From: Hericium rajendrae
Taxonomy: Eukaryota; Basidiomycota; Agaricomycetes; Russulales; Hericiaceae
Assembly (NCBI GenBank): GCA_033439255.1
Contig: CM065882.1
Span: 3,100,001 to 3,164,000 of the forward strand
DNA: 64,000 nt
Reading direction: 5' to 3'
A program made the translations under genes and the position numbers. The notes under the pieces are model-generated. The model worked only from the letters and a program-made list of their open reading frames with translations, was not told where the DNA came from and did no database searches. Shown here one piece after another: positions 1 to 64,000 of the stretch (position 1 is the stretch's first letter; each line of letters opens with the position of its first letter).

Positions 1-72
1 TAGCAGCCATAGCACTATGATACCAGACATAGCATTGGCTGGCAGCTATGTAGATTTCAGATTTTTCAGATG
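1..72. mobile_element. End of an unidentified AT-rich insertion
   Basis: The first 72 bases have no Copia coding character. They are rich in CTATG/ATAGC words and end in TTTTTCAGATG at 62-72, exactly where integrase homology starts. The same terminus (TTTCTCAGATG) closes the larger insertion at 3548. I infer this is the right-hand end of another copy of that element; its left end is outside the window. Confidence 0.4.
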
Positions 73-433
73 TGCAGGCTTGTCTCTCGGTTTCTGGCAG
101 CTAGCGGTTGATACAGCAGTTCACGTATACAACCGCACTCCCACTCGCGTACTAAAATGGAAGACGCCGATGGAGATTTGGGATGCTGGTCACATTCCTG
201 ACGTCTCGTACTTCCGCGTTTTTGGCTGTAAAGCCTACGTACACATTCAGAAGGAGCATCGTCACAAGTTGGAGCCTAACTCCAAGGAAATGACGTTTGT
301 GGGTTATGAGGATGGTTCTAAAGGTTACCGTTTCTGGAACTCTACAACCCGGTCCATTGTCTTGTCTGGCGAAGCAAGATTCGATGAGACTTCCTTCCCT
401 TCGCGACCAACCCAGAAAGTGCCCCCCAGCACT
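73..433 (+). pseudogene. Ty1/Copia polyprotein fragment: integrase C-terminal part
   Basis: The translation carries the Copia integrase tail signature: a hydrophobic stretch leading into NTAVHVYNRTP-like text (here VDTAVHVYNRTPT), then PMEIWDAGHIPDVSYFRVFGCKAYVH and the conserved FVGYEDGSKGYRFW block. The DDE core lies upstream of the window or is lost. Homology stops at FDETSFP, where an insertion begins at 434. The reverse transcriptase that should follow is absent; RNase H resumes 3.1 kb later. The fragment is a dead piece of a larger element on the plus strand. Confidence 0.85.
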
Positions 434-789
434 CATCTGAGAAATTAAAATTTTATATAGTCTAGTGTTCATTTATATGTCCTATCATAATGCTATGAGG
501 TCTATCATCATCTATGTAGCTATCTTTCTCAACTATATAAGGCTATGAGGCCTATCATGGCTTATATAGCAGTAGTTAGACACTATATAGTGCTATATAT
601 TTCTAAGAGGCAGCTATAGCTGCTATATAAATGCACTGACTTGCTATGGTCCCTATGGTCCCTATGATCCCTACAGTAAGTGAGATATGAATACTATCAT
701 TACTATCTCAGAAGTCAATTAAGTACAAAGAAAATCAATTATATTTAATGTGGCTAATATTACAATCAAGTACACTACTAATATGAACA

Positions 790-1850
790 ACGCATGCCCC
801 ATGGACAAGGCACGCATGCGCACGAGGCGCGGCGGGCGTGCGCGGCGCGATAGTCATGCATATGGCAGCAGTCGTGCGTGGGGCGCAGTGGGCCCCGTGC
901 GCGAGGTGCTAGGCTCATGCGCGAGGCGCGGCGGCCATGCGCGAGGCGCGGGAGGCGCAGTGGCCATGCGGATGGCGAATCCATACGCCAGGTGCGGCGC
1001 GGCGGGTGTGCGCGAGGCATCGGGCCCGTGCGCGAGGTGCGGCGGGCGCGGCGAGCCGGCGCGGGATGCGACGAGCGGGTGCGAAGCGTGGTGGATGCGC
1101 GGCGAGGTACGCGAGGTACGACGGGCGTCGCTGGGCGTGAGGCGTCGCTGGGCATCGGGCTGCCGCGGGCTCGTGCGCGACGTGTGGCGAGTGTGGTGGA
1201 GACATGGCGGGCGTGGTGGTGGCGTGGCGGGCATGGTGGCGGCGTGAGGGGCGTGGTGGTGGCGTGACGGACGTGGTGGTGGCGTGGTGGGCGTGGTGAC
1301 AGCGTGGCGGGCGTGGAGAGGCGTGGCGGACATGGGCGAAGGGCGGCGAGCGTGGCGGAGACTGGCGGAGACGTGACGAGACGTGGCGGACGTGGGGAGG
1401 CGTGGCGGACGTGGGCGAGGGGCAGCGAGCGTGCGCGCGGGGCAGCGAGCGTGCGCGCGGGTCTGCGAGCATGCGCGGGATGCTGCGCTGCCACAGGCCC
1501 GTACGCGAGTACGGCGGGCATCCGCAGGGCGTTGGCTCGTGCGTGAGGTACGGGGCCCGCCTGCGAGCACGCCTCACACGGCCATGCACGACGTGCGCTG
1601 GCGTGCGCAGCACGGCGGGGTTGCGCGCAGCGCCTGGGCCCGTGCGCGAGACGAGGAGGCAGCGAACGGCGTGCCTGGCCCACGCACGAGGCGACAGGCC
1701 GCCGGTGCGTCGTGCGGTGGTGTGTGTGACGGCGGAGTCCGGGGTGGTCGACGTGGTATGGCGGCGGAGTCGGGGGTGGGTCGACGGGGGACAGGCGGCG
1801 GCGGAAGGCGAGTGGACGGGAGGAGAGCGAGAGTATCGCTCGAATGAGCG
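790..1850. repeat. GC-rich low-complexity block 1
   Basis: About 1 kb dominated by permutations of GCGYGGCGGGCGTGG and GTGCGCGAGG, with an approximately 24-30-bp imperfect periodicity around 1190-1420. All reading frames are open because TA-containing codons are rare; the predicted Arg/Ala/Pro/Gly peptides have no domain. I read it as a minisatellite-like tract and not as coding sequence. Similar blocks lie at 60690-61910 and 62790-63950. Confidence 0.7.
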
Positions 1851-2011
1851 ATACTCCCTAAGTTAGCACGAAGAAACAATAGAAAAGTTCTTTTTACTCA
1901 CCTGACGGGCCCTCATCATCCTGTTATCCTCCTTCGCTGTTCGCTTTGATGGGAGAGGACGGAGGGAGGGGAGCAGGAGAGGGAGGGGAGTGGTGGTGGG
2001 AGACGAGTCGA

Positions 2012-2073
2012 ACAATTCGAACTTCGACGCGCGTTTCGGTGGCTCAGCCACCAAACGCGCGCGAGTTCGAATG
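2012..2073. repeat. Long near-perfect hairpin
   Basis: The arm ending GCGCGTTTCGGTGGCT is followed directly by AGCCACCAAACGCGCG, and the pairing extends outward through ATTCGAACTTCGA and the matching GAGTTCGAAT. The arms are about 28 bp with a few mismatches and one bulged base and almost no loop. It would form a stable cruciform or RNA hairpin inside the insertion. Confidence 0.75.
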
Positions 2074-2303
2074 TCTCGAGGTTAGTAAATCAAATAAAAT
2101 AGAATAAAATGTAGGAAAAAGATTATACTTACTTTTCATCAAGACAATGCGATTGAATGAGCTAAATTGTTGACTACTATACTACAAGCCACCGGGCAGC
2201 GACACAAACTTAAAGATGTCTGCCGCCTTAGCCTCTGACGCAGCGTCCGGCAGCGTCCGGGCCGAGTCGCGTCACCCGTATTTGGCGCTCCGCTCGCCAC
2301 GTC

Positions 2304-2310
2304 TATATAA
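2304..2310 (+). promoter_or_regulatory. TATA box of a putative plus-strand transcript
   Basis: TATATAA sits at the 3' edge of a GC-rich stretch. It is followed 25-60 bp downstream by a pyrimidine-rich tract (TTTCTCTCTCTCTTCCTTACC), a typical fungal initiation region. The first ATG afterwards is at 2400, immediately before a consensus splice donor. Confidence 0.45.
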
Positions 2311-2399
2311 GGCGTGCGCGACTCGCTTTCTCTCTCTCTTCCTTACCACTACCATCTCTCGTTTTTCGTCATTCTCTCCTCTTCTGCTTTGACTTTCCT

Positions 2400-2648
2400 A
2401 TGTTTGGTAAGTTGTCATATTGTTTTATTGTCTCTAACTTTATGTTATTTGTGCCCTATGCATTTTCGCTTTTTTAATTTCTTTGATATGTTGCTACATT
2501 GTTTGATTGCTTCTAACCCTATTGTTCTTTGCAGACTTTGCATTTTCGCTTTTATTTCCTTAAGTAAGCCTTATATTTTTATTTAATCTTGTAATATTAA
2601 TTTGTTGACTTCTTTTGTAGATCATTTTCGCTTTTTCTTATCTTGATA
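2400..2648 (+). other. Run of micro-exon-like units sharing CATTTTCGCTTTT
   Basis: ATGTTTG at 2400-2406 meets a GTAAGT donor. TTTGCAG at 2534 starts a 29-nt unit ending at a GTAAGC donor (2564). TTGTAG at 2620 starts a 28-nt unit ending at a GTAAGT donor (2649). Both units, and a third site at 2461 inside the first putative intron, contain CATTTTCGCTTTT. The pattern looks like tiny duplicated exons separated by introns of 128 and 57 nt. The encoded peptide would be negligible, so a spliced non-coding transcript is equally possible. A TATCTTATCTT tract follows. Confidence 0.35.
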
Positions 2649-3380
2649 GTAAGTTTTATCTTATCTTTTATCTTATCTTATCTTAATCTTCTAGTCTTAT
2701 CATATCTTATAAGGCAGGTGAAATACAAAAGTGATCATCATCACATGATCAGTGACACAGTGTGATCCCTCCTATAATGCTGTCGCTGTCGCGACAAGGC
2801 TGCGCGGATTTCCGCCTAGCTCGACATTGTATTTCTTATTCCTCAGGCTGTAGTCAACTTTTGCTTATTCTAAGAACATCAAAATTTTTATAAAATCATG
2901 CACTTTAAATTGATGTTTTCGAATTTCCGTCGTAAGATCTGTAAATGACAGAATACCAGCTACACTATGAAAGTAACGCTTTACCGCAAAGTTTCATGCT
3001 TTGCTCATGTGATGATGGTCGCTTTTGTATTTCGCCTGCCTTAGTGTATCATAGATTTGTTAGTAATATTTGTAGATGTATTATAATCAAATATTACTTG
3101 AAATATAATGCTTCTCAAATTTTGATGTTTTGAATATTTCAGATGTGTTATAATTATTTTATTTTACTGGTGAGTTTATAGCATCTTTTGAGTAACATTG
3201 TTGGTAAAGATGATATAGAGTCAATAGTAGTTTAACTAGTTAATATAATATGATACTAAGGATATACCACATAGCTAATATAACTATGATAATCATCATA
3301 TGCTATGGCAGTTATGATGGTTATCATCTTATAACAGATAACTATGATGACTATGATAGTTACTACTTTACCCTATGATA

Positions 3381-3468
3381 GCTATGATAGCTCTGTATAG
3401 ATTGTCTTACTGCTATAGAGTGCTATGATAGCTCTATATAGATTGTCTTGCTGCTATAGAGTGCTATG
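3381..3468. repeat. 41-bp tandem repeat, two copies
   Basis: GCTATGATAGCTCTRTATAG followed by ATTGTCTTRCTGCTATAGAGT occurs twice in tandem (from 3381 and 3422), with only two purine differences. It lies in the AT-rich right arm of the insertion. Confidence 0.8.
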
Positions 3469-3548
3469 TAGAAAAAGAGACTGCTATGGCCCTATCAGAG
3501 CTATATAGGCTACATAGTGCTATATACCACTGTTAAATTTCTCAGATG

Positions 3549-3959
3549 TTTGTTTTCAACCTGAGTGGTGGCGCTATCTCCTGGATGTCTAGGAAGCAGA
3601 CTAGCTCTGCACAATCCACAGCAGAGGCAGAGTACATAGCAATGGCGGAGGCCGCCAAGCAGTTGCAGTGGTACTATAACTTGCACCTAGAGCTCGGACT
3701 ACCGGACCCCACTCCCATCGACATGCGTTGTGATAACCGTGCCGCAATTCTTACTGCAGGCAATCCAATGGTCGGGAGAAACATGAAACATGTGGAGGTC
3801 AAATACCACTTCATCCGGGAAGCTGTAGAGAAGGGGCTTGTTCACATAGTACCAACCCCATCGGCTGAGAACATCTCTGACGCATTGACTAAGTCTTTGC
3901 CGCATGATTTGCTTACTCGGTTCAGTGGGAGTATGGGTCTGATCCGTCGTAGGGATTAG
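3549..3959 (+). pseudogene. Ty1/Copia polyprotein fragment: RNase H end
   Basis: The frame opens at the conserved GYVF..GGAISW block (here VFNLSGGAISWMSRKQT) and continues through STAEAEYIAMAEAAKQ, MRCDNRAAI, KHVEVKYHFIREAV and SAENISDALTKSLP. This is the whole Copia RNase H, with its catalytic Glu (AEAEY) and Asp (CDN) present. It ends at a TAG at 3957. The preceding reverse transcriptase is missing, so the piece cannot act alone. It is colinear with the integrase fragment at 73-433 and the LTR at 3996. Confidence 0.9.
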
Positions 3960-3982
3960 TGGGAGTCATGGTTCGACTAGCC

Positions 3983-3995
3983 CATCAAGTGGGAG
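3983..3995 (+). promoter_or_regulatory. Polypurine tract of the Copia element
   Basis: Purine-rich CATCAAGTGGGAG immediately precedes the LTR start TGTTGAAATC, the usual position of the plus-strand primer. Confidence 0.6.
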
Positions 3996-4471
3996 TGTTG
4001 AAATCGGTTGATGACGCTAGTCTCAATGACAACAATTATGGAAAGATCTGGAACGATCTGGACTTAGGTGATTGCAGAATCACATGGAACATTTACATAG
4101 CCTTACTGTACAGGTTAGTAATACGCTCTGACATACGCTTACTGATACCTTAGTGAGCTGACTGATGCTGTTCCCATGCGATGAGCAATCCATTATGCTA
4201 TGCTGTACGATTACTGTACAATTTCTGATTGGTAGATATGCAGAGCCCTCAGTACTATATAAGGGCTCCCTCGTTCGCTCAGATACCTCAGTCTTTCACA
4301 TCACAGACTGAGGTGAGCATATCTTGCATTACTTATGAGTTTCATCTTTACTGACTCTACTTGTAGTATAGACTAACGTCTCTCTAAGGTACTGCAATAT
4401 AGTCTTTCACATCACAGACTGAGTATAGACTAACGTCTCTCTAAGTCGTGTTTCTTCACCAGTGATAGTCA
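3996..4471 (+). mobile_element. Copia 3' LTR (about 476 bp)
   Basis: It starts TGTTGAAATC after the polypurine tract. It is taken to end at ...GTGATAGTCA because RTA1 coding sequence (GATCTTGTATCTTTG) resumes at once. TATATAAGG at 4256 is the U3 TATA box. Two segments are duplicated in R/U5: AGTCTTTCACATCACAGACTG at about 4290 and 4401, and TATAGACTAACGTCTCTCTA at about 4367 and 4424. The 5' LTR is outside the window. The right boundary is inferred from the host gene, since the second LTR is not available for comparison. Confidence 0.75.
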
Positions 4472-5190
4472 GGATCTTGTATCTTTGACAGTCCAAGCTA
4501 TTGGAGGAGCGAAAGTGTCGAGTTCGGCTGATGGTTCAGGAAACCCGGACGATGTTAGTGTTTCTCCTCATATTCTCCTTGTATCCCTTCCAATCCTATC
4601 TTAATGCTAGGGTGGTCATATTATGTTGGGCGGAATCGGCTTGCAGATGTGTATGTGCTCTACAATCGAAGATGAATCTCCACGTACTCATACAATGCCC
4701 TTCAGTCATGATTATGGTCTATGCCGTACTCGCGATTGAATTCTTCGTGCGTGCATTCCACGAAAAACCGGTGTGCGAGTCTACGCTATGCTCGACCAGT
4801 CGAAGCAGGAGGCTGCTGCAAAGGAAAACCCGAAGTTCCGGTTAATGATCTATAGGTTACTCACTATGGGTCTGTTCATCATCATCAGGTATGTCAAAGG
4901 GTGAATTTGTACATCCTGCATTGTCACCAACTTTCATCCTGGTAGATCCGTGTATAGGACTATTGAGCTCTCTAATGGGTTTAAGGGAAAGATCATCGAG
5001 ACGGAGATTTGGTTCAATAAGTCCTCGAGCATAGTCTGCCACCCGATGCCTTCTCACCTCGGTGCAACACCACGCAGACATTTTCGACAGCGCAATGATT
5101 GTGCTTGCGATGTATACATTGAACTTCCTCCATCCAGGCTTTCTTCTGCATCACGACACCACACCATTGTCACCCATCAGGAAAAACTGA
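4472..5190 (+). pseudogene. RTA1-family multi-pass membrane protein, 3' half, inactivated
   Basis: The 3' exons of an RTA1-like gene (fungal seven-helix proteins linked to lipid and drug resistance). Exons read 4472-4553 (LVSLTVQAIGG), 4611-4650 (GGHIMLGGIGLQM), 4706-4888 (VLAIEFFVRAF to LLTMGLFIIIR), 4946-5016 (YRTIELSNGFKGKIIETEI) and 5078-5190 (FDSAMIVLAMYTLNFLHPG). Three lesions are visible. The 5' half is cut off by the Copia LTR. An extra TG near 4771 shifts the frame between KP and RVYAML. The donor at 5017 reads ATAAGT where GTAAGT is expected. The stop at 5188 lies within the left arm of a 210-bp inverted repeat. Identification rests on the order of conserved RTA1 motifs. Confidence 0.8.
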
Positions 5191-5390
5191 AGGTTCTACA
5201 GCAGCTACGACAGCTACAGCAACCAGAAAAATACTTGAAAATACACAAAAAACAACTAGAGTGTATTTCAAATCCTCTGAATTACATTCTGTAGTCTTTT
5301 TTACATTCTTACCTATCATTGTTCTTTTCAAAATTGAAAAAAGTTTAGCTGCCGTAGTTGCCATAGCTGCTGTAGAACCTTCAGTTTTTG
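5181..5390. repeat. 210-bp inverted-repeat (MITE-like) element
   Basis: The arm 5182-5223 (starting AAAAACTGAAGGTTCTACAG) and the arm 5348-5389 (ending CTGTAGAACCTTCAGTTTTT) are reverse complements over about 42 bp with a few mismatches. They enclose an AT-rich core of about 125 bp without an ORF. This is the size and shape of a miniature inverted-repeat element. It overlaps the last codons of the RTA1 pseudogene and supplies its stop. No clean target duplication is seen. Confidence 0.65.
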
Positions 5391-6086
5391 CAGAGCCGTC
5401 ACCGTCGGATGTTTCTCTGACTTTAGCAAACTGTCACCCTCCTGCAGAGTTCGAGTCAAAGAAACCCGTAACCTACGGATGGCCAGGATCGGGGGCTGTT
5501 TGATACTTACATTTCATTTGGACTCTCTTATCATGATACCATGGACGTGAACTATATAACGATTATGGTGTGCATACCTGGACGTATGGTAATCTGCAGC
5601 TGCAGTCGATTCAAGCACGGAGGAACCGAATGGCGAGATCTAAACGCGCGCATGTTAATCCTTGCGCAAGTCTGGCGGCACAGGGAGTGGTGGGCAGGAC
5701 AGACAGGCGACTTGAAATTACTTAGTTAGACCAGTACATATGTTCAAGCCAAGCTTCCCGTTCGACATCTTTTTCAGGTGATTATCCAGCACCGCGTTCA
5801 AAACCCTTGTGGAGACAGCGGCGGGCCGCTTTTCTTACGGTCCACCCTAGATGTTACCCCTTCCCGCACGGCCAACGCTACGACAACGCACAAGGCCATG
5901 ACAATTGAGATATCGCCAACGCTACGACAACGGTCCACCCCAGAAGCCAACGCGACAACGCACAAGGCCATGACAATTGAGATATCGCCAAGTATTGCAC
6001 TGAAACGGCACTAAAAACCTCACGATCTGAACTAAAAATTCACAAGTACGTGCACGCTCGGGGTGAAGTGCCGTACGACCAAAAAG
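5391..6086. other. Non-coding stretch with a degenerate tandem repeat
   Basis: No supported gene is present. At 5837-5990 a unit of about 95 bp starting ACGGTCCACCC is repeated. Its best-conserved part, GCCAACGCTACGACAACGCA followed by CAAGGCCATGACAATTGAG, lies at 5871-5918 and 5946-5990 with a short deletion in the second copy. The rest is unassigned; it may be the former 3' flank of the RTA1 gene. Confidence 0.5.
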
Positions 6087-6191
6087 TGGTTCAACCCGGG
6101 ATCGAACCGGGAACCTTCTGTGAACTGACTTTGCAGTCGTAGTCCGTTGAGTCGTGTGAGACAGAAATCATAACCATTAGACCATTGAACC
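6087..6191 (-). tRNA. tRNA-Val(CAC) with a 32-nt intron
   Basis: On the minus strand the acceptor arms GGTTCAA/TTGAACC pair perfectly and are followed by discriminator A. The D-arm region TGGTCTAATGGTTATGA matches fungal valine tRNAs. The anticodon stem TCTGT/ACAGA encloses C-T-CAC-A-[intron]-C, and the T arm is CCGGGTTCGATCCCGGG-like. The intron (CGACTCAACGG...GTCAGTT) lies one base 3' of the anticodon, the canonical position. A Glu(CTC) reading was considered, but it needs a poorer stem. Confidence 0.85.
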
Positions 6192-6794
6192 GTTATAAGA
6201 TAAGCGGGTCTATTTATATCGGGCTGCAACTTGCACCGGACGCGCGATCGATTGAGGACCATCAACCAACCATCAACATCATCGTAGAATCCCCAAAGTC
6301 CATGGCCGTTCCATACAGCGCCCGTATCGCCTTGTTGAGCGCTGTTGCCTAGTTGAGTATGATATCATTGACCATCTGATTTAAAGGGGGAGGAAGCGAG
6401 GTGTCAGCTGCCTTAACGGACTCTATGCCCCGAGATGTACGAGGGTTCCAGATTTCAGAGTGTTATGATATATACAGCATTGCATGACCCGGCCACACGT
6501 TGTGACTTATATACAGATTATTGATCAGCGAAAATTAGCAATTGTAGAGGACCAGGACGAGCAGGACGAGCAGGACGAGCAGAGGAGGCCTGAAATGATC
6601 GAAGCGGTGCGGCTGTCTTGCGCAGTGCCAAGGGCGAGCGCTTACTAGTCGACGGGGGTCCGGTACCTTTCTGAATGCAATTCCTGTCATTTCCCACCAC
6701 CTTACCGCCGCTTGGCTTCCCTGAGTCGACCTCTATTATAACAGCGGATCCATGAGAGCGCTCTGGTAGCAAGCACTCTCTCTGCTCGCCATCC
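6192..6794. other. Intergenic region, promoter side of the protease gene
   Basis: No gene is supported. At about 6549-6581 a 9-bp unit GGACGAGCA is repeated three to four times. The last 250 bp before the ATG at 6795 presumably hold the protease promoter, but I see no convincing TATA box. Confidence 0.5.
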
Positions 6795-9129
6795 ATGTCG
6801 CCCTTTCTTCTCCTCGCCATTGTCCTCGCCGTGCTGGACGTGGCTTGGGCTGGCTCCGTGCTTCCGGACATCTTGGCCCGCCGTAGGCCAGAGAGTCTGC
6901 AGGAACATGTTCGCCGTCAGATCGTACAGAATTCCACTGTGGCCAATACCACCTCGTCGAGCATTGTTCCAGTAACTTTGTCCGAAGACAAGCAGTGAGT
7001 CTAAGCTATTGTTTTGTCTGCCGGCCCCCTCATCTGGTTCTCCTATGCAAAGGACCTACTATATCCTCCAATCTCTGGGCAACATCAGCTTCCGTTTAGC
7101 CCTCGATACCGGCTCGTCAGATCTTTGGCTTGTTGACTCCGCTTGCTCTACCAATGCCTGCAAGTCCCTACCCAAATACCCCCTAAATTTCGGCAGCCCT
7201 TCTTTCGTCTCTGTAAATAATAATGCTAGCGCATTCAATTTGAGTTTTGCCGACAACACCTGTGAGTCTTTATAATTTCACATTTTTCACTCGGGTCTAA
7301 TTTCCGAGGATGCGCAGGGGCATCTGGCTTCGCTGCGAAGGAAACTGTTCAGCTTGCGAATCTGAGTCTTCCAAACCAAGCCATAGGTAGATCACTCCCA
7401 TCTACCGCCCATATCCCTCTGACGTTCTTCGTCGCGAAGGTCTCGTGAACTCGACAACTGTCTCGTTCACCGACCAAGTCAGCGGTATTCTTGGTCTCGG
7501 ATTCCCGCGACTGTCTACGATCAATTCTTTAGCGACAAACGGTAACCGGACATCATTTTTAATCCCAATCCGGCCTATTGAGCTGTGGACGTCATCTAGG
7601 GACCCCTTTCTTTGCTAATCTTGCGGAACAAGGTCATCTTGACTATCCGATGTTTGGAATGAGCTTGTCACGAAATTCGACGGGAGGATCACTAGCATTT
7701 GGTAGGTTCTCATTCTTGTCATAATGCCGACAAGATTTGACATGTTTTAAAGGCGCTATTGATTCTACGGTTGTCCGGAATGCCAGCATGATAGCATGGA
7801 GTGAAGTTGTTCCATTCCAGCCATTTTTAGGTTCCTCGGACAATATATCGAGCTACCTGCAATGGGCGATTCCCTTGTCAAACATGGCGGTAGGTGTGAA
7901 TGTTGTCGGCTTCCTTTTCACTTCTTACGTTGTTCGCAGATTGGATCGACCGTTGTTACGCCGCAGCCGACCTACCCTCAAGCTAACTCTAACAAATCTA
8001 TTGCCTTGTTGGACGTGTGAGTCATTACTCATGCATTTATGTGGACTAGACTGCTGAGTGGGTGTTTAGAGGGACAAGCGGTATCTTTGGTCCATATCAA
8101 GATGTAAGAGTCCTTTTTGTCCGATAATTGCGCTTCACTAGGTTAATCCGATATGAAACAGGTGCTCCGGATATTCTCTTCCATCCCAGAGAGCCGTCTT
8201 ATCGACTCGAGTACGTTTCGCTTTCAAAGGATCCCCCATCGAATCGCCTTTCTCATCGGTCTTTCCAGGTGGACAATGGGCTATACCATGCGATACCAAC
8301 GATACTATGACATTTACGTTTGGGTGAGCTCCGAAGCGGTGCAGTCTTACTTGACATCTAATTATCGAATGACCATTGTTTAGTTCACAAAATTTTACGC
8401 TGCTTCCCTCCGATTACCTGATAGGACCTATTGCTGACGATGCCAATATCTGCTGGACGTGGCCACAGGCGACGCCGCCCAACTCGGACGGCATTGACTG
8501 GCAAATTGGCTCAGCGTTTTTGCGGACTGTCTACTCGATCTTCAGGTATGGGTCCGTTCTTGTACAGCAGCCCCCTCTGCGCCGGATCTCTGACATCCTG
8601 TGCCTCTAGCTACGGAATCACGGGTAAAGAGGCCCCCATGATCGGTCTATACCCATTGACGCCCAGCGTCCCTGCGCCAACTGTCCTCCCACCGGCCTCG
8701 CTTTCCGCGCTCTTCTCCTCGCTGTCCCTCACCGTCTCCGCGAACCTCCCGAACACACTTGTGCCGACGCCGTCCTTCACCACGCCTCTCTACACTTTCA
8801 ACACATCCGTATCCACCACCGCCATCAACGCGCAGCTTGGCAGCGCGACGTACAGTCCGCTGCTGAACGACGCGAACCGCGCGGGGGACAACCGGTTCAA
8901 CTTCACGGCACTGCCACAGGTCTCGCCGTCGCCATCGTTCTCGACGGTCGTGTTCACCGCCGCAAACGGCGCGGTCATCACCACGACGAGCCCCCTGCCG
9001 ACGGCGAGCGTCACGCTGGGCCAGCCACCTGGGTGGACGAGCAGCGCAGCGTCGATAGGCACGCCACGGATACTGGCCTACGTTTCTGCTGTTGCTTGCG
9101 TGTGGAGCGGACTTGTTCTTCTCTGGTGA
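6795..9129 (+). CDS. GPI-anchored pepsin-type (A1) aspartic protease
   Basis: Secreted, wall- or membrane-bound acid protease. Twelve exons: 6795-6994, 7053-7261, 7318-7386, 7440-7541, 7600-7701, 7753-7889, 7940-8016, 8070-8103, 8162-8210, 8269-8323, 8384-8545, 8610-9129. All introns are 45-65 nt. The N-terminus is a signal peptide (PFLLLAIVLAVLDVAWA) followed by a short propeptide. The first active-site motif is LDTGSSDLWLVD. The second reads LLDVGTSGIFGPY, with Val replacing the usual Thr after the catalytic Asp; its codon is split by an intron. Later motifs include SGQWAIPCD and NFTLLPSDYLIGP. The last exon is Ser/Thr/Pro-rich and ends in a hydrophobic tail (ILAYVSAVACVWSGLVLLW), a typical GPI signal. 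Single in-frame gene model, no lesions. Confidence 0.93.
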
Positions 9130-9526
9130 TGCGTCGAAGCCCCGGCGGACGTCCAGCTCTCGTAGCTTGCTACCTAGAGGTTCTCACAACCGGACTCACC
9201 GCCGTAGCCTTCGTTGTCGCCCTCGTCCGCTCTTTTTGTATTGTTGTTGCTATTCCCTCGTCCCATTCGCTATACATTCACATATATCTGAACTTTGCAT
9301 ATTACCTGGACAGTTACCGTAGCTTTCGAACATACTATTTCATCGGCACATTGTATTGTAAGTACGCAGCGAGCAAGGAATGCTCGGCGCAGTGATGTAC
9401 ATGCCGTTAGACTTGTTGGTATCTGGGTCCCAATGGCAGGACCAGCAAACTGGACGACCGAAGTATGACCAGGTATGTGGTGTCCATAGAACTTGCGGCC
9501 GGTCGGAGCCTAGGCTCCTTGGCTCC
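9130..9526. other. Convergent 3' region
   Basis: Lies between the stop of the protease gene and the stop of the minus-strand gene ending at 9527. It holds the two 3' UTRs; no gene is seen. Confidence 0.5.
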
Positions 9527-10999
9527 TTATGACAAGGATTTGAGATCCGCTTCGCTGAGTGGCGGTTGTCCCATCATAGCGTATAGCTTCGTGAAATCCT
9601 CGTACGTCTTGATTTGGTCTGACGTGACGAGCTGTTTCATGAACTCGACTTTGTCCAACGCCGATGTGCCCTAGCACAATGATCAGAGAGACAACCCACC
9701 AGACAGCCAGGCGAAAGCTCACACCTTAGACTGTAGATGGCCCCACAGCGCGTCAAGCCAGCCCTCCACCTGCCGCCGCTCCTCCAGATCATAGGGCCGC
9801 ACGCGCGGATCCTGCATGATCGCATCCATCTGGGCCTCGTCCTGTAGGAACGCGCTCCCCTTCTGTATGGGCTGCGTGACGAGCTCGCTTGCCCACTCGA
9901 ACATCGCCATCCCCCGCAGCACGCTCTTCGGGTCATTCCCCGCGTCGCGGACTGTCACGGGTTCCTTGAGGCGATCCGACAAGAAGGCTGTGGTCCAGAG
10001 CATGCTGGTAACGTCAAGGATATCCGTGTCCATTGGGACACCGAGCCGGCGGGTCATTTCACCGACCAATCGATTCGCATACGAATCGGCGACGTACGCG
10101 CGACCCTGTGGGGGGTCAACATTGCATGGAGCGGTAGCAGGACAGGAAGCGCACGCTATGGGCTGCATATATGACGAAAAATGGTGCCTTGGTCACTACT
10201 GAGTGGTATTTGATGATGTAGAGCGGGATCAGGACTGGCGATGCTGCGAACTGTAGATCAAATACATAACGTGCAGAGCGCCGACACGTAGAAGTGGAAC
10301 TCACGAAGTTCACGTTGACGTGATGCGGCCGGTATGGCAGGGTCGGGTCTATATTGTCCGTCCTTTGAGGTTGCCGTGGGGAGGTCAGGAAGTCGACTGG
10401 TGAAACGGTGTAGGGTTTACAGTGGACTTTCATGTCCCGTTGGAACCGAAGCGATTCATCCCATACAATGGGCTGTGCCCCGGTAAGTTGCTCCGACTTC
10501 GTGAACCCACCTCTCATGTACACCAATTCATTTCCTACATGACCGGTCGATGGGGAAACGATGGGATAGCAAGGAGTGATGTACCTGGCAGATAGCTATA
10601 CACGGAGCATGCATGAGCATGTCTCAAATTATATTGGCCATTGGGACTTACGCATGATGGAACATTGCTTCGGTCACATCCCCCGAGTTCTATGGAGGAG
10701 TAAAACAGGAGTCAGATCTCAGTAATCGCAGTGATCACGGAGAACCGCGTGCGCACTTTATTCTGAGGCTGGCTTTGCACTTGAGCGTCAACGACCCACG
10801 TCGGGCCATACATTGCGACCATGGCATAGGGTTGGCATGGCTTAATCCCGAGAAATGGGAGCAATGTTGAGGCCGTGTCGGAAAATAAACGCCATTTACC
10901 CGACTTCGATGTTGCCACGCCCGCGAACGATGCAGCCATGCTCACTTGCCGTAAGGCCTCGTATGGATGTTTGATAAAAGGGAAGGCTATGGAGGTCAT
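9527..10999 (-). CDS. Unknown conserved-looking fungal protein with one membrane segment
   Basis: Six exons join cleanly in one frame: 10999-10739, 10689-10652, 10584-10305, 10250-10155, 10105-9725 and 9670-9527, giving about 400 residues. The ATG at 10999 starts MTSIAFPFIKHPYEALRQV. Notable blocks are MVAMYGPTWVVDAQVQ, VSPVDFLTSPRQPQ and a hydrophobic segment SPVLIPLYIIKYHSVV followed by PFFVIYAAHS. The C-terminal third is helical and charged (DLEERRQVEGWLDALWGHLQ). The pattern of a soluble N-terminal domain, one hydrophobic hairpin and a helical tail suggests an organelle membrane protein, but I do not recognise the family. Shared intergenic DNA with the DnaJ gene upstream suggests divergent promoters. 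Confidence 0.75.
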
Positions 11000-11453
11000 G
11001 GGTCATGATAAGAGCTTTGGTTTGCGTTCGAAAGGCATGGGGAACCGAACCTTTCACTTTGGATGAGTAGGCCACGGTAGTGCTATTGTGCCTTCTGAGT
11101 GTTAGATAACATGGTCGAACTTTACCGGTGGGTATTCGCGAGGCAAACATAGTTGGTTGAGTGACCTCCCGAGTTTGGCAGAATTGGCACCACCTCGGGA
11201 TGTCAAAAACATGAGCTTTACGAAGTAGAGATGTTTGATGACCTTGAAGGTGAGCGCGGCAAGAGGCGGGCCGAGGAACGTGATAGGCCTTAACCCGAAT
11301 CTAGGGGATTGACGTGTCCGTTTAGCGTGTCCGGACGTCTCGTACAACATCTACATATAGCACTTACTACAGCACTGCGACCGTTTCTGGTTGCTCTCTC
11401 GTCTTTCTTTGATCCTTCTTACTTGCCATCTATCCTATGCGCAGCTAGGACCC
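11000..11453. promoter_or_regulatory. Divergent intergenic region
   Basis: About 450 bp separate the ATG of the minus-strand gene (10999) and of the DnaJ gene (11454). A pyrimidine-rich run (TTTCTGGTTGCTCTCTCGTC) precedes the DnaJ ATG. No TATA box is certain. Confidence 0.4.
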
Positions 11454-13064
11454 ATGATGGCCCTCTACACTTTCTCTTTCCTTCTCGTTTTCCTCTTGTT
11501 TGCCGCTCTCGTGCACGCCGCCGACCTGTATAAAGTTCTAGATGGTCTGTATACGCGTCTACATTGCGTATCTCGTGCTGTAATCTGAGAACGAACTTTT
11601 TATTGGCAGTTGACCGGTCTGCGTCCGAGCAGGACATCAGGAAAGCTTACAAGCGCCTCAGTCGCAAGTATCATCCTGACAAGAATCGGGAACCTGGTGC
11701 TGAAGAGAAATTCGTCGAGGTGGCACATGGTGAGCATGCAATTGACACGATACATGATTATGTCTTAACATCGTTCGCAGCATACCAAGTTCTGTCGGAC
11801 ACTGAGGTATCTATGCGCCTCATATGACTATCCCATTCAACTTACGCGCCACAGAAACGACAAATATACGATAGGCATGGCGAGGTACGTGCTGTCCCTG
11901 GGGAAACATATTCGCAAAAGCTATCCATTCATGATGCTAATCTGTACCGCATCGATGCAGGAAGGATTGAGAGCGCACGAAGGTGGCCAGCAGCAGTACG
12001 CGAATCCATTCGACATTTTCTCGTCATTCTTTGGCGGCCGTAAGGGTCTCTTGTCTTCTTCGGCAGGATGCGCTTAATCTTGTATCATGCAGAGCCTTCG
12101 AACCAGCAGCGCCGCGGCCCGACCTCTGTGACCGAATTCGAGGTGTCCTTGGCCGACATCTACACAGGAGCGAGCATTGACGTGCGTTCATATCTATGCC
12201 TCACCACACATCCGCTCAAATATATAAACGCGTCAGTTCATGATCAAGAAGCGTATCCTCTGCGACCACTGTCGCGGCACGGGCGCCGCATCCGACGGGG
12301 ACATCCACAACTGCCACCAGTGCGGCGGCAGCGGCATGATCATCACGAAGCAGCAGATCTTCCCGGGCATGTTCGCACAGTCGCAGACGTCGTGTCCGGT
12401 CTGCGGCGGAAAGGGCAAGGTCATCAAGAAGCGTGCCCGGCGTGCCGGGGCGAGAAGGTCCAGGAGCACACCGCCCATTACACGCTGGAAGTACCGAAGG
12501 GCGCGCCAGAAGGGCATGAAGTAATGTTTGAGGAGAAGGAGATGAGAGCCCGGATTGGGAGGCTGGAGATGTGATTTTGCGGGTAAGAAGCCGGGCGGAG
12601 AAGGGTGGATGGAGAAGAAAGGAAAGCAGCCTATACTGGAAGGAGACTATTGGCGTGGATGAGGTGGGTCCTTGTCCGTTGAAACTGTTGTTGCTGCAAA
12701 CGGACTTACTCCGCCATTTTAGGCGTTGCTGGGTTTCGAGCGGAATCTTACACATCTGGACGGACACACGGTATCCATCCGGCGCAAAGGGGTGACACAA
12801 CCGGGATTTGTACAGGTTTTGAAAGGAGAGGGCATGCCGCATTATGAGCAAGCGACGTACGGTGACCTGTTTGTCGAGTTCAATGTTGTTCTGCCGACGG
12901 TGTTATCTGCCGATACCCGACAAAGTGAGTTCTTTTCCTGGATACCCGCACCCCTTCGCCATTTCTCGGATGCTGATCGAGCCTTTTTTTCTGTCTTTCT
13001 CTCTTTGATAGGTTTAGCGGAGGTATTCTACGGTAAAGGGTATAGAGATAGAGACGAACTATAG
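11454..13064 (+). CDS. ER-lumenal DnaJ/Hsp40 co-chaperone (Scj1/ERdj3 type)
   Basis: Nine exons: 11454-11544, 11610-11729, 11781-11806, 11855-11884, 11961-12039, 12093-12181, 12237-12663, 12723-12924, 13012-13064. The order is a signal peptide ([18 protein letters not shown]), a J domain with YHPDKN containing the HPD that stimulates Hsp70, a short G/F-type linker ([13 protein letters not shown]), Cys-rich zinc repeats ([31 protein letters not shown]) and the substrate-binding C-terminal domain ([14 protein letters not shown]). It ends YRDRDEL, an HDEL-type ER retrieval signal. It should act in the ER lumen as partner of BiP/Kar2. Two single-base deficits break the frame inside exon 7: near 12431, between VIKK and the fourth Cys repeat, and near 12533, between VMFE and [12 protein letters not shown]. 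They are contiguous with coding sequence and cannot be introns, so either the assembly lacks two bases or the allele is damaged. Confidence 0.9.
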
Positions 13065-14559
13065 ATGATTATTATAGTTATTTGCAATGTATCACAATAT
13101 CCTTGATCCCAGCAGAGTGAGAGCACAGCCGACTGCGTATGACCGCCATCATTCATTCATGAAAACTTGTCTATGGACTGCTCAGCACTTCAAGCCTAGG
13201 AAATATAGCTTGCCATGATTTGGGAGGTCCGTGCTCACAGGCAAATGATTATTTATTTAAAATTAGATTGCTATTACGGCAAACTCCGAAACTCTATTCT
13301 GACAAGTACATAAAGCGCGGGATCACGATTGAGTCACCTTGGGAGACGAACCCCCAACGACCCAGAGGCCCAGATGTGCGGCCCAGGTAGGCTTTTCAAA
13401 CGCTTGTATCTGTTCATTGTCCTAATCCTCCTTACTAGGCGTTGCTTGAGCAGGCCCGCGAGAACAAGAGCTTCCGCACAGTGCCGCCTTGAAGCCCGAA
13501 CAGGGAACCGAGCCGGGTAGACACACCCGCACAGACCGTTGGCAAGCAGCCCAACAACAACCACCATAGGCCAAGCAGCCTAACATGGTAACCGGACGAG
13601 CGTACGTAGTCCGAGGACAACATGTCCACCTTGACACTCAACAATCAATTGGCTCGAGGTCGAACATCCGAGGGCTTCATGCGTCCCTCGAGATAATTTG
13701 AGAAACTGACTGGAACATCCTACCAGCTAGCTGTGCGTACCAGTTCTTCATGTCTTTAGTTCCTCGACTAATGCCCCTTTCATGGCAGTTGTTAAACCGC
13801 GCAGTGCTGCCTTTACTGGTAGTGCGCCGAAGGATCGTCATTACGACGGTCGCACTTAATACCATTAGTGCACAATCAGGATAGGCCGGATCATTTCGAA
13901 CCGACCGAAATGTGAGTATTGCAGTTGCGCTCAGTCTGGTTGAACGTCGAGCTGACTTGCAATGCGCAGTTGTACGAAGAAGCAGTTTCTTCGTATTCGC
14001 GTTCAAATCAATTACCCCAGGTCATCCTCCGTGGTCCGCTTCTTCAACTCTGCGAGATTATGGCCTCGTCAAACCTTCATCACTCCTGTCAATACCTCAT
14101 TTAGGCCAATGTGATCGTGAAGGACCCAAAATGAGTGTAGAGCTGCGTAGGTTTCGATGGGAATATTCTTGTGTAGGGTTTAGCCTGTGATCCTCCGGCC
14201 CTTGATCAAGGCAGAAGGATTGTTTGGCAGGGATGTGGCCGACGTGAACAACACCGTAGAATTGTTGATTGTCAATTGTAAACAATTTTACTTGTGCTAT
14301 AACTCACATGTCATTGCGTGAGACATTCGTCCTTTTACATCTAAGGTACTTTTCTGAGGTTTGGGTCTGTAGGGATTAGGAGTGTATAGTGATTCGAGTC
14401 AGTAATCAATCCAGTGGCCACCGCTAAGCGCGCGGGGTGACTCAGGTGAGTACGGCGAGAACTGGTGCTCGAGTGCCACAGACTGCCATTGCCAATGCCA
14501 GCGACGACGAGCATCTAAAAGGAGGTCATGTCAATTTCGTCGCATCCGCTGCGAGTTTC
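13065..14559. other. Intergenic region, 1.5 kb, no gene recognised
   Basis: No ORF has exon-like continuity or a known motif. On the minus strand a segment beginning at 13644 reads TGTTGAGTGTCAAGG, a start often seen in fungal LTRs, but no matching end or second copy is present, so a solo LTR is only a guess. AAGCAGCC words recur around 13550-13585. Confidence 0.4.
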
Positions 14560-16284
14560 ATGCACAGACATTTGACTGGCACCGTCATGTACAACGATCT
14601 CCCTCTCGACATCATCGACCGCATATTCACGTCTTTCAATGATTTTGAATCGCTCTGGACAGCTGTCCGGGTATCCAAGCGCAGCTGCAATGTCTTCAAA
14701 TTACGTTCGACCTCCATTCTACACGCCGTCAGCGTGAACATCGCGGGCCGCAATGTCATGCATGTGCTAAGGCTCGCGCAGACCGCGATAAATCTAGCGT
14801 CGTCGGACTCGGAAGGCATCGATGCCGTCCCTGCTTGGAAGGATGTTCCTCGGTATCCCATCACAATCGAGCAGAGGGGCTTCTCATCAAATACGCGGAT
14901 ATGCTGCAGGATTGGGAGTTGTTCTTGAGTCGGAGGTCAGTTGCATTTCTTCCTTCTGCGCCGTGATGCATGACATTGATCCTGTGCAGGCATAAGGATT
15001 GCACGGTTCCTGCGGTCACCCTTACTGATGCCGAGTCAGATGAGTTTCAGCAAGCGATGTGCAAGTTCTGGATGTTACAACAGTGCTTCGCCGAGGTCTG
15101 GCACGAGGGCATCTTGGACGATATTCCGATGGACATCAAACCGCAAATAGTAGTGTTCTTGAAAGATCTTTCTCCTGAGGAACTGCAGCGATTCGCTTCC
15201 GTCTGCCTTTTCATGAAGGATACCTGCATCTGGTTGTGCAGGGCGTTCGGTTGGAATGATGACAGTGAGCCGGTTATTTCTGCTGTCTGTGCTTCCTGAC
15301 GTCACTTCGTTCTGTTCAAGACGACTTTCATGACACCATGATGACCTGTAATCCCGAAGACCTATTGCGATGCGTGAACGTGCTTCAACTACGCGACAGG
15401 GTGACGATCCAAGTGCGGCACCTGCTTCCAGATATCGCAGGTTTTGAGATCGCAAGTTATACTAATTTTTTCTGGTGTGCACTGGAAGAGCTCGGGGTCG
15501 ACGTTGCGCAGCTGAGTTACAGTTCTTTATTCCAAGAAGCAAATGGAGAGAACCATCTCTGTAAGTCGAACAATATCTATTTCCATCATAGCTGCTTCAC
15601 GCGAGATCACGCCCTTAGGTGCTCGATGCCAAGCGCCGTCCGGTCAGGCTTTATGGAACGAAAGCAGTAAGCTAGCTGTCCTATCTTGTTTAATCGGATT
15701 GCGTTACACGAGATGTTCACTCTGACAGACTGGGACCTTCTCTATGGCGTTATTTGCCCGCAGGACCTACCAACCTTACTGCCTGGCCGATTGCAGCAAA
15801 ATGTATCCGATGGGCCCTTCTTTCGCCAGAGGACTGAATTGTCGCGGCTTCACTATCCTGCTCTCATGCGCCAGCTCTTTGACGAAAGGGAGGCAAACGA
15901 TGACCTCTCAAAGCAGAGCTGGGTGTGCACGGACTGTTTGAAGACGCTTCTCAGAGAGAACTTGTGCTCATGGTGGCTGCACCGCAACCTTGAACGTTCG
16001 TCGCTATCCTGCGTAAAGCTAGATGTTTACTGATTCGGGGGTACGCACTTCAACAGTCGGCCTGCCTATCCAACAGGACTGCTGGTATGTGGAATCTTCG
16101 TCGGGTCGCATGCATGCTGACAGGTTCATGCAGGTGGGGCTGGGACTGTCGGACACAGACTCACAGTTTACACCATGCGTCGCGGCTAAACGTAAGTCTA
16201 TACTGGTCGCGTTCTGCGTCTTTGAGATGACTGAGGCATTTATTATAGCATTTTTGTGCTCGCACTCGAGGAATCGATTCGTGA
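14560..16284 (+). CDS. F-box protein with basidiomycete-type Cys/Trp-rich C-terminus
   Basis: Probable substrate receptor of an SCF ubiquitin ligase. The F-box (YNDLPLDIIDRIFTSFNDFE and following SLWTAVRVSKR) is near the N-terminus. Exons: 14560-14935, 14990-15264, 15321-15560, 15619-15666, 15729-15995, 16057-16084, 16134-16191 and 16249-16284. The C-terminal half has ordered Cys/Trp motifs: CARCQAPSGQALWNE, WVCTDCLKTLL with CSWWLH, and DCWWGWDCRTQTHSLHHA ending LNHFCARTR. This layout recurs in expanded F-box families of mushroom-forming fungi and suggests a zinc-binding fold. The frame changes between about 14868 and 14885 (ITIEQ to GLLIKYADML). Either one base is missing or a weak-donor intron (14833-14882) is used. 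The start could also be the ATG at 14587. Confidence 0.8.
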
Positions 16285-16697
16285 ATAGCTCTTAGGGCCT
16301 ATTCCTTCTGCTACGTGCTTGTCAATACGGACTAGGCGTTCCCTGCCCTTAATGTTGGTGTCGTATTGAGGTTTTCGGAATTGTATCATACATTATATTA
16401 GTGTTCTTTCCACTACAACCTATGTCTCTAGATTTGATGCATTAATATCAACTCTTGTGGACTCCTGGCGTCGTCATGACCTTTTGTCCTATCAATGAAT
16501 AACGGGTTGGGGGTATTACTGAAAGGTGACCTTGACGCTCGTCGCTACTCATCCGTAAAACAAATTAAAACAATAGAATGGCGTCGCCGTCACGTGCACA
16601 TGATTCAACGCGACGCGTCCACGCAGTCGGCTATCGCGTCGTCGCGGCTCTCTCTCACCTAACACCTTACCCCTATCTCAGTTCACCTACCTGTGTC
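16285..16697. promoter_or_regulatory. Intergenic region upstream of the helicase gene
   Basis: 413 bp between tandem plus-strand genes. ACGCGACGCGTCCACGCG at about 16608-16625 contains an MluI cell-cycle-box-type ACGCG cluster, a motif associated in fungi with G1/S-expressed DNA-metabolism genes. Regulatory use is inference. Confidence 0.4.
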
Positions 16698-19600
16698 ATG
16701 GATGAGCTACTGTCGACGCTTAATCGTCCACAACGCAAATGTAAGCTCTGCGTGCTGTCATTCATCATCCCGGACTGATTATGTGTTCTAAAGCTGTCGA
16801 ACATCCCCCAAATGTCCCTTTGCAGATTCTTGCAGGCCCAGGCAGCGGAAAGACAAAGGTAGCCTATGAGATCACTGCATTTTCTACGTCTGTAGCTGAT
16901 GTGGAAATAGGTTCTAACTACTCGCATCGCGTATCTAATCCTTCGACATGCCATGGCGCCCTCCACTATATGCGCAGTAACGTTTACAAATAAGGCCGCG
17001 AACGAGATGAAGCTCCGCCTCACAAAGCTCATAGGCAAGGAGAAGGTCATGAGACTGAAGATGGGGACATTCCACGCCTTATGTGCCCGTTTCTTGCGGC
17101 AGCACGCCGCCCTGGTGGGTCTCGAAGGGAACTTTACTATCTGTGATGCAGAGGAAAGGTACGTTCGCTGCCCATGGCCTCGTGGCGAATAACTCGACTC
17201 ACAGCAATGGATTTATAGCAAAAAGCTAGTCGGGAAGATCCTCAAAACGTACAGGGATTATATCATCGCGCATAAGATCATGTTTGACGATAATAAGGAG
17301 ATCGTGTCGAAGATTTCGAAGGCCAAGACGAAGGGTTACGACCCGGATGACATGGTCGCAATTCTTCTGGACGACCTCAAAGGGAAGACTATACCGCATA
17401 AGAATCTTGCCACTTTGAAAGACTTGGACCCTGCAGGATGGGTATTTGTTGAAGTCTATCGGGAGTACGAGCGAACGCTCCGGGCCACCAACAGTCTCGA
17501 CTTTGATGACCTCCTCATCTGGGGAGTCAAGCTTTTTGGCAAGCATAAACAAGCCGCTTCTTGGTGCAAGCATGTTCTGGTTGACGAATTGTAAGTTCGC
17601 TCTGCGTCTATGCCTTCCGGCCCTCAAACCTTGTTTCCATCAAGCCAAGACACGAATACCGTGCAGTACGACCTGATGAGGTACATCGCTGATGCAAATC
17701 GATGTGTAACAATTGTAGGAGATCCGGATCAGTCAAGTGAGTATGTATTCATAGTTATACGGTGTCGCCATTGACATTTGAGTTTAGTCTATGGTTGGCG
17801 TTCGGCTGATATTGGGAATCTTAAGAACATGCAGCGAGGTATCTATTTGACACGATATTCTATGAATATGTCCTGATTCTTTCTTTTGAGACTTCCCCTC
17901 TACTAAGCAGATTTTCCTGGAACAGAATTACCGCTCAACCGCCTCCATTTTGGCGCTCAGTTTAGGTATCATCTCCGGAGGTAAGCTATCCCTGTCGTCA
18001 TATTCTAAACAGTCTTGTGACGACTCCGGATGGGCGACTTATGACAATTCTAATCAGACAATGCACGCATCAACAAGACGCTACACACTGCACATCCGTC
18101 AGGACCCCGACCTATGCTGCACAGATTCCTGGACGAGAAGATGGAAGCACAGTTTATCGGTACTGAGATGAAGCGTGTCGTAGCTGCAACTGGCGGAATC
18201 CTTGACTGGAACGATTTTGCAATCCTTCGTACGGAGATTTGTTTTACGTTCAACTCATCGTTGACCATGCGTCTCTCAGTGCGATTCAGTGCGCTGTCGC
18301 GAGAGATCGAGGCCTCACTTCAAAGGGAAGGGATTCCATATCGCATGCTCGGCGGACACAAGTTCTTCGAGAGACTGGAGGTGCATCAGATAATTGTCTC
18401 AATAGTCCCGTTCATGCTCATGATCTTCATAGGTGAAGGACATTCTTGCATACCTCCAGCTTGTCGACAACCCACAGTTTCTACCGGCATTCATGCGTAC
18501 AATCAATCTCCCACCACGCAATATAGGCGAGAAAGTACGTCGCTCTGTCCCCGACCCTAATCATGTCCTAGAAGCCTGAGGATGTAATCGCGTCGACAGT
18601 CTATCGCACAAGTTATTCAAAGAGCTGAGCAGGCGGGGCTTAGTCCTATAAAACTCGTCGAACGCATTCATGACGGTAAAGTACCGGACATTAAACCCCC
18701 TTTGAAACGCAAGGTTGGACCATTTGTTACTACGCTACGTACCCTTCGAGAACAAGCAAATAGCGTCAGTTGTTATCCCAATCTACCATGCGCGAGCTAA
18801 TTCATCTTGAAACCTTTCAAACAGGGAATGTCTCCCGCTATGTTAATCAGGAAGCTGCTGGAGCTTATCAAGTACACCGACCATCTGAAGAAATCACACG
18901 AGGACTGGGAGACTCGGCTGGAGAATATCGCAGAGCTAATAAATTTTGCTAGCCAAGAGAAGGAGACTGCGCTCGACGCTCCCCCCACCGAGGGTGCAAA
19001 AGTTCCCGTGCTCGACCGCCAGGTCACTCAACTGGAGAACGAAGGCCTGGTCATCATTGAAGACGACTCAAATAAGGCCATGAGCCAGTCCACAGATGCT
19101 GATGATAATGCTGATAAGTCCGTGTTCAAGCTCTCAGACAACCGTCTAGCTATTGATGATAATCAGCGAAACGCCGTTGCGCCAGTTCTTGCAGGCATCC
19201 ATGTTATCAACAGATTCTCAGACAAAAGATGACGACAAGAAGGATGTAAGATACGGCTTATTGTACACTAGTCAAACGCTTAAGCTTACGTCGACCAACA
19301 GAAAGTGACAATATCTACGTGTCATGCGGCGAAAGGTCTAGAATGGCCTGTGGTCATGGTTCCAGCTGGTGAGTATCTATGACCCTTTGAATTAAAGAAA
19401 GTGAATAAAACGGCTTGCAGTGGAGAACAAGGTTTTCCCACATAAACGGTCCGACGATCATGCAGAAGAACGGTGAGCAGTTGCCTCCATTGAAGATGTC
19501 TTCATCATTCTCACCGAACATTTTCTGATTGTAGGCGACTGCTGTATGTAGCCTGTACACGAGCACAAGGTCTCCTATATCTCGGACATGTAGTTGAAAG

Positions 19601-20648
19601 AATGGTCGGCGGCGCTGCAACAGCTAGAGACGAAAGCTATTTCGTTTCCGATGCCTTGAGGAAGGACGAGGTCAGATTCAATTTTGACATGAGAAAACAA
19701 CTTGCCAGCTAACTTATGATCGGTATTCAAGTCGCTGGCTACTCCAGACATACCTCATTTGACGCAGGGCGAAGTCAACATCATAGCTCGAGTCATTGAT
19801 AGACCCTCTCCAGAAGAAGATGAGGTGACATCACGAATGAACGAATTGTACGATGACATTTCTCAGTGCCTGCCGTTCGTCACTTACCATCGTCTGTTCG
19901 TAGCAATCGATCAGGGGCTCGAGAGCGACACTCTCAGTCGATACAATCCGAAATTCCTCTCATTCCTATTGATGCTCCTCCTGCGAGACCAGTGCCATGG
20001 AAACTTCCGGGACAGTCCTCTAGGAAGCCTAAATCTCAAACGAACCCAGTATCGAATAAACTACCATCATCTACGACAGCAGCTCCGCCTGTACCAATCA
20101 CGGTCGCATTTAGTAAGTCCTCCTTGTATCAGTACTGCGCGTCGAATATTTATACACGCGAAGGCTCGAGTCGCATGGATATGGGGAGCGTTCCGCCGCC
20201 AGCGCCGGCATCCTATTGCATGCTAAGTGAGAATCGGCCACCACAACCACTGCAACGATCCGCCCCTACGTTAGAGTCCATCAATGGTCGAACATCGCAA
20301 AGCTTGGGGCGCCATAATCCGGCAACATCGAAAGCGAAGAATGTTGATCTAGAATCTGGACCATTGTCACCTCATCCTTTGCAGAATCACCGATCCGGTC
20401 AGGCTGAGTACAGGCAATCAGCCTCGTCCGTGCCGGCTACACCTGTTACCCAGAAACAACCATCTGCAGCCCAGCCGTCGCCTCAGGCGAAGTCACAACC
20501 AACGAGCTCTTCGGCATCTTCAAATCCAAGTGTCTCGGCGCCGACACTGCCGAATGTGAGCACGGGAGCGGGAGCAGGTACGAAACGACGCCTTGGCATG
20601 GGAAGACCGTCAACGGGTTACCCAAATAAAAAGTTTAAAGCTCCATGA
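16698..20648 (+). CDS. SRS2: Srs2/UvrD-type superfamily 1 DNA helicase
   Basis: ATP-dependent 3'-5' helicase expected to dismantle Rad51 filaments and restrain recombination in the nucleus. About 17 exons: 16698-16740, 16794-16858, 16911-17158, 17220-17590, 17645-17736, 17788-17838, 17891-17980, 18058-18228, 18280-18380, 18433-18533, 18600-18764, 18825-19245 (probably split), 19302-19368, 19421-19472, 19535-19670, 19732-20648. Motifs in order: LAGPGSGKT (Walker A), AVTFTNKAANEM (Ia), LDFDDLL, VDEFQDT (II), VGDPDQSIYGWRSA (III), FLEQNYRS (IV), TCHAAKGLEWP (V), LLYVACTRA (VI). A 49-nt intron starting GTCCGT at about 19116 restores frame into ETPLRQFLQASML. The C-terminus is a Ser/Pro/Gln-rich disordered tail ending NKKFKAP. 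The frame near 19850-19866 is unresolved (small indel or unrecognised intron). A 51-nt intron at 20114-20164 is possible. Confidence 0.9.
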
Positions 20649-20742
20649 CTACAACAATGCCGACTATCGGGTAAACTAGTTCTTGTGCTATTGTACATAA
20701 TGCCTGATAATTACTTTGCGGGGGAATGGTAGTAAATACACG

Positions 20743-23700
20743 CTATGACAGCTGAGAGACGAAGAATGCACAACGTCCACAGTGTCATGAGAGAATGTCA
20801 GTGATTCAACATGCGCATGAAGATGCATCCCCTCCAGCCCACCAACAACCTGAAGTGCGCAATGGATGATACATGTGTACACAGTCACATGAAAGAGATC
20901 AGAAGAACACGTCCAGGTCGTCATGCCTGAAACTTCGTCAGCAGGAAGATAAAATGGCGATCTCGGGAAACGTACCAAGTAATTGTACGAGTTACGATCG
21001 TCACCACGTTCTAGATACTCGCGCTAGACAATCCGATCAGTATTTAGAACGAGGACAAACGACAAGCAATGTACCTCAATCAAACCCTCAATACGTTTCT
21101 TGATATTAAGAGGATTAGGTTGGAACCGAGAGGCTAATTGACGGGTGACTTCATTGATCAGGTCATTGTGGGACATGTGTTTCCTGTCTTTCATAATGCG
21201 CACGATGCAAGCCTGAAAGCAGCCAGGGAGCCGTTAGAAATAGCATTTAAGAAACGGCTGTAGCTTACCTCCGTCTGGTGGCGGCGTTCCTCCTCAACAC
21301 GGTCTTGCGTCTCCTTCCGCTCTTCGCCGCTCTCCACCTTTGCAGAGATAGTGTTGATCTTGATCTTCTGGAGTGGAGAAGCAAAACTGTCATTGAATGA
21401 GAACGAGTCGTCCGGACTGACATCGCGACTGGGAGGATGTTTCTTCAAAATTTTGAACTTTGCACAGGCCAACGACTGCAAGTTGCGTTGTAAGTCTTGA
21501 TCTGGAATGAACGTCGCGTCTTTGATTTCCTGTTTGACTCGCGCTTAGTATCACTCAACATGAGCAAATAACTAGAATCATACTTGATAGGTGAGAAATT
21601 CACCTCCCTCCAGGTTCTCAAACAGCAGAAGGATGATTAAAGCATATGTCGAGACATTAAGATCATGTTTTCGAGCCTTGAATGATACGCGGACGTCGGC
21701 ATTCCCTAGTGTCGGTTGCCACGTAAGACGTCGCCCTGAATGTCGATTGAGATAGAACTGCTCGAAGGATTTGCTGGCCCTGATGAGTTCTGGAGGCCAT
21801 GTACAGGCAGGGCTGGCGTATGACATCGGCCAGAATGTGGAAGTCATTACAGTAACCGATATATCAACCTCTGGTGCCTTGTATGCCGAAGCTGATGAAT
21901 ATCGTGTTTTGTAAGAATGGTCGAAAGAACTTACCGTAGTTTTCTCGAGATGCGATCGGTACGCCTGCATGGTCTCCGCGGATATCTTCATATCGTGGAA
22001 CATGCCCTCCAGCTTCTGCGTGAACTGATAACCACACTCCACTTTTAGCTTGGCAAGCATCCCACGCTCGGCATCGTCAGAAACAGAACGGCCCTGAAGT
22101 AGACGCTTTGCAAGGTGTCCTTTGTAGTATCTTTCGAAAACATCTTTCTCTGTGATATATCGGAAGATGGTGATGGTTTTGTCAAGGACATCTTCGACTT
22201 CTGCATCAGTTTTCTACACGGTCGAGATTGGTCAAGGTGATGATAAATGCAGAGCATCAGGACAGACGTACACCCTTCAGGCCCTTTTTGAGATTCTCGT
22301 CAATAAAGAGAGAAATAAACTCTGGTGCTCGTGGCTGAAGATTGATAAATGACTCGAAGGCCTAGACCAAGTATCGTGAGTGCCCTCCATAATAAATGAA
22401 CGCATGATATCTAGTACCCACCTCGTTAAGGCCACTCTCTAAATCTCGATCAGACTTGAAGGCAGATTTCCAGACCGCGTCAAACTTGTCTTTGAGGCAA
22501 AGCACGTCTTCTACCCATTTCAAAGCCAAGGCGAGGCTTTGAGCACCGGCATTCGGAGGTCGAGCTTTGCCCTTTCCTTTGCCCTTTCCTGATTGTTCGT
22601 ACTCGTCTTCCCCGCCATCCTCCAGCTCGGGCGATGTGGATAAATTGTTCAATTCCTTGCCCCGTCGGATGACCGAGTCTTTCAGAACTCTGCGGAGACT
22701 CGGCAGTCCTTCTGGGACGAGAATGAAAAGGCGGTACAGACGAGACAAGTCATTGACCTTGTCAGCATCGATCATCGCATCGAAGCCAGAGTTCGGCATG
22801 TTGATAACTTGCGTTAGGTGAGGTGATATGAGGGTATCCTTGAGAATTTGTTGCAGAGCTCCAGATGTTTGTAGCGAGAGATACTGATGTGCTCTGGATT
22901 CTTCCTCGGCCAGCCGCGCATCCACCTATCGAAGTCAGAAGAAGATCACTGATGAAGAAGTATGACGGCTTACTCTATGGAGGTATTCGGGCGCGTCACA
23001 CGTCTCCAGCAATCTCTCGCCTTCCGCAGTGTAATACAGCGTGCTTTCTCGTAGAACTGCGGGCTCTAGTTCTTGCTTGTAGACCGACGTGCCATCGGGG
23101 CTATTGCTCAACTGCAATAGCACGTCCACGCAGCCTGTAGCAGCGGAACGGTTTATAACATACCCGTTCCGTTCGATCTGGAGTAGGCTGAGGATGGCGG
23201 ATATAAGGTGACTTTTTATTGGCGGACGGATGACACGATCGAGGAAAAGGTGGCGACCGGCATCGATGACTTCTGGGACGTGTGCAGACTTGCTGTAAGC
23301 GCGGTCCTGTAACGTTAGTTGGACGGTCTGAACACCCTCCGCGAACTACAACTATTGAACATGCATGAACATACCATATACTTCAGTATCGAACTGATCT
23401 TTGTTGTACTGTCAGTATGGTCCTCCCACACCTTCGTCAACGCCTTCAATAATCTCTCTCCTTCTTGGGCCTTATGCACGGGATCATCATTCATACCTGT
23501 AGGGAACGCAGGAAGGATGATCTCGTCCACTAATCTGTCCAGATTGCTAGATATGAGCTTCTTGACGCCATCGTACAGCATTTCGCCTTGTTTCCAGACC
23601 ACCATATTATAGCCCAAGCGGTAGTTCTCTTCAAAGGACAGTTGAAATGCCCTGTGGTTCTGGATCTCTCGTATATTGTGCGTGAGTTTCGCCCATGTTT

Positions 23701-23935
23701 CTTCTACAGACGGGTTTGCGACCTAAAATTGGATGAGTTTTTGTCAAACACGTTCGCGTACAGCTATACGGACCTTGCGTGGTGGTTTCTGATCAACACA
23801 ATATTGGGTCAGCACTGAGCGTGTCCGCTTCAAATAGCACCTACTATCTTCGGTCGAATCACCCTCTTTGACGCTAGATTTGTCGTCAATACCAACATAA
23901 GGATAATAAATCTGTCTTGACGTACACATCGACAT
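20743..23935 (-). CDS. CUL3: Cullin, CUL3 type
   Basis: Scaffold of a cullin-RING ubiquitin ligase. Reading leftward: [20 protein letters not shown] and [18 protein letters not shown] (adaptor-binding N-terminal repeats), [20 protein letters not shown], then the cullin-homology segment [36 protein letters not shown] and a C-terminal winged helix [18 protein letters not shown]. The Lys in IVRIMK (about 21196) is the expected neddylation site. RIEGLIEREYLER precedes NSYNYL near the end. Introns are numerous and 45-60 nt. An insert [12 protein letters not shown] around 22560 is lineage-specific. Two points are open. The first exon could begin at the ATG at 23935 (MSMCTSRQ) or further upstream. 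The last codons may use an intron from 20975 to a stop at 20743, or run on to 20688. Confidence 0.88.
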
Positions 23936-24503
23936 CGTAGTCTGGTTGCACAGTAGCCTATGACGTTGTGGCTCGTGAGGAATGCCGAAGCGGTTGTTTG
24001 GTCATGTTTAATTTAGAGGCTTTTGGACAACATGGCCAAATCGCGATCTGTGCGATCATGCATGCAAGTGTTCTTTGGCACCTGCGGTTCGATCTCGCAG
24101 TGATCAAGCAGCGAGTTTCTTCCGCGGATTCCGCAGCCTGTGCCGATCGCGTCGACACTCGCGGAGTCCGTCATGCAGTTCCTGCAGTATTCAACCATCA
24201 TCTAATTCTCCAAGTTACACGACTCCTCTGAAATCTCGGTGGTTCTTATTTATGCCCTGCGCAAAAAGCATAACACATGCGTGCCGAGTTTCACTCAGGA
24301 GGACTGCTTCCGTTCATATATCTTCAAGAGTACATGGATAATGTAGACAATACTACGGAGGAGTATATCAGCGAATGATAGAGTCAGCTGCAGATGGATG
24401 GGTTAAATGCAAGATTCTAGAATGAAGCAATACAGTAGTGATCGTGTGGGCTCCAGAGACAACAAATATGCTCAATCTACAAAAATTTGGCGGAAAGGAG
24501 ATG
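23936..24503. other. Intergenic region between cullin and exportin-T genes
   Basis: About 570 bp. A short minus-strand ORF (24201-24013) is Cys-rich (EYCRNCMTD, GTGCGIRGRN), but it has no recognised motif and may be the cullin 5' UTR. No RNA gene is recognised. Confidence 0.4.
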
Positions 24504-27500
24504 CTATGAAGCAGACCTCGACGCGCGGACAAACTCGGAGAAGTATTTTCGGAAAGCTCTGGCATCCAGATCTCGTAGCTTGGTGGTGAACTCCATCGCA
24601 GTATTCGATGGCCAGTTTTGTGACGGAAGGAATACGGAAACAAAGAATTCGTACGCTTCCTGGCCTCTCGCCTTTCCAACCGCGTGTAACAGGCCGCCGA
24701 TTTCAGGGAGCACCTGTATAAGAAATTAATCATGGTATCCGAAACGGCGGGATGAAGAAGACCAACCATCAGTGTCTGAGGATCTTTCATGTTCAGATCG
24801 GGGGAGGACAGGACGCCAAATGCCATGGGGACAATTCTGTCATAGATGAACCTCTCGAAGCCTGGCAGGCCTTGAGATCTCGCAGCCGCGTCCCCATCTG
24901 CCGCGGTGACTGATTGGCCCCAAATGGCCACGCTCGAGGCAAGGAAGGAAAAGGCCGCCCTCTGACCGCTACTGTCGGAGACATTGCTGGCTAGCTGCAT
25001 CATGCTTTCCAACAATGGCTCGAAGCGATCCTTGTTCACTGGATTTGAAGATTAGCTACCCAAACGCTGAGGACGGATACATGATACGTACGATCTGAGA
25101 TGAAGATGCCATGCAGTTTCGAAGTCATTAAGTTATTAAGGAGTGCAAGATATGCCTTCTGGGTATTGACATGAGCCTGTTCATCGTCGGTGCCTGTGAC
25201 GGGCTGCGACAGCAGGCCAGTGATATGGGTGTTCAAGGGACCTATGAGTTGATCCAGTACATCAAACAGATCATGCTATTGACCGGATAAATGAGTTCTG
25301 AAATCACAGTCTCCGGTCAGAAAGCTTACTTGTAGCTTATGGATAAGAAGGTTGAGGAAGTTGATGAAGTCAATCAGCTCTTCTGGCTCGAAGTGTGCGA
25401 GCAGATTTGCCGTGAGTGTGGGGATAAAATGAGCGACACTTGGACCAGTGGTGCCAAGGATTCTTGCGAAGGCGAAACGGGTCTATAAGGTCGTCAATAT
25501 CAACGTTTGTCGCGCCAACTAGATGTCTTGCTACATACAGCATCGCGAACGGGTTTGAAGCCCTTCATCGCTTCTAAGGATACGAGGATGGCTTGGGCTA
25601 CTTCTCGGAAAACATCCAAAGGCGGCGCAGTATAGCCTTGGGGTAGAGGGTACACATAATCTGGGAATCCTTTGGCGATGTTGCCCAAGGCCATGATCAC
25701 ATGGTGTACTTTGACGATCGGAAGGACATCTTGAGGGCCTCGAATGGCTTGCAGATTGACCGAGAGTTCATCCAACAACGGCTTTACGAACGACAAGAGC
25801 AATGCCGCGGTTTGCTCCGAAGACTTTCCAAACAAAGAGATAAGAGTCCCGACAGTCTCAAACATGTAAAGCTGGGCGTCGAAATATGTATCCCTGACAG
25901 CTGCTGTAAGGAGGTCCTCTTCAGGTGATTCTAGCTCCGGAAGTTCTGCTTGTATGATCAGTGTGTCCCGGATTCCTTCCAGCAGAGATTGGCCAAGTTC
26001 GGGTGATATCTCATTTCGGTCTTCTTTAATGAATCGATAGAACAGGTAGAACACGCGTGTCCGTACGCTGGAGACAGGGTTGTGGATTCCCCTGCAGATG
26101 TAACGCAAGACATTAGGGATATTTAAGGGCATCGCAGCCAAATATGTATCTCTAACCTTGCGTCGACCATCGCCTCAAGTGTGGGCACAATGCACTCTTT
26201 GCGTACTTTGAAGAAGTCACCATATCTGGCAACGACTTCGAAGAACTGCATGACAACAGTACGGTTCGGGAAAGCGGAGATCCCTGACTGGATTAGGGCA
26301 AACATGAGCTCCCCGTGCGTCGTCAGTGGGTATTCCGAGTAGTCGGTTTCTTTTCGCTTCTCCTTCGCGACGACAGCCGGGGTCTGGCAGAACGCGGCAC
26401 GACCCTTTGAGCCAGCTGTGAAATGTACGATCAGTGTACACCGCGAAGAACTTCAATTATTTGCAGCTCACTCTTATTGATTTCTCCGAATATATAGACG
26501 AGGTAAACCGCCAGTTCTGCATCACTCCATTTGACGGGCTGACCGCTTCGATATAGAGATAAGGTATCCAACGCATGTCTCCTGACCGCCTCCGTGACAA
26601 GATCTTGGTCAATCGATAGGACGGAGTCCATGAAGGAGCGAAGTTCCTGCGAGAAATGAGAAGCGGTCATCACGAGCTCAAGAAATTGCAGACCTTGCGA
26701 AGACTTTCGAATGCTGCCTTGTCATCTTCGTCAAGATCGTCGGGATCTGCTTCTTCATCCCATCGCATTTTTTGGAGAACAACGTTAAGCAGCGAGACGA
26801 GGAAAGATCGTTTCTGATCATCGACCGGCTCTGAGGTGGCCTTTCGGATGCGCTTATACTAAGCACAAGAGATCAGTTACGAGTCGCGAATATGATCTCA
26901 AAAGAAACTGACACTGGCAAGGATAGTTTGCAGCATAGGGAAGATAGTCGAGCATGTGTCATCATAGTCGTCGGCCATGAATCGCAGAACGACAGGAAGG
27001 GTTTGCTGTAATAGCTGAGAGGCTTCTGAACGAACATTCTCAGGGGCGGCTTCCTAGTTAACGAAGACTTAGCAAAGGAAGCACATTGTAGGTTTGACAG
27101 CAGCTGCCTACATCCATCAACTTGATCAACTCAAGTCCAAGTACGTTCAAAAGTCGCCCCAAGGCCTCGCGATACGACTCTTCGCCCTCATCTATGTTTT
27201 CGCCGCGCTCAGCTTGTTGCATTCGCGTCTTTTCCTCGAGAGCTTCAAGCACCCGTCCTAGCGACAGTACTTTGATGAGCTGAAGTTTGTCGCCGGGTTC
27301 TTTCAGCCCTTTCGAAACAATTCGAAGCAATGCCACAGAAGTCGCCAAACGAATTGCCAATGATGGATCGGAGAGCAGGCTGAATAGAAGGGGTACAGTC
27401 GTCGGCGTGACGGTCAAATTTATATCGATCCAACCTTTGCAAAAATAAGCTTCAAATACAGGCAATGCGGGCATGACGGCACGTACCGACATAAGATGCA

Positions 27501-28522
27501 AAGGTTCTGACACCCCAATCTACTGTTTCAATCGCCTCCGGCAAGCTTCGTTCTGACGCAGGCACGATCTCCCCTTTCCGCAATTTTGCCATCCTATCGG
27601 CGCTGTCGACTATGATCGTCAACACAGCTTCATTGACGCGAGCGGCATCTCGTTCTCGAACTGCGTCGCGGACCCGAGTCACGGATATGTCGCGCATTGC
27701 TGAACTGCCGGGCTGTTTTGATGATTTGATCTGCAACTTCTCCCGATATTTCAAGGACAATATGGAAGAACAGCAGAGATACGTGAGGATTATAGGAGAT
27801 TTGGGAAGAGGATTCAGATGGACGCATTAGGGCAAATAGGTCTGTGAAGAAAGTCGGCCACTGCTCTACATATGTTGCGAGAAAGAATAAGGTTAGAGTA
27901 TGAGAGAACTTGTTGCGAAGAACTGGCAAAACATGAGTGCGTGGTGAGCAGAAACGAAAGGCAACTCACAAGCTGCGCTAGCTTCCGCGGATCCATAGAT
28001 GTATTCAGACTGTATGTATGACAGAAACGCTTGTTGCAATGTCCGAAATGACTCCTCATCCAGACCTTCAAACCTAGAAGATCATCGATCAGTACACATG
28101 GTACGTGGTACTGGAGTCCATAGAAAGAGGTCCCTCTAGAGGGATATATATGACTGGCACATTTTCGCGATCGGCCTAGTTAAGGCGAAGGCGAGGACAA
28201 GCCGAACGCCCAGACATCGTCTTAGGGACGCGTGGCGTTTGCAACAACAGGACCCTGAATTAAACGAAAGAGAAGAGAATACCCACCGGCTTTCCAGGAA
28301 GTCGTCAAGGATCCGGAGTGCGAAGAACCTTGCCTGAGTTGGGTGTTTCCGGGCCCCCTCAGGCGTAGCATCGACGAACAGTTTGAGAGCGAGCCTCCAT
28401 GTTTCACCGGAGTTTCGCTGCACTTGCGTCAAATATTCTAGTGCTTGTTGGCATAAAGCCCCTTGAGATGGGTCCGATGCGATGAGGATGGCCTGAGTAA
28501 CTCGGCTAATTTCTTCCTCCAT
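24504..28522 (-). CDS. LOS1: Exportin-T (tRNA nuclear export karyopherin)
   Basis: Importin-beta family HEAT-repeat receptor that exports tRNA with RanGTP through the nuclear pore. The ATG at 28522 begins MEEEISRVTQAILIASDP. An in-frame upstream extension lacks an ATG. The exportin-1-like N-terminal block is LRNKFSHTLTLFFLATYVEQ with WPTFFTDLFALM. Later HEAT blocks include VDWGVRTFASYVGWIDINLT and RLATSVALLRIVSKGLKEP. The gene ends DARAFRKYFSEFVRASRSAS, with a stop at 24504. It is spread over many exons separated by short introns, about 1,050-1,100 residues in total, the usual length. It is transcribed in the same direction as the cullin gene 0.6 kb downstream. tRNA genes at 6.1 and 43.7 kb are not adjacent and the link is coincidental. 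Confidence 0.88.
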
Positions 28523-29026
28523 AATGGCGAGAGAGGTGTTTGACTCGGAGAGTCGCGGTCGCTTGGTGTCTGCCAAGTAGTTTTGGATATGCTGGGAAGA
28601 AGTGAAAGGCTATACGCGTATGAGGTGGGAAACAGAATGAAGTCTAGGATAGCACGAGGTGAGGCAGATGTTGAGTGTCGGAAGACTGAAATTGCTAGAA
28701 ACCCAAGTCTTTGCGCGTCGCGTGAGATCTGATCAGGGTTGTGGCGTAAATCAAGCTTGCACGTGCACAACAGGTTGCATTCACAATATTCGAACTCTGC
28801 AGCAATCGAGCAGGCTAACATGGCAGCGACCCAAATGACATTCTCGAAGACACGAACAATACGCGCAGCACATAGAAGTCACAAACAAAATAAATATCCC
28901 CAGCCCCAATCTCTGTGACGCGATTTCTTGCGGCCCTCGTCAGAGGTCTTCATTCACGTCCATGTTCTGCGACGTTTGGTCAGTAAGGCCATTTGAACAT
29001 GACTGCGACCGCTCAATCGCTTACGG
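28523..29026. other. Intergenic region
   Basis: About 500 bp between two minus-strand genes: the 3' UTR of the F-box gene and the promoter of the exportin gene. No further gene is seen. Confidence 0.4.
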
Positions 29027-30675
29027 TCACACAAAGTCCAGCAGCCATAGGTCTCCGGTAAACAACCCAAGACACAACCGACCCGCGACTTCGTCGAAAG
29101 CAATGGAATGGCACAATGCCGGCGTGAAGGGAAGCCCAGGGTCAGAAGGCAATAGAACACCGACATTGGATGCTTCAATGTTCTCCGCCGGGATATAGGA
29201 CTTTAATAGCCGTGACTGGTCAGTGTCCCAGTTATGCTCGATCCATACCGCACGTCGCCCGGTTGAGCCCACTTGTACGATTGGCGCATTGGTCATTCTA
29301 GGAACCGAAAACCCGCAAGAAAATGATCCATTATCACTTTCAGATGCCGATAACAAGAGACGGCCGACCTCGCCGTCCATCTGGGTAGAGTTGGGGAAAT
29401 GGATGTATGGGGCGTAGATCGTCCCTCTCCCAGGAGCGACATCAAGAGTCTCTGAGACAACCATGTCACCGGCATCATGTTTCCAGGGAATGCGCAAGTT
29501 CTCCGGCTTTTCCGACACCAGCAGTGTCTTCTGTCCAATCCCCGGACTACCCTGTTGATATGATTGACCGTTTGTAGAAGCTGGCATTAAAGTGAACGAG
29601 CGGACGGTGATGACTCCCTTGGCAAAGTCGAGGAGCATCATAACATCCGTAAGTAACCTGACGATGAGCCGGGAGGAAGGCGCCTGCGAGAAGCTTAGTA
29701 AATATAGCGTTTTGCAGAAACACAGCTGCATCAGATACCTCAGGAGACTCGGGAGTAAACAAGGTCTGGTTCATAGTCAAAACGTCGCATAGCCAGATTT
29801 GATACGGGTAGTCCATATTGTTTGGCGAGAGATCCAAAAAGACGACGGCGATGATATCGCCATGGATTGTGACCTGATCAATGACACCTCGAGCTTGTGA
29901 CGGTCTCGGGATAACTGCCTGACACTTGCCGTCGATGCGCTGGGCATATCCCAGCTGAGACCGATTCCGAAGATATAGATCATACATCTGGATGGTATTT
30001 CTGAGGAAGGCCGGATGAGAACTAAATAAAAGAGATGCGTAATAAATAAGTCGCACTTACCGAACATTGATATCCGTCGTAATTATCACTGAGGCAACCT
30101 TCCCCTCTTCTCGTAAAGCAACAGAGAAATGCTCGAAGTGGCCATCCACATCAACAGACGAGGCCCTATAAGGACATTTGAAATCCAGCAAGCACCATAA
30201 TGTAATTGCTGTACGGGGGCGTCCCACCCGATGTGTGCGTTGTGCCGTCACAAGCCATTCAGCTCCAGGAAGTAGGTGCATGGCGTTTACAGCAGCCTTG
30301 TCGGTGCTTGAGCCATATATGATTGGGATATATCTCTTGATAGCTGGAGTGGGTTTCCGCCAATTATGGTCCAGTTTCAATGCACGGACGAATAAATTGC
30401 GCAATTCAGAACTGCTGAGTGCCTGTAGATCACCATTCGTGGAAACACCCAGCGGAATACTAGTCGACCTGGCAATATGATGCCAAAGAAAATCGGTGAA
30501 GCCAAGTGTGTAGAGCGTACGGCAGGTCTACGTGGAGGCACGATGAGTGAACGCGCTGGTCGGCGGTTAAGGCAAACGACGTCACCTGTGCTAATGAGAG
30601 GACATCTTGAACAGGTAGGAGGAGGTAAATTAGAATATGGATATCGCTCGGAAGAGCCGACAAAGACTGGGGCAT
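29027..30675 (-). CDS. F-box domain protein
   Basis: Four exons join in frame: 30675-30586, 30527-30061, 30000-29739 and 29683-29027, about 490 residues. The N-terminus is an F-box split by the first intron: SALPSDIHILIYLLLPVQDV and LSLAQ, continued by TCRTLYTLGFTDFLWHHI. The long C-terminal part has beta-rich segments (ITLWCLLDFKCPY, VDVDGHFEHFSVAL, YPYQIWLCDVLTMNQ, GRLCLGLFTGDLWLLDFV) resembling a repeat propeller, so it likely binds the target. Expected role: SCF ubiquitin-ligase substrate receptor. It lies divergently from the gene at 30888, with a 212-bp shared upstream region. Confidence 0.82.
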
Positions 30676-30887
30676 GTTAGGCTGGAGACATAAGAACGGA
30701 ACACCAGTTAGCAGGTGAACTTCATGGAAGTCAAGAACATGACCGTAGCTTGGAGATGATGGTAATCTGTCGAAGATAAGATAAGGGCGGATGAGAAGCC
30801 CAAAGAAGGCAATTGTGGCATCGATCCACGAACCGTACATAAGGCGGGAGGGCGGCCGAATACACCCCTTTCATCCAAACCACTCTC

Positions 30888-33251
30888 ATGGACAAGCAAC
30901 CTCCACCTTCTTCTCTTTCTAATGTCACAGATCCAAACCAGGACTTCAATCTCTCTGAGGTAGAAAGCTTGTCTGACTTCGATTGGCTTGATATCTCCAG
31001 CCGCGCGTCCGAAGACAACGAGTCTATCGGCCTCACTGAAAGCGATCGCGACGACGTACCACAGCGCCCCTTGTCCCGGCGATCCTCTATCAGCCACTCC
31101 AGCTCTCGCGATGGTGATGCAGAAGGGTGGGAGGGATTGGTAGAGGAGGTAGACCTCCAAGACCTGCCTGACGACGCGCCCGTCCAACCTGCCCCTGCTG
31201 CGGACGCCGAGCATGATCTCATCCCCGAACTTGCCTCGGACGGTCTCACTGACGAGCAGAGTGTCAAGGATGCCCTCGATCAAAGCATGATCAGTACTCT
31301 CAGTGGTTCTCGTCCAGGTTCCCTCAGCGGGTCTATGCATGCGCCGGGTGGCCGCCCCCGTGATCTGAGGCTTTCGTTCCCAGATCCTTTGACCAGCTCT
31401 CACGACGAGCTCAAGCGATCATACGATAACGTTTCCCCCTCATCAACCACATTCACGTCATCTGAGCATGCCGATGAACCCTCTCAAGGCGATACGCCCT
31501 CCGCGCCGCCTGCTGTGGATCCGGGTTTCCCTCCCAGACCCGAGGTCCCAGAAGCTGTTCGTCCCGTCGTCGAATTCGAGGTTCTCTTGTACGGAAACGC
31601 ATATGCCAACAAGTGGAGCTTCGTCGAGGTCCTTCTGGAGAAACTTGCGACGGGCGCTGGTCTCACCTTGTCGCCCCGCGACGTACAGTCAAGCCGCATG
31701 TCGATGTATTGGCTGAACTCGAAGGGAAACCCTCATCGACTGACTTTGGGCTACGCGGTATCTGTTGTGGACAGGACGGATTTGTTCCCGATTCGACATG
31801 TAAGTTCCCCTTCCTCCTTAATCCTGTGCACATTGATGCGACGTTTGCAGTTATTGGAGGGCATTAACCGCAACAAATCTCTGGCAGTCATATTCCTTCC
31901 GTCCTCCCTGACCGTTCTGCCGGAGCATGATTGCTACTTGCCTGTGATGTCTTTCCCTACCGTGACTCTTGACCCCGCAGGTTTCTCCCAGTATGGGATG
32001 CGCGACGCCGTGGAAGAGAAATGGCAATCGATGGGGATTCCCGCTTCTAAGCTCCTCCTTCGCCACTCGGACGATCCCAAGAGGATTCTGCATGAGGACG
32101 ATGTCGATGAACTGGTCCCCTCTCAGGTCCTCCGGGCCTTCGAGCCTTTACTCCCTCAGGGAAGGCGTGCATTGAAATTGTACAGGGAGCAGCTTCCCTC
32201 GATCTCTGTCATAACCATGTAAGCTAGCGCTAGATTCGGTGCTTCGTCAAAAGCTGAAACAATCGTCCTTTAGCCTTACTATTCTTTCTTTGGTGCTCGG
32301 CTATGTAGTCAGCGGTATTTCTCAGATGCCGGTGCCATCCGCGTCATCCACAGAGAAACTTCGACCCAGTCCCGTTACCAGCCTTATCAGCAATTCTACT
32401 ACTGAATCTGCTGTCCGGGCACTGGCATCCGCAATGACTAGCGACCTTGCGCTCTCGTCGTCGAAAGATCTCAGTCTTGGGGTCGTTAATCGTCATTCAT
32501 CCAGCCTTTCCACCCCTACCAGCTCAGACGATTCTCGCGCATCAGGTGGACGTCGTGCAGCTCCCTACCCATCCACGACCACTAGCAGCACACCGGCTCA
32601 GCACTGTCATGGACGGCCTCGTAGTCCAGAACAGAAGTTGTCCGAGAGTTCCCTTGGTGGACCTCTGACGTCGTCGCTGTCTCTCATTTCCTCCGGCTCG
32701 AAGGCGTTGTCGATTTTTACGGCCGCTCCCAAGGAGCAGACTCCACCACAGTACCCGCTGCAGAACAAATCTATTCACTCAGCACGCGTCTCACGAGCTC
32801 TCTCTTCGACATATTCAATGCCAAGATGTTCACCGAAGCCGTTCGTACGGACATGCAGGAGTTGCTGGATGCTTTGGACGAGCTTATCCTGGTCCTTTCC
32901 AGGCAGAGGCAGACGGCATGGGAGATGTCGAAGAGTGCGGCTACCGGTTTACGAGATGAGTTTCAACGCCGCAACACGCGCGCACAACAGCGTGCCCGGG
33001 AGATCAGAGAGAAGGGCGAAAACGTCATCTCGTCGCTTGCTGCACAGGCGCAGGGTCGCGTGAAACAGGCGCAGGTGAAGGCGCGGGAGCTCAAGGACAG
33101 TATCACTGATCGTATCGACTCGGAGGTCATCGTGTACCACAAGCTGGAGGAGAAGTTTCGGGCACGGGTGCTTGAGCACCAGAGCAGGAGAGGTTTGAGA
33201 AAGGAGGTGAGACAGATGATGAGGCGGCATCGGAGGCATATGGTCATCTAG
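30888..33251 (+). CDS. Unknown protein: acidic Ser-rich N-terminus, one transmembrane helix, coiled coil
   Basis: ATG at 30888. Exons 30888-31799 and 31851-32218, then from 32274, with a further intron most simply placed at about 32546-32633, restoring the frame for EVVREFPWWTSDVVAVSHFL, and the coding end at 33251. The first 200 residues are Ser/Asp/Glu-rich and disordered (SEVESLSDFDWLDISSRASE). A folded region (VVEFEVLLYGNAYANKWSF) follows. A hydrophobic helix (TILSLVLGYVVSGI) lies at about residue 430. The last 120 residues form a highly charged coiled coil (RAREIREKGENVISSLAAQA) with a basic end (MMRRHRRHMVI). No family is recognised. A single-anchor membrane protein with a cytosolic acidic domain, perhaps an organelle receptor or tether, would fit. 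Confidence 0.72.
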
Positions 33252-34037
33252 GTTATCATACTGTATGGTTTTCGTCCTTCATTCATTTTGACTATGTTTC
33301 TTTTTCTTCCCCCCTATGTAATATCATGCCCATCACTTAATTTCCTTAAGTTCAGGATGTACGCTTGTGTTCTAATATTCCCAATATATGAATTTATGGA
33401 ATTAGACTTTTTCGCAGCCTCTCAGACACAGAAGGGGATAGGATTGTTCCACCATCAGCGCGTCACCAACTCTGGTGGGCATGCTGGAAAGGTGAGGCTG
33501 AGCGTTACGAGAGGCAAAGCACAGCAGGTGATATCGGGCTACAAGGCCAAATTTGGCAGGTATCCAAGAACGATGGCGTGTTCCGTGCCAGCGCGGGCGT
33601 CCTAGGTTGTTTCTTGTCTCTTGTCCACCAGCTTCACCACGAAAGAAATAAAACAGAGCTTCGTCTTTGTCTCGTTCTATATCACACACTGTTATTTTCT
33701 GCCATTGGATGCCCCGAGGAAACAGCGCTTCTTTCCCATCAAGGAAAGGCCCTCACCACGTGTAAGTAGGCCGAGGCGCTCGGCGTACATTTTCGTCTGT
33801 AAGTAAGTACCATGCCCTTCATTTTGAACAGAAGGATTCCCGGCGCAAGGTGGGCGTGCGGCGAAGCAAGCTGTCCAGCACGGAGCCGTGAGGCCGTGAT
33901 TGTCGACCCCGCCGTGCAGTCCGTCCTTGTGCTCGATCCTTATTTTAGCGTGGTTGCCTGACGCATGCGGCCCTTCGCTCAATCTTTCGACATCTCTCTT
34001 CGTGACTAACCACCACTCCCTCCTCTCACACCTCTGC
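33252..34037. other. Intergenic region
   Basis: About 790 bp: 3' UTR of the membrane-protein gene and promoter of the glucanase gene. The last 100 bp are C/T-rich (CTCTCTTCGTGACTAACCACCACTCCC). No gene or RNA is recognised. Confidence 0.4.
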
Positions 34038-35908
34038 ATGAGATCTCCGGTCTCGTATCTGCCGTCGCTAGTCGGCGCGCTGGCGCTGTTGCCTAGCCTG
34101 GTGGGTTACGTGCAGGCCGCTCAGCAGTGTCGACTGGTGTTGTCTGGGGAAGACATGCCCAGCGTGCCTACACCCGCAAATCCGACACCATCAAACGGAA
34201 CATCAAACTCGGGATCAGGATCTGGGTCGGGATCGAATGCGACGTCTCCACTTCTCCCCCCATTCCCGCCTTTCCAGTATGGAAAGCAGCCAATTCGAGG
34301 TGTAAATTTGTGAGTCATGTCCAATATGGCTCGTACGCATGGGATTAACAAGGTGAGGGTGAAGGGGAGGCTGGTTTGTCTTGGAGGTAAGTTCAATTCC
34401 GTCTGTATCTTGTTCATTGCTCTAAGCACGAAATAGCCGTGGATAACACCCAGCATCTTTGAAAACACCAACAATACCAACATAGTAGACGAATATACCT
34501 TCGGCCAATTTCAAGATTTTCGATGTTGCGCTCGCAGCATTGCAGCACCACTGGGCAACATTCATTACCGAGGATGACTTCGTTCAAATGGCCAAAGCAG
34601 GCCTGACGCACGTCAGGTGCGCTGTACCCTTTCCCTTCACAGTCTCACAAATGTGCTAATTAGGTCGTTAGGATACCAGTTGGGTATTGGTCCGTGCCGA
34701 CGAACGAATCCGTCGCACCCTACATACCTGGCGCGTGGCCGTATCTCATGGAGGCTCTTGGTTGGGCGCGCAACAACTCCATACGCGTCATCTTCGATCT
34801 TCACGGTGCGCCTGGCTCCCAGAACGGGTATGACAACTCTGGCCAACGGACAGGTAATCCTGTATGGGCTTTGAATCCGGCCAATGTCTCGCGCACACTC
34901 AATATCATTAACACTGTCGCGGAAGAACTGGGAGGACTCGTAGACGTGATTGAGTTGCTGAATGAGGCTGCTGGGTTCCTTGGCTCTAACTGGGCTAGTG
35001 TCGTACGGCAGTTCTGGCAGGACGGGTACAACACTGTCAGGAATGTGACTGGACAAGGTACCAAGGTCATGATTGGGGACGCGTTCTTGGGCGTGCAGGT
35101 ACCTCCGCTCGTCTCTACTGTGAAGTCTTGCATTTAAACTTTCCTCGGCAGAGCTGGACAGGTTTTTTGACCTCGCCAGCCCAGGGTGTGCTCATGGACT
35201 ATGTAAGTTTTTCCGCGAAGCCGTATTTCATCATGACATATAACTTCCGTAGCACGAATATCAAATCTTCAGCGACGGAGAACTTGCACGGTCTCAAGAT
35301 CAGCACATCTCGGTGCGCCATTTACCCACAGCACTGTCACATCCCTCTCACGTTTCACCGCATGTCCCAGTTCGCCTGCACCTTACTTCCCACATTGCAG
35401 AATTTCGCAGACTCGAACATCTGGACCGTGACTGGAGAATGGTCGACTGCCATCACTGACTGCGCGCAGTGGCTCAATGGACGCGGCGTCGGTGCGAGAT
35501 GGGACGGCACATTCGGCGACGGAAATCCTGCCTTCGGGTCATGTACCGGATTTACGGGCGATTACAGCACATTTTCCACTTCGTACAAGCAGTTTCTCAG
35601 ACAGTGCGTGTCTCGATTCTTCTCGGCTCCCGCCCGGACCTGCTGACCAGCCTGTTCCCAGATACTGGGAGGTACAGGTAGAGATCGGGGAATCGGTTCA
35701 GGGATGGATATATTGGGCGTGGAAGGTATGTCGCAACCACTTCGCCTGGTATCAATGGCTCATTCACATGTGCATGTCCTAATTTCAGAACGAAAACGCC
35801 GACGATTGGAGTTACCAGAAAGGGCTCGAGGGAGGGTGGATCCCCCAGGATCCATCAGAACGGTTATACCCCGGCTTGTGCAACAGCAACGGTACATCAA
35901 ACAACTGA
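34038..35908 (+). CDS. Secreted GH5 exo-beta-1,3-glucanase
   Basis: Cell-wall glucan hydrolase of the Exg1 type. Exons: 34038-34309, 34365-34386, 34437-34616, 34672-35098, 35152-35202, 35253-35312, 35371-35603, 35662-35725 and 35789-35908. A signal peptide ([18 protein letters not shown]) is followed by a Pro/Ser/Gly linker. Motifs: [44 protein letters not shown], the acid/base Glu in [11 protein letters not shown] (NEA where NEP is usual), HEYQIFS, and the nucleophile Glu in [13 protein letters not shown]. It ends [15 protein letters not shown] then [14 protein letters not shown]. One extra T in the run 34517-34520 breaks the frame between QFQDF and [11 protein letters not shown]. With three Ts the gene reads through. 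Confidence 0.9.
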
Positions 35909-36265
35909 CCGCACCGTGCCTATCTATTGTTTGTATTTTGAGGAATGGGAGATGTTGCATGGACAATCGATACCGTATTAGACCGAGACGTAGTCCTGAA
36001 CCACCATTGTTCTCTGTATGATACCATACGTGATAGCATCTGATCATGGACGCTAAAATTTTATACCTGAAACACGCATCGCGTTTAAAAAAAAAACAGC
36101 AACAAGCAGAGGTCGTTGGAGGTCTTGCCGCCAATTTGGACAGCCGCGTACGATCCGAGTAATTCCTCCCTCGTCATCCTCACGTGTCCGTGTGGTGCGT
36201 GCACCGCAGTCGATCCGTTCTCCCTGTCCGCGCCTGCCAAATCGCGGTCCCTATCTCCCCCCACG
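35909..36265. other. Intergenic region
   Basis: About 360 bp between tandem plus-strand genes, including an A-run (36089-36097) that could lie in the glucanase 3' UTR. Nothing else is seen. Confidence 0.4.
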
Positions 36266-37487
36266 ATGGCAGACATCACCAACAACCCCTTCATCGACCA
36301 CTCATCCAGCGTCACGTCCCGATTCCCCAGCCTCACCGAACGCAACGACTCGCAGTCGCCACCCGCCCACCCTCAGTACACCTCTTGGCTCCAGGGACAG
36401 ACATCGGGGCCATCCCACAGCAATCCTCATCAGGGCTATGCCGCGAGCAATCCCACCGGGTATGGAGGCGTGCAGGGATACCAGCAGCAGCAGCCCACCG
36501 GATTCGGGGCGGCGCAGTACGGGGCTCAGCAGACGGGATATGGGCAGCCGCCTACGAGTCCTACGGCGTCCGGCTTCCGGCCGAGCAGCAACTTCGGGCA
36601 GCAGATGATGTCGCAGCCAGGATACTCGGCAGGCTACGCCCAGCAGCAACCACAGCAACCGCAGCCGCAATATACGGGCTATCCCCAGGCGCAAACGCAG
36701 ACCGGCTATGGTGGCTACGGACAGGAGGCTACCCGGGGCAGCAGCAGCAAGGCCCAGCAGCCGACGCCGTACGGCGGCAACCCGACGCTCGCAGCCTTCG
36801 ACCCATACTCTACGCCCTCCTCCCCGAACGTCCAGCTCGGCTCTTCCGCACCTATCGAGCCCTGCGTCGTCCGCGGCGCCAGGCGCGAGCGGCGCGGGCG
36901 GGTACCGGGCCGACCACCCGCGCGCGTTCATCCAGGCGCACAAAGCCGAGCTCGAGCAATGGGACGCGGTGACGTGGAAGCAGGCGCTGAACTCGTTTGA
37001 CGCGCTCAAGGGCGCGTGGGACACGCGCAAAAGGAGGTGGAGGCGCGGGTCAAGGTTATGGGCGGGACTGTTGGGTCTGTGGGCGGGTTCTTCGGGGGCG
37101 CGCAGGCGGGTTATGGGGGGTATGGGGGGTATGACTATGGCAGCAGTGGCAGCAGCAGCAGCAACAGCAGGAGTTTGAGCGGTTGAACGCGGTATGTCGC
37201 TGCTGAAATATGTGTTGGCTGCCTGCTCATTTCTCTGCTGCAGCTTTACAAGGAAGCAGAATCCAATGTCGGTACGTCACATAATCCCCTTTTTATCTAG
37301 CCTTATCTCGTTGGAACTGATGGTGAATTTATTTTTGACAGATTCGGTCGCTGCTTCTTACTTCCAGATGAACGAAGTCTTCACTGGATATCGCCACTCT
37401 GGAGACCTCGCCTCCAAGCGTCGTGTTCGCGAATCAAGTAATGCCGCTCTCACAAATCTGCCCGACTGGCCACCTCAATCTTTTTGA
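36266..37487 (+). CDS. Gln/Gly/Tyr-rich protein with conserved C-terminal helix region, frame-disrupted
   Basis: ATG at 36266 (MADITNNPFIDHSSSVTSRF). Exons 36266-37191, 37244-37271 and 37342-37487. The N-terminal 170 residues are prion-like, rich in Gln, Gly, Tyr, Pro and Ser (QQQQPTGFGAAQYGAQQTGY). A helical core follows (AFIQAHKAELEQWDAVTWKQ and ALNSFDALKGAW), and the last exon gives SYFQMNEVFTGYRHSGDLAS with the ending LPDWPPQSF. Three one-base discrepancies are needed to keep the frame: near 36862 (one extra), 37030 (one A short in an A-run) and 37143 (one G short before the Gln run). All lie in low-complexity sequence. Family function is unknown to me. Confidence 0.65.
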
Positions 37488-37841
37488 CGACTCGTCCTGA
37501 ATGATCTGGTAGAAGAACAAGACACGATAAACAATTATTTATACCTTTCATGTTGATTGTTGCTTACACTTTTTGTGGTATTAGCTGTTGTAATTCTGTC
37601 ATCTGTATCTGCGGTCCGACTATTGCATTTGATTTTGCCCCGGTCTTACACTTCGTCTAAAATTGCTCCCACTCTGTGGGTAATTGCGTTCAAACCCGAT
37701 GAATTGTATATTGTATGGCATGGTGGACGTGATAAATATAAACCAAGACAGATGCATGTACGTCTTATGTCAATGAGAAAGTCTACGAGCAACGGAAGGA
37801 TGAAAGGAAACGAATAAGATGTTCATAACACGAAAGGCCAA

Positions 37842-38527
37842 TCAATCTGGTCTCTTGACACGGGGCGCAGGAAGCAGGCCCATGATACCGAATGCCAAGG
37901 CATACAGACCCGAGGCTGAGGATCGTTCGCCTTCATGAGCAGATGCGGATGTTGCAGGATGATCGCGCACTTACAGCCTATCACGCCTTCAATGTACCCA
38001 AGGCCCGCATATCGGCTCAAGATGAAGGATAGACATGACCACCCGACGATTATTGAAGTGGTCAGGACCTGTGCGCAAATTGGTGAACAAATCAGCAATA
38101 TAATTCCAAAATGCAGAAGCAAGGATAGGCGCACAGGAATGACGGATGAAAGCTCTCCGGATTCACGCCATGAGCGATACTAAGGCAAATTAACCATGAA
38201 TACTCTCCATACATGGATGTAATGATTGAACACGTACATTAGGTGGTATACCCTTAATTATAGGTATGAGCAGAATATACACGAACAACACGACAGTCAA
38301 CAGCCCCGAGACCGCCGAAATCAGTACCAGTGGCCTAATAATAGACAGAATTATTAAGATCCACTGAAGACATGAACAAATGGCCGCGACGCGCACCTCG
38401 ACCATCCTTCGGCCTCTAACCACACGCGCTGCAGCAACTCTGGCGTCCGGAACCAGTATGTGAGCGCGCCCCCAGGGAGCACGAACCTCAACTGCCGAAG
38501 CGTATGCCGCGAGAAATGCGACGCCAT
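37842..38527 (-). CDS. Small multi-pass membrane protein, unknown
   Basis: Four exons in one frame: 38527-38397, 38334-38238, 38179-37975 and 37915-37842, about 168 residues. The ATG starts MASHFSRHTLRQLRFVLPGG. Hydrophobic segments are LVLISAVSGLLTVVLFVYIL, LSLLLHFGIILLICSPICAQ with VLTTSIIVGWSCLSF, and GLYALAFGIMGLLP, giving about four helices in a tetraspan-like arrangement without extracellular Cys motifs. It ends PAPRVKRPD. No family is recognised. Confidence 0.72.
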
Positions 38528-39238
38528 GCTCTCCAATCTCCAATCACTCAGACACCACCGCGATCACCGTGTGCAAGGTACAGTCCGCGCTCCAGCGCCA
38601 AGAGCAAAGTGTGTGCAGTTTGGGTCGAGATAAACAATGTGTTTTGCGCTGTGGATGCCTACGTTTGTAGAGACGAGCGCGAATAGACCGTCGTGAGTGG
38701 AGATGGGAAGCGAGTAGGCGGAGATACAGAGAGGAGACAAGAGGAGATGGAACAGTCGGAGAGCCTGGTCACTTTGGAATCACATGCAAGTCCTCGAGGG
38801 CTGCATCGAGAGGTACGTTCCCACGCTCACTGTATCAGATCAATTGGAGATCTGCTGACCACGTCTAAGGCCTATTTGTGATCGGCAACAGACTGCACCG
38901 ACCGGCGGCAAGACTGAGAAGACCATTCAAGATATCGCACGCTTGGAAGGATGATTTGCCGTGGTACTCCGTGACAATGGGCTCACAGGACGTACACGAT
39001 ACTAACGACAAACACCTCTATAAAGCATAGGTATAAAGGCCTGTGGAATAAAACAAGCAGGGAACGAAAAGCACTATATACAAGCGCCAAACCAAGCAAA
39101 GCGGCGTGGTATAAAGGAAGGATATTCCAGTCCATGGAGCATAGAGAGCGAGCTTTCGAATGAGTGTCTATAGTAAGCCAAGAGACAATCCGGAACCATC
39201 GAACGAAGCAAAGCAGATACGCATTATTATCGTAGCGC
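38528..39238. other. Intergenic region
   Basis: About 710 bp between two minus-strand genes. No exon-like ORF or RNA gene is seen; it holds the promoter of the small membrane protein and the 3' UTR of the GPI protein. Confidence 0.4.
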
Positions 39239-40197
39239 TTAGAAAAGAGCAGCGCCGACCAGGCCCATGACAGCAGCAATGCCGAAGGCGGTCGAGGAAG
39301 AGCCCATGCGTGCGGCAGAGTTAGAGTTGTTGCTGCCAGCGGTCGGGCTAGCGCTGGAACTCGCGGAGGCGGAGGAGCTCTTGGACGCCGAGCTGCCACC
39401 GGAGGAGGTGGCGCTGGATCCGCCGCTAGTGTTGCTCGGCGAACTGGGCAGCATCATCAAACAGAGCAGGCGAAGAGAAAAGGACGAAGCTTACGAGTCG
39501 CTCGAGCCGCTCGAGCCAGTGGGACCCTCGTTGATAGATGTGTTGATGCAGCTGGAAAGAGAGTTAAGACAAGACGCCATGACACAATGCAAGCAGACGT
39601 GCCTGCTGTTGGAGCTGGGGTTGATGGTGATCATCGCGCTGTACACTTGGCTACCGGTGCCATCCTTCAACGCGATGTTGCTGTCATGGCAGAGTGAACA
39701 AATGAACCTGGAGGGCGCAAATGTCACTCACAAGTTCGTGTTGGACTGCAAGTCAACGAGCCAAGTGTAGCTAGTCCCCTCTTGGGAAGGGAACTGCTTG
39801 ATCTGTGTGCGCACGACCACGTCAGAACGAAACAAGCAATAAAAGATTGAAACACACAGCAGCGGCAGTCGGCTGGTTAGCTGTTGAAGGAACGATTAGC
39901 CAACGCCGGCAGATAAAGCATAGCAGAAACATACCGGGGACGAAGGAAAGATAGTACGGGGGCGTCGTCGAGGACCAAGTGATCTGGACGGGCTCTGTTC
40001 TGCTTTAGCCTCAAATTTACCCAGGAATCCCCACAACAACTCACCGCACTGAACAACGTTGGCCCTAAGTATCTCAGTTCAGTATCATACATTCATAACG
40101 ACGGCATCAGAACTTACGGGGTGTTGACGGTCAACTGCTGCCCGATAACGACGGGGACGACAGCGGCAAGAGCAGCGATAGCGGTGAAAGTCTTCAT
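39239..40197 (-). CDS. GPI-anchored Ser/Thr-rich cell-surface protein (Kre9/Knh1-like N-terminal fold)
   Basis: A signal peptide MKTFTAIAALAAVVPVVIG opens at 40197. The next short exons read QLTVNTPANVVQC, EPVQITWSSTTPPYYLSFVP, TSYTWLVDLQSNTN and IALKDGTGSQVYSAMITINP. The beta-sandwich pattern with ITW is that of the Ser-Thr-rich GPI-anchored membrane family related to Kre9/Knh1. The last exon is almost pure Ser/Ala/Gly (SSASKSSSASASSSASP) and ends in a hydrophobic GPI signal (AFGIAAVMGLVGAALF, stop 39239). Expected location is the plasma membrane or wall; the biochemical role is unknown. Confidence 0.82.
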
Positions 40198-40874
40198 GGC
40201 AGAGAGTGTACGGGGTTAAAACGTGTCTAGGGAGTCGGTTCTAAAAGATATCGAAGAAAGGACAGGCGTGCCAAAAACTTGCAAAGCGTTGACAATGAAA
40301 GACAGCGATATCAAACTGGCGTTTTTTTTCACCGTCTCGACCGTCCTTGTAACCTTGAGCGGTCCCTGAAGCGGAGTTACTGTTAGGCCGGCGTCAATAT
40401 GATGCGCAAAGCAGTGACTTGACTACGCCATAGCACTGCCGCCGTCGACTTGACATCGTATGGAATCCGTCGCACGTCGCGCGATAACCGCACGAAGGGC
40501 ACAGCATACAGGACATTGGAATCCCCTTCCTGCTGACGTGCCTTGCACCCTTGGAGTCCTGCCAAGACGAATAATAAGTCACACTCCAGCTTCGTATCGA
40601 GCCTAAGGAAGGGAACGCATCAACAAGTACATATTACTCTCAGAAACATATGCATATGGACTGTCATCAAGACAACACGGTCAATAATGAGAACCTGCGA
40701 AATGAAACAGAACCCGCAAGCAACGGCGTCAACGGAGTCGGCACTTCCGAGTAGGTATGGATTCTTGGTTGTGTATGAGGAGGTATACAAGTAGATTAGC
40801 TACTGCTACAGTTCGATATGTCCGATAGATACGACGTGTGTCAACCACAAACATAGCGTACACAACAGAGACAG
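40198..40874. other. Intergenic region
   Basis: About 680 bp. An 8-9-bp T run (40323) lies about 130 bp upstream of the GPI-protein ATG. No gene is seen. Confidence 0.4.
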
Positions 40875-43545
40875 CTATTTCAGCTTATGCCGGAGGCCGG
40901 CGACCTCCACGATGATGTTTATCACCATGATCACGGTATATGAGAATATCAAGAAGAAACCCCATAACCGTGGCAGGTAATACCCGTTGAATGGGATGAA
41001 GATCATCGTGACGAGGAGCAAGGAACAGCAGGCCGATCGCACTGACAAACAGTGTGGTTGAAACTCCAGGTTGTACGACTCGCCGGTTTGATGGATGATG
41101 TACGAGCCGGAAATTCCGACGCCGAGCAACATGTTGAGCATAGGGCCGCCGAAGCAGGCAGAGAAACCCATAACGGGGGCAAAGACCTGAAATCAAAGAC
41201 GGATTAAAGCTCTGCAGATACAGAAAGTGAACCGATACTCACGGCGACGCTCATGTTTGCAACAAGATCGGCCAGCGAATTTCCAATAGCAAAGATTGTC
41301 AAGCCGATGATAGCGTCGGAGAGACCGAAGATGAAACCAAACGTCTGTATGAAAGGTCTCAGCATTGAACGCATCGTAAAATCTGCAGGAATGCGGACCT
41401 GGAGAACATACACGACCTCATCGGCGATGGCCATTATCCACACCATGGCCACAAGGAAACCCATAGAACACCGGGCCATATGTGACGTAGGATGGTCACC
41501 GTTCTCGGCGAAGATGGCGATCAATGTCCCACCTGCGAGACCCGCTATACCCGTAGCAAGCAGGAGCCATCCCTCATGATGCGTGTTTTCTACAGAAGGA
41601 TCAGCTGAAATTCGAGCAGAAAGTGAAGGCAGCACTGACTGAATAGGACGGCCGTACAGAAGAGAGGCCCAAAGGTACATTGCGCGGCCATAAGCCATTT
41701 GTTAAACCGCAATTCGTGCAGCTCGTCTTCGACAATCTCCTCTGCGATCAGTGCACGCTCTATGCCATCTTCCTCAAATGCAATGAGCCTTTCATCGGTG
41801 CCCGGCTTCTCGAGGTGGAAATGTCCGCTGTCATACGGCGTGACCATGACAGGCAGCGTAAGCGTGAGCACGAACACCGCAGGTGCCGCAAACACAGATG
41901 CAATCTTGCCTAACAGAGTTTTCGAACGCAAGTCATGGAGCGTGGGGAAAAGGATGTGGAATGTCCGCGCCAGGACATGTAAGATGTACTGCTGTCGTGA
42001 TGCCTTCGCAGGTGGTGCTTCGCCGTCAATCTCTGACGTAGGGGATGCGGGGGTATGGGAGATCAAAGGCACGGAAATGCCTTCACCATCTTCGACTGAA
42101 ATCAATGGCGTCACTGAACGCGAGCTGACCGCGTCGGAAGAAAGCGCGCGAGGTGCGGCGAGGTGCGGCGACCGATCGTCAAGCGGGACACCGTAAGAGG
42201 TATCGAATGGATTTTCGCCTTCGTGTGTGCTAAGGGGTGTACGAGGATGAGACCGCGAATGACGATGACTGTGGTAATGGCCTCCTGGATAGGGCGTCAG
42301 GGGCGACTCAAATACGCTGAGAGATTGACCCGCTGCTTGGTTCTGGAGCGACGAGATAACATTACGAAATTCCAACGCGCCGACCAATGAGAATGAGGGT
42401 AAATGACTGGTCACAGGTGATGGGGACGGAGACCGTGAACGCGAGCGCGGCGGGAGCTCCGTACGCAGCTCAAGTCTGGGAGGACCAGGATGGGACGTTG
42501 CTCGTGCTCTGATGTGTGGTTCGGGCACCTGAAGAGTCGGTCGACCATGTCTCGCAGCAGCTATACGTCGAATGGATGAGTTACAGTGTCGGAAGTAGAA
42601 TCTGGTCACTGACGTTCATCTCTGTATAGTTCTTCATCGCGATACGGTGCCTGTGGGACTTCTTCAGTGGCAAACTGATTGCGAATTTGGGCATCTCTAG
42701 CACGGAGTCTCTCCTGCCTCCGATCCCACCAACTTCCCACGACCACAGCGCAAACGTACACGAGGTAGAGCGCAATGAGCAGGCCTGCTTCCCAAGCGCG
42801 TATCGACCCGTCCATGAGGATGAACAGGAACGTGGCGACTGCAACTGTGAAGAATCCTATATCTCGAAGGAATGGTCCCCGGTTGACTTTGAATGGCTTG
42901 ATGATGCACATGGATCCAACCACGCAGGATACGATGAATGAGGCCGCACCGAGCAACTCTCCTATGGCTAGGCTGCCCGAATTGGTCCGCATCGCAGAGA
43001 AAGTGGAAAAGACATCTGGGCTTCCATTGCCGAATGCAAGGAAAGTTACGCCGGCCACGTTCTCGTCCAAACCAGGAGTTGAGCGAGGGTCGCGAGGTTG
43101 GGGCAGAAGAAATCGGAGGCGCTGATACCCAGCATTGAGAACAGGAAGGTGAGCCATAGGATCAGGCCCACGAACACGAAGGGCCGTGCAGGTAGTGAGG
43201 AGCAATAGTATGATTGAAGATAAGGTATTGAGAGGAAGGTGGTCGATGTGGGACAAGTGTGCGTTACGAGACCGCACTGTCCGTCCAGTGGGACTGCAAT
43301 TGGTCGGCACTGCGACCGAGTGTGAGCTCGAATTCGCTCGTGTGGGCTGTGACCGAGAAACGCACCTCCTCTTCATGATGAGTTGAATTTACAAACTGCA
43401 ACACTAGACTCCGTCTCATTGAATGACCTTGGGTCGCCAGAGACGCAGGACGAATGGAGGTATGGCCATAACGACTGTGCGACCAGACGATCCAGTTGGA
43501 GACCAAGATCACGACGAAGGCAAACTTGGCCAGACCGGGCGACAT
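40875..43545 (-). CDS. Cation/Ca2+ exchanger (CaCA superfamily, NCKX-like)
   Basis: Multi-pass antiporter with the two alpha-repeats of the CaCA superfamily. The N-terminal exon (ATG 43545) is hydrophobic (MSPGLAKFAFVVILVSNWIV). Alpha-1 contains NVAGVTFLAFGNGSPDVFST with GELLGAASFIVSCVVGSM. A long cytoplasmic loop (about 42600-41900) is rich in Pro/Ser/His. Alpha-2 contains DAIIGLTIFAIGNSLADLVA and GFSACFGGPMLNMLLGVGI. It ends EVAGLRHKLK at 40875. It resembles vacuolar or ER exchangers of fungi (YDL206W type), so Ca2+/cation exchange at an internal membrane is likely. One base is missing near 43073 between LATLAQLL and GLDENVAGV. Confidence 0.88.
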
Positions 43546-43710
43546 TAGCTAGAATGCAGGCTACAGTCTTACAGCCGCCGTGGCAAAGTGAGAGCTCGGT
43601 GTCAAGTTCGTGTGCCTCTAGCTCGAGGTAGGGAGCCAGAGAGATCTAGAGATTGCTCTCCATCGCGCTATTTTCTACACCATGATATTTAATTTCGCTT
43701 GCCTTACGTG

Positions 43711-43796
43711 CCTTCGATAGCTCAGTTGGAAGAGCGTGAGACTGTAATGGGAACATCGTCATCTCAAGGTCACTGGTTCGATCCCGGTTCGAAGGA
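43711..43796 (+). tRNA. tRNA-Tyr(GTA) with a short intron
   Basis: Acceptor arms CCTTCGA/TCGAAGG pair perfectly. The D-arm region is TAGCTCAGTTGGAAGAGC. The anticodon stem TGAGA/TCTCA encloses C-T-GTA-A, then a 13-nt intron (TGGGAACATCGTC) and A38. The T arm is CTGGTTCGATCCCGG-like. Tyrosine tRNA genes carry introns in most fungi. Confidence 0.92.
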
Positions 43797-43899
43797 CGTT
43801 CTCAGATTTTGGATATTTTCTTCCCTGGAATTACGGGATCCTCTTGCACTCGCTTTCTGCATTCTGTTCCATTTTTTCAATCTCGAGACTCGCACGAAG

Positions 43900-44175
43900 A
43901 TGGTCGAGGTTATAGTGCTATACTTTGCTGCTGCATCTACAGCGACAGGACTTACATCAGAACGCGTGCTCCTCCCATCATCTCCCGACTCTAAACCATT
44001 TTTGCTCTCCTCACTTGGACCACTTCTCGCATCTCGGCATCCTGGTACATCGCTAGCCAAGGTGCTTGAAGGAAGCCAATGGAGTGTCGATGCCGAGATG
44101 GTCGATAAATCTGAGAATATGGTGCTGAAGGGGGGCGAGGAGATCGCGGTGATATGTCCGGTTTCTGGAGGTTGA
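43900..44175 (+). CDS. MOCS2A: Molybdopterin synthase sulfur carrier subunit (MoaD/MOCS2A)
   Basis: An intronless 91-residue beta-grasp protein starting MVEVIVLYFAAASTATGLTS. The conserved positions are the N-terminal strand VIVLYFAAA, the middle SQWSVDAEMVDKS (normally S.WAVN.E.V) and the end GGEEIAVICPVSGG. The C-terminal Gly-Gly is thiocarboxylated and supplies sulfur to precursor Z in molybdenum-cofactor synthesis, with MOCS2B as partner. The length is typical. It starts 104 bp after the tRNA-Tyr. The large subunit is not in the window. Confidence 0.9.
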   Translation: MVEVIVLYFAAASTATGLTSERVLLPSSPDSKPFLLSSLGPLLASRHPGTSLAKVLEGSQWSVDAEMVDKSENMVLKGGEEIAVICPVSGG

Positions 44176-44593
44176 CAAATACCCCTTGCATGACGGTGAG
44201 TATTAACAAATGACTTTCTCTCATGTAGGCTTATAACTCCTGTGTTGACTAGAGAAGCATGATCTAGTAGAGGAACCCGGGCGGCAGGCGGGATACATAT
44301 GCGACGAACTATTGTTACAAACAGGATGGGTATGATATGGACGTGAAGTTGTATCGTTACATTTGTCTGATGCTGAATACCAGAAGGAAAAAGGCTATGA
44401 TCCGGCATACATGAGAAAGTTGTGCGAGAGGCTGCGAACAAACATGCAGGATGTCTGGTCGGAACCCAAGTTGAAGAGTCTGTCGGTATGCGGGGCGATG
44501 ATGTCGTAGATAAAGTGCTCACAGCTAGCCAAAGCAGAGACTCCTGTCAGGTAGGATATCGAGATATCGTCCCAACCATGCCGGGGCAAGATC
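44176..44593. other. Convergent intergenic region
   Basis: 418 bp between the stops of the MoaD gene and the CCDC174-like gene. No exon is supported; minus-strand ORFs here are antisense to MoaD or lack motifs. Confidence 0.4.
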
Positions 44594-46030
44594 TCATGAT
44601 TTTCTGCGTTTTGATAGCTCCTGTGAAAAGTTCTGCAACCAAGCGTCAGCATCCACCGTAGACTTGGCCTCGGCGCCCGTGTCCGTCTTCGGTCGATGTT
44701 TTGCCGCAACTAAATTTGCCTCTACAGCAGCAAATGGGTCTACAGATGCCGCAGGCGGGGGCGTGGGGCGTGTTGCCTGTACGGGCGTAGACCTCGTAGA
44801 TGTATCCTGGTCCGCACCGGGTGCACCGGCTTTCTTCTGCCTCTTTGCCTGAAGCTGCTGCCGCCGTTCCTCCGCTTTCCTCTTCCTTTCTGCCATCGCA
44901 GAGCTCATCGGTCTGGTTTCGGCTTCCTGCATACCCTCAACCGTGCCTGGCGCGACGTCGACCGCACCAGTTTCCTGCCTTGTCTCTCTCGTCTCTTCTC
45001 GTGCAGCGCGGAGTTCTTCCTGCTGCTTCCTCCTCGTCTCTTCATCTCCAGAGAATTGGTAATGCGCGGCACCTCGCGCACGAACTTCGCTAGTAGAAGT
45101 GTAATGCACGTTGAGAGGGCTCTCTACCGCTTCCTTTTCGATGGCCGCACGTCGCTCAACCGTAGGCTCGTATACGGGGAAGTAACCACGTGGATTTTCT
45201 GCCCCGATATAAGTATTGTAGAAATGTGTCAAGAGGATGTATGACGTACCAACCACAACCCCGCTGTCGGTCGACATCCAACATGATGAGCTGAAGAGCG
45301 TACGGAGGAAAGATATCAGACTTACACATCACCATCGTTTGGACCCAGGTCTCGCGCTCCGGTCGGCAATAAATGTGGAGGTACTTCGGAACGTTTTGCA
45401 TAGCGATCACGACCAAATTCATCCGTGTACTGAATCATTGGGTCATCCTGAAGATTTCTATCTGTTAGACGGGAAAACATAGGGCATCAATTCTGCTGAC
45501 CTCGGTTGCCAGTGTTGGTACAGCCAGAGACTCGTCAATATTGTCACTGTCAGACTCGTAAGCATCTGGAGGCCGGTTGTCGTACTAAGCAAGGGGATAA
45601 GTACGGCCACCGGTTGGGAATAGGAAGAGACGCACGTCCACTAAGCTCAGGGCCTGCTCAATTTGTGTCTCTGACAACCCTGTGTAGTCTCCTCTCCTCA
45701 GCTTGTCGTGCAGCCTAGCTTTGCGGTTCAAGTTCGCCTGTATTTGCTCGTAGGTTTGCCGATCGGGCGCTGCTAGGTCCGAGTCTAGGTCTCGAGCTGC
45801 TCTCTTGTCCACGCCCTTGTTCTGCTTAGCCCATTTTGAGATGCTCTGAGCTAATGTAAGCGAGAGCATGCCAACAACAAAGACAAACTTTACCTTTCCC
45901 CCTTGACTCGCCCAGTGATAGTAGACCTCCCGGCAGCCTTGTCCTTCGACATTTGTGCCATCTCCTCAGCAAGAGACGCTCGCAACGACGTGAACGATCC
46001 CGCTGCTTCCTTTTTCTTGCGGAGTGCCAT
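44594..46030 (-). CDS. CCDC174-like coiled-coil protein
   Basis: Start ATG 46030 (MALRKKKEAAGSFTSLRASL). The family signatures follow: SKWAKQNKGVDKRAARDLDS, YEQIQANLNRKARLHDKLRR, MIQYTDEFGRDRYAKRSEV, and VRARGAAHYQFSGDEETRRK near the C-terminal third. The end is Lys/Arg/Gln-rich (SSAMAERKRKAEERRQQLQA) and finishes FSQELSKRRKS. Several short introns interrupt the N-terminal half. CCDC174 homologues are nuclear and associate with RNA-processing factors; a similar nuclear role is inferred. Confidence 0.8.
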
Positions 46031-47407
46031 AGTTCTTCGGGAATAGACGTGACGACCAGTAAGAATGTAGGGTGAGCGTCTTCCGCGATGTCGTGTGCCC
46101 GACGTTTATTATGAGAGGATTTCGAGGATGGTCAAGTACTGAAAGTACCGAACGCTTACATAAGTACTGAACGCGACGCGCGCGGATAAGTCCGGCCCGG
46201 GAGAAGTGTTGCGCGTTTGCAGACTTGTTGCTTCAAGCTTGACAAGAACCAGCACACACCCCATGGTCTCGACTACAGTATCCTACCCGTATTCTGCGGA
46301 TGGGAAACCTTGCTACGCTTCCGCTCGATCAATTGTAACAATGTCTGACGCCTTTCAGTGACAGCCTTCAAGAAATTCTTCGTAGGTTACAAGTTAACAA
46401 CATCTGTGGGATTCCTCCCCACACATCCACCTTCGTCTTGTTATTAATGATGGATCCAATCATGATATCTGGAGCTTCCGTTTCTATAATAACATCAAAG
46501 ATTCGAATGGAGATGCTGGATATCCGAAGTGCTGCGTGATTTGTTTGAGATCTATTTCATTCAATTTCCGTACGTCTCCACGGCCCTCGTTTGCCAGCAT
46601 TCCATTGACGCCTATCCTGATGCTGCGTATGCGCCTGGGTATTTGAGCTTTGGAATAGGCATTTCTTTTTCTCCGTTTGGTGATTTCCGCATCTGGTCCA
46701 TGACGCAGCAGATCATGTTGTATCAGGCGTGACGCTCAAAGAATCGCTATTCTGGGGCGCACTAGATCTCGTCTTCAACGCTTGCAGACAAAATTGGACG
46801 TCAAACCTGGCAGTTGATCTGACCGGCTCCCCGTGGAGCTGCCGACATTAAGAGTCCGTTGGTTCGATTGCAGTGATGATTGCATTTGTTTCTCGCGAGG
46901 GCTTCATCGCATACCACGACATACTTCCTCTTTTACCCCCACTCAGGGCACCCTTCCTCGCTGTTCTCTTCACTTTTATCGTAACAACATAACTGCTAGC
47001 ACGGATCTGCGGATCTTCGCGCAGAATGATGAATGATGTCAGTGGCCACCACCCTTGTTCAACTCTGGGAACCTTGATAATGACTGTTTCGATAAAGCCT
47101 TCCCATCCTCGGATTTAGGGCTATTTTCCGGGAGGTTGTATGAGCGCGACTCTTGGTCCAGCCCTTTGACGTTACTTGTCTTGTGGGACTTGATCACCTG
47201 CAAGAGATAGCAAGTTCTGGGGATGGAGTTACATTAGAAGATCGGCGGAAAGGCATTCCCGGCTGTGCACCCCGCGGATCATTTCCCGATTTTGTTCCGT
47301 GCATCGCTTATGATCGACGTTTGGACTAGGAAAGGATTGTGGAGCACATAGGCACAGGACCACAAATAGGAACCCAGGTAGCAACGCTCCGCGGAGTCAC
47401 GGACGCG
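46031..47407. other. Intergenic region, 1.4 kb
   Basis: Runs from the CCDC174 promoter to the outer retrotransposon. A plus-strand ORF (46529-46732) and the preceding stretch have some coding look, but no recognisable domain and no convincing splice pattern. It may be a gene relic. The last 5 bp (ACGCG, 47403-47407) are the left target-site duplication of the outer element. Confidence 0.4.
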
Positions 47408-47630
47408 TGGAACCGCGTGTGCGCGCAGAACACTGAGGATGCAGACAGGAACAGAAGAGGACAACAGCGTCTATTGGACGTGTCTAAGGGAGTGGTACGA
47501 CTAGAGGGCCAGAGGACGGGGTGGCGGGAAGCAAGCGTAAACGTAGATGAACCGCCAGTATAAGTAAGTAAGCTATGGAATCTGACATAACATGTACAAA
47601 TGAGCTGCCGGCTGTAACCGAAGGGTTACA
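47408..47630 (-). repeat. 3' LTR of the outer Gypsy element
   Basis: On the minus strand it starts TGTAACCCTTCGGTTACAGC (itself a small inverted repeat) and ends GGTTCCA. It matches 60040-60262 except for four positions, each C here or there versus T in a CpG context. Confidence 0.93.
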
Positions 47631-47643
47631 CTCTCCCCCATCG
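47631..47643 (-). promoter_or_regulatory. Polypurine tract of the outer element
   Basis: On the minus strand GATGGGGGAGAG lies immediately before the 3' LTR start TGTAACC, the correct position for the plus-strand primer. Confidence 0.7.
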
Positions 47644-47651
47644 AAAAAAAG

Positions 47652-50300
47652 TCAGCGTGAGTCTGGCGGTGTGCGGCGGGAGGACCGACATGTCGGAGGG
47701 GACTGGCGGGTGTCGGTGCACCGAGGAGGGGGATTCAGGGGATGCGAATGTCGGGGGGAAGGAAGAGTTTCAGTCCGAGTCAACCATCGATCTAACGCTT
47801 CACAGTCTTCGAGCTCAGAGCCTCGCAACCAGCGCATGTCTTCATCACCCCAACCAGTCCAACGTACGAGGTATTGCATGCCACGGCTGCGCCGGCATTC
47901 GTCGACGATGGAGTCGACAGTCCATTCTTCGGCGCCATCAGAGGAGACGAGCGGGCCCGGTCGTGCGAGGCGACGGGTGGGGTACTTCGTGTTGTCATTG
48001 TCATGGAAGGGGCGGAGGAGACTGGAGTGGAAGGTGGAGAATGTGTGAGGCGAGTTTGGTAAGTGAAGGGTGAAAACACTTCGCTCAGGATATGCCTTCG
48101 TGATGGTGTACGGACCATCATATCGCGGCATGAATTTTGCGACACGACGGGGATCAGCGGCCTTGAAGTCACGGCGGCGATGGAAGGTGGAGAGTAGTAC
48201 GCGGTCGCCAACGGCATAGGGAATTTCAGCACCACGGTGACGATTCGCGAAGGCGGCCTGATCGATCTTGGCCGCACAAAGGTTGTCGAGTGCATCGTGA
48301 GTTTCGGATCGCATGCGGGCAATGACGGCTTCCGCAGCAGTGGCGGAGGGGCCGAACTCGCGAGTCGCAGCATCGAGCTCATCGGGTAGGAGCGGTGGGA
48401 TCAGTCGTGGGCTACGCCCAAGGTGGAGCTGGAAGGGCGAATAGCCAGTGGAAGCATTCACAGTGTTCATAAGGTCGAAACGCACCCGGGGAAGGGCACG
48501 AACCCAACCACGTTGTTCGCGATCGACGTGGAAACGAAGGCACTGATTGACGGTTTTGTTGGTGCGTTCACTCGAGCCGTCGGTTTGCGGGTGGAATGCA
48601 GAGGACATTTTGACGTTTATGCCGGTGAGCTTGGTGAGTGCACGCCAGAAACGTGACACGAAGAGCTTGTCACGATCTGAAACGATTTCATCAGGTAAAC
48701 CATTTTCGCAGTACCAATGCTCGAAGAAGAGCGCAGCAAAGGACTCAGCGGTGGCATCCATGCGGGTGGGCAGAATGCGGATATCCGCACCCGCACGATC
48801 AGTCATGGTCACGATTGCATCGAAACCATGCTCGAGGGGAAGGGGACCAACGAAGTCGATGGCAACGCTACTGCCGCGGCCATCAGGGACAGGGAGTGGG
48901 TGAAGTGGGCCGGTGGGCTTGCAAGTCAGGGACTTGTTGCGTTGACAGTCAGGACAGGATGGGATATATCCGCCGGCAAGGTCAGCTTTCATCCCGGGCC
49001 AGTAATAGGAGTCACGTAAGGCGGCATAGGATTTGTCAGTTCCGAAATGCCCAAGGGAGTCGTGGGCGAGACGGAACAAGGTCTCGCGCACCGAGGTGGC
49101 ACGAGGGATGACAAGGCGGGGCCCGAGAAAGAGGAGGCCGTTGCGGAGAGAGGCAGATGGCGTTGAGGACAAATTCGCACGGAGACGAATACAGAATTGA
49201 TCTGTTTCGTAACCGGCAAGGATGTCCTGTAATAGAGATGCATCAGATGACAGAGGGAAGGTGGTAGGAGGCGGTGACGTAGCAGTGGGTGGAGTAGCGA
49301 CGAGAGACAGCGCTGCAACCAGTGCAGTCGGAGGAACTGGGGGGTCAGAGGGAAGGCGCCATAAGGTGGCAGAGAGCATGGACTCAGAGGCAGGAGAAGG
49401 GGAGGTGGGATCCGCTGGCAGGCGCGAGAGAGCGTCAGCGACGCAATTATCCGGACCGGGGATATACTCAATTTTGAAATCATAGTCCGCAAAGAGTTCT
49501 TGCCAGCGGAGCTGGCGGCGGGAAAGGTGTGTTTGCGTCATGAAATGCTCCAATGAGCGGTGATCAGTGCGAATAATGAACGGGGTGCCAAGAAGGTCAA
49601 CGCGCCATTTTTCAAGCGCACATTTAATCGCGAGCAGTTCTTTCTCGTGGACAGGATAGTTGAGCTCAGCCCCCTTGAATTGCATGGAATCGAAGGCAAC
49701 GGGACGCGCGGTTTCCCAGGTGGGCCCAAACGAGAGAACACCACCGGTACGCCAGTCGCTGGCATCGCAAGTGATGTAGATGTGATTATCACCGGGAGTG
49801 TCGTGGTCGATGGTGGTGAGACACTCACGGCTGACAACGATGTCCTTGATACGCTCGAACGCAACCTGATGATGCGGTAACCATCCAGGCCAGGTACGCT
49901 CAGCGTCGACAGTCGTGAGGGGGGTGAGGATACGAGTGTACTCAGCTAAGTTCGGCAGGAAGGATGAGAGATAGTGAACGAGACCCAGGAAGGATCGGGT
50001 TTCGGAGGCGGAAGATGGGACTTTCCAGTCAAGGATGCGTTCAACCTTGCTGGCGTCGGCTTCGATACCACGTTGGGAGATGGTGTGGCCAAGGAATTTG
50101 ACAGAGTCGCAGAAGAGTTGGGTTTTCTTGAGGGACATGTAGAGGTGGGCATCTCGCAGAGCTTGCAGAACGAGCGTAACATTTTTGATGTGTTCTGCAA
50201 CGGACTGTGACCATATGATAATGTCATCGAGGTAAACGTGACATATCTTTCCAATGTATTTCCGCAGCGCCGCGGTCATGCGGCGTTGATGCGTCGCGGG
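47652..50300 (-). pseudogene. Outer Gypsy pol, 3' part: RT end, RNase H, integrase, chromodomain
   Basis: This continues the polyprotein after the nested insertion. RT catalytic YLDD is followed by IIIWSQSVAEH. The RNase H start is ITCDASDWRTGGVLSFG. The integrase zinc finger has HDSLGHFGTDKSYAALRDSY and CPDC, the DDE core has VAIDFVGPLP, IVSDRDKLFVSRFW and SAFHPQTDGSSERTNK, and a chromodomain has YLVRWTGWGDEDMRW. The stop is at 47652. The frame is intact by eye. The gene is broken only by the 7.1-kb insertion at the GCGGG target site. Confidence 0.92.
50296..50300. repeat. Left target-site duplication GCGGG of the inner element
   Basis: GCGGG precedes the inner LTR at 50301 and recurs at 57401-57405 just after the other inner LTR. 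Confidence 0.95.
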
Positions 50301-50723
50301 TGTCAAGACTCGGTCGTAGACAGCAGAGAACCACCCAAGTCACCAGCGATGATGGGAGCGGGAGAGCAGAGAGCGACTAGCAGCGCAGTGACCTGTATTG
50401 GAGGTACAGTACGGTACAGACGAAATGGACAATCTAGGGAAATAGGCGAGCGACAGGGAGCCTATAAGTACTGGGACGACAATGGGAAAAGAACAATGGA
50501 CACCATAACGGGTCGAACAATAGAGTGAGAACAATGGTGGCCAAAAGGAGAACAATGGGAGGGAGAACAATAGGATGTCCCAAAGGGGAACAAGGGCATG
50601 GGTGAAGGATAGCCCCGGGTCATGTGAGGAAGTGAACATGTGATGGGGCTGCTGGAGCACATGACCGACGCGATGCCTTGATGGCAGAGAAGAAGGCGGA
50701 GAGAAATGGAGCGATCCGTGACA
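50301..50723 (-). repeat. 3' LTR of the inner element
   Basis: It starts (minus strand) TGTCACGGATCGC and ends GTCTTGACA, with 5-bp TGTCA/TGACA inverted ends. Identical to 56978-57400. It contains six GAACAA words between 50491 and 50590 on the plus strand and a TACTTATAGG TATA-like box on the minus strand near 50465. The pol frame runs about 100 bp into it. Confidence 0.95.
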
Positions 50724-53700
50724 TCACCCCCTCTCTAAGACGCACTTTCGCCTGGAGTGCGTGATGAGCATGGACGGGGTCGAGGTAGATGAGTCCACGA
50801 AGATTGGGAGCCTTGAGTGCATGCGGATGGCGGGTGTAGAAGTCGGTGATTGCACCATGGGCATTGGAAAGGGAGGTACGTGAAAGCCACTGATTTTCCG
50901 AATCAGGGTAGCCTGCCCATTTGACGAGATATTCAATGCCACGTTTGTTCCGGGTGAGACGAGCATCGAGGACAGACTCAACTTCGTACTCTTCCTCGCC
51001 CTCCACAAGGTCAGGTGGTGGTGCAGGGAAGTTGGGACCATGAGCGTCGGTTTCCTTGTAAGGGGACAACAGGGACGTGTGGAACACCGGATGGATACGC
51101 CAGGTGGGCGGTAGCTTCAGTCGATAAGAGACTGGGCCCAGGACGTCAGTGATTTCGAAAGGTCCCAGGCGTCGATCAGCAAGCTTAGCTTTGGGTCGCG
51201 TGGTTTTGATGTTCTTGCCATCGAGCCAGACCTTGTCACCAACCTGGAAGTGGATGGTGTCGTACATATGGTCCTGGTTGTTGCGCTTCATGAGATCAGC
51301 AGCTGTTTGAAGGCTGGCCTGGACCTCAGTGCGAAGTTGTTCGAGGTGACGGAAACGATCCTCGACGGCGGGTGTAGACGATGTGGGGTTGACAGTGGGG
51401 ATGGCAGTGGGAATATAGCCGAGGAGCATTTCAAATGGAGCTCGGTTAGTGGCGCTGTGGATACGGTGGTTGTGCGAGAACTCAGCGTAAGGGAGCCATT
51501 GGACCCAATCATCCTGACGGTAGTTGCAGAAGGTACGAAGGAACTGCTCGAGTTCTTGATTGACGCGTTCTGACTCGCCATCGGTCTGTGGATGATAGGC
51601 GGTGCTGAGGGAGGACTTGATACCAAGTTTGTCAAAGACGCCACGCATGACTTTGCCTGCGTACTGTGGGCCACGATCAGAGATGAGGCGTTCCCAGAGG
51701 CCGTAGTTCCGATAAATCCTGTCAAAAAGGATGTCGACTGTGCCATCACTGGTAATGGTCTCATTACAAGGAGTGAAGGAGACGTGCTTTGTAAAACGGT
51801 CGACGACCACATTGATGGAGTCATAGCCTTGGCATTCGGGGAGTTTGACGATGAAGTCCGAGGTAATGTCTTGGAAGGGACGGGTAGGGATGGCATTGGG
51901 GATTGTTTCAACATGGGGGCGGTGATTTTGAACCTTGGTGGCCTGGCAGGTAGCACAGCCATCGACATAATCACGAACGAAGACAGACATACCGGGCCAC
52001 CAGTAGTTGCGACTGAGGAGCTCATAGGTCTTGTAGCGTCCGGGGTGACCAGCCATGGGAGTGTCGTGATGCAGCTTGACGATATCTCGCCGAAGGTCCT
52101 TGTCAGCAGGGATGTAGACTTTGCCACGAAAGAGGATGAGGCCATCCTCGTAGTTCCATTCTTGGAGGTTCTTGACGAGGGAGCGAGGACCGTTGTTCAG
52201 GATCACGTCAAGGGCTTGAACGACCTCAATATCCTTGGTCTTGGCATTGCGAATGCGTTGGCGAAGATCAGCATTGCCAATGGACTTGACAGCGGCTGGA
52301 CGTGTAGCACGAATCTGGAAGTACTTGGGGTCGAGGAGGACACGATCGGAGTTGTCGTCGTCCACCCCCTCTCTATGGTCAGGTCGTCTCGACATGGCAT
52401 CTGGCCGGTGATGAATACCGGGTTTGTGGATCAAGGTGAAGTCGAAACGAGTGAGGAAGAGAGCCCAGCGAGCCTGACGACGACTCAGCTTTTGGGCAGA
52501 CTTGAAGTATTCCAGGTTCTTATGGTCGGTCCAGATCTCCACAGTATGGGGAGAGCCTTCCAGGTAGTGCCGCCAGGCTTCGAGGGCACGGATGATGGCC
52601 AGGAGTTCCTTGTCATAAATGTCGTAGTTGCGTTCAGGGGCAGTGAAGGCCTTGGAGATGTAAGCAACAGGGTGCCATTGCTCGTCCTCCCCGTGCTGGG
52701 ATAGGATACCTCCTGTGGCATAGTCTGAGGCATCGACCTCAACCAAGTAGGGTTTGGACGGGTCAGGCATGATAAGGACTGGGGACGAGGTGAACGCAGC
52801 TTTAAGAGCCTCAAAGGCATGTTGACATTCAGCAGACCAGGCCCAAGGATGGTCTTTCTTGGTAAGGTCAAACATGGGACGGGCGACTTTGGAGAAGTCC
52901 TGGATGAAGCGTCGATAGAAGTTGCCAAAGCCAACAAAGGACTGGACATCCTTGACATTACGGGGGGCAGGCCATTCAGCGATGCCTGCAACCTTGACGG
53001 GGTCCATGGCAAGCGTGTTATGGGAGACGATGAGACCGAGGAACTCAACGGAGGGCTGCTCGAAAGAGCACTTCTCTGGTTTGAGGAAGAGGTCATTGTC
53101 CTGGAGGCGTTGGAGGACCTTGCGCACAAGGTCGCGATGTTCTTCGAGGGTTTCGGTGAAAATGAGGATATCGTCCATGTAGATGACGACTTTGCCCGTG
53201 TCGATGAGATCCTTGAAAAGTTCATTCATCATTCCTTGGAACGTGGCAGGGGAGTTTGTAAGACCAAAAAACATCACCAGGGGTTCAAAGAGACCGCGGT
53301 TGGTTTTGAAGGCGGCTTTCCATTCGTCGCCCTCCTTGATGCGAACGTTGTTGTAACCCCAACGAACGTCCATCTTGGAGAAGACTTTGGCACCCTTGAG
53401 CTTGTCAACGAGTTCAGAGATGAGGGGCAGGGGATATTCATTCTTGATGGTGCCCTTGTTGAGGGTGCGATAGTCCTGGACGGGGCGTAGTTTTCCATCT
53501 TTTTTCTTGATAAAGAAGAAGGGACTTGCCATAGGGGATTTGGAAGGACGGATGTAGCCTTTTTTGACCTGGTCATCAAGGAACGAATCGAGGTCCTCCT
53601 GCTCAGTGGGAGCCATGGGATAGACCTTGCATGAACGGGGTTCAAAACCATCTTTCAGGTCGATGGCGTGATCCCAAGGGCGACGTTCAGGAAGGCGATG

Positions 53701-54051
53701 GGAGGATTCCTCATCGAAGACGGGTTGGAAATCCTGGTACTGAGGGGGAACCATCTCAGCAAAGGACTTCTCCGCAACATGGGCGGCCACACGCTCAGCC
53801 AGTTTCTGAGCATTGGTGAAAGAGCGACGGATACGGATGGTATGTTGGTAGTCTGGGTTGTCATCTGGAGGGGGTGGTGTGTCCCAGTCAGGGAGAACAC
53901 CAGCTAGGCGAAGGCCCTCTTCAACCCAGTCATCATCGACGTTAGGTCGCGGGTCATCATCCTCGGTAAACAGACATGCAGGGACTTTGGACAGGTGGAT
54001 GCGGCGAAGACGGACACCTTGGACTCGGCGAGCGGGGATCACGTATTTGGG
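50620..54051 (-). CDS. Inner Gypsy pol: RT, RNase H, integrase, chromodomain
   Basis: Entered by a -1 frameshift at 54045-54051, about 1,140 residues. RT: PMASPFFFIKKKDGKLRPVQ, KMDVRWGYNNVRIKEGDEWK and catalytic YMDDILIF. RNase H: LVEVDASDYATGGILSQHG. Integrase zinc finger: KLHHDTPMAGHPGRYK with CATC, the DDE core DITSDFIVKLPE, LISDRGPQYAGKVMRGVFD and YHPQTDGESERVNQELEQFL. The C-terminus is a chromodomain (IEYLVKWAGYPDSENQW). The stop at 50620 lies within the 3' LTR. All catalytic Asp/Glu positions are present. Confidence 0.95.
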   Translation of the reverse strand, partial: PKYVIPARRVQGVRLRRIHLSKVPACLFTEDDDPRPNVDDDWVEEGLRLAGVLPDWDTPPPPDDNPDYQHTIRIRRSFTNAQKLAERVAAHVAEKSFAEMVPPQYQDFQPVFDEESSHRLPERRPWDHAIDLKDGFEPRSCKVYPMAPTEQEDLDSFLDDQVKKGYIRPSKSPMASPFFFIKKKDGKLRPVQDYRTLNKGTIKNEYPLPLISELVDKLKGAKVFSKMDVRWGYNNVRIKEGDEWKAAFKTNRGLFEPLVMFFGLTNSPATFQGMMNELFKDLIDTGKVVIYMDDILIFTETLEEHRDLVRKVLQRLQDNDLFLKPEKCSFEQPSVEFLGLIVSHNTLAMDPVKVAGIAEWPAPRNVKDVQSFVGFGNFYRRFIQDFSKVARPMFDLTKKDHPWAWSAECQHAFEALKAAFTSSPVLIMPDPSKPYLVEVDASDYATGGILSQHGEDEQWHPVAYISKAFTAPERNYDIYDKELLAIIRALEAWRHYLEGSPHTVEIWTDHKNLEYFKSAQKLSRRQARWALFLTRFDFTLIHKPGIHHRPDAMSRRPDHREGVDDDNSDRVLLDPKYFQIRATRPAAVKSIGNADLRQRIRNAKTKDIEVVQALDVILNNGPRSLVKNLQEWNYEDGLILFRGKVYIPADKDLRRDIVKLHHDTPMAGHPGRYKTYELLSRNYWWPGMSVFVRDYVDGCATCQATKVQNHRPHVETIPNAIPTRPFQDITSDFIVKLPECQGYDSINVVVDRFTKHVSFTPCNETITSDGTVDILFDRIYRNYGLWERLISDRGPQYAGKVMRGVFDKLGIKSSLSTAYHPQTDGESERVNQELEQFLRTFCNYRQDDWVQWLPYAEFSHNHRIHSATNRAPFEMLLGYIPTAIPTVNPTSSTPAVEDRFRHLEQLRTEVQASLQTAADLMKRNNQDHMYDTIHFQVGDKVWLDGKNIKTTRPKAKLADRRLGPFEITDVLGPVSYRLKLPPTWRIHPVFHTSLLSPYKETDAHGPNFPAPPPDLVEGEEEYEVESVLDARLTRNKRGIEYLVKWAGYPDSENQWLSRTSLSNAHGAITDFYTRHPHALKAPNLRGLIYLDPVHAHHALQAKVRLREGVMSRIAPFLSAFFSAIKASRRSCAPAAPSHVHFLT
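50724..50737 (-). promoter_or_regulatory. Polypurine tract of the inner element
   Basis: On the minus strand AGAGAGGGGGTGA abuts the LTR start TGTCACGG. Confidence 0.75.
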
Positions 54052-54752
54052 AAGTGGGGCAGGAACAAATGGCGGGGGCAGTGGGAGCAATGGAGGGGGC
54101 AAGGTGGGGGGAGCAGTACAGCAGCGGTACTGAGGACTGGTGGACGAGGGGCTGATTGGCGGCGTTCTGAGCGAGTGGACAGGTTTTTGACCGGGGGCTT
54201 ATTCAGGGTGCAAGAGGGAGGGCAGCGAGTCATGTCAACACGACGAGAGACCCAATCAATTTCAGGGTTGTGTTCCTGTAACCAATCGGTCCCAAGGATA
54301 ATGTCATAGTCGCCAATATCAACGAGATAGAACTCAGCTGTCTCCTCATGGAAGGACGTCGAGTCCTTGGCGTAAATGCGGATGTTCTGGTTGACGGAAT
54401 AGCGGACCCAGCCCATGATGTTTTCGGAGTTGTCCACGTTGCGAACGGGAAAGGGTTTAGGGAGTTTCTTGAGGGGGAACTGGTGTTTCTTGGCAAACTC
54501 GGGGTGCATAATGATGCCTTCTGCACCACTATCGAGAAGTGCCTCAGCGTCGATTTGTTTCTTGATCGGGGCAGTGATAATCTTGGCCTGGAGCGTAATG
54601 GACGGTGTCTGACGGTTGGGTGTGATAGCGGACATGCGCAAAGACGATGGATACGATTGCTCACAGGGGTCGGATAGTACAGAGAAGCGATTCGACGGAT
54701 CAAAGAAATGTTTCTTGCCACCCACGGACGACGTGACCGGGGGGCGCTTTAA
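54039..54752 (-). CDS. Inner Gypsy aspartic protease domain
   Basis: Open in the -1 frame relative to gag, from the slippery site at 54752-54758 to a TGA at 54039. The retroviral-type active site is ALLDSGAEGIIMHPEF, followed by the flap-like region VDIGDYDIILGTDWLQEHNP, where ILGTDWL matches the second conserved block of Gypsy proteases. A Pro/Leu-rich tail leads to the pol junction. No ATG is needed if it is translated as a gag-protease fusion. Confidence 0.9.
   Translation of the reverse strand, partial: LKRPPVTSSVGGKKHFFDPSNRFSVLSDPCEQSYPSSLRMSAITPNRQTPSITLQAKIITAPIKKQIDAEALLDSGAEGIIMHPEFAKKHQFPLKKLPKPFPVRNVDNSENIMGWVRYSVNQNIRIYAKDSTSFHEETAEFYLVDIGDYDIILGTDWLQEHNPEIDWVSRRVDMTRCPPSCTLNKPPVKNLSTRSERRQSAPRPPVLSTAAVLLPPPCPLHCSHCPRHLFLPHFPNT
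54045..54051 (-). promoter_or_regulatory. Candidate -1 ribosomal frameshift site CCCAAAT (protease to pol)
   Basis: In the protease frame the codons read TTC-CCA-AAT-ACG-TGA, so C-CCA-AAT fits the X-XXY-YYZ slippery rule. One base back, the frame continues CCC-AAA-TAC into pol. The protease stop is one codon further on. Only a short CTC/GAG stem is visible downstream by eye. Confidence 0.7.
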
Positions 54753-54758
54753 AAACCC
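54717..54758 (-). promoter_or_regulatory. Candidate -1 ribosomal frameshift site GGGTTTT plus hairpin (gag to protease)
   Basis: The gag end reads GAG-GGT-TTT-TAA, so G-GGT-TTT (54752-54758) is a canonical X-XXY-YYZ heptamer touching the stop codon. The -1 frame continues TTA-AAG-CGC into the protease ORF. Six bases after the heptamer a bulged hairpin can form: GCCCCC (54745-54740) with GGTGGC (54722-54717), and CACG (54735-54732) with CGTG (54726-54723). This is the standard architecture of a -1 frameshift signal. Confidence 0.75.
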
Positions 54759-55738
54759 TCAACCATATCCTTTAATGCAGCCTTTGCCTCTTCCCTCTCT
54801 TCCTCGCTCAAGTCCTTCAACTGCGACGATAAGTCAGCGATGGACCTGTTGATGGCGGGGACAGCGAGGGCGATGGCTGCATCTTCTGGAGCTACTCCCG
54901 GGGCAGAGCCGGTTTCTAGCGCTCGGACACGAGGGGTTGGGGCACGGGGGTTGGAGTCGGCATTGAGGGGGCAGTCGCGGAAGCCATGGCCCTTCTGGCG
55001 GCAGCGGAAGCAACCGCCCTCACGCCTGAGGCGCTCACGGTCAGGCTCCGAGAGTTTGGACAGTGGGGCACCTGTAGCAGCGACTGTGCGGGATCGGCCA
55101 GTAGATGTGGACTGAGGGGAGCGAGTGCTCACCGGGGTGCGCCCAGTTGTAGGGCGGGGACTCTGGAACCGGGTGCGCATGAGGTAGGCAGCATTCCTGT
55201 CACGGGCCCTCGCCTTCCACTCAGCCAGGGTGGTGGGCGTGGGGTAGCTGCGCTGGCAATCATCGCGCAGGGCGCTGTTGAGGCCATGCAGGAACCAGTC
55301 GATCAGGGCCACGTCATTGTAGCCGGTGCGAGGGGCGAAGGACTCAAACTCGGTGATGTAGTCGACTACCGGGCGCGTACCCATCTGGAGGGTCTGGATA
55401 GCATGAGAGGCATCCTTGGAGTCGTCAAGGGGAGAGAAGTCCAAGTTGAAGCGAGTTCGAAGGGCGGTGAGGTTGGCGTAACGGGGAACATGAGCTGGAG
55501 ATGTTTTTGCAGCCACGAGATCGTCATCCTCAAGGATCTCCTCGACGCGCTGGGTGGCCCACTGGCCGGCGATAGGGCCCTGGCAGAGGTCGAGGAAGAG
55601 GGAGATCTGGGCGGTATCATCTTTATACCGGGTAGAGTTGGCGCGAAGGAATAAGCGAATACGCAGCTGGAATTCCTTGGACTTGGAACGATCTCCCTCA
55701 AAGGGAGCAGGTTTGACGCCGATCTCAGGGTTGGACAT
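54749..55738 (-). CDS. Inner Gypsy gag (capsid and zinc knuckle)
   Basis: The first ATG gives MSNPEIGVKPAPFEGDRSKS. The retrotransposon gag domain follows (FQLRIRLFLRANSTRYKDD, IQTLQMGTRPVVDYITEFE), then a CCHC zinc knuckle CFRCRQKGHGFRDC and an acidic helical end stopping at 54749. The same frame is open upstream to about 56413 (LTIDPTDPRFQTTEPYPLG and a Pro-rich linker) without an ATG. A CTAG acceptor lies at its edge, so a spliced 5' extension is plausible. Confidence 0.9.
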   Translation of the reverse strand: MSNPEIGVKPAPFEGDRSKSKEFQLRIRLFLRANSTRYKDDTAQISLFLDLCQGPIAGQWATQRVEEILEDDDLVAAKTSPAHVPRYANLTALRTRFNLDFSPLDDSKDASHAIQTLQMGTRPVVDYITEFESFAPRTGYNDVALIDWFLHGLNSALRDDCQRSYPTPTTLAEWKARARDRNAAYLMRTRFQSPRPTTGRTPVSTRSPQSTSTGRSRTVAATGAPLSKLSEPDRERLRREGGCFRCRQKGHGFRDCPLNADSNPRAPTPRVRALETGSAPGVAPEDAAIALAVPAINRSIADLSSQLKDLSEEEREEAKAALKDMVEGF

Positions 55739-56977
55739 GTCGATGGATGGCTGAACAGGGGGGGCTGTGGCAATGGTTGGTTTGACGTTGACGGTGGATG
55801 TCGATGCAACAGCGGCAACGGGTGGAGCAGGTGAGGGGACTGGTACTGGGGTAGGCGTCGAAACAGGTGGTGGTGGTGGGGCCCGAAGGGTATCGAGGCG
55901 GGTAGTTTGTTGCTGAGCGAGATTCTCTATAACTGCTTGAGAGAGTGCGAGTTCTGCAGTGGTTAAGAAGAGGGTACTGGCCTGCCAAAACCACAGGTCA
56001 CTTTCTTCTACGAGGCTGGGTCTCCAACTGACTACAAGCCGATTGGTGTCGGAGCGGTATGCGTAGTAGTTGTTGGTTACCGGGTTGAAGGTAATACCTG
56101 GGGGAACAACAAGTGGGGTGGTGCGAGCAGGGGGAGAATCTGCACTAGGAAGGGCAACAGTGGGAAGCGGCGGGGTAGCGGGGTGTTGGCGGCGGTGTTC
56201 TGTAGCTGCGACGTCAAAGTCGTTAAGCTCGAGGTCTGCCTGGTCGTCACGATCAGCGAAGTACCACTGTGCGGGACCGTCGTCGTCCTCGTCCGGAGTG
56301 ACGAAGTCTATTCGAACGATGCCAGAAAGGGTGTAGATGAAGTATTCGTCGAGCGAGGCAAAGACGCCGAGTGGGTATGGTTCTGTGGTCTGGAAACGGG
56401 GGTCGGTGGGATCAATGGTGAGGTCTAGAAGAAGTCAGCCGCGACTGGGCGACGACCAAGAGCACGAGGGTACAGGGGGTCCGAGTACGGGTTTCTGAGG
56501 AATCGGTGGCCGAGGCGTTCTCTGGCCCACACAGGCTCAGGCGAGGGTTCGGGGGTGAAGAGACCTAGTGTGCAAAAGGGGAACGAGGTCGATGGTAGGA
56601 TACTTGCAGGGGATCCTCGGTTGGGTTGGCGACAGTGGTAAGCGATATCCGAGGCACCGAACGTGAATTCTTGCAAGTCGACGTCAAAGGAAACTCGAAT
56701 TCGAACGTATAAGGCAATGGAGATAGCACCTGCACGTGGTTTCCACGACCTCAATCGAAACCAAACTCCTTCGGCTTCCCAACGCTTCACAGCACAATAG
56801 CGGAGGAGGGGGATGAGTGCACTGCCCTCGATGGTGTTGGCGATGGGAAAGGGGAGATGAGGTTGATGGAATGGATGTCGGGATTCGGTGAAGATGTCGG
56901 CGGTGAAGGGTTCAAAGAAGAAAGGTATGATGGGCGATAGTAGGGAGGTGAGGCGGGTGTATGAGAGATTGTCCAGG
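55739..56977 (-). other. Inner element 5' leader and possible spliced gag extension
   Basis: 1.24 kb between the 5' LTR and the gag ATG. From 56790 a frame reads MKRWEAEGVWFRLRSWKPRA and stops at TAG (about 56425). That TAG is also a good splice acceptor (CTTCTTCTAG) opening the gag-extension frame. A donor-like GTATCC lies near 56600. The primer-binding region just inside the LTR reads CCTGGACAATCTCTC on the minus strand; its tRNA is not identified. Confidence 0.55.
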
Positions 56978-57400
56978 TGTCAAGACTCGGTCGTAGACAG
57001 CAGAGAACCACCCAAGTCACCAGCGATGATGGGAGCGGGAGAGCAGAGAGCGACTAGCAGCGCAGTGACCTGTATTGGAGGTACAGTACGGTACAGACGA
57101 AATGGACAATCTAGGGAAATAGGCGAGCGACAGGGAGCCTATAAGTACTGGGACGACAATGGGAAAAGAACAATGGACACCATAACGGGTCGAACAATAG
57201 AGTGAGAACAATGGTGGCCAAAAGGAGAACAATGGGAGGGAGAACAATAGGATGTCCCAAAGGGGAACAAGGGCATGGGTGAAGGATAGCCCCGGGTCAT
57301 GTGAGGAAGTGAACATGTGATGGGGCTGCTGGAGCACATGACCGACGCGATGCCTTGATGGCAGAGAAGAAGGCGGAGAGAAATGGAGCGATCCGTGACA
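56978..57400 (-). repeat. 5' LTR of the inner element
   Basis: 423 bp, no difference from 50301-50723 found when read side by side. It is followed by the right GCGGG duplication (57401-57405). Confidence 0.95.
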
Positions 57401-59580
57401 GCGGGGGCATTGCAGCCACCCATGGGCATGACGGGCCACTCATACATGCCAAAGGGAGTGGTGACGGCAGTAAGATGGACATCATCAGGATGAACGCGAG
57501 TTTGAAAAAAGGAATTGGTCATATCTAACTTAGCCCAAATCTTACCCTTCGCGCAGTTGGCAAGGATGTCATCGACGCGCGGAAGAGGAAAGCGATCGGG
57601 GACCGTGTTGTCGTTGATAATACGGTAGTCATTGATCCAACGAGGAGGAACAGTCGGATCGGCCTTGGGGATAATGAAAGACGGCGATGCATGGGAGCTT
57701 GAGGATGGGTGAATGCGCCCGGCGTCGAGGTGTTGTTGGATGAGGTCCTGCCAAGCTTGGCGATACTTACGAGGGCAGCCATATGTACATGATGCAATGA
57801 CCTTCTGTGGGTCCTTGAGGATGATGCGGTGGTAGACGTCAGTAGGAAGGTTGTCTACATGGGGAATATCGTCAGGAAAATGGTCCGCAAATTTGGCCTT
57901 TAGCCTGCGGTCGAGCTCAGCAAGCTGGTCGGCATGCGCGAGGGCCCAAATGCGTTCAGCGACTGCAGCGATAAGGACGCGTGGGTTCGCAGCGGGAGAA
58001 GTGCGCTCGACCAGGGCACGCTGACTGAGCAATCGTGATCCAAGATCAGCGATAACAGCAGTGCGTGTGGAGAGAACCTGACGAAATCCAGGCGTGAGAC
58101 GAACAGGAGCCTCGGGAGGTGTAAAACGATCAGGATGCAACAAATCATAATTCGTGCCTTTGGCAACAATGGAACGAAGTTCGGGATCGATGACAAGAGA
58201 GTTCGAGGCGAGAAAAGGAAGTCCGAGAATGATAGGCAGTGCGAGAGAGTCCGGGGCCACGAGGGCACGTACGGTACGAGACTGGAACTCGGAATCATGC
58301 GAACGACAGGAGAGCTTCACCCAATGGGTGGCGACAGACGAGGACGAAGCGAGTGAATCAGGCGAATCGGGGGAATCTATAGTGCAGTCCATCTCCCCCC
58401 CACTAAAGGCAGAACCCAGCGAAATGGGTGACGGCAGCACGCGGCGACGAAGCCCGAGTTGGGAGATGAGGCTGTCGCGGATTAAGACGAACTGTGATCC
58501 ATCATCAATCAGACCCTGGGCTGTAACTGACTCATCGACAGCAGGGCCATCGAGGAGGCAGTTCCAGATCAGGCTCTCTGCGTGCAATGGAGGGAGAGGG
58601 ACATTGACGCACTGGAACTCGTCATCAGAGTCCGTGCCATTACCGATAACGGCAGATGGGTCTTCCGTCATTGGAAGGACGGCGGCAACACGGCCGGAGG
58701 ACGGCGTACGTGAAGATGTCGCGGGTTTGCGACGATCGCGAGCAGCAATGGCAGAAGCTTCAGTGAGGGCCTTGTAGGTCTCAGGTTTGGGGAACCCGAC
58801 CTCGCATGCCGAGGATATGTGTCCCGCATAGAAGCGGCGACACTTGAAACATCCCTCGTGCGCACGGAGAAGGGATTTGTCTGTGTCCGTGAGACGAGGC
58901 AGGGAAGGCGTCGAACGAGACGCTGATGAGGAATTTGCGGCAGCAGGGCGCGCAGAAGAGGGGCGTGCAGCAGGGGCACGTGCAGCTGAGAGACGTTCAG
59001 CCTCGAGGCGGATGCGCTCGAGGCGAAGCATGCGGCGGTCATCAAGCTGCTTGACAGCGAGAGACCACTCGCGGAGCGAGAGAGACGGCGGAAGGTATTC
59101 GGACCGCACGTCAGTCATCAGCTCTTCGCAGAGGCCCGAAGCGAGCTTGCGACAGAGTGCGGCATCGTCAAGGTGTGAGTCAGTGCCGTCGAGGAGAGAA
59201 TTCAATGAGGCGACCTCGATGAACCAGGAATAGAAGTCACATTTCGCGTTCTGGCGGGCATTGAGGAGCTCGTTGGAGAGACGGACCTCCCAATTGGGCT
59301 CCATCCAAACCTTCATCTCCTCGACGAAATCAGAGAAGGGAAGCGTCGTGAGGCGGGGCTGGTCGGTGGCAAACCAGGATTGGATGCGGTTGTCCTGGAA
59401 ACCCCAGGCAACAACCTGTACCTGTACGTCGTCTGCAACATTCTTGTGGTAGAAGTAGGCACGGCATCCACGCTCCCACTGGCGGAGAGCTTCCGGGGTC
59501 AGGTCGCCAGGAGTGAGCATGGGTGCCTTGGTCATGGAGGATTGTTCAACCGTGGCGGTCGAGGAGTTGGATGTCGGCAT
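57401..59580 (-). pseudogene. Outer Gypsy gag, protease and N-terminal RT
   Basis: The first ATG in frame at 59580 gives MPTSNSSTATVEQSSMTKAP. The frame is open upstream into the 5' LTR but without an ATG. Gag domain: WERGCRAYFYHKNVADDVQV and LNARQNAKCDFYSWFIEVAS. Zinc-knuckle-like segment CFKCRRFYAGHISSAC. Protease region LIDDGSQFVLIRDSLISQLG. RT start FIIPKADPTVPPRWINDYR and KIWAKLDMTNSFFQTRV. The frame ends abruptly at GGCNAPA, where the inner element is inserted. It is colinear and in phase with 50300-47652 once one GCGGG copy is discounted. Confidence 0.92.
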
Positions 59581-60039
59581 GGTGGGGAGACGGGGCAGTG
59601 CGGCACGAGAAAGATGAGAGAGGGAAACAGAGGAAGAAGAGCCAGAAGAAGAGCCAGAAGAAGAGTAACGGCGGCGGGGAAAGACTTGAGATTTTAACGA
59701 AACAGGAGAAGTAACGAGCGAGACAGTGTCCTTGGGTGGCGGGGTCGGCGGCAAGGGTGTGTTGAGCGCTTCGAGGCAGACAGAAGATGGAGAGACGGGA
59801 GACGGAACAGGGCTCGGAGGTCGATGTGGGTCGGTTGTATTGTCGACGACATCAGAGACAGATGTGTCGGGCAGCGTTGAGATTGATGAGAGACTGGCAG
59901 ACAGAGGAGGTAGCGAAGCAGAGCGGCGGGATGTGTTGACAGAGATGTTGAACGGAGCTGCCGTGCGCGTGCGCGAGCGGGTCTGAGGTGGCGATGGCGG
60001 CAGTTTGAAAGACTGAGGTTGTCGATCTTCAAAAAAAAG

Positions 60040-60262
60040 TGGAACTGCGTGTGCGCGCAGAACACTGAGGATGCAGACAGGAACAGAAGAGGACAACAGC
60101 GTCTATTGGACGTGTCTAAGGGAGCGGTACGACTAGAGGGCCAGAGGACGGGGTGGCGGGAAGCAAGCGTAAATGTAGATGAACTGCCAGTATAAGTAAG
60201 TAAGCTATGGAATCTGACATAACATGTACAAATGAGCTGCCGGCTGTAACCGAAGGGTTACA
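60040..60262 (-). repeat. 5' LTR of the outer Gypsy element
   Basis: 223 bp. Against the left copy it differs at four sites: ACTGCG/ACCGCG, AGCGG/AGTGG, AATGTA/AACGTA and ACTGCC/ACCGCC. Each is CpG in one copy and TpG in the other. The flank ATGCG (60263-60267) is the right target duplication. Confidence 0.93.
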
Positions 60263-60512
60263 ATGCGTCATGTATTTGCTTTCGCAAGACGTGCCATGCG
60301 GTTCAAATTTGCTATTGAAGGTGTAGACTGCTAAGCCCTTCTGCACGTCATATTATCAACTACCCGTGCTTCGTTTTGTTGACATCCATTTTTGGTTTTT
60401 GCTCAATACCTTGATACTCGCACCATGATTCCTCGGAGTCTCCTCTTCCGAGGTGTCCCAGTCACTGAAATACATTATATAGGGCAACTTGCCTAAATCG
60501 TATTACAAAAAC
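60263..60512. other. Right flank of the outer retrotransposon
   Basis: 250 bp of unremarkable, moderately AT-rich DNA with no gene. CTCCTCTTCCGAGG near 60440 is a minor inverted repeat. Confidence 0.4.
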
Positions 60513-60643
60513 CCCGGCAACTGCTGATCAGCCAGTCGCCGGGCACATTATAATTCACGCAGGTAAGGCGGCACCCAGGGTGCCGCGAAAACATATGATA
60601 TTCATAAAAAAACATATGGGCCGAGATCTTAAGGATCTCGGCC
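60513..60643. repeat. Cluster of three hairpins
   Basis: Within 131 bp there are CCCGGC...GCCGGG (60513-60543, imperfect, centred on CTGATCAG), GCGGCACCC-A-GGGTGCCGC (60568-60586, perfect) and GGCCGAGATC-TTAAG-GATCTCGGCC (60619-60643, perfect 10-bp arms). The third is preceded by ATAAAAAAACATATG. They are evenly spaced at about 50-bp intervals at the start of the GC-rich block. Confidence 0.85.
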
Positions 60644-60689
60644 ATCGTCGCTACTGCTACGGCGGGCTCGGCTACGCCATTGCCGATGC

Positions 60690-61910
60690 CCGCGCTCATC
60701 GCTCGCTTACCGCAGATCCCGCCCCGCGCGCCTGCCGCTTCCCGCTGCGCGCCTGCCTCTTCCCGCTGCGCGCCTGCCGCTTCCCGCCGCGCGCTTACCG
60801 CTTCCCGCCGCGCGCTTACCGCTCCCCGCCGCGCACCGCATGCACCTGCCCACCGCGTGCACCTGCCCCCATGCAGCGGCTACCCGCGCTGGCTGCAGAG
60901 CGCGCCGCCGCTAGCCTGCACCGCTCCCGCCGCGCGCTTACCGTGCCTGTCCGCTCCCGCTCCCGCCGTGCGGCCGTCGCTTCGGCCATGCATGCACGTT
61001 GCGTGCGCTGATCGCCGCCCGCCCGCTGCAGAGCCTGCGCGCCGTCGTCCAGTTCGCGCAGGGGCGCTACATGCCCACTTGCCGCTGGCGCCCGCGCCGT
61101 CCACTGCGCTGGGCGCGCATCCACCGCGCGCCGCCGACGGCTCCCACGCGCGTAGATTGGGTGGGCCAAATGCACGCGTAGGATCGGGGGTGGGGTGCTA
61201 GGGCACGGGCGCGGCGCTGGGATGGCGGGCACGGGGCTGAGATGGCGGGCGCAGCGATTGGACGGCGGGAGCGGCGCTGGGACGCGCGGGCACGCAGCTG
61301 GAGTGCGCACGCGGGCGCTGGAATGCACGGGGGCGGGAACTGTAGCGCGCGGGCACGGGGCTGGGACGCGCGGGCACAGGGCTGGAGGATGCGGGCGCGG
61401 GCGTGGAGCTGGGGAACGGGCGCGGAGCTGGTGGGAGGGAATCTTGAGGGCGTCGTTTGCGTCCGCGTGTTGTTGCTATGCGATGGGGCGTGCGTGGTAA
61501 TGGGCCGACGCACATGCGAACGCGAACGCGTCGGCGTGAACGTGGCGTGGTGGGGTGGGATGGGGATGGGTTGGCCTCGTGCGGCCTGCGCGCACGCCTC
61601 CCGTGGACTTTGATGGCGCGCGGTTGCGAGCGCGGGGTCTTGCGTGCTGGCGAGTGCCCCCTCATGGCACGGAGAGAGGTCGGACGCGCATTTGCAAGCG
61701 CGGTGGTGGGTCGAGATGGGGGCCCTGGCGCGAACGTGGGGTTGCGAGGGCGTGTACGGGGTTGTCAGGTGGCCGGTGTGTCACATTGCGCGAGTGCGCG
61801 AATGCGAGGCGATGCCGGACGCGCGTTTGCAGGCGCGAGGGGAGGAAAATGTGCGGACGGGGGCGAGTGTCGTTCTGGCTGCGTGGTGCCACGTCAGCAC
61901 GTTTTCGGGC
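60690..61910. repeat. GC-rich low-complexity block 2
   Basis: From 60731 a unit of about 24 bp (GCGCGCCTGCCGCTTCCCGCTG-like) repeats four to five times. GGCACGGGGCTGGGACGCGC-like units of about 30 bp dominate 61200-61420. All frames are open but have no domain. It resembles the blocks at 790-1850 and 62790-63950. Confidence 0.7.
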
Positions 61911-62789
61911 TGAAATAAGAAGATATAGGTTAGTAAAACGGACAGATAAGAGTCTACAAAGAGAAACTTACCACTTTGTGGGCTATTGAGCCCTGGCTCG
62001 TCCCCGCTTGATGGGAGGAGGAGGAGGACCAGGACAGGCTCAGCCACGAGCCTTCTGACACCGACCGGCAATTGCCGAAAAGGGCACCGAACGAGGCTGG
62101 CCGAGCTTCGAAGACATATTTCAAGGCCAATAAATTTTATTAAATCGTGTAAATAATACGGTAGCTGTAGATATAATGTACGAATGTGAATCCTAGATTT
62201 GGTACGAATTGAATGGCCTTCAAGTGTACTGTGTGCAACGCACTGTTAAGCACGTCTAAAATGGATGGCGCGTCGAGCTCGAATTGACGTCTCGGGCACG
62301 CCGGCCATCCGATTCGAGTTGCGCATTCTTAGCACACTTGCCTCCCACCGTCTATCGGTCTGTCATAGTGTGTTACAGGATGTTATACCAGTGTCAGTGT
62401 ACTTTATTAGATTTTTTTTCGTAGCCCAGATCTATAGGATCTGGGCAAGATTGATATTTTTTGAGTGTTTCATACCGTATTCTACGTGTTTTTCGAGTCT
62501 CCAGGTCTCGAACGTTCGCCAAAATATTTGTACTTCTGGATATATATAATATGTATCTGTTTAAAATGTTTCGGGCGACTCGTTTGCCCAATTTCGAAGG
62601 GGTGAAGCCTGCACTACACGGACTATACATTAAGGTTATCTAAGGTTACAGTATTCTCTCTGTTCTGGCTCGAATTCTGCCCGAAATCGTTCAAGGTTTT
62701 GCATATATATGTAGTTCAATCCTTTGTACATATTCGCGCATGAATTCCAGTATAATATGCGTTCAATTTTACCCATGTACGTTCCTCTC
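61911..62789. other. AT-rich spacer between GC-rich blocks
   Basis: A minus-strand splice-donor-like GTAAGT at about 61970 follows a GC-rich 100-bp segment (61975-62110), mirroring the layout to the right of block 1 (donor GTGAGT near 1902). The remainder is AT-rich with no supported gene. Confidence 0.4.
62424..62446. repeat. Perfect 9-bp-arm hairpin
   Basis: GCCCAGATC-TATAG-GATCTGGGC, next to ATTTTTTTTCGTA. It resembles the hairpin at 60619-60643 in arm sequence (..GATC / GATC..), 5-nt loop ending in AG and adjoining homopolymer. Confidence 0.85.
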
Positions 62790-63950
62790 CTCGATCGTCG
62801 GGCTTCTCGGGCTTCAGCCGCCGACGTTCGGCGATTGCCGAGCCGCGCCACAGCTCGTCGCGGCTCGTCCCCTCGTCCTTTCCCTCTGCACCCTCCTCCC
62901 TCTCCTGCCCGCCCTCCCTCTTCGCGCTCTTCGCGCGCGTCGCGTCGCTCTCCGCTCGCCCTCCCCATCTGGCATGCCCGCCGCACGTCCGCTGCACATC
63001 CGCCGCACGTCCGCCACCCTCCACGCCTCTGACCACATCCTCCACGGCCCACCACAGCCGTCCACCCACCTCCACCCATTCGGGACACGCGCAGAAGCGC
63101 GCACAAGACGCCCTGGATGCGTACGCACCGCGTACGAGAACGTGGACGTGAGCCCGATACCCGCGCTTGCGCGTGCGCGGCGCCAGCACCTACGCCACGA
63201 CAACACCCGGCGCGCATGGCCACGGCCCCTACGCGTCGCGCGCCCCGCGACCTCTACGCATCGCGCGTGCGGCCCTCAGTACCCCCCGAGCGTCGCTTGA
63301 CGCTCGCGACGGGTCCGCTGCACGCGCGCGACGTGCAACACCCCGGCACCGGAACGCACAGCGTAGCAACGGTGCACCGCCCCGTCCCCCACGCACTCGC
63401 GCTCGGGCCCCAGCACCCCCGCGGAACGCCAGCACCCGCGCACGATGCCTCGACGATGGCGCGCGGTGCGCAGCAACGGCGCACTGCTCCCGGCGGCGGC
63501 GCGCAGCAACGACGACGACGACGGCAGCAGCGCCTGTGGCGCTGACGACGTGCGTCGCAGCAACGAGCGGCGGCGGCGGCAGTGGGGAACGAGGAGCGGC
63601 GGCGGTGGGGAGCGGGCGGCGGCGGCGGCGGCGGGGAGCGAGCAGCCGCGAGCAACGGTGGCGGCGGGGAGCGAGCAGCGGCGAGGAGCAGCGGCGGCGG
63701 CGGCGGGGAGCGAGCAGCGGCGGGGAGCAGCGGCGGCGGCGGTGGGGAGCGAGCGGCGGCGGGGAGCGAGCAGCGGCGGGGAGCGAGCAGCGACGGGAGG
63801 CGGGCGCAGGTGCGTAGCCGAGGGCGGGAGGCGCGTAGCCGAGGCGGGCGAGCGCGTAGCCGAGGAGCGGGACGCGGTGCCGAAGAGGGGCGGGGCAGTG
63901 CCAACGGTAAGCGAGTAGATAGCGCCGAGCTACGCGCGCGGCAGTGAGTA
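62790..63950. repeat. GC-rich low-complexity block 3
   Basis: It begins with CCGCACGTCCGC-type repeats (62980-63030) and passes into a GGC/GCA microsatellite-like tract (63560-63800) built from GGCGGCGGGGAGCGAGCAGC units. Long overlapping ORFs on both strands are compositional. Confidence 0.7.
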
Positions 63951-64000
63951 GCATACGGCCCGGTAAGCGGCCCCGACTGACAATATAATACGAGTGAATT

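What the first reader, a model, noticed from the sequence alone, without database searches (positions are those of the whole stretch)
54039..54758. Two successive canonical -1 frameshift heptamers in one fungal Gypsy element
The inner chromovirus places gag, protease and pol in three different frames. At each junction a perfect X-XXY-YYZ heptamer in the zero frame lies at or one codon before the stop: G-GGT-TTT directly before TAA (54752-54758), and C-CCA-AAT one codon before TGA (54045-54051). In both cases the -1 frame is the open frame of the next domain. The first site has a bulged hairpin starting six bases downstream. A gag/pro/pol series with two -1 shifts is known from some retroviruses (for example the betaretroviral layout). 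Ty3/Gypsy elements normally use one frame or a single shift, so this would be unusual.
Basis: partly seen in the sequence, partly recalled or inferred. Interest (0 to 1): 0.78.

Follow-up and report, generated by a model that had tools for sequence, protein, structure and literature searches.

The report
One real frameshift, one broken copy
The fungal jumping gene has one ordinary, probable ribosomal frameshift between its first two genes; the second, surprising one appears in copies whose recorded sequence is one letter short, while sister copies read straight through.

Summary
The two junctions are not alike. The first heptamer fits the rule in all 50 copies aligned from the same genome, in a 10-nt overlap where chance gives one in about 0.3-0.7% of cases. 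The protease/pol shift is not a design feature: 20 of 150 scored genome matches run protease and pol through as one 1379-aa frame, and one was read directly. The window copy differs by a C-run one base shorter. That short run occurs at 27 of 96 matching sites, is scattered over the copy tree, and separates two copies identical over 1189 other columns. CCCAAAT exists in the one-frame copies as plain codons (CCC AAA TAC) and is absent from the three most diverged of the 50. The closest public relatives (67% identical) also carry protease and pol in one ORF. So this is an ordinary chromovirus with one probable -1 gag/pro-pol shift, published as the predominant mode for Tf1/sushi elements outside fission yeasts, plus a recurrent homopolymer contraction or assembly error. 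A two-shift layout is not supported.

The parts
50301..57400 (-). Inner Ty3/Gypsy chromovirus (7100 bp) with two 423-bp LTRs and the 5-bp target duplication CCCGC; inserted in the RT-coding frame of an outer Gypsy element
   Evidence: LTR ends TGTCAC...TTGACA and flanks; duplication and open outer frame across the empty site
56978..57400 (-). 5' LTR
   Evidence: a 300-nt stretch is 100% identical to the 3' LTR
50301..50723 (-). 3' LTR; about 34 codons at the end of the pol ORF (to 50620) lie in it
54749..56434 (-). gag ORF, 561 aa stop to stop, Retrotrans_gag
54752..54758 (-). G-GGT-TTT slippery heptamer directly before the gag TAA; probable -1 shift into protease-pol
   Evidence: GGGTTTT in 49 of 50 aligned copies, GGGTTTC in 1; with GGG and the flanks fixed by the pattern, the stretch between is TTTTT at the 100 listed of 109 genome sites; chance 0.3-0.7%
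54039..54758 (-). Protease ORF of this copy (239 aa). Its last ~20 codons, after the short C-run, are out of the family's pro-pol frame
   Evidence: about 100 of the other 129 scored genome matches end at residue ~221-228 of this ORF
54095..54099 (-). C-run one base shorter than in the one-frame sister copies: the cause of the protease/pol frame break
   Evidence: 5-nt run at 27 of 96 exact genome sites, 6-nt stretch at 69, no other length between 3 and 9; alignments
54045..54051 (-). CCCAAAT: ordinary codons CCC AAA TAC in one-frame copies; reads C-CCA-AAT where one upstream base is missing
   Evidence: Offset 0 from the protease frame in 23 of 23 copies with the longer run, offset 2 in 20 of 26 with the shorter run and offset 1 in 6; CCCAAAT in 46 of 50 copies, lost in the three most diverged and in one short-run copy
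50620..54198 (-). pol ORF of this copy (RT, RNase H, integrase, SH3_Tf2-1, chromodomain), 1192 aa, with a 160-nt overlap with the protease ORF

Best explanation
The inner element is a high-copy fungal chromovirus whose design is gag, a single -1 ribosomal frameshift at G-GGT-TTT before the gag stop, then protease-pol as one long frame. The window copy (and about a quarter of the sites readable at that spot) is recorded with one C fewer in a C-run between protease and RT. This puts pol out of frame and makes an ordinary CCC AAA T coding stretch look like a second slippery site. Shown: frames, heptamers, copy comparison, run-length counts. Inferred: that ribosomes shift at the first site, and (from trees) that the short run arose repeatedly. 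Not decided: whether the short run is a real homopolymer contraction or an assembly error.
For:: of 150 scored matches (279 candidates), 21 carry the full 239-aa protease ORF; 20 rows show a 1379-aa open frame without a stop; one such copy, read directly, is a single 1379-aa frame holding DSGA, YMDD, HPQTDG and the chromodomain motif, and gag, open for at least 502 codons upstream, ends at the same heptamer and TAA; the frame difference is the C-run; protease frame and CCC AAA coincide in 23 of 23 copies with the longer run; 27 short against 69 long, no other length; 12 changes of run length on a tree with 49 scored copies (at least 6 forced by well-supported branches); a short and a long copy are identical over 1189 other columns; one clade of short-run copies rejected on 30 copies (p-AU 5e-8). 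P0001 (1331 aa) and P0002 (1347 aa), 67% identical, list protease and pol domains but no gag domain in one ORF. PMC10085805 (passages seen) says Tf1/sushi elements of non-fission-yeast species predominantly use -1 shifting at the Gag-Pol junction.
Against: No translation data exist here for either site. The downstream hairpin at the first site is not more stable than shuffles, and 10 of 50 copies break at least one of its pairs. The copies are young, so the constancy of the first heptamer is only moderate evidence of constraint. More distant listed relatives P0045 and P0086 carry a gag domain in the same ORF as pol, so the gag shift is not universal among relatives. The short run is commoner (27 of 96) than losses at other runs of six or more: 3 of 62 at T6 53271, 8 of 100 listed at A6 53505, 3 of 46 at C6 54111 (all in copies picked for a further loss), 0 of 48 at C6 54744, 0 of 22 at C7 55764; uniform noise does not explain that. 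11 of 20 full-length short-run copies keep pol fully open from CCCAAAT on.
Confidence: 0.9

Rival explanations
1. One reading: gag, protease and pol are expressed through two programmed -1 shifts, as in some retroviruses.
For: Both heptamers are in the correct register in this copy; 21 of 50 aligned copies have the second site in that register, 20 of them with CCCAAAT intact (the sample favours such copies); 11 of 20 full-length short-run copies keep pol open.
Against: One-frame sister copies, one-ORF protease-pol in the closest relatives, second heptamer absent from the three most diverged copies and from one short-run copy, repeated changes of the run on the tree, no structure beyond chance downstream (z +1.26 and -0.32), and a chance heptamer in that overlap is not rare.
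Confidence: 0.04
2. Sub-case of the best explanation: the short C-run is an assembly error, so the window copy is really one-frame in the cell.
For: Single-base losses recur at homopolymers in unrelated copies, while single-base gains were seen at one gag column and at 53768, leaving aside L010, L011 and L026, whose loci hold other insertions or rearrangements; otherwise identical copies differ only in the run; a conserved Cpn60_TCP1-family host gene has a 1-nt frame break near C7:1921330.
Against: Other runs as long or longer show few or no changes, and the short run is weakly clustered on the tree (12 changes against a shuffled mean of 16.5; 5 of 500 shuffles as low). The host-gene break is a gained base, not a lost one; of the two suspicious places fetched, the other (L072) is compatible with an intron.
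Confidence: 0.45
3. Sub-case of the best explanation: the short C-run is real. Slippage during reverse transcription or replication recurrently removes a base, and such copies still spread, supplied in trans by one-frame copies.
For: Rate outlier among runs and weak clustering; other open-frame lengths also recur among broken copies (494, 615, 264-270, 244 aa).
Against: Run-length changes without accompanying substitutions are equally expected from base-calling error.
Confidence: 0.5

Closest known systems
Fungal Tf1/sushi-type chromoviruses with -1 gag-pol shifting (PMC10085805, passages seen; grasshopper is stated there to use -1; marY1 and MAGGY are listed in the same legend, their mode not seen by me)
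   Same: Domain order, chromodomain, SH3_Tf2-1 domain, gag separate from protease-pol, a -1 shift inferred at the gag end
   Different: Nothing essential seen; clade placement was not tested by a tree here
S. cerevisiae Ty3 (PDB 7q5b chain A)
   Same: Best sequence match among solved structures (E 3.9e-123)
   Different: Ty3 frameshifting is described as mechanistically quite distinct (PMC5009743 passage); this element has a classical tandem -1 heptamer
Retroviruses with two -1 shifts (gag/pro/pol; MMTV-like layout recalled, two shifts in certain retroviruses stated in PMC5009743)
   Same: The window copy has the same frame arrangement
   Different: Sister copies and the closest relatives have pro and pol in one frame

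Membership tests
Ty3/Gypsy chromovirus | LTRs, 5-bp target duplication, order PR-RT-RH-IN-chromodomain | tested here: met
Tf1/sushi clade | Clade membership in an RT/IN phylogeny | not tested
   Only the SH3_Tf2-1 and Chromo domains and source names of some relatives such as 'tf2'
Programmed -1 frameshift at gag/pro-pol | X-XXY-YYZ in the gag frame inside the gag/pro overlap | tested here: met
   50 of 50 aligned copies fit the rule (49 GGGTTTT, 1 GGGTTTC)
Programmed -1 frameshift at gag/pro-pol | Downstream stimulatory structure | tested here: inconclusive
   MFE hairpin present, z -0.56 / -0.98; 10 of 50 copies break a pair; pseudoknots not tested
Programmed -1 frameshift at gag/pro-pol | Measured shifting | not testable with these tools
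   needs an assay
Two-shift retroviral layout | Protease in a frame of its own across the family | tested here: not met
   1379-aa pro-pol frame in 20 of 150 scored matches, one read directly; relatives P0001 and P0002
Two-shift retroviral layout | Second heptamer kept in register | tested here: not met
   In register in 21 of 50 copies, 20 of them with CCCAAAT intact, in a sample chosen in favour of them; CCCAAAT missing in 4 of 50 including the three most diverged

The most novel reading that the evidence does not exclude
The short C-run is real, and copies that carry it spread because CCCAAAT, lying by luck just before the new stop, lets a small share of ribosomes slip back into pol: a young 'compensatory' double-shift lineage arising repeatedly inside a one-shift family.
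Probability: 0.05. Interest if true: 0.5.

Novelty: new member of a known kind. Interest (0 to 1): 0.12.

Why it matters
It removes a claimed exception to how Gypsy elements express their genes, and shows that in high-copy elements a second 'slippery site' must be checked against sister copies before it is believed. If the compensatory reading were true, it would be a natural case of how a two-shift layout could begin.

Tried and rejected
Two-shift design: rejected on one-frame copies and relatives. A single origin of the short run: rejected on 30 copies (p-AU 5e-8, 12 changes, at least 6 of them forced by well-supported branches; most inner branches are weakly supported). Uniform homopolymer noise as the whole story: weakened by uneven rates. 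Stimulatory structure as proof of the first shift: not obtained. Relatives in IMG/VR viral contigs: no match. Plasmid collection: no match. A search with P0010 for other Gypsy families of this genome scored 34 of 574 candidates, all at places of this family as judged by position, so conservation of the first heptamer beyond this family was not tested at DNA level.

Sampling limits. Rows are ranked by match to the window's own protease ORF, so short-run copies head the list. Seven further rows reach residue 239: two partial ones (both in the short-run list) and five with stops inside, which I did not examine. L051-L056 were picked because they have the short run with another ORF length; L022-L030 and L057-L070 because they are not of the 239-aa class. 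The pattern counts are free of that choice but need exact flanks; fixes the GGG of the heptamer in its pattern. Searches listed 100 of 108 and 100 of 109 sites. One search listed the best 120 of 5805 proteins.

Literature was looked at narrowly: listings; passages of PMC5009743, PMC3248453 (the word frameshift does not occur) and PMC10085805. No listed title was a report of a two-shift Gypsy element; that is not proof that none exists.

Full report
What is there. The inner element of the window runs on the minus strand from 57400 to 50301, with 423-bp LTRs (TGTCAC...TTGACA), a 5-bp target duplication (CCCGC), and an insertion point inside the reading frame of an outer Gypsy element. Pfam domains confirm a chromovirus: gag, aspartyl protease, RT, RNase H, integrase, SH3_Tf2-1, chromodomain.

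Sister copies decide the question. A search of the window's own genome (46.8 Mb, 19 contigs) with the protease ORF gave 150 scored matches from 279 candidates. Twenty-one have the full 239-aa protease ORF of the window. About 100 of the other 129 match only to residue ~221-228, where the query leaves the frame of those copies; 20 rows show a 1379-aa open frame without a stop. Many other copies are broken elsewhere. One of the 20 was read directly: a single 1379-aa frame holds the protease, RT, integrase and chromodomain motifs, while gag, open for at least 502 codons in the fetched stretch, ends at the same GGGTTTT TAA in another frame.

The cause of the difference. In alignments, 20 of the 21 (L001-L020) lack one base of a C-run at window 54099-54095, and the other (L021) lacks a base of a C-run at 54147. 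A pattern search free of that ranking found 96 exact sites: 27 with a five-base run and 69 with a six-base stretch, none with another length from 3 to 9. With the longer run, CCCAAAT is read as CCC AAA T.. in the protease-pol frame in 23 of 23 copies; with the shorter it falls in the C-CCA-AAT register in 20 of 26, and in the third frame in the 6 that carry a further loss. The second 'heptamer' is therefore coding sequence of the one-frame copies. It is missing (TCCAAAT or TTCAAAT) in L068-L070, the three most diverged of the 50, and in one short-run copy, L012.

The short run recurs. On a tree of 50 partial copies (L021 unscored) the run changes 12 times, at least 6 of them forced by well-supported branches, and a short-run and a long-run copy are identical over all 1189 other columns. 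On a 30-copy tree a single clade of short-run copies is rejected (p-AU 5e-8). There is weak clustering (5 of 500 shuffles as low), so some inheritance is likely too. Losses also occur at T6 53271 (3 of 62), A6 53505 (8 of 100 listed of 108) and C6 54111 (3 of 46, in copies picked for a further loss), but not at C6 54744 (0 of 48) or C7 55764 (0 of 22). The site is an outlier in rate. Assembly error is possible: a conserved host chaperonin-family gene has a 1-nt frame break, though there a base is gained. Real contraction is equally possible. I could not decide, and neither makes a programmed shift.

The first junction is different. The heptamer fits the X-XXY-YYZ rule in 50 of 50 aligned copies (one has GGGTTTC). 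At 109 genome sites whose pattern fixed the flanks and GGG but allowed any 2-8 bases after it, the 100 listed all read TTTTT. The two frames overlap by only 10 nt, where a chance heptamer has a probability of 0.3-0.7%; in the pro/pol overlap it is 7-18% by ORF density, and 21-56% of codon shuffles hold one. The downstream hairpin exists as MFE fold but is not unusual, and 10 of 50 copies break at least one of its pairs, so it adds little.

Relatives and literature. The two best-scoring public proteins (P0001 and P0002, 67% identical) have protease and pol in one ORF with no gag domain listed, the same layout as the one-frame copies; some more distant ones (P0045, P0086) also include gag in that ORF. 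The top relative with a species name, a partial gene model 80% identical over 65% of the query, is from Dentipellis fragilis, Russulales. A review states that many animal LTR elements have pol in the -1 frame, many with classical heptamers, that in fungi the proportion of +1 to -1 is less skewed, and that certain retroviruses use two -1 shifts (PMC5009743, passages). A fission-yeast genome paper states that Tf1/sushi elements of non-fission-yeast species predominantly use programmed -1 shifting at the Gag-Pol junction (PMC10085805, passages). The first junction is therefore the expected mechanism for such an element.

Verdict. One ordinary, probable -1 gag/pro-pol shift, and one frame break peculiar to copies with a missing base. 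The remaining surprising possibility is that short-run copies are real and partly rescued by CCCAAAT; 11 of 20 full-length short-run copies keep pol open downstream (gag is shortened to 224-499 codons in 4 of those 11), but open pol is equally expected if the break is recent or technical.

Noticed in passing
window 47407-60262: An outer Gypsy element is interrupted by the inner one. Its upstream part is one 987-aa open frame with RVT_1 from residue 811 (no Pfam gag match), and joining short flanks at the CCCGC duplication keeps one frame open, so an element with no shift in that part and a shifted one are nested.
   Followed up: partly
L071 (G000:C7:1921000-1921600), about C7:1921330: A conserved Cpn60_TCP1-family host gene shows a 1-nt frame break (a gained base) without room for an intron, probably an assembly error.
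   Followed up: partly
window 50620-50723: The pol ORF runs about 34 codons into the 3' LTR.
   Followed up: no
G000 matches; L022: Broken pro-pol copies fall into recurrent open-frame lengths (494, 615, 509, 264-270, 244 aa), so several shared frame breaks exist; L022 (244 aa) shows a C-to-T change near 54026 that makes a stop.
   Followed up: partly
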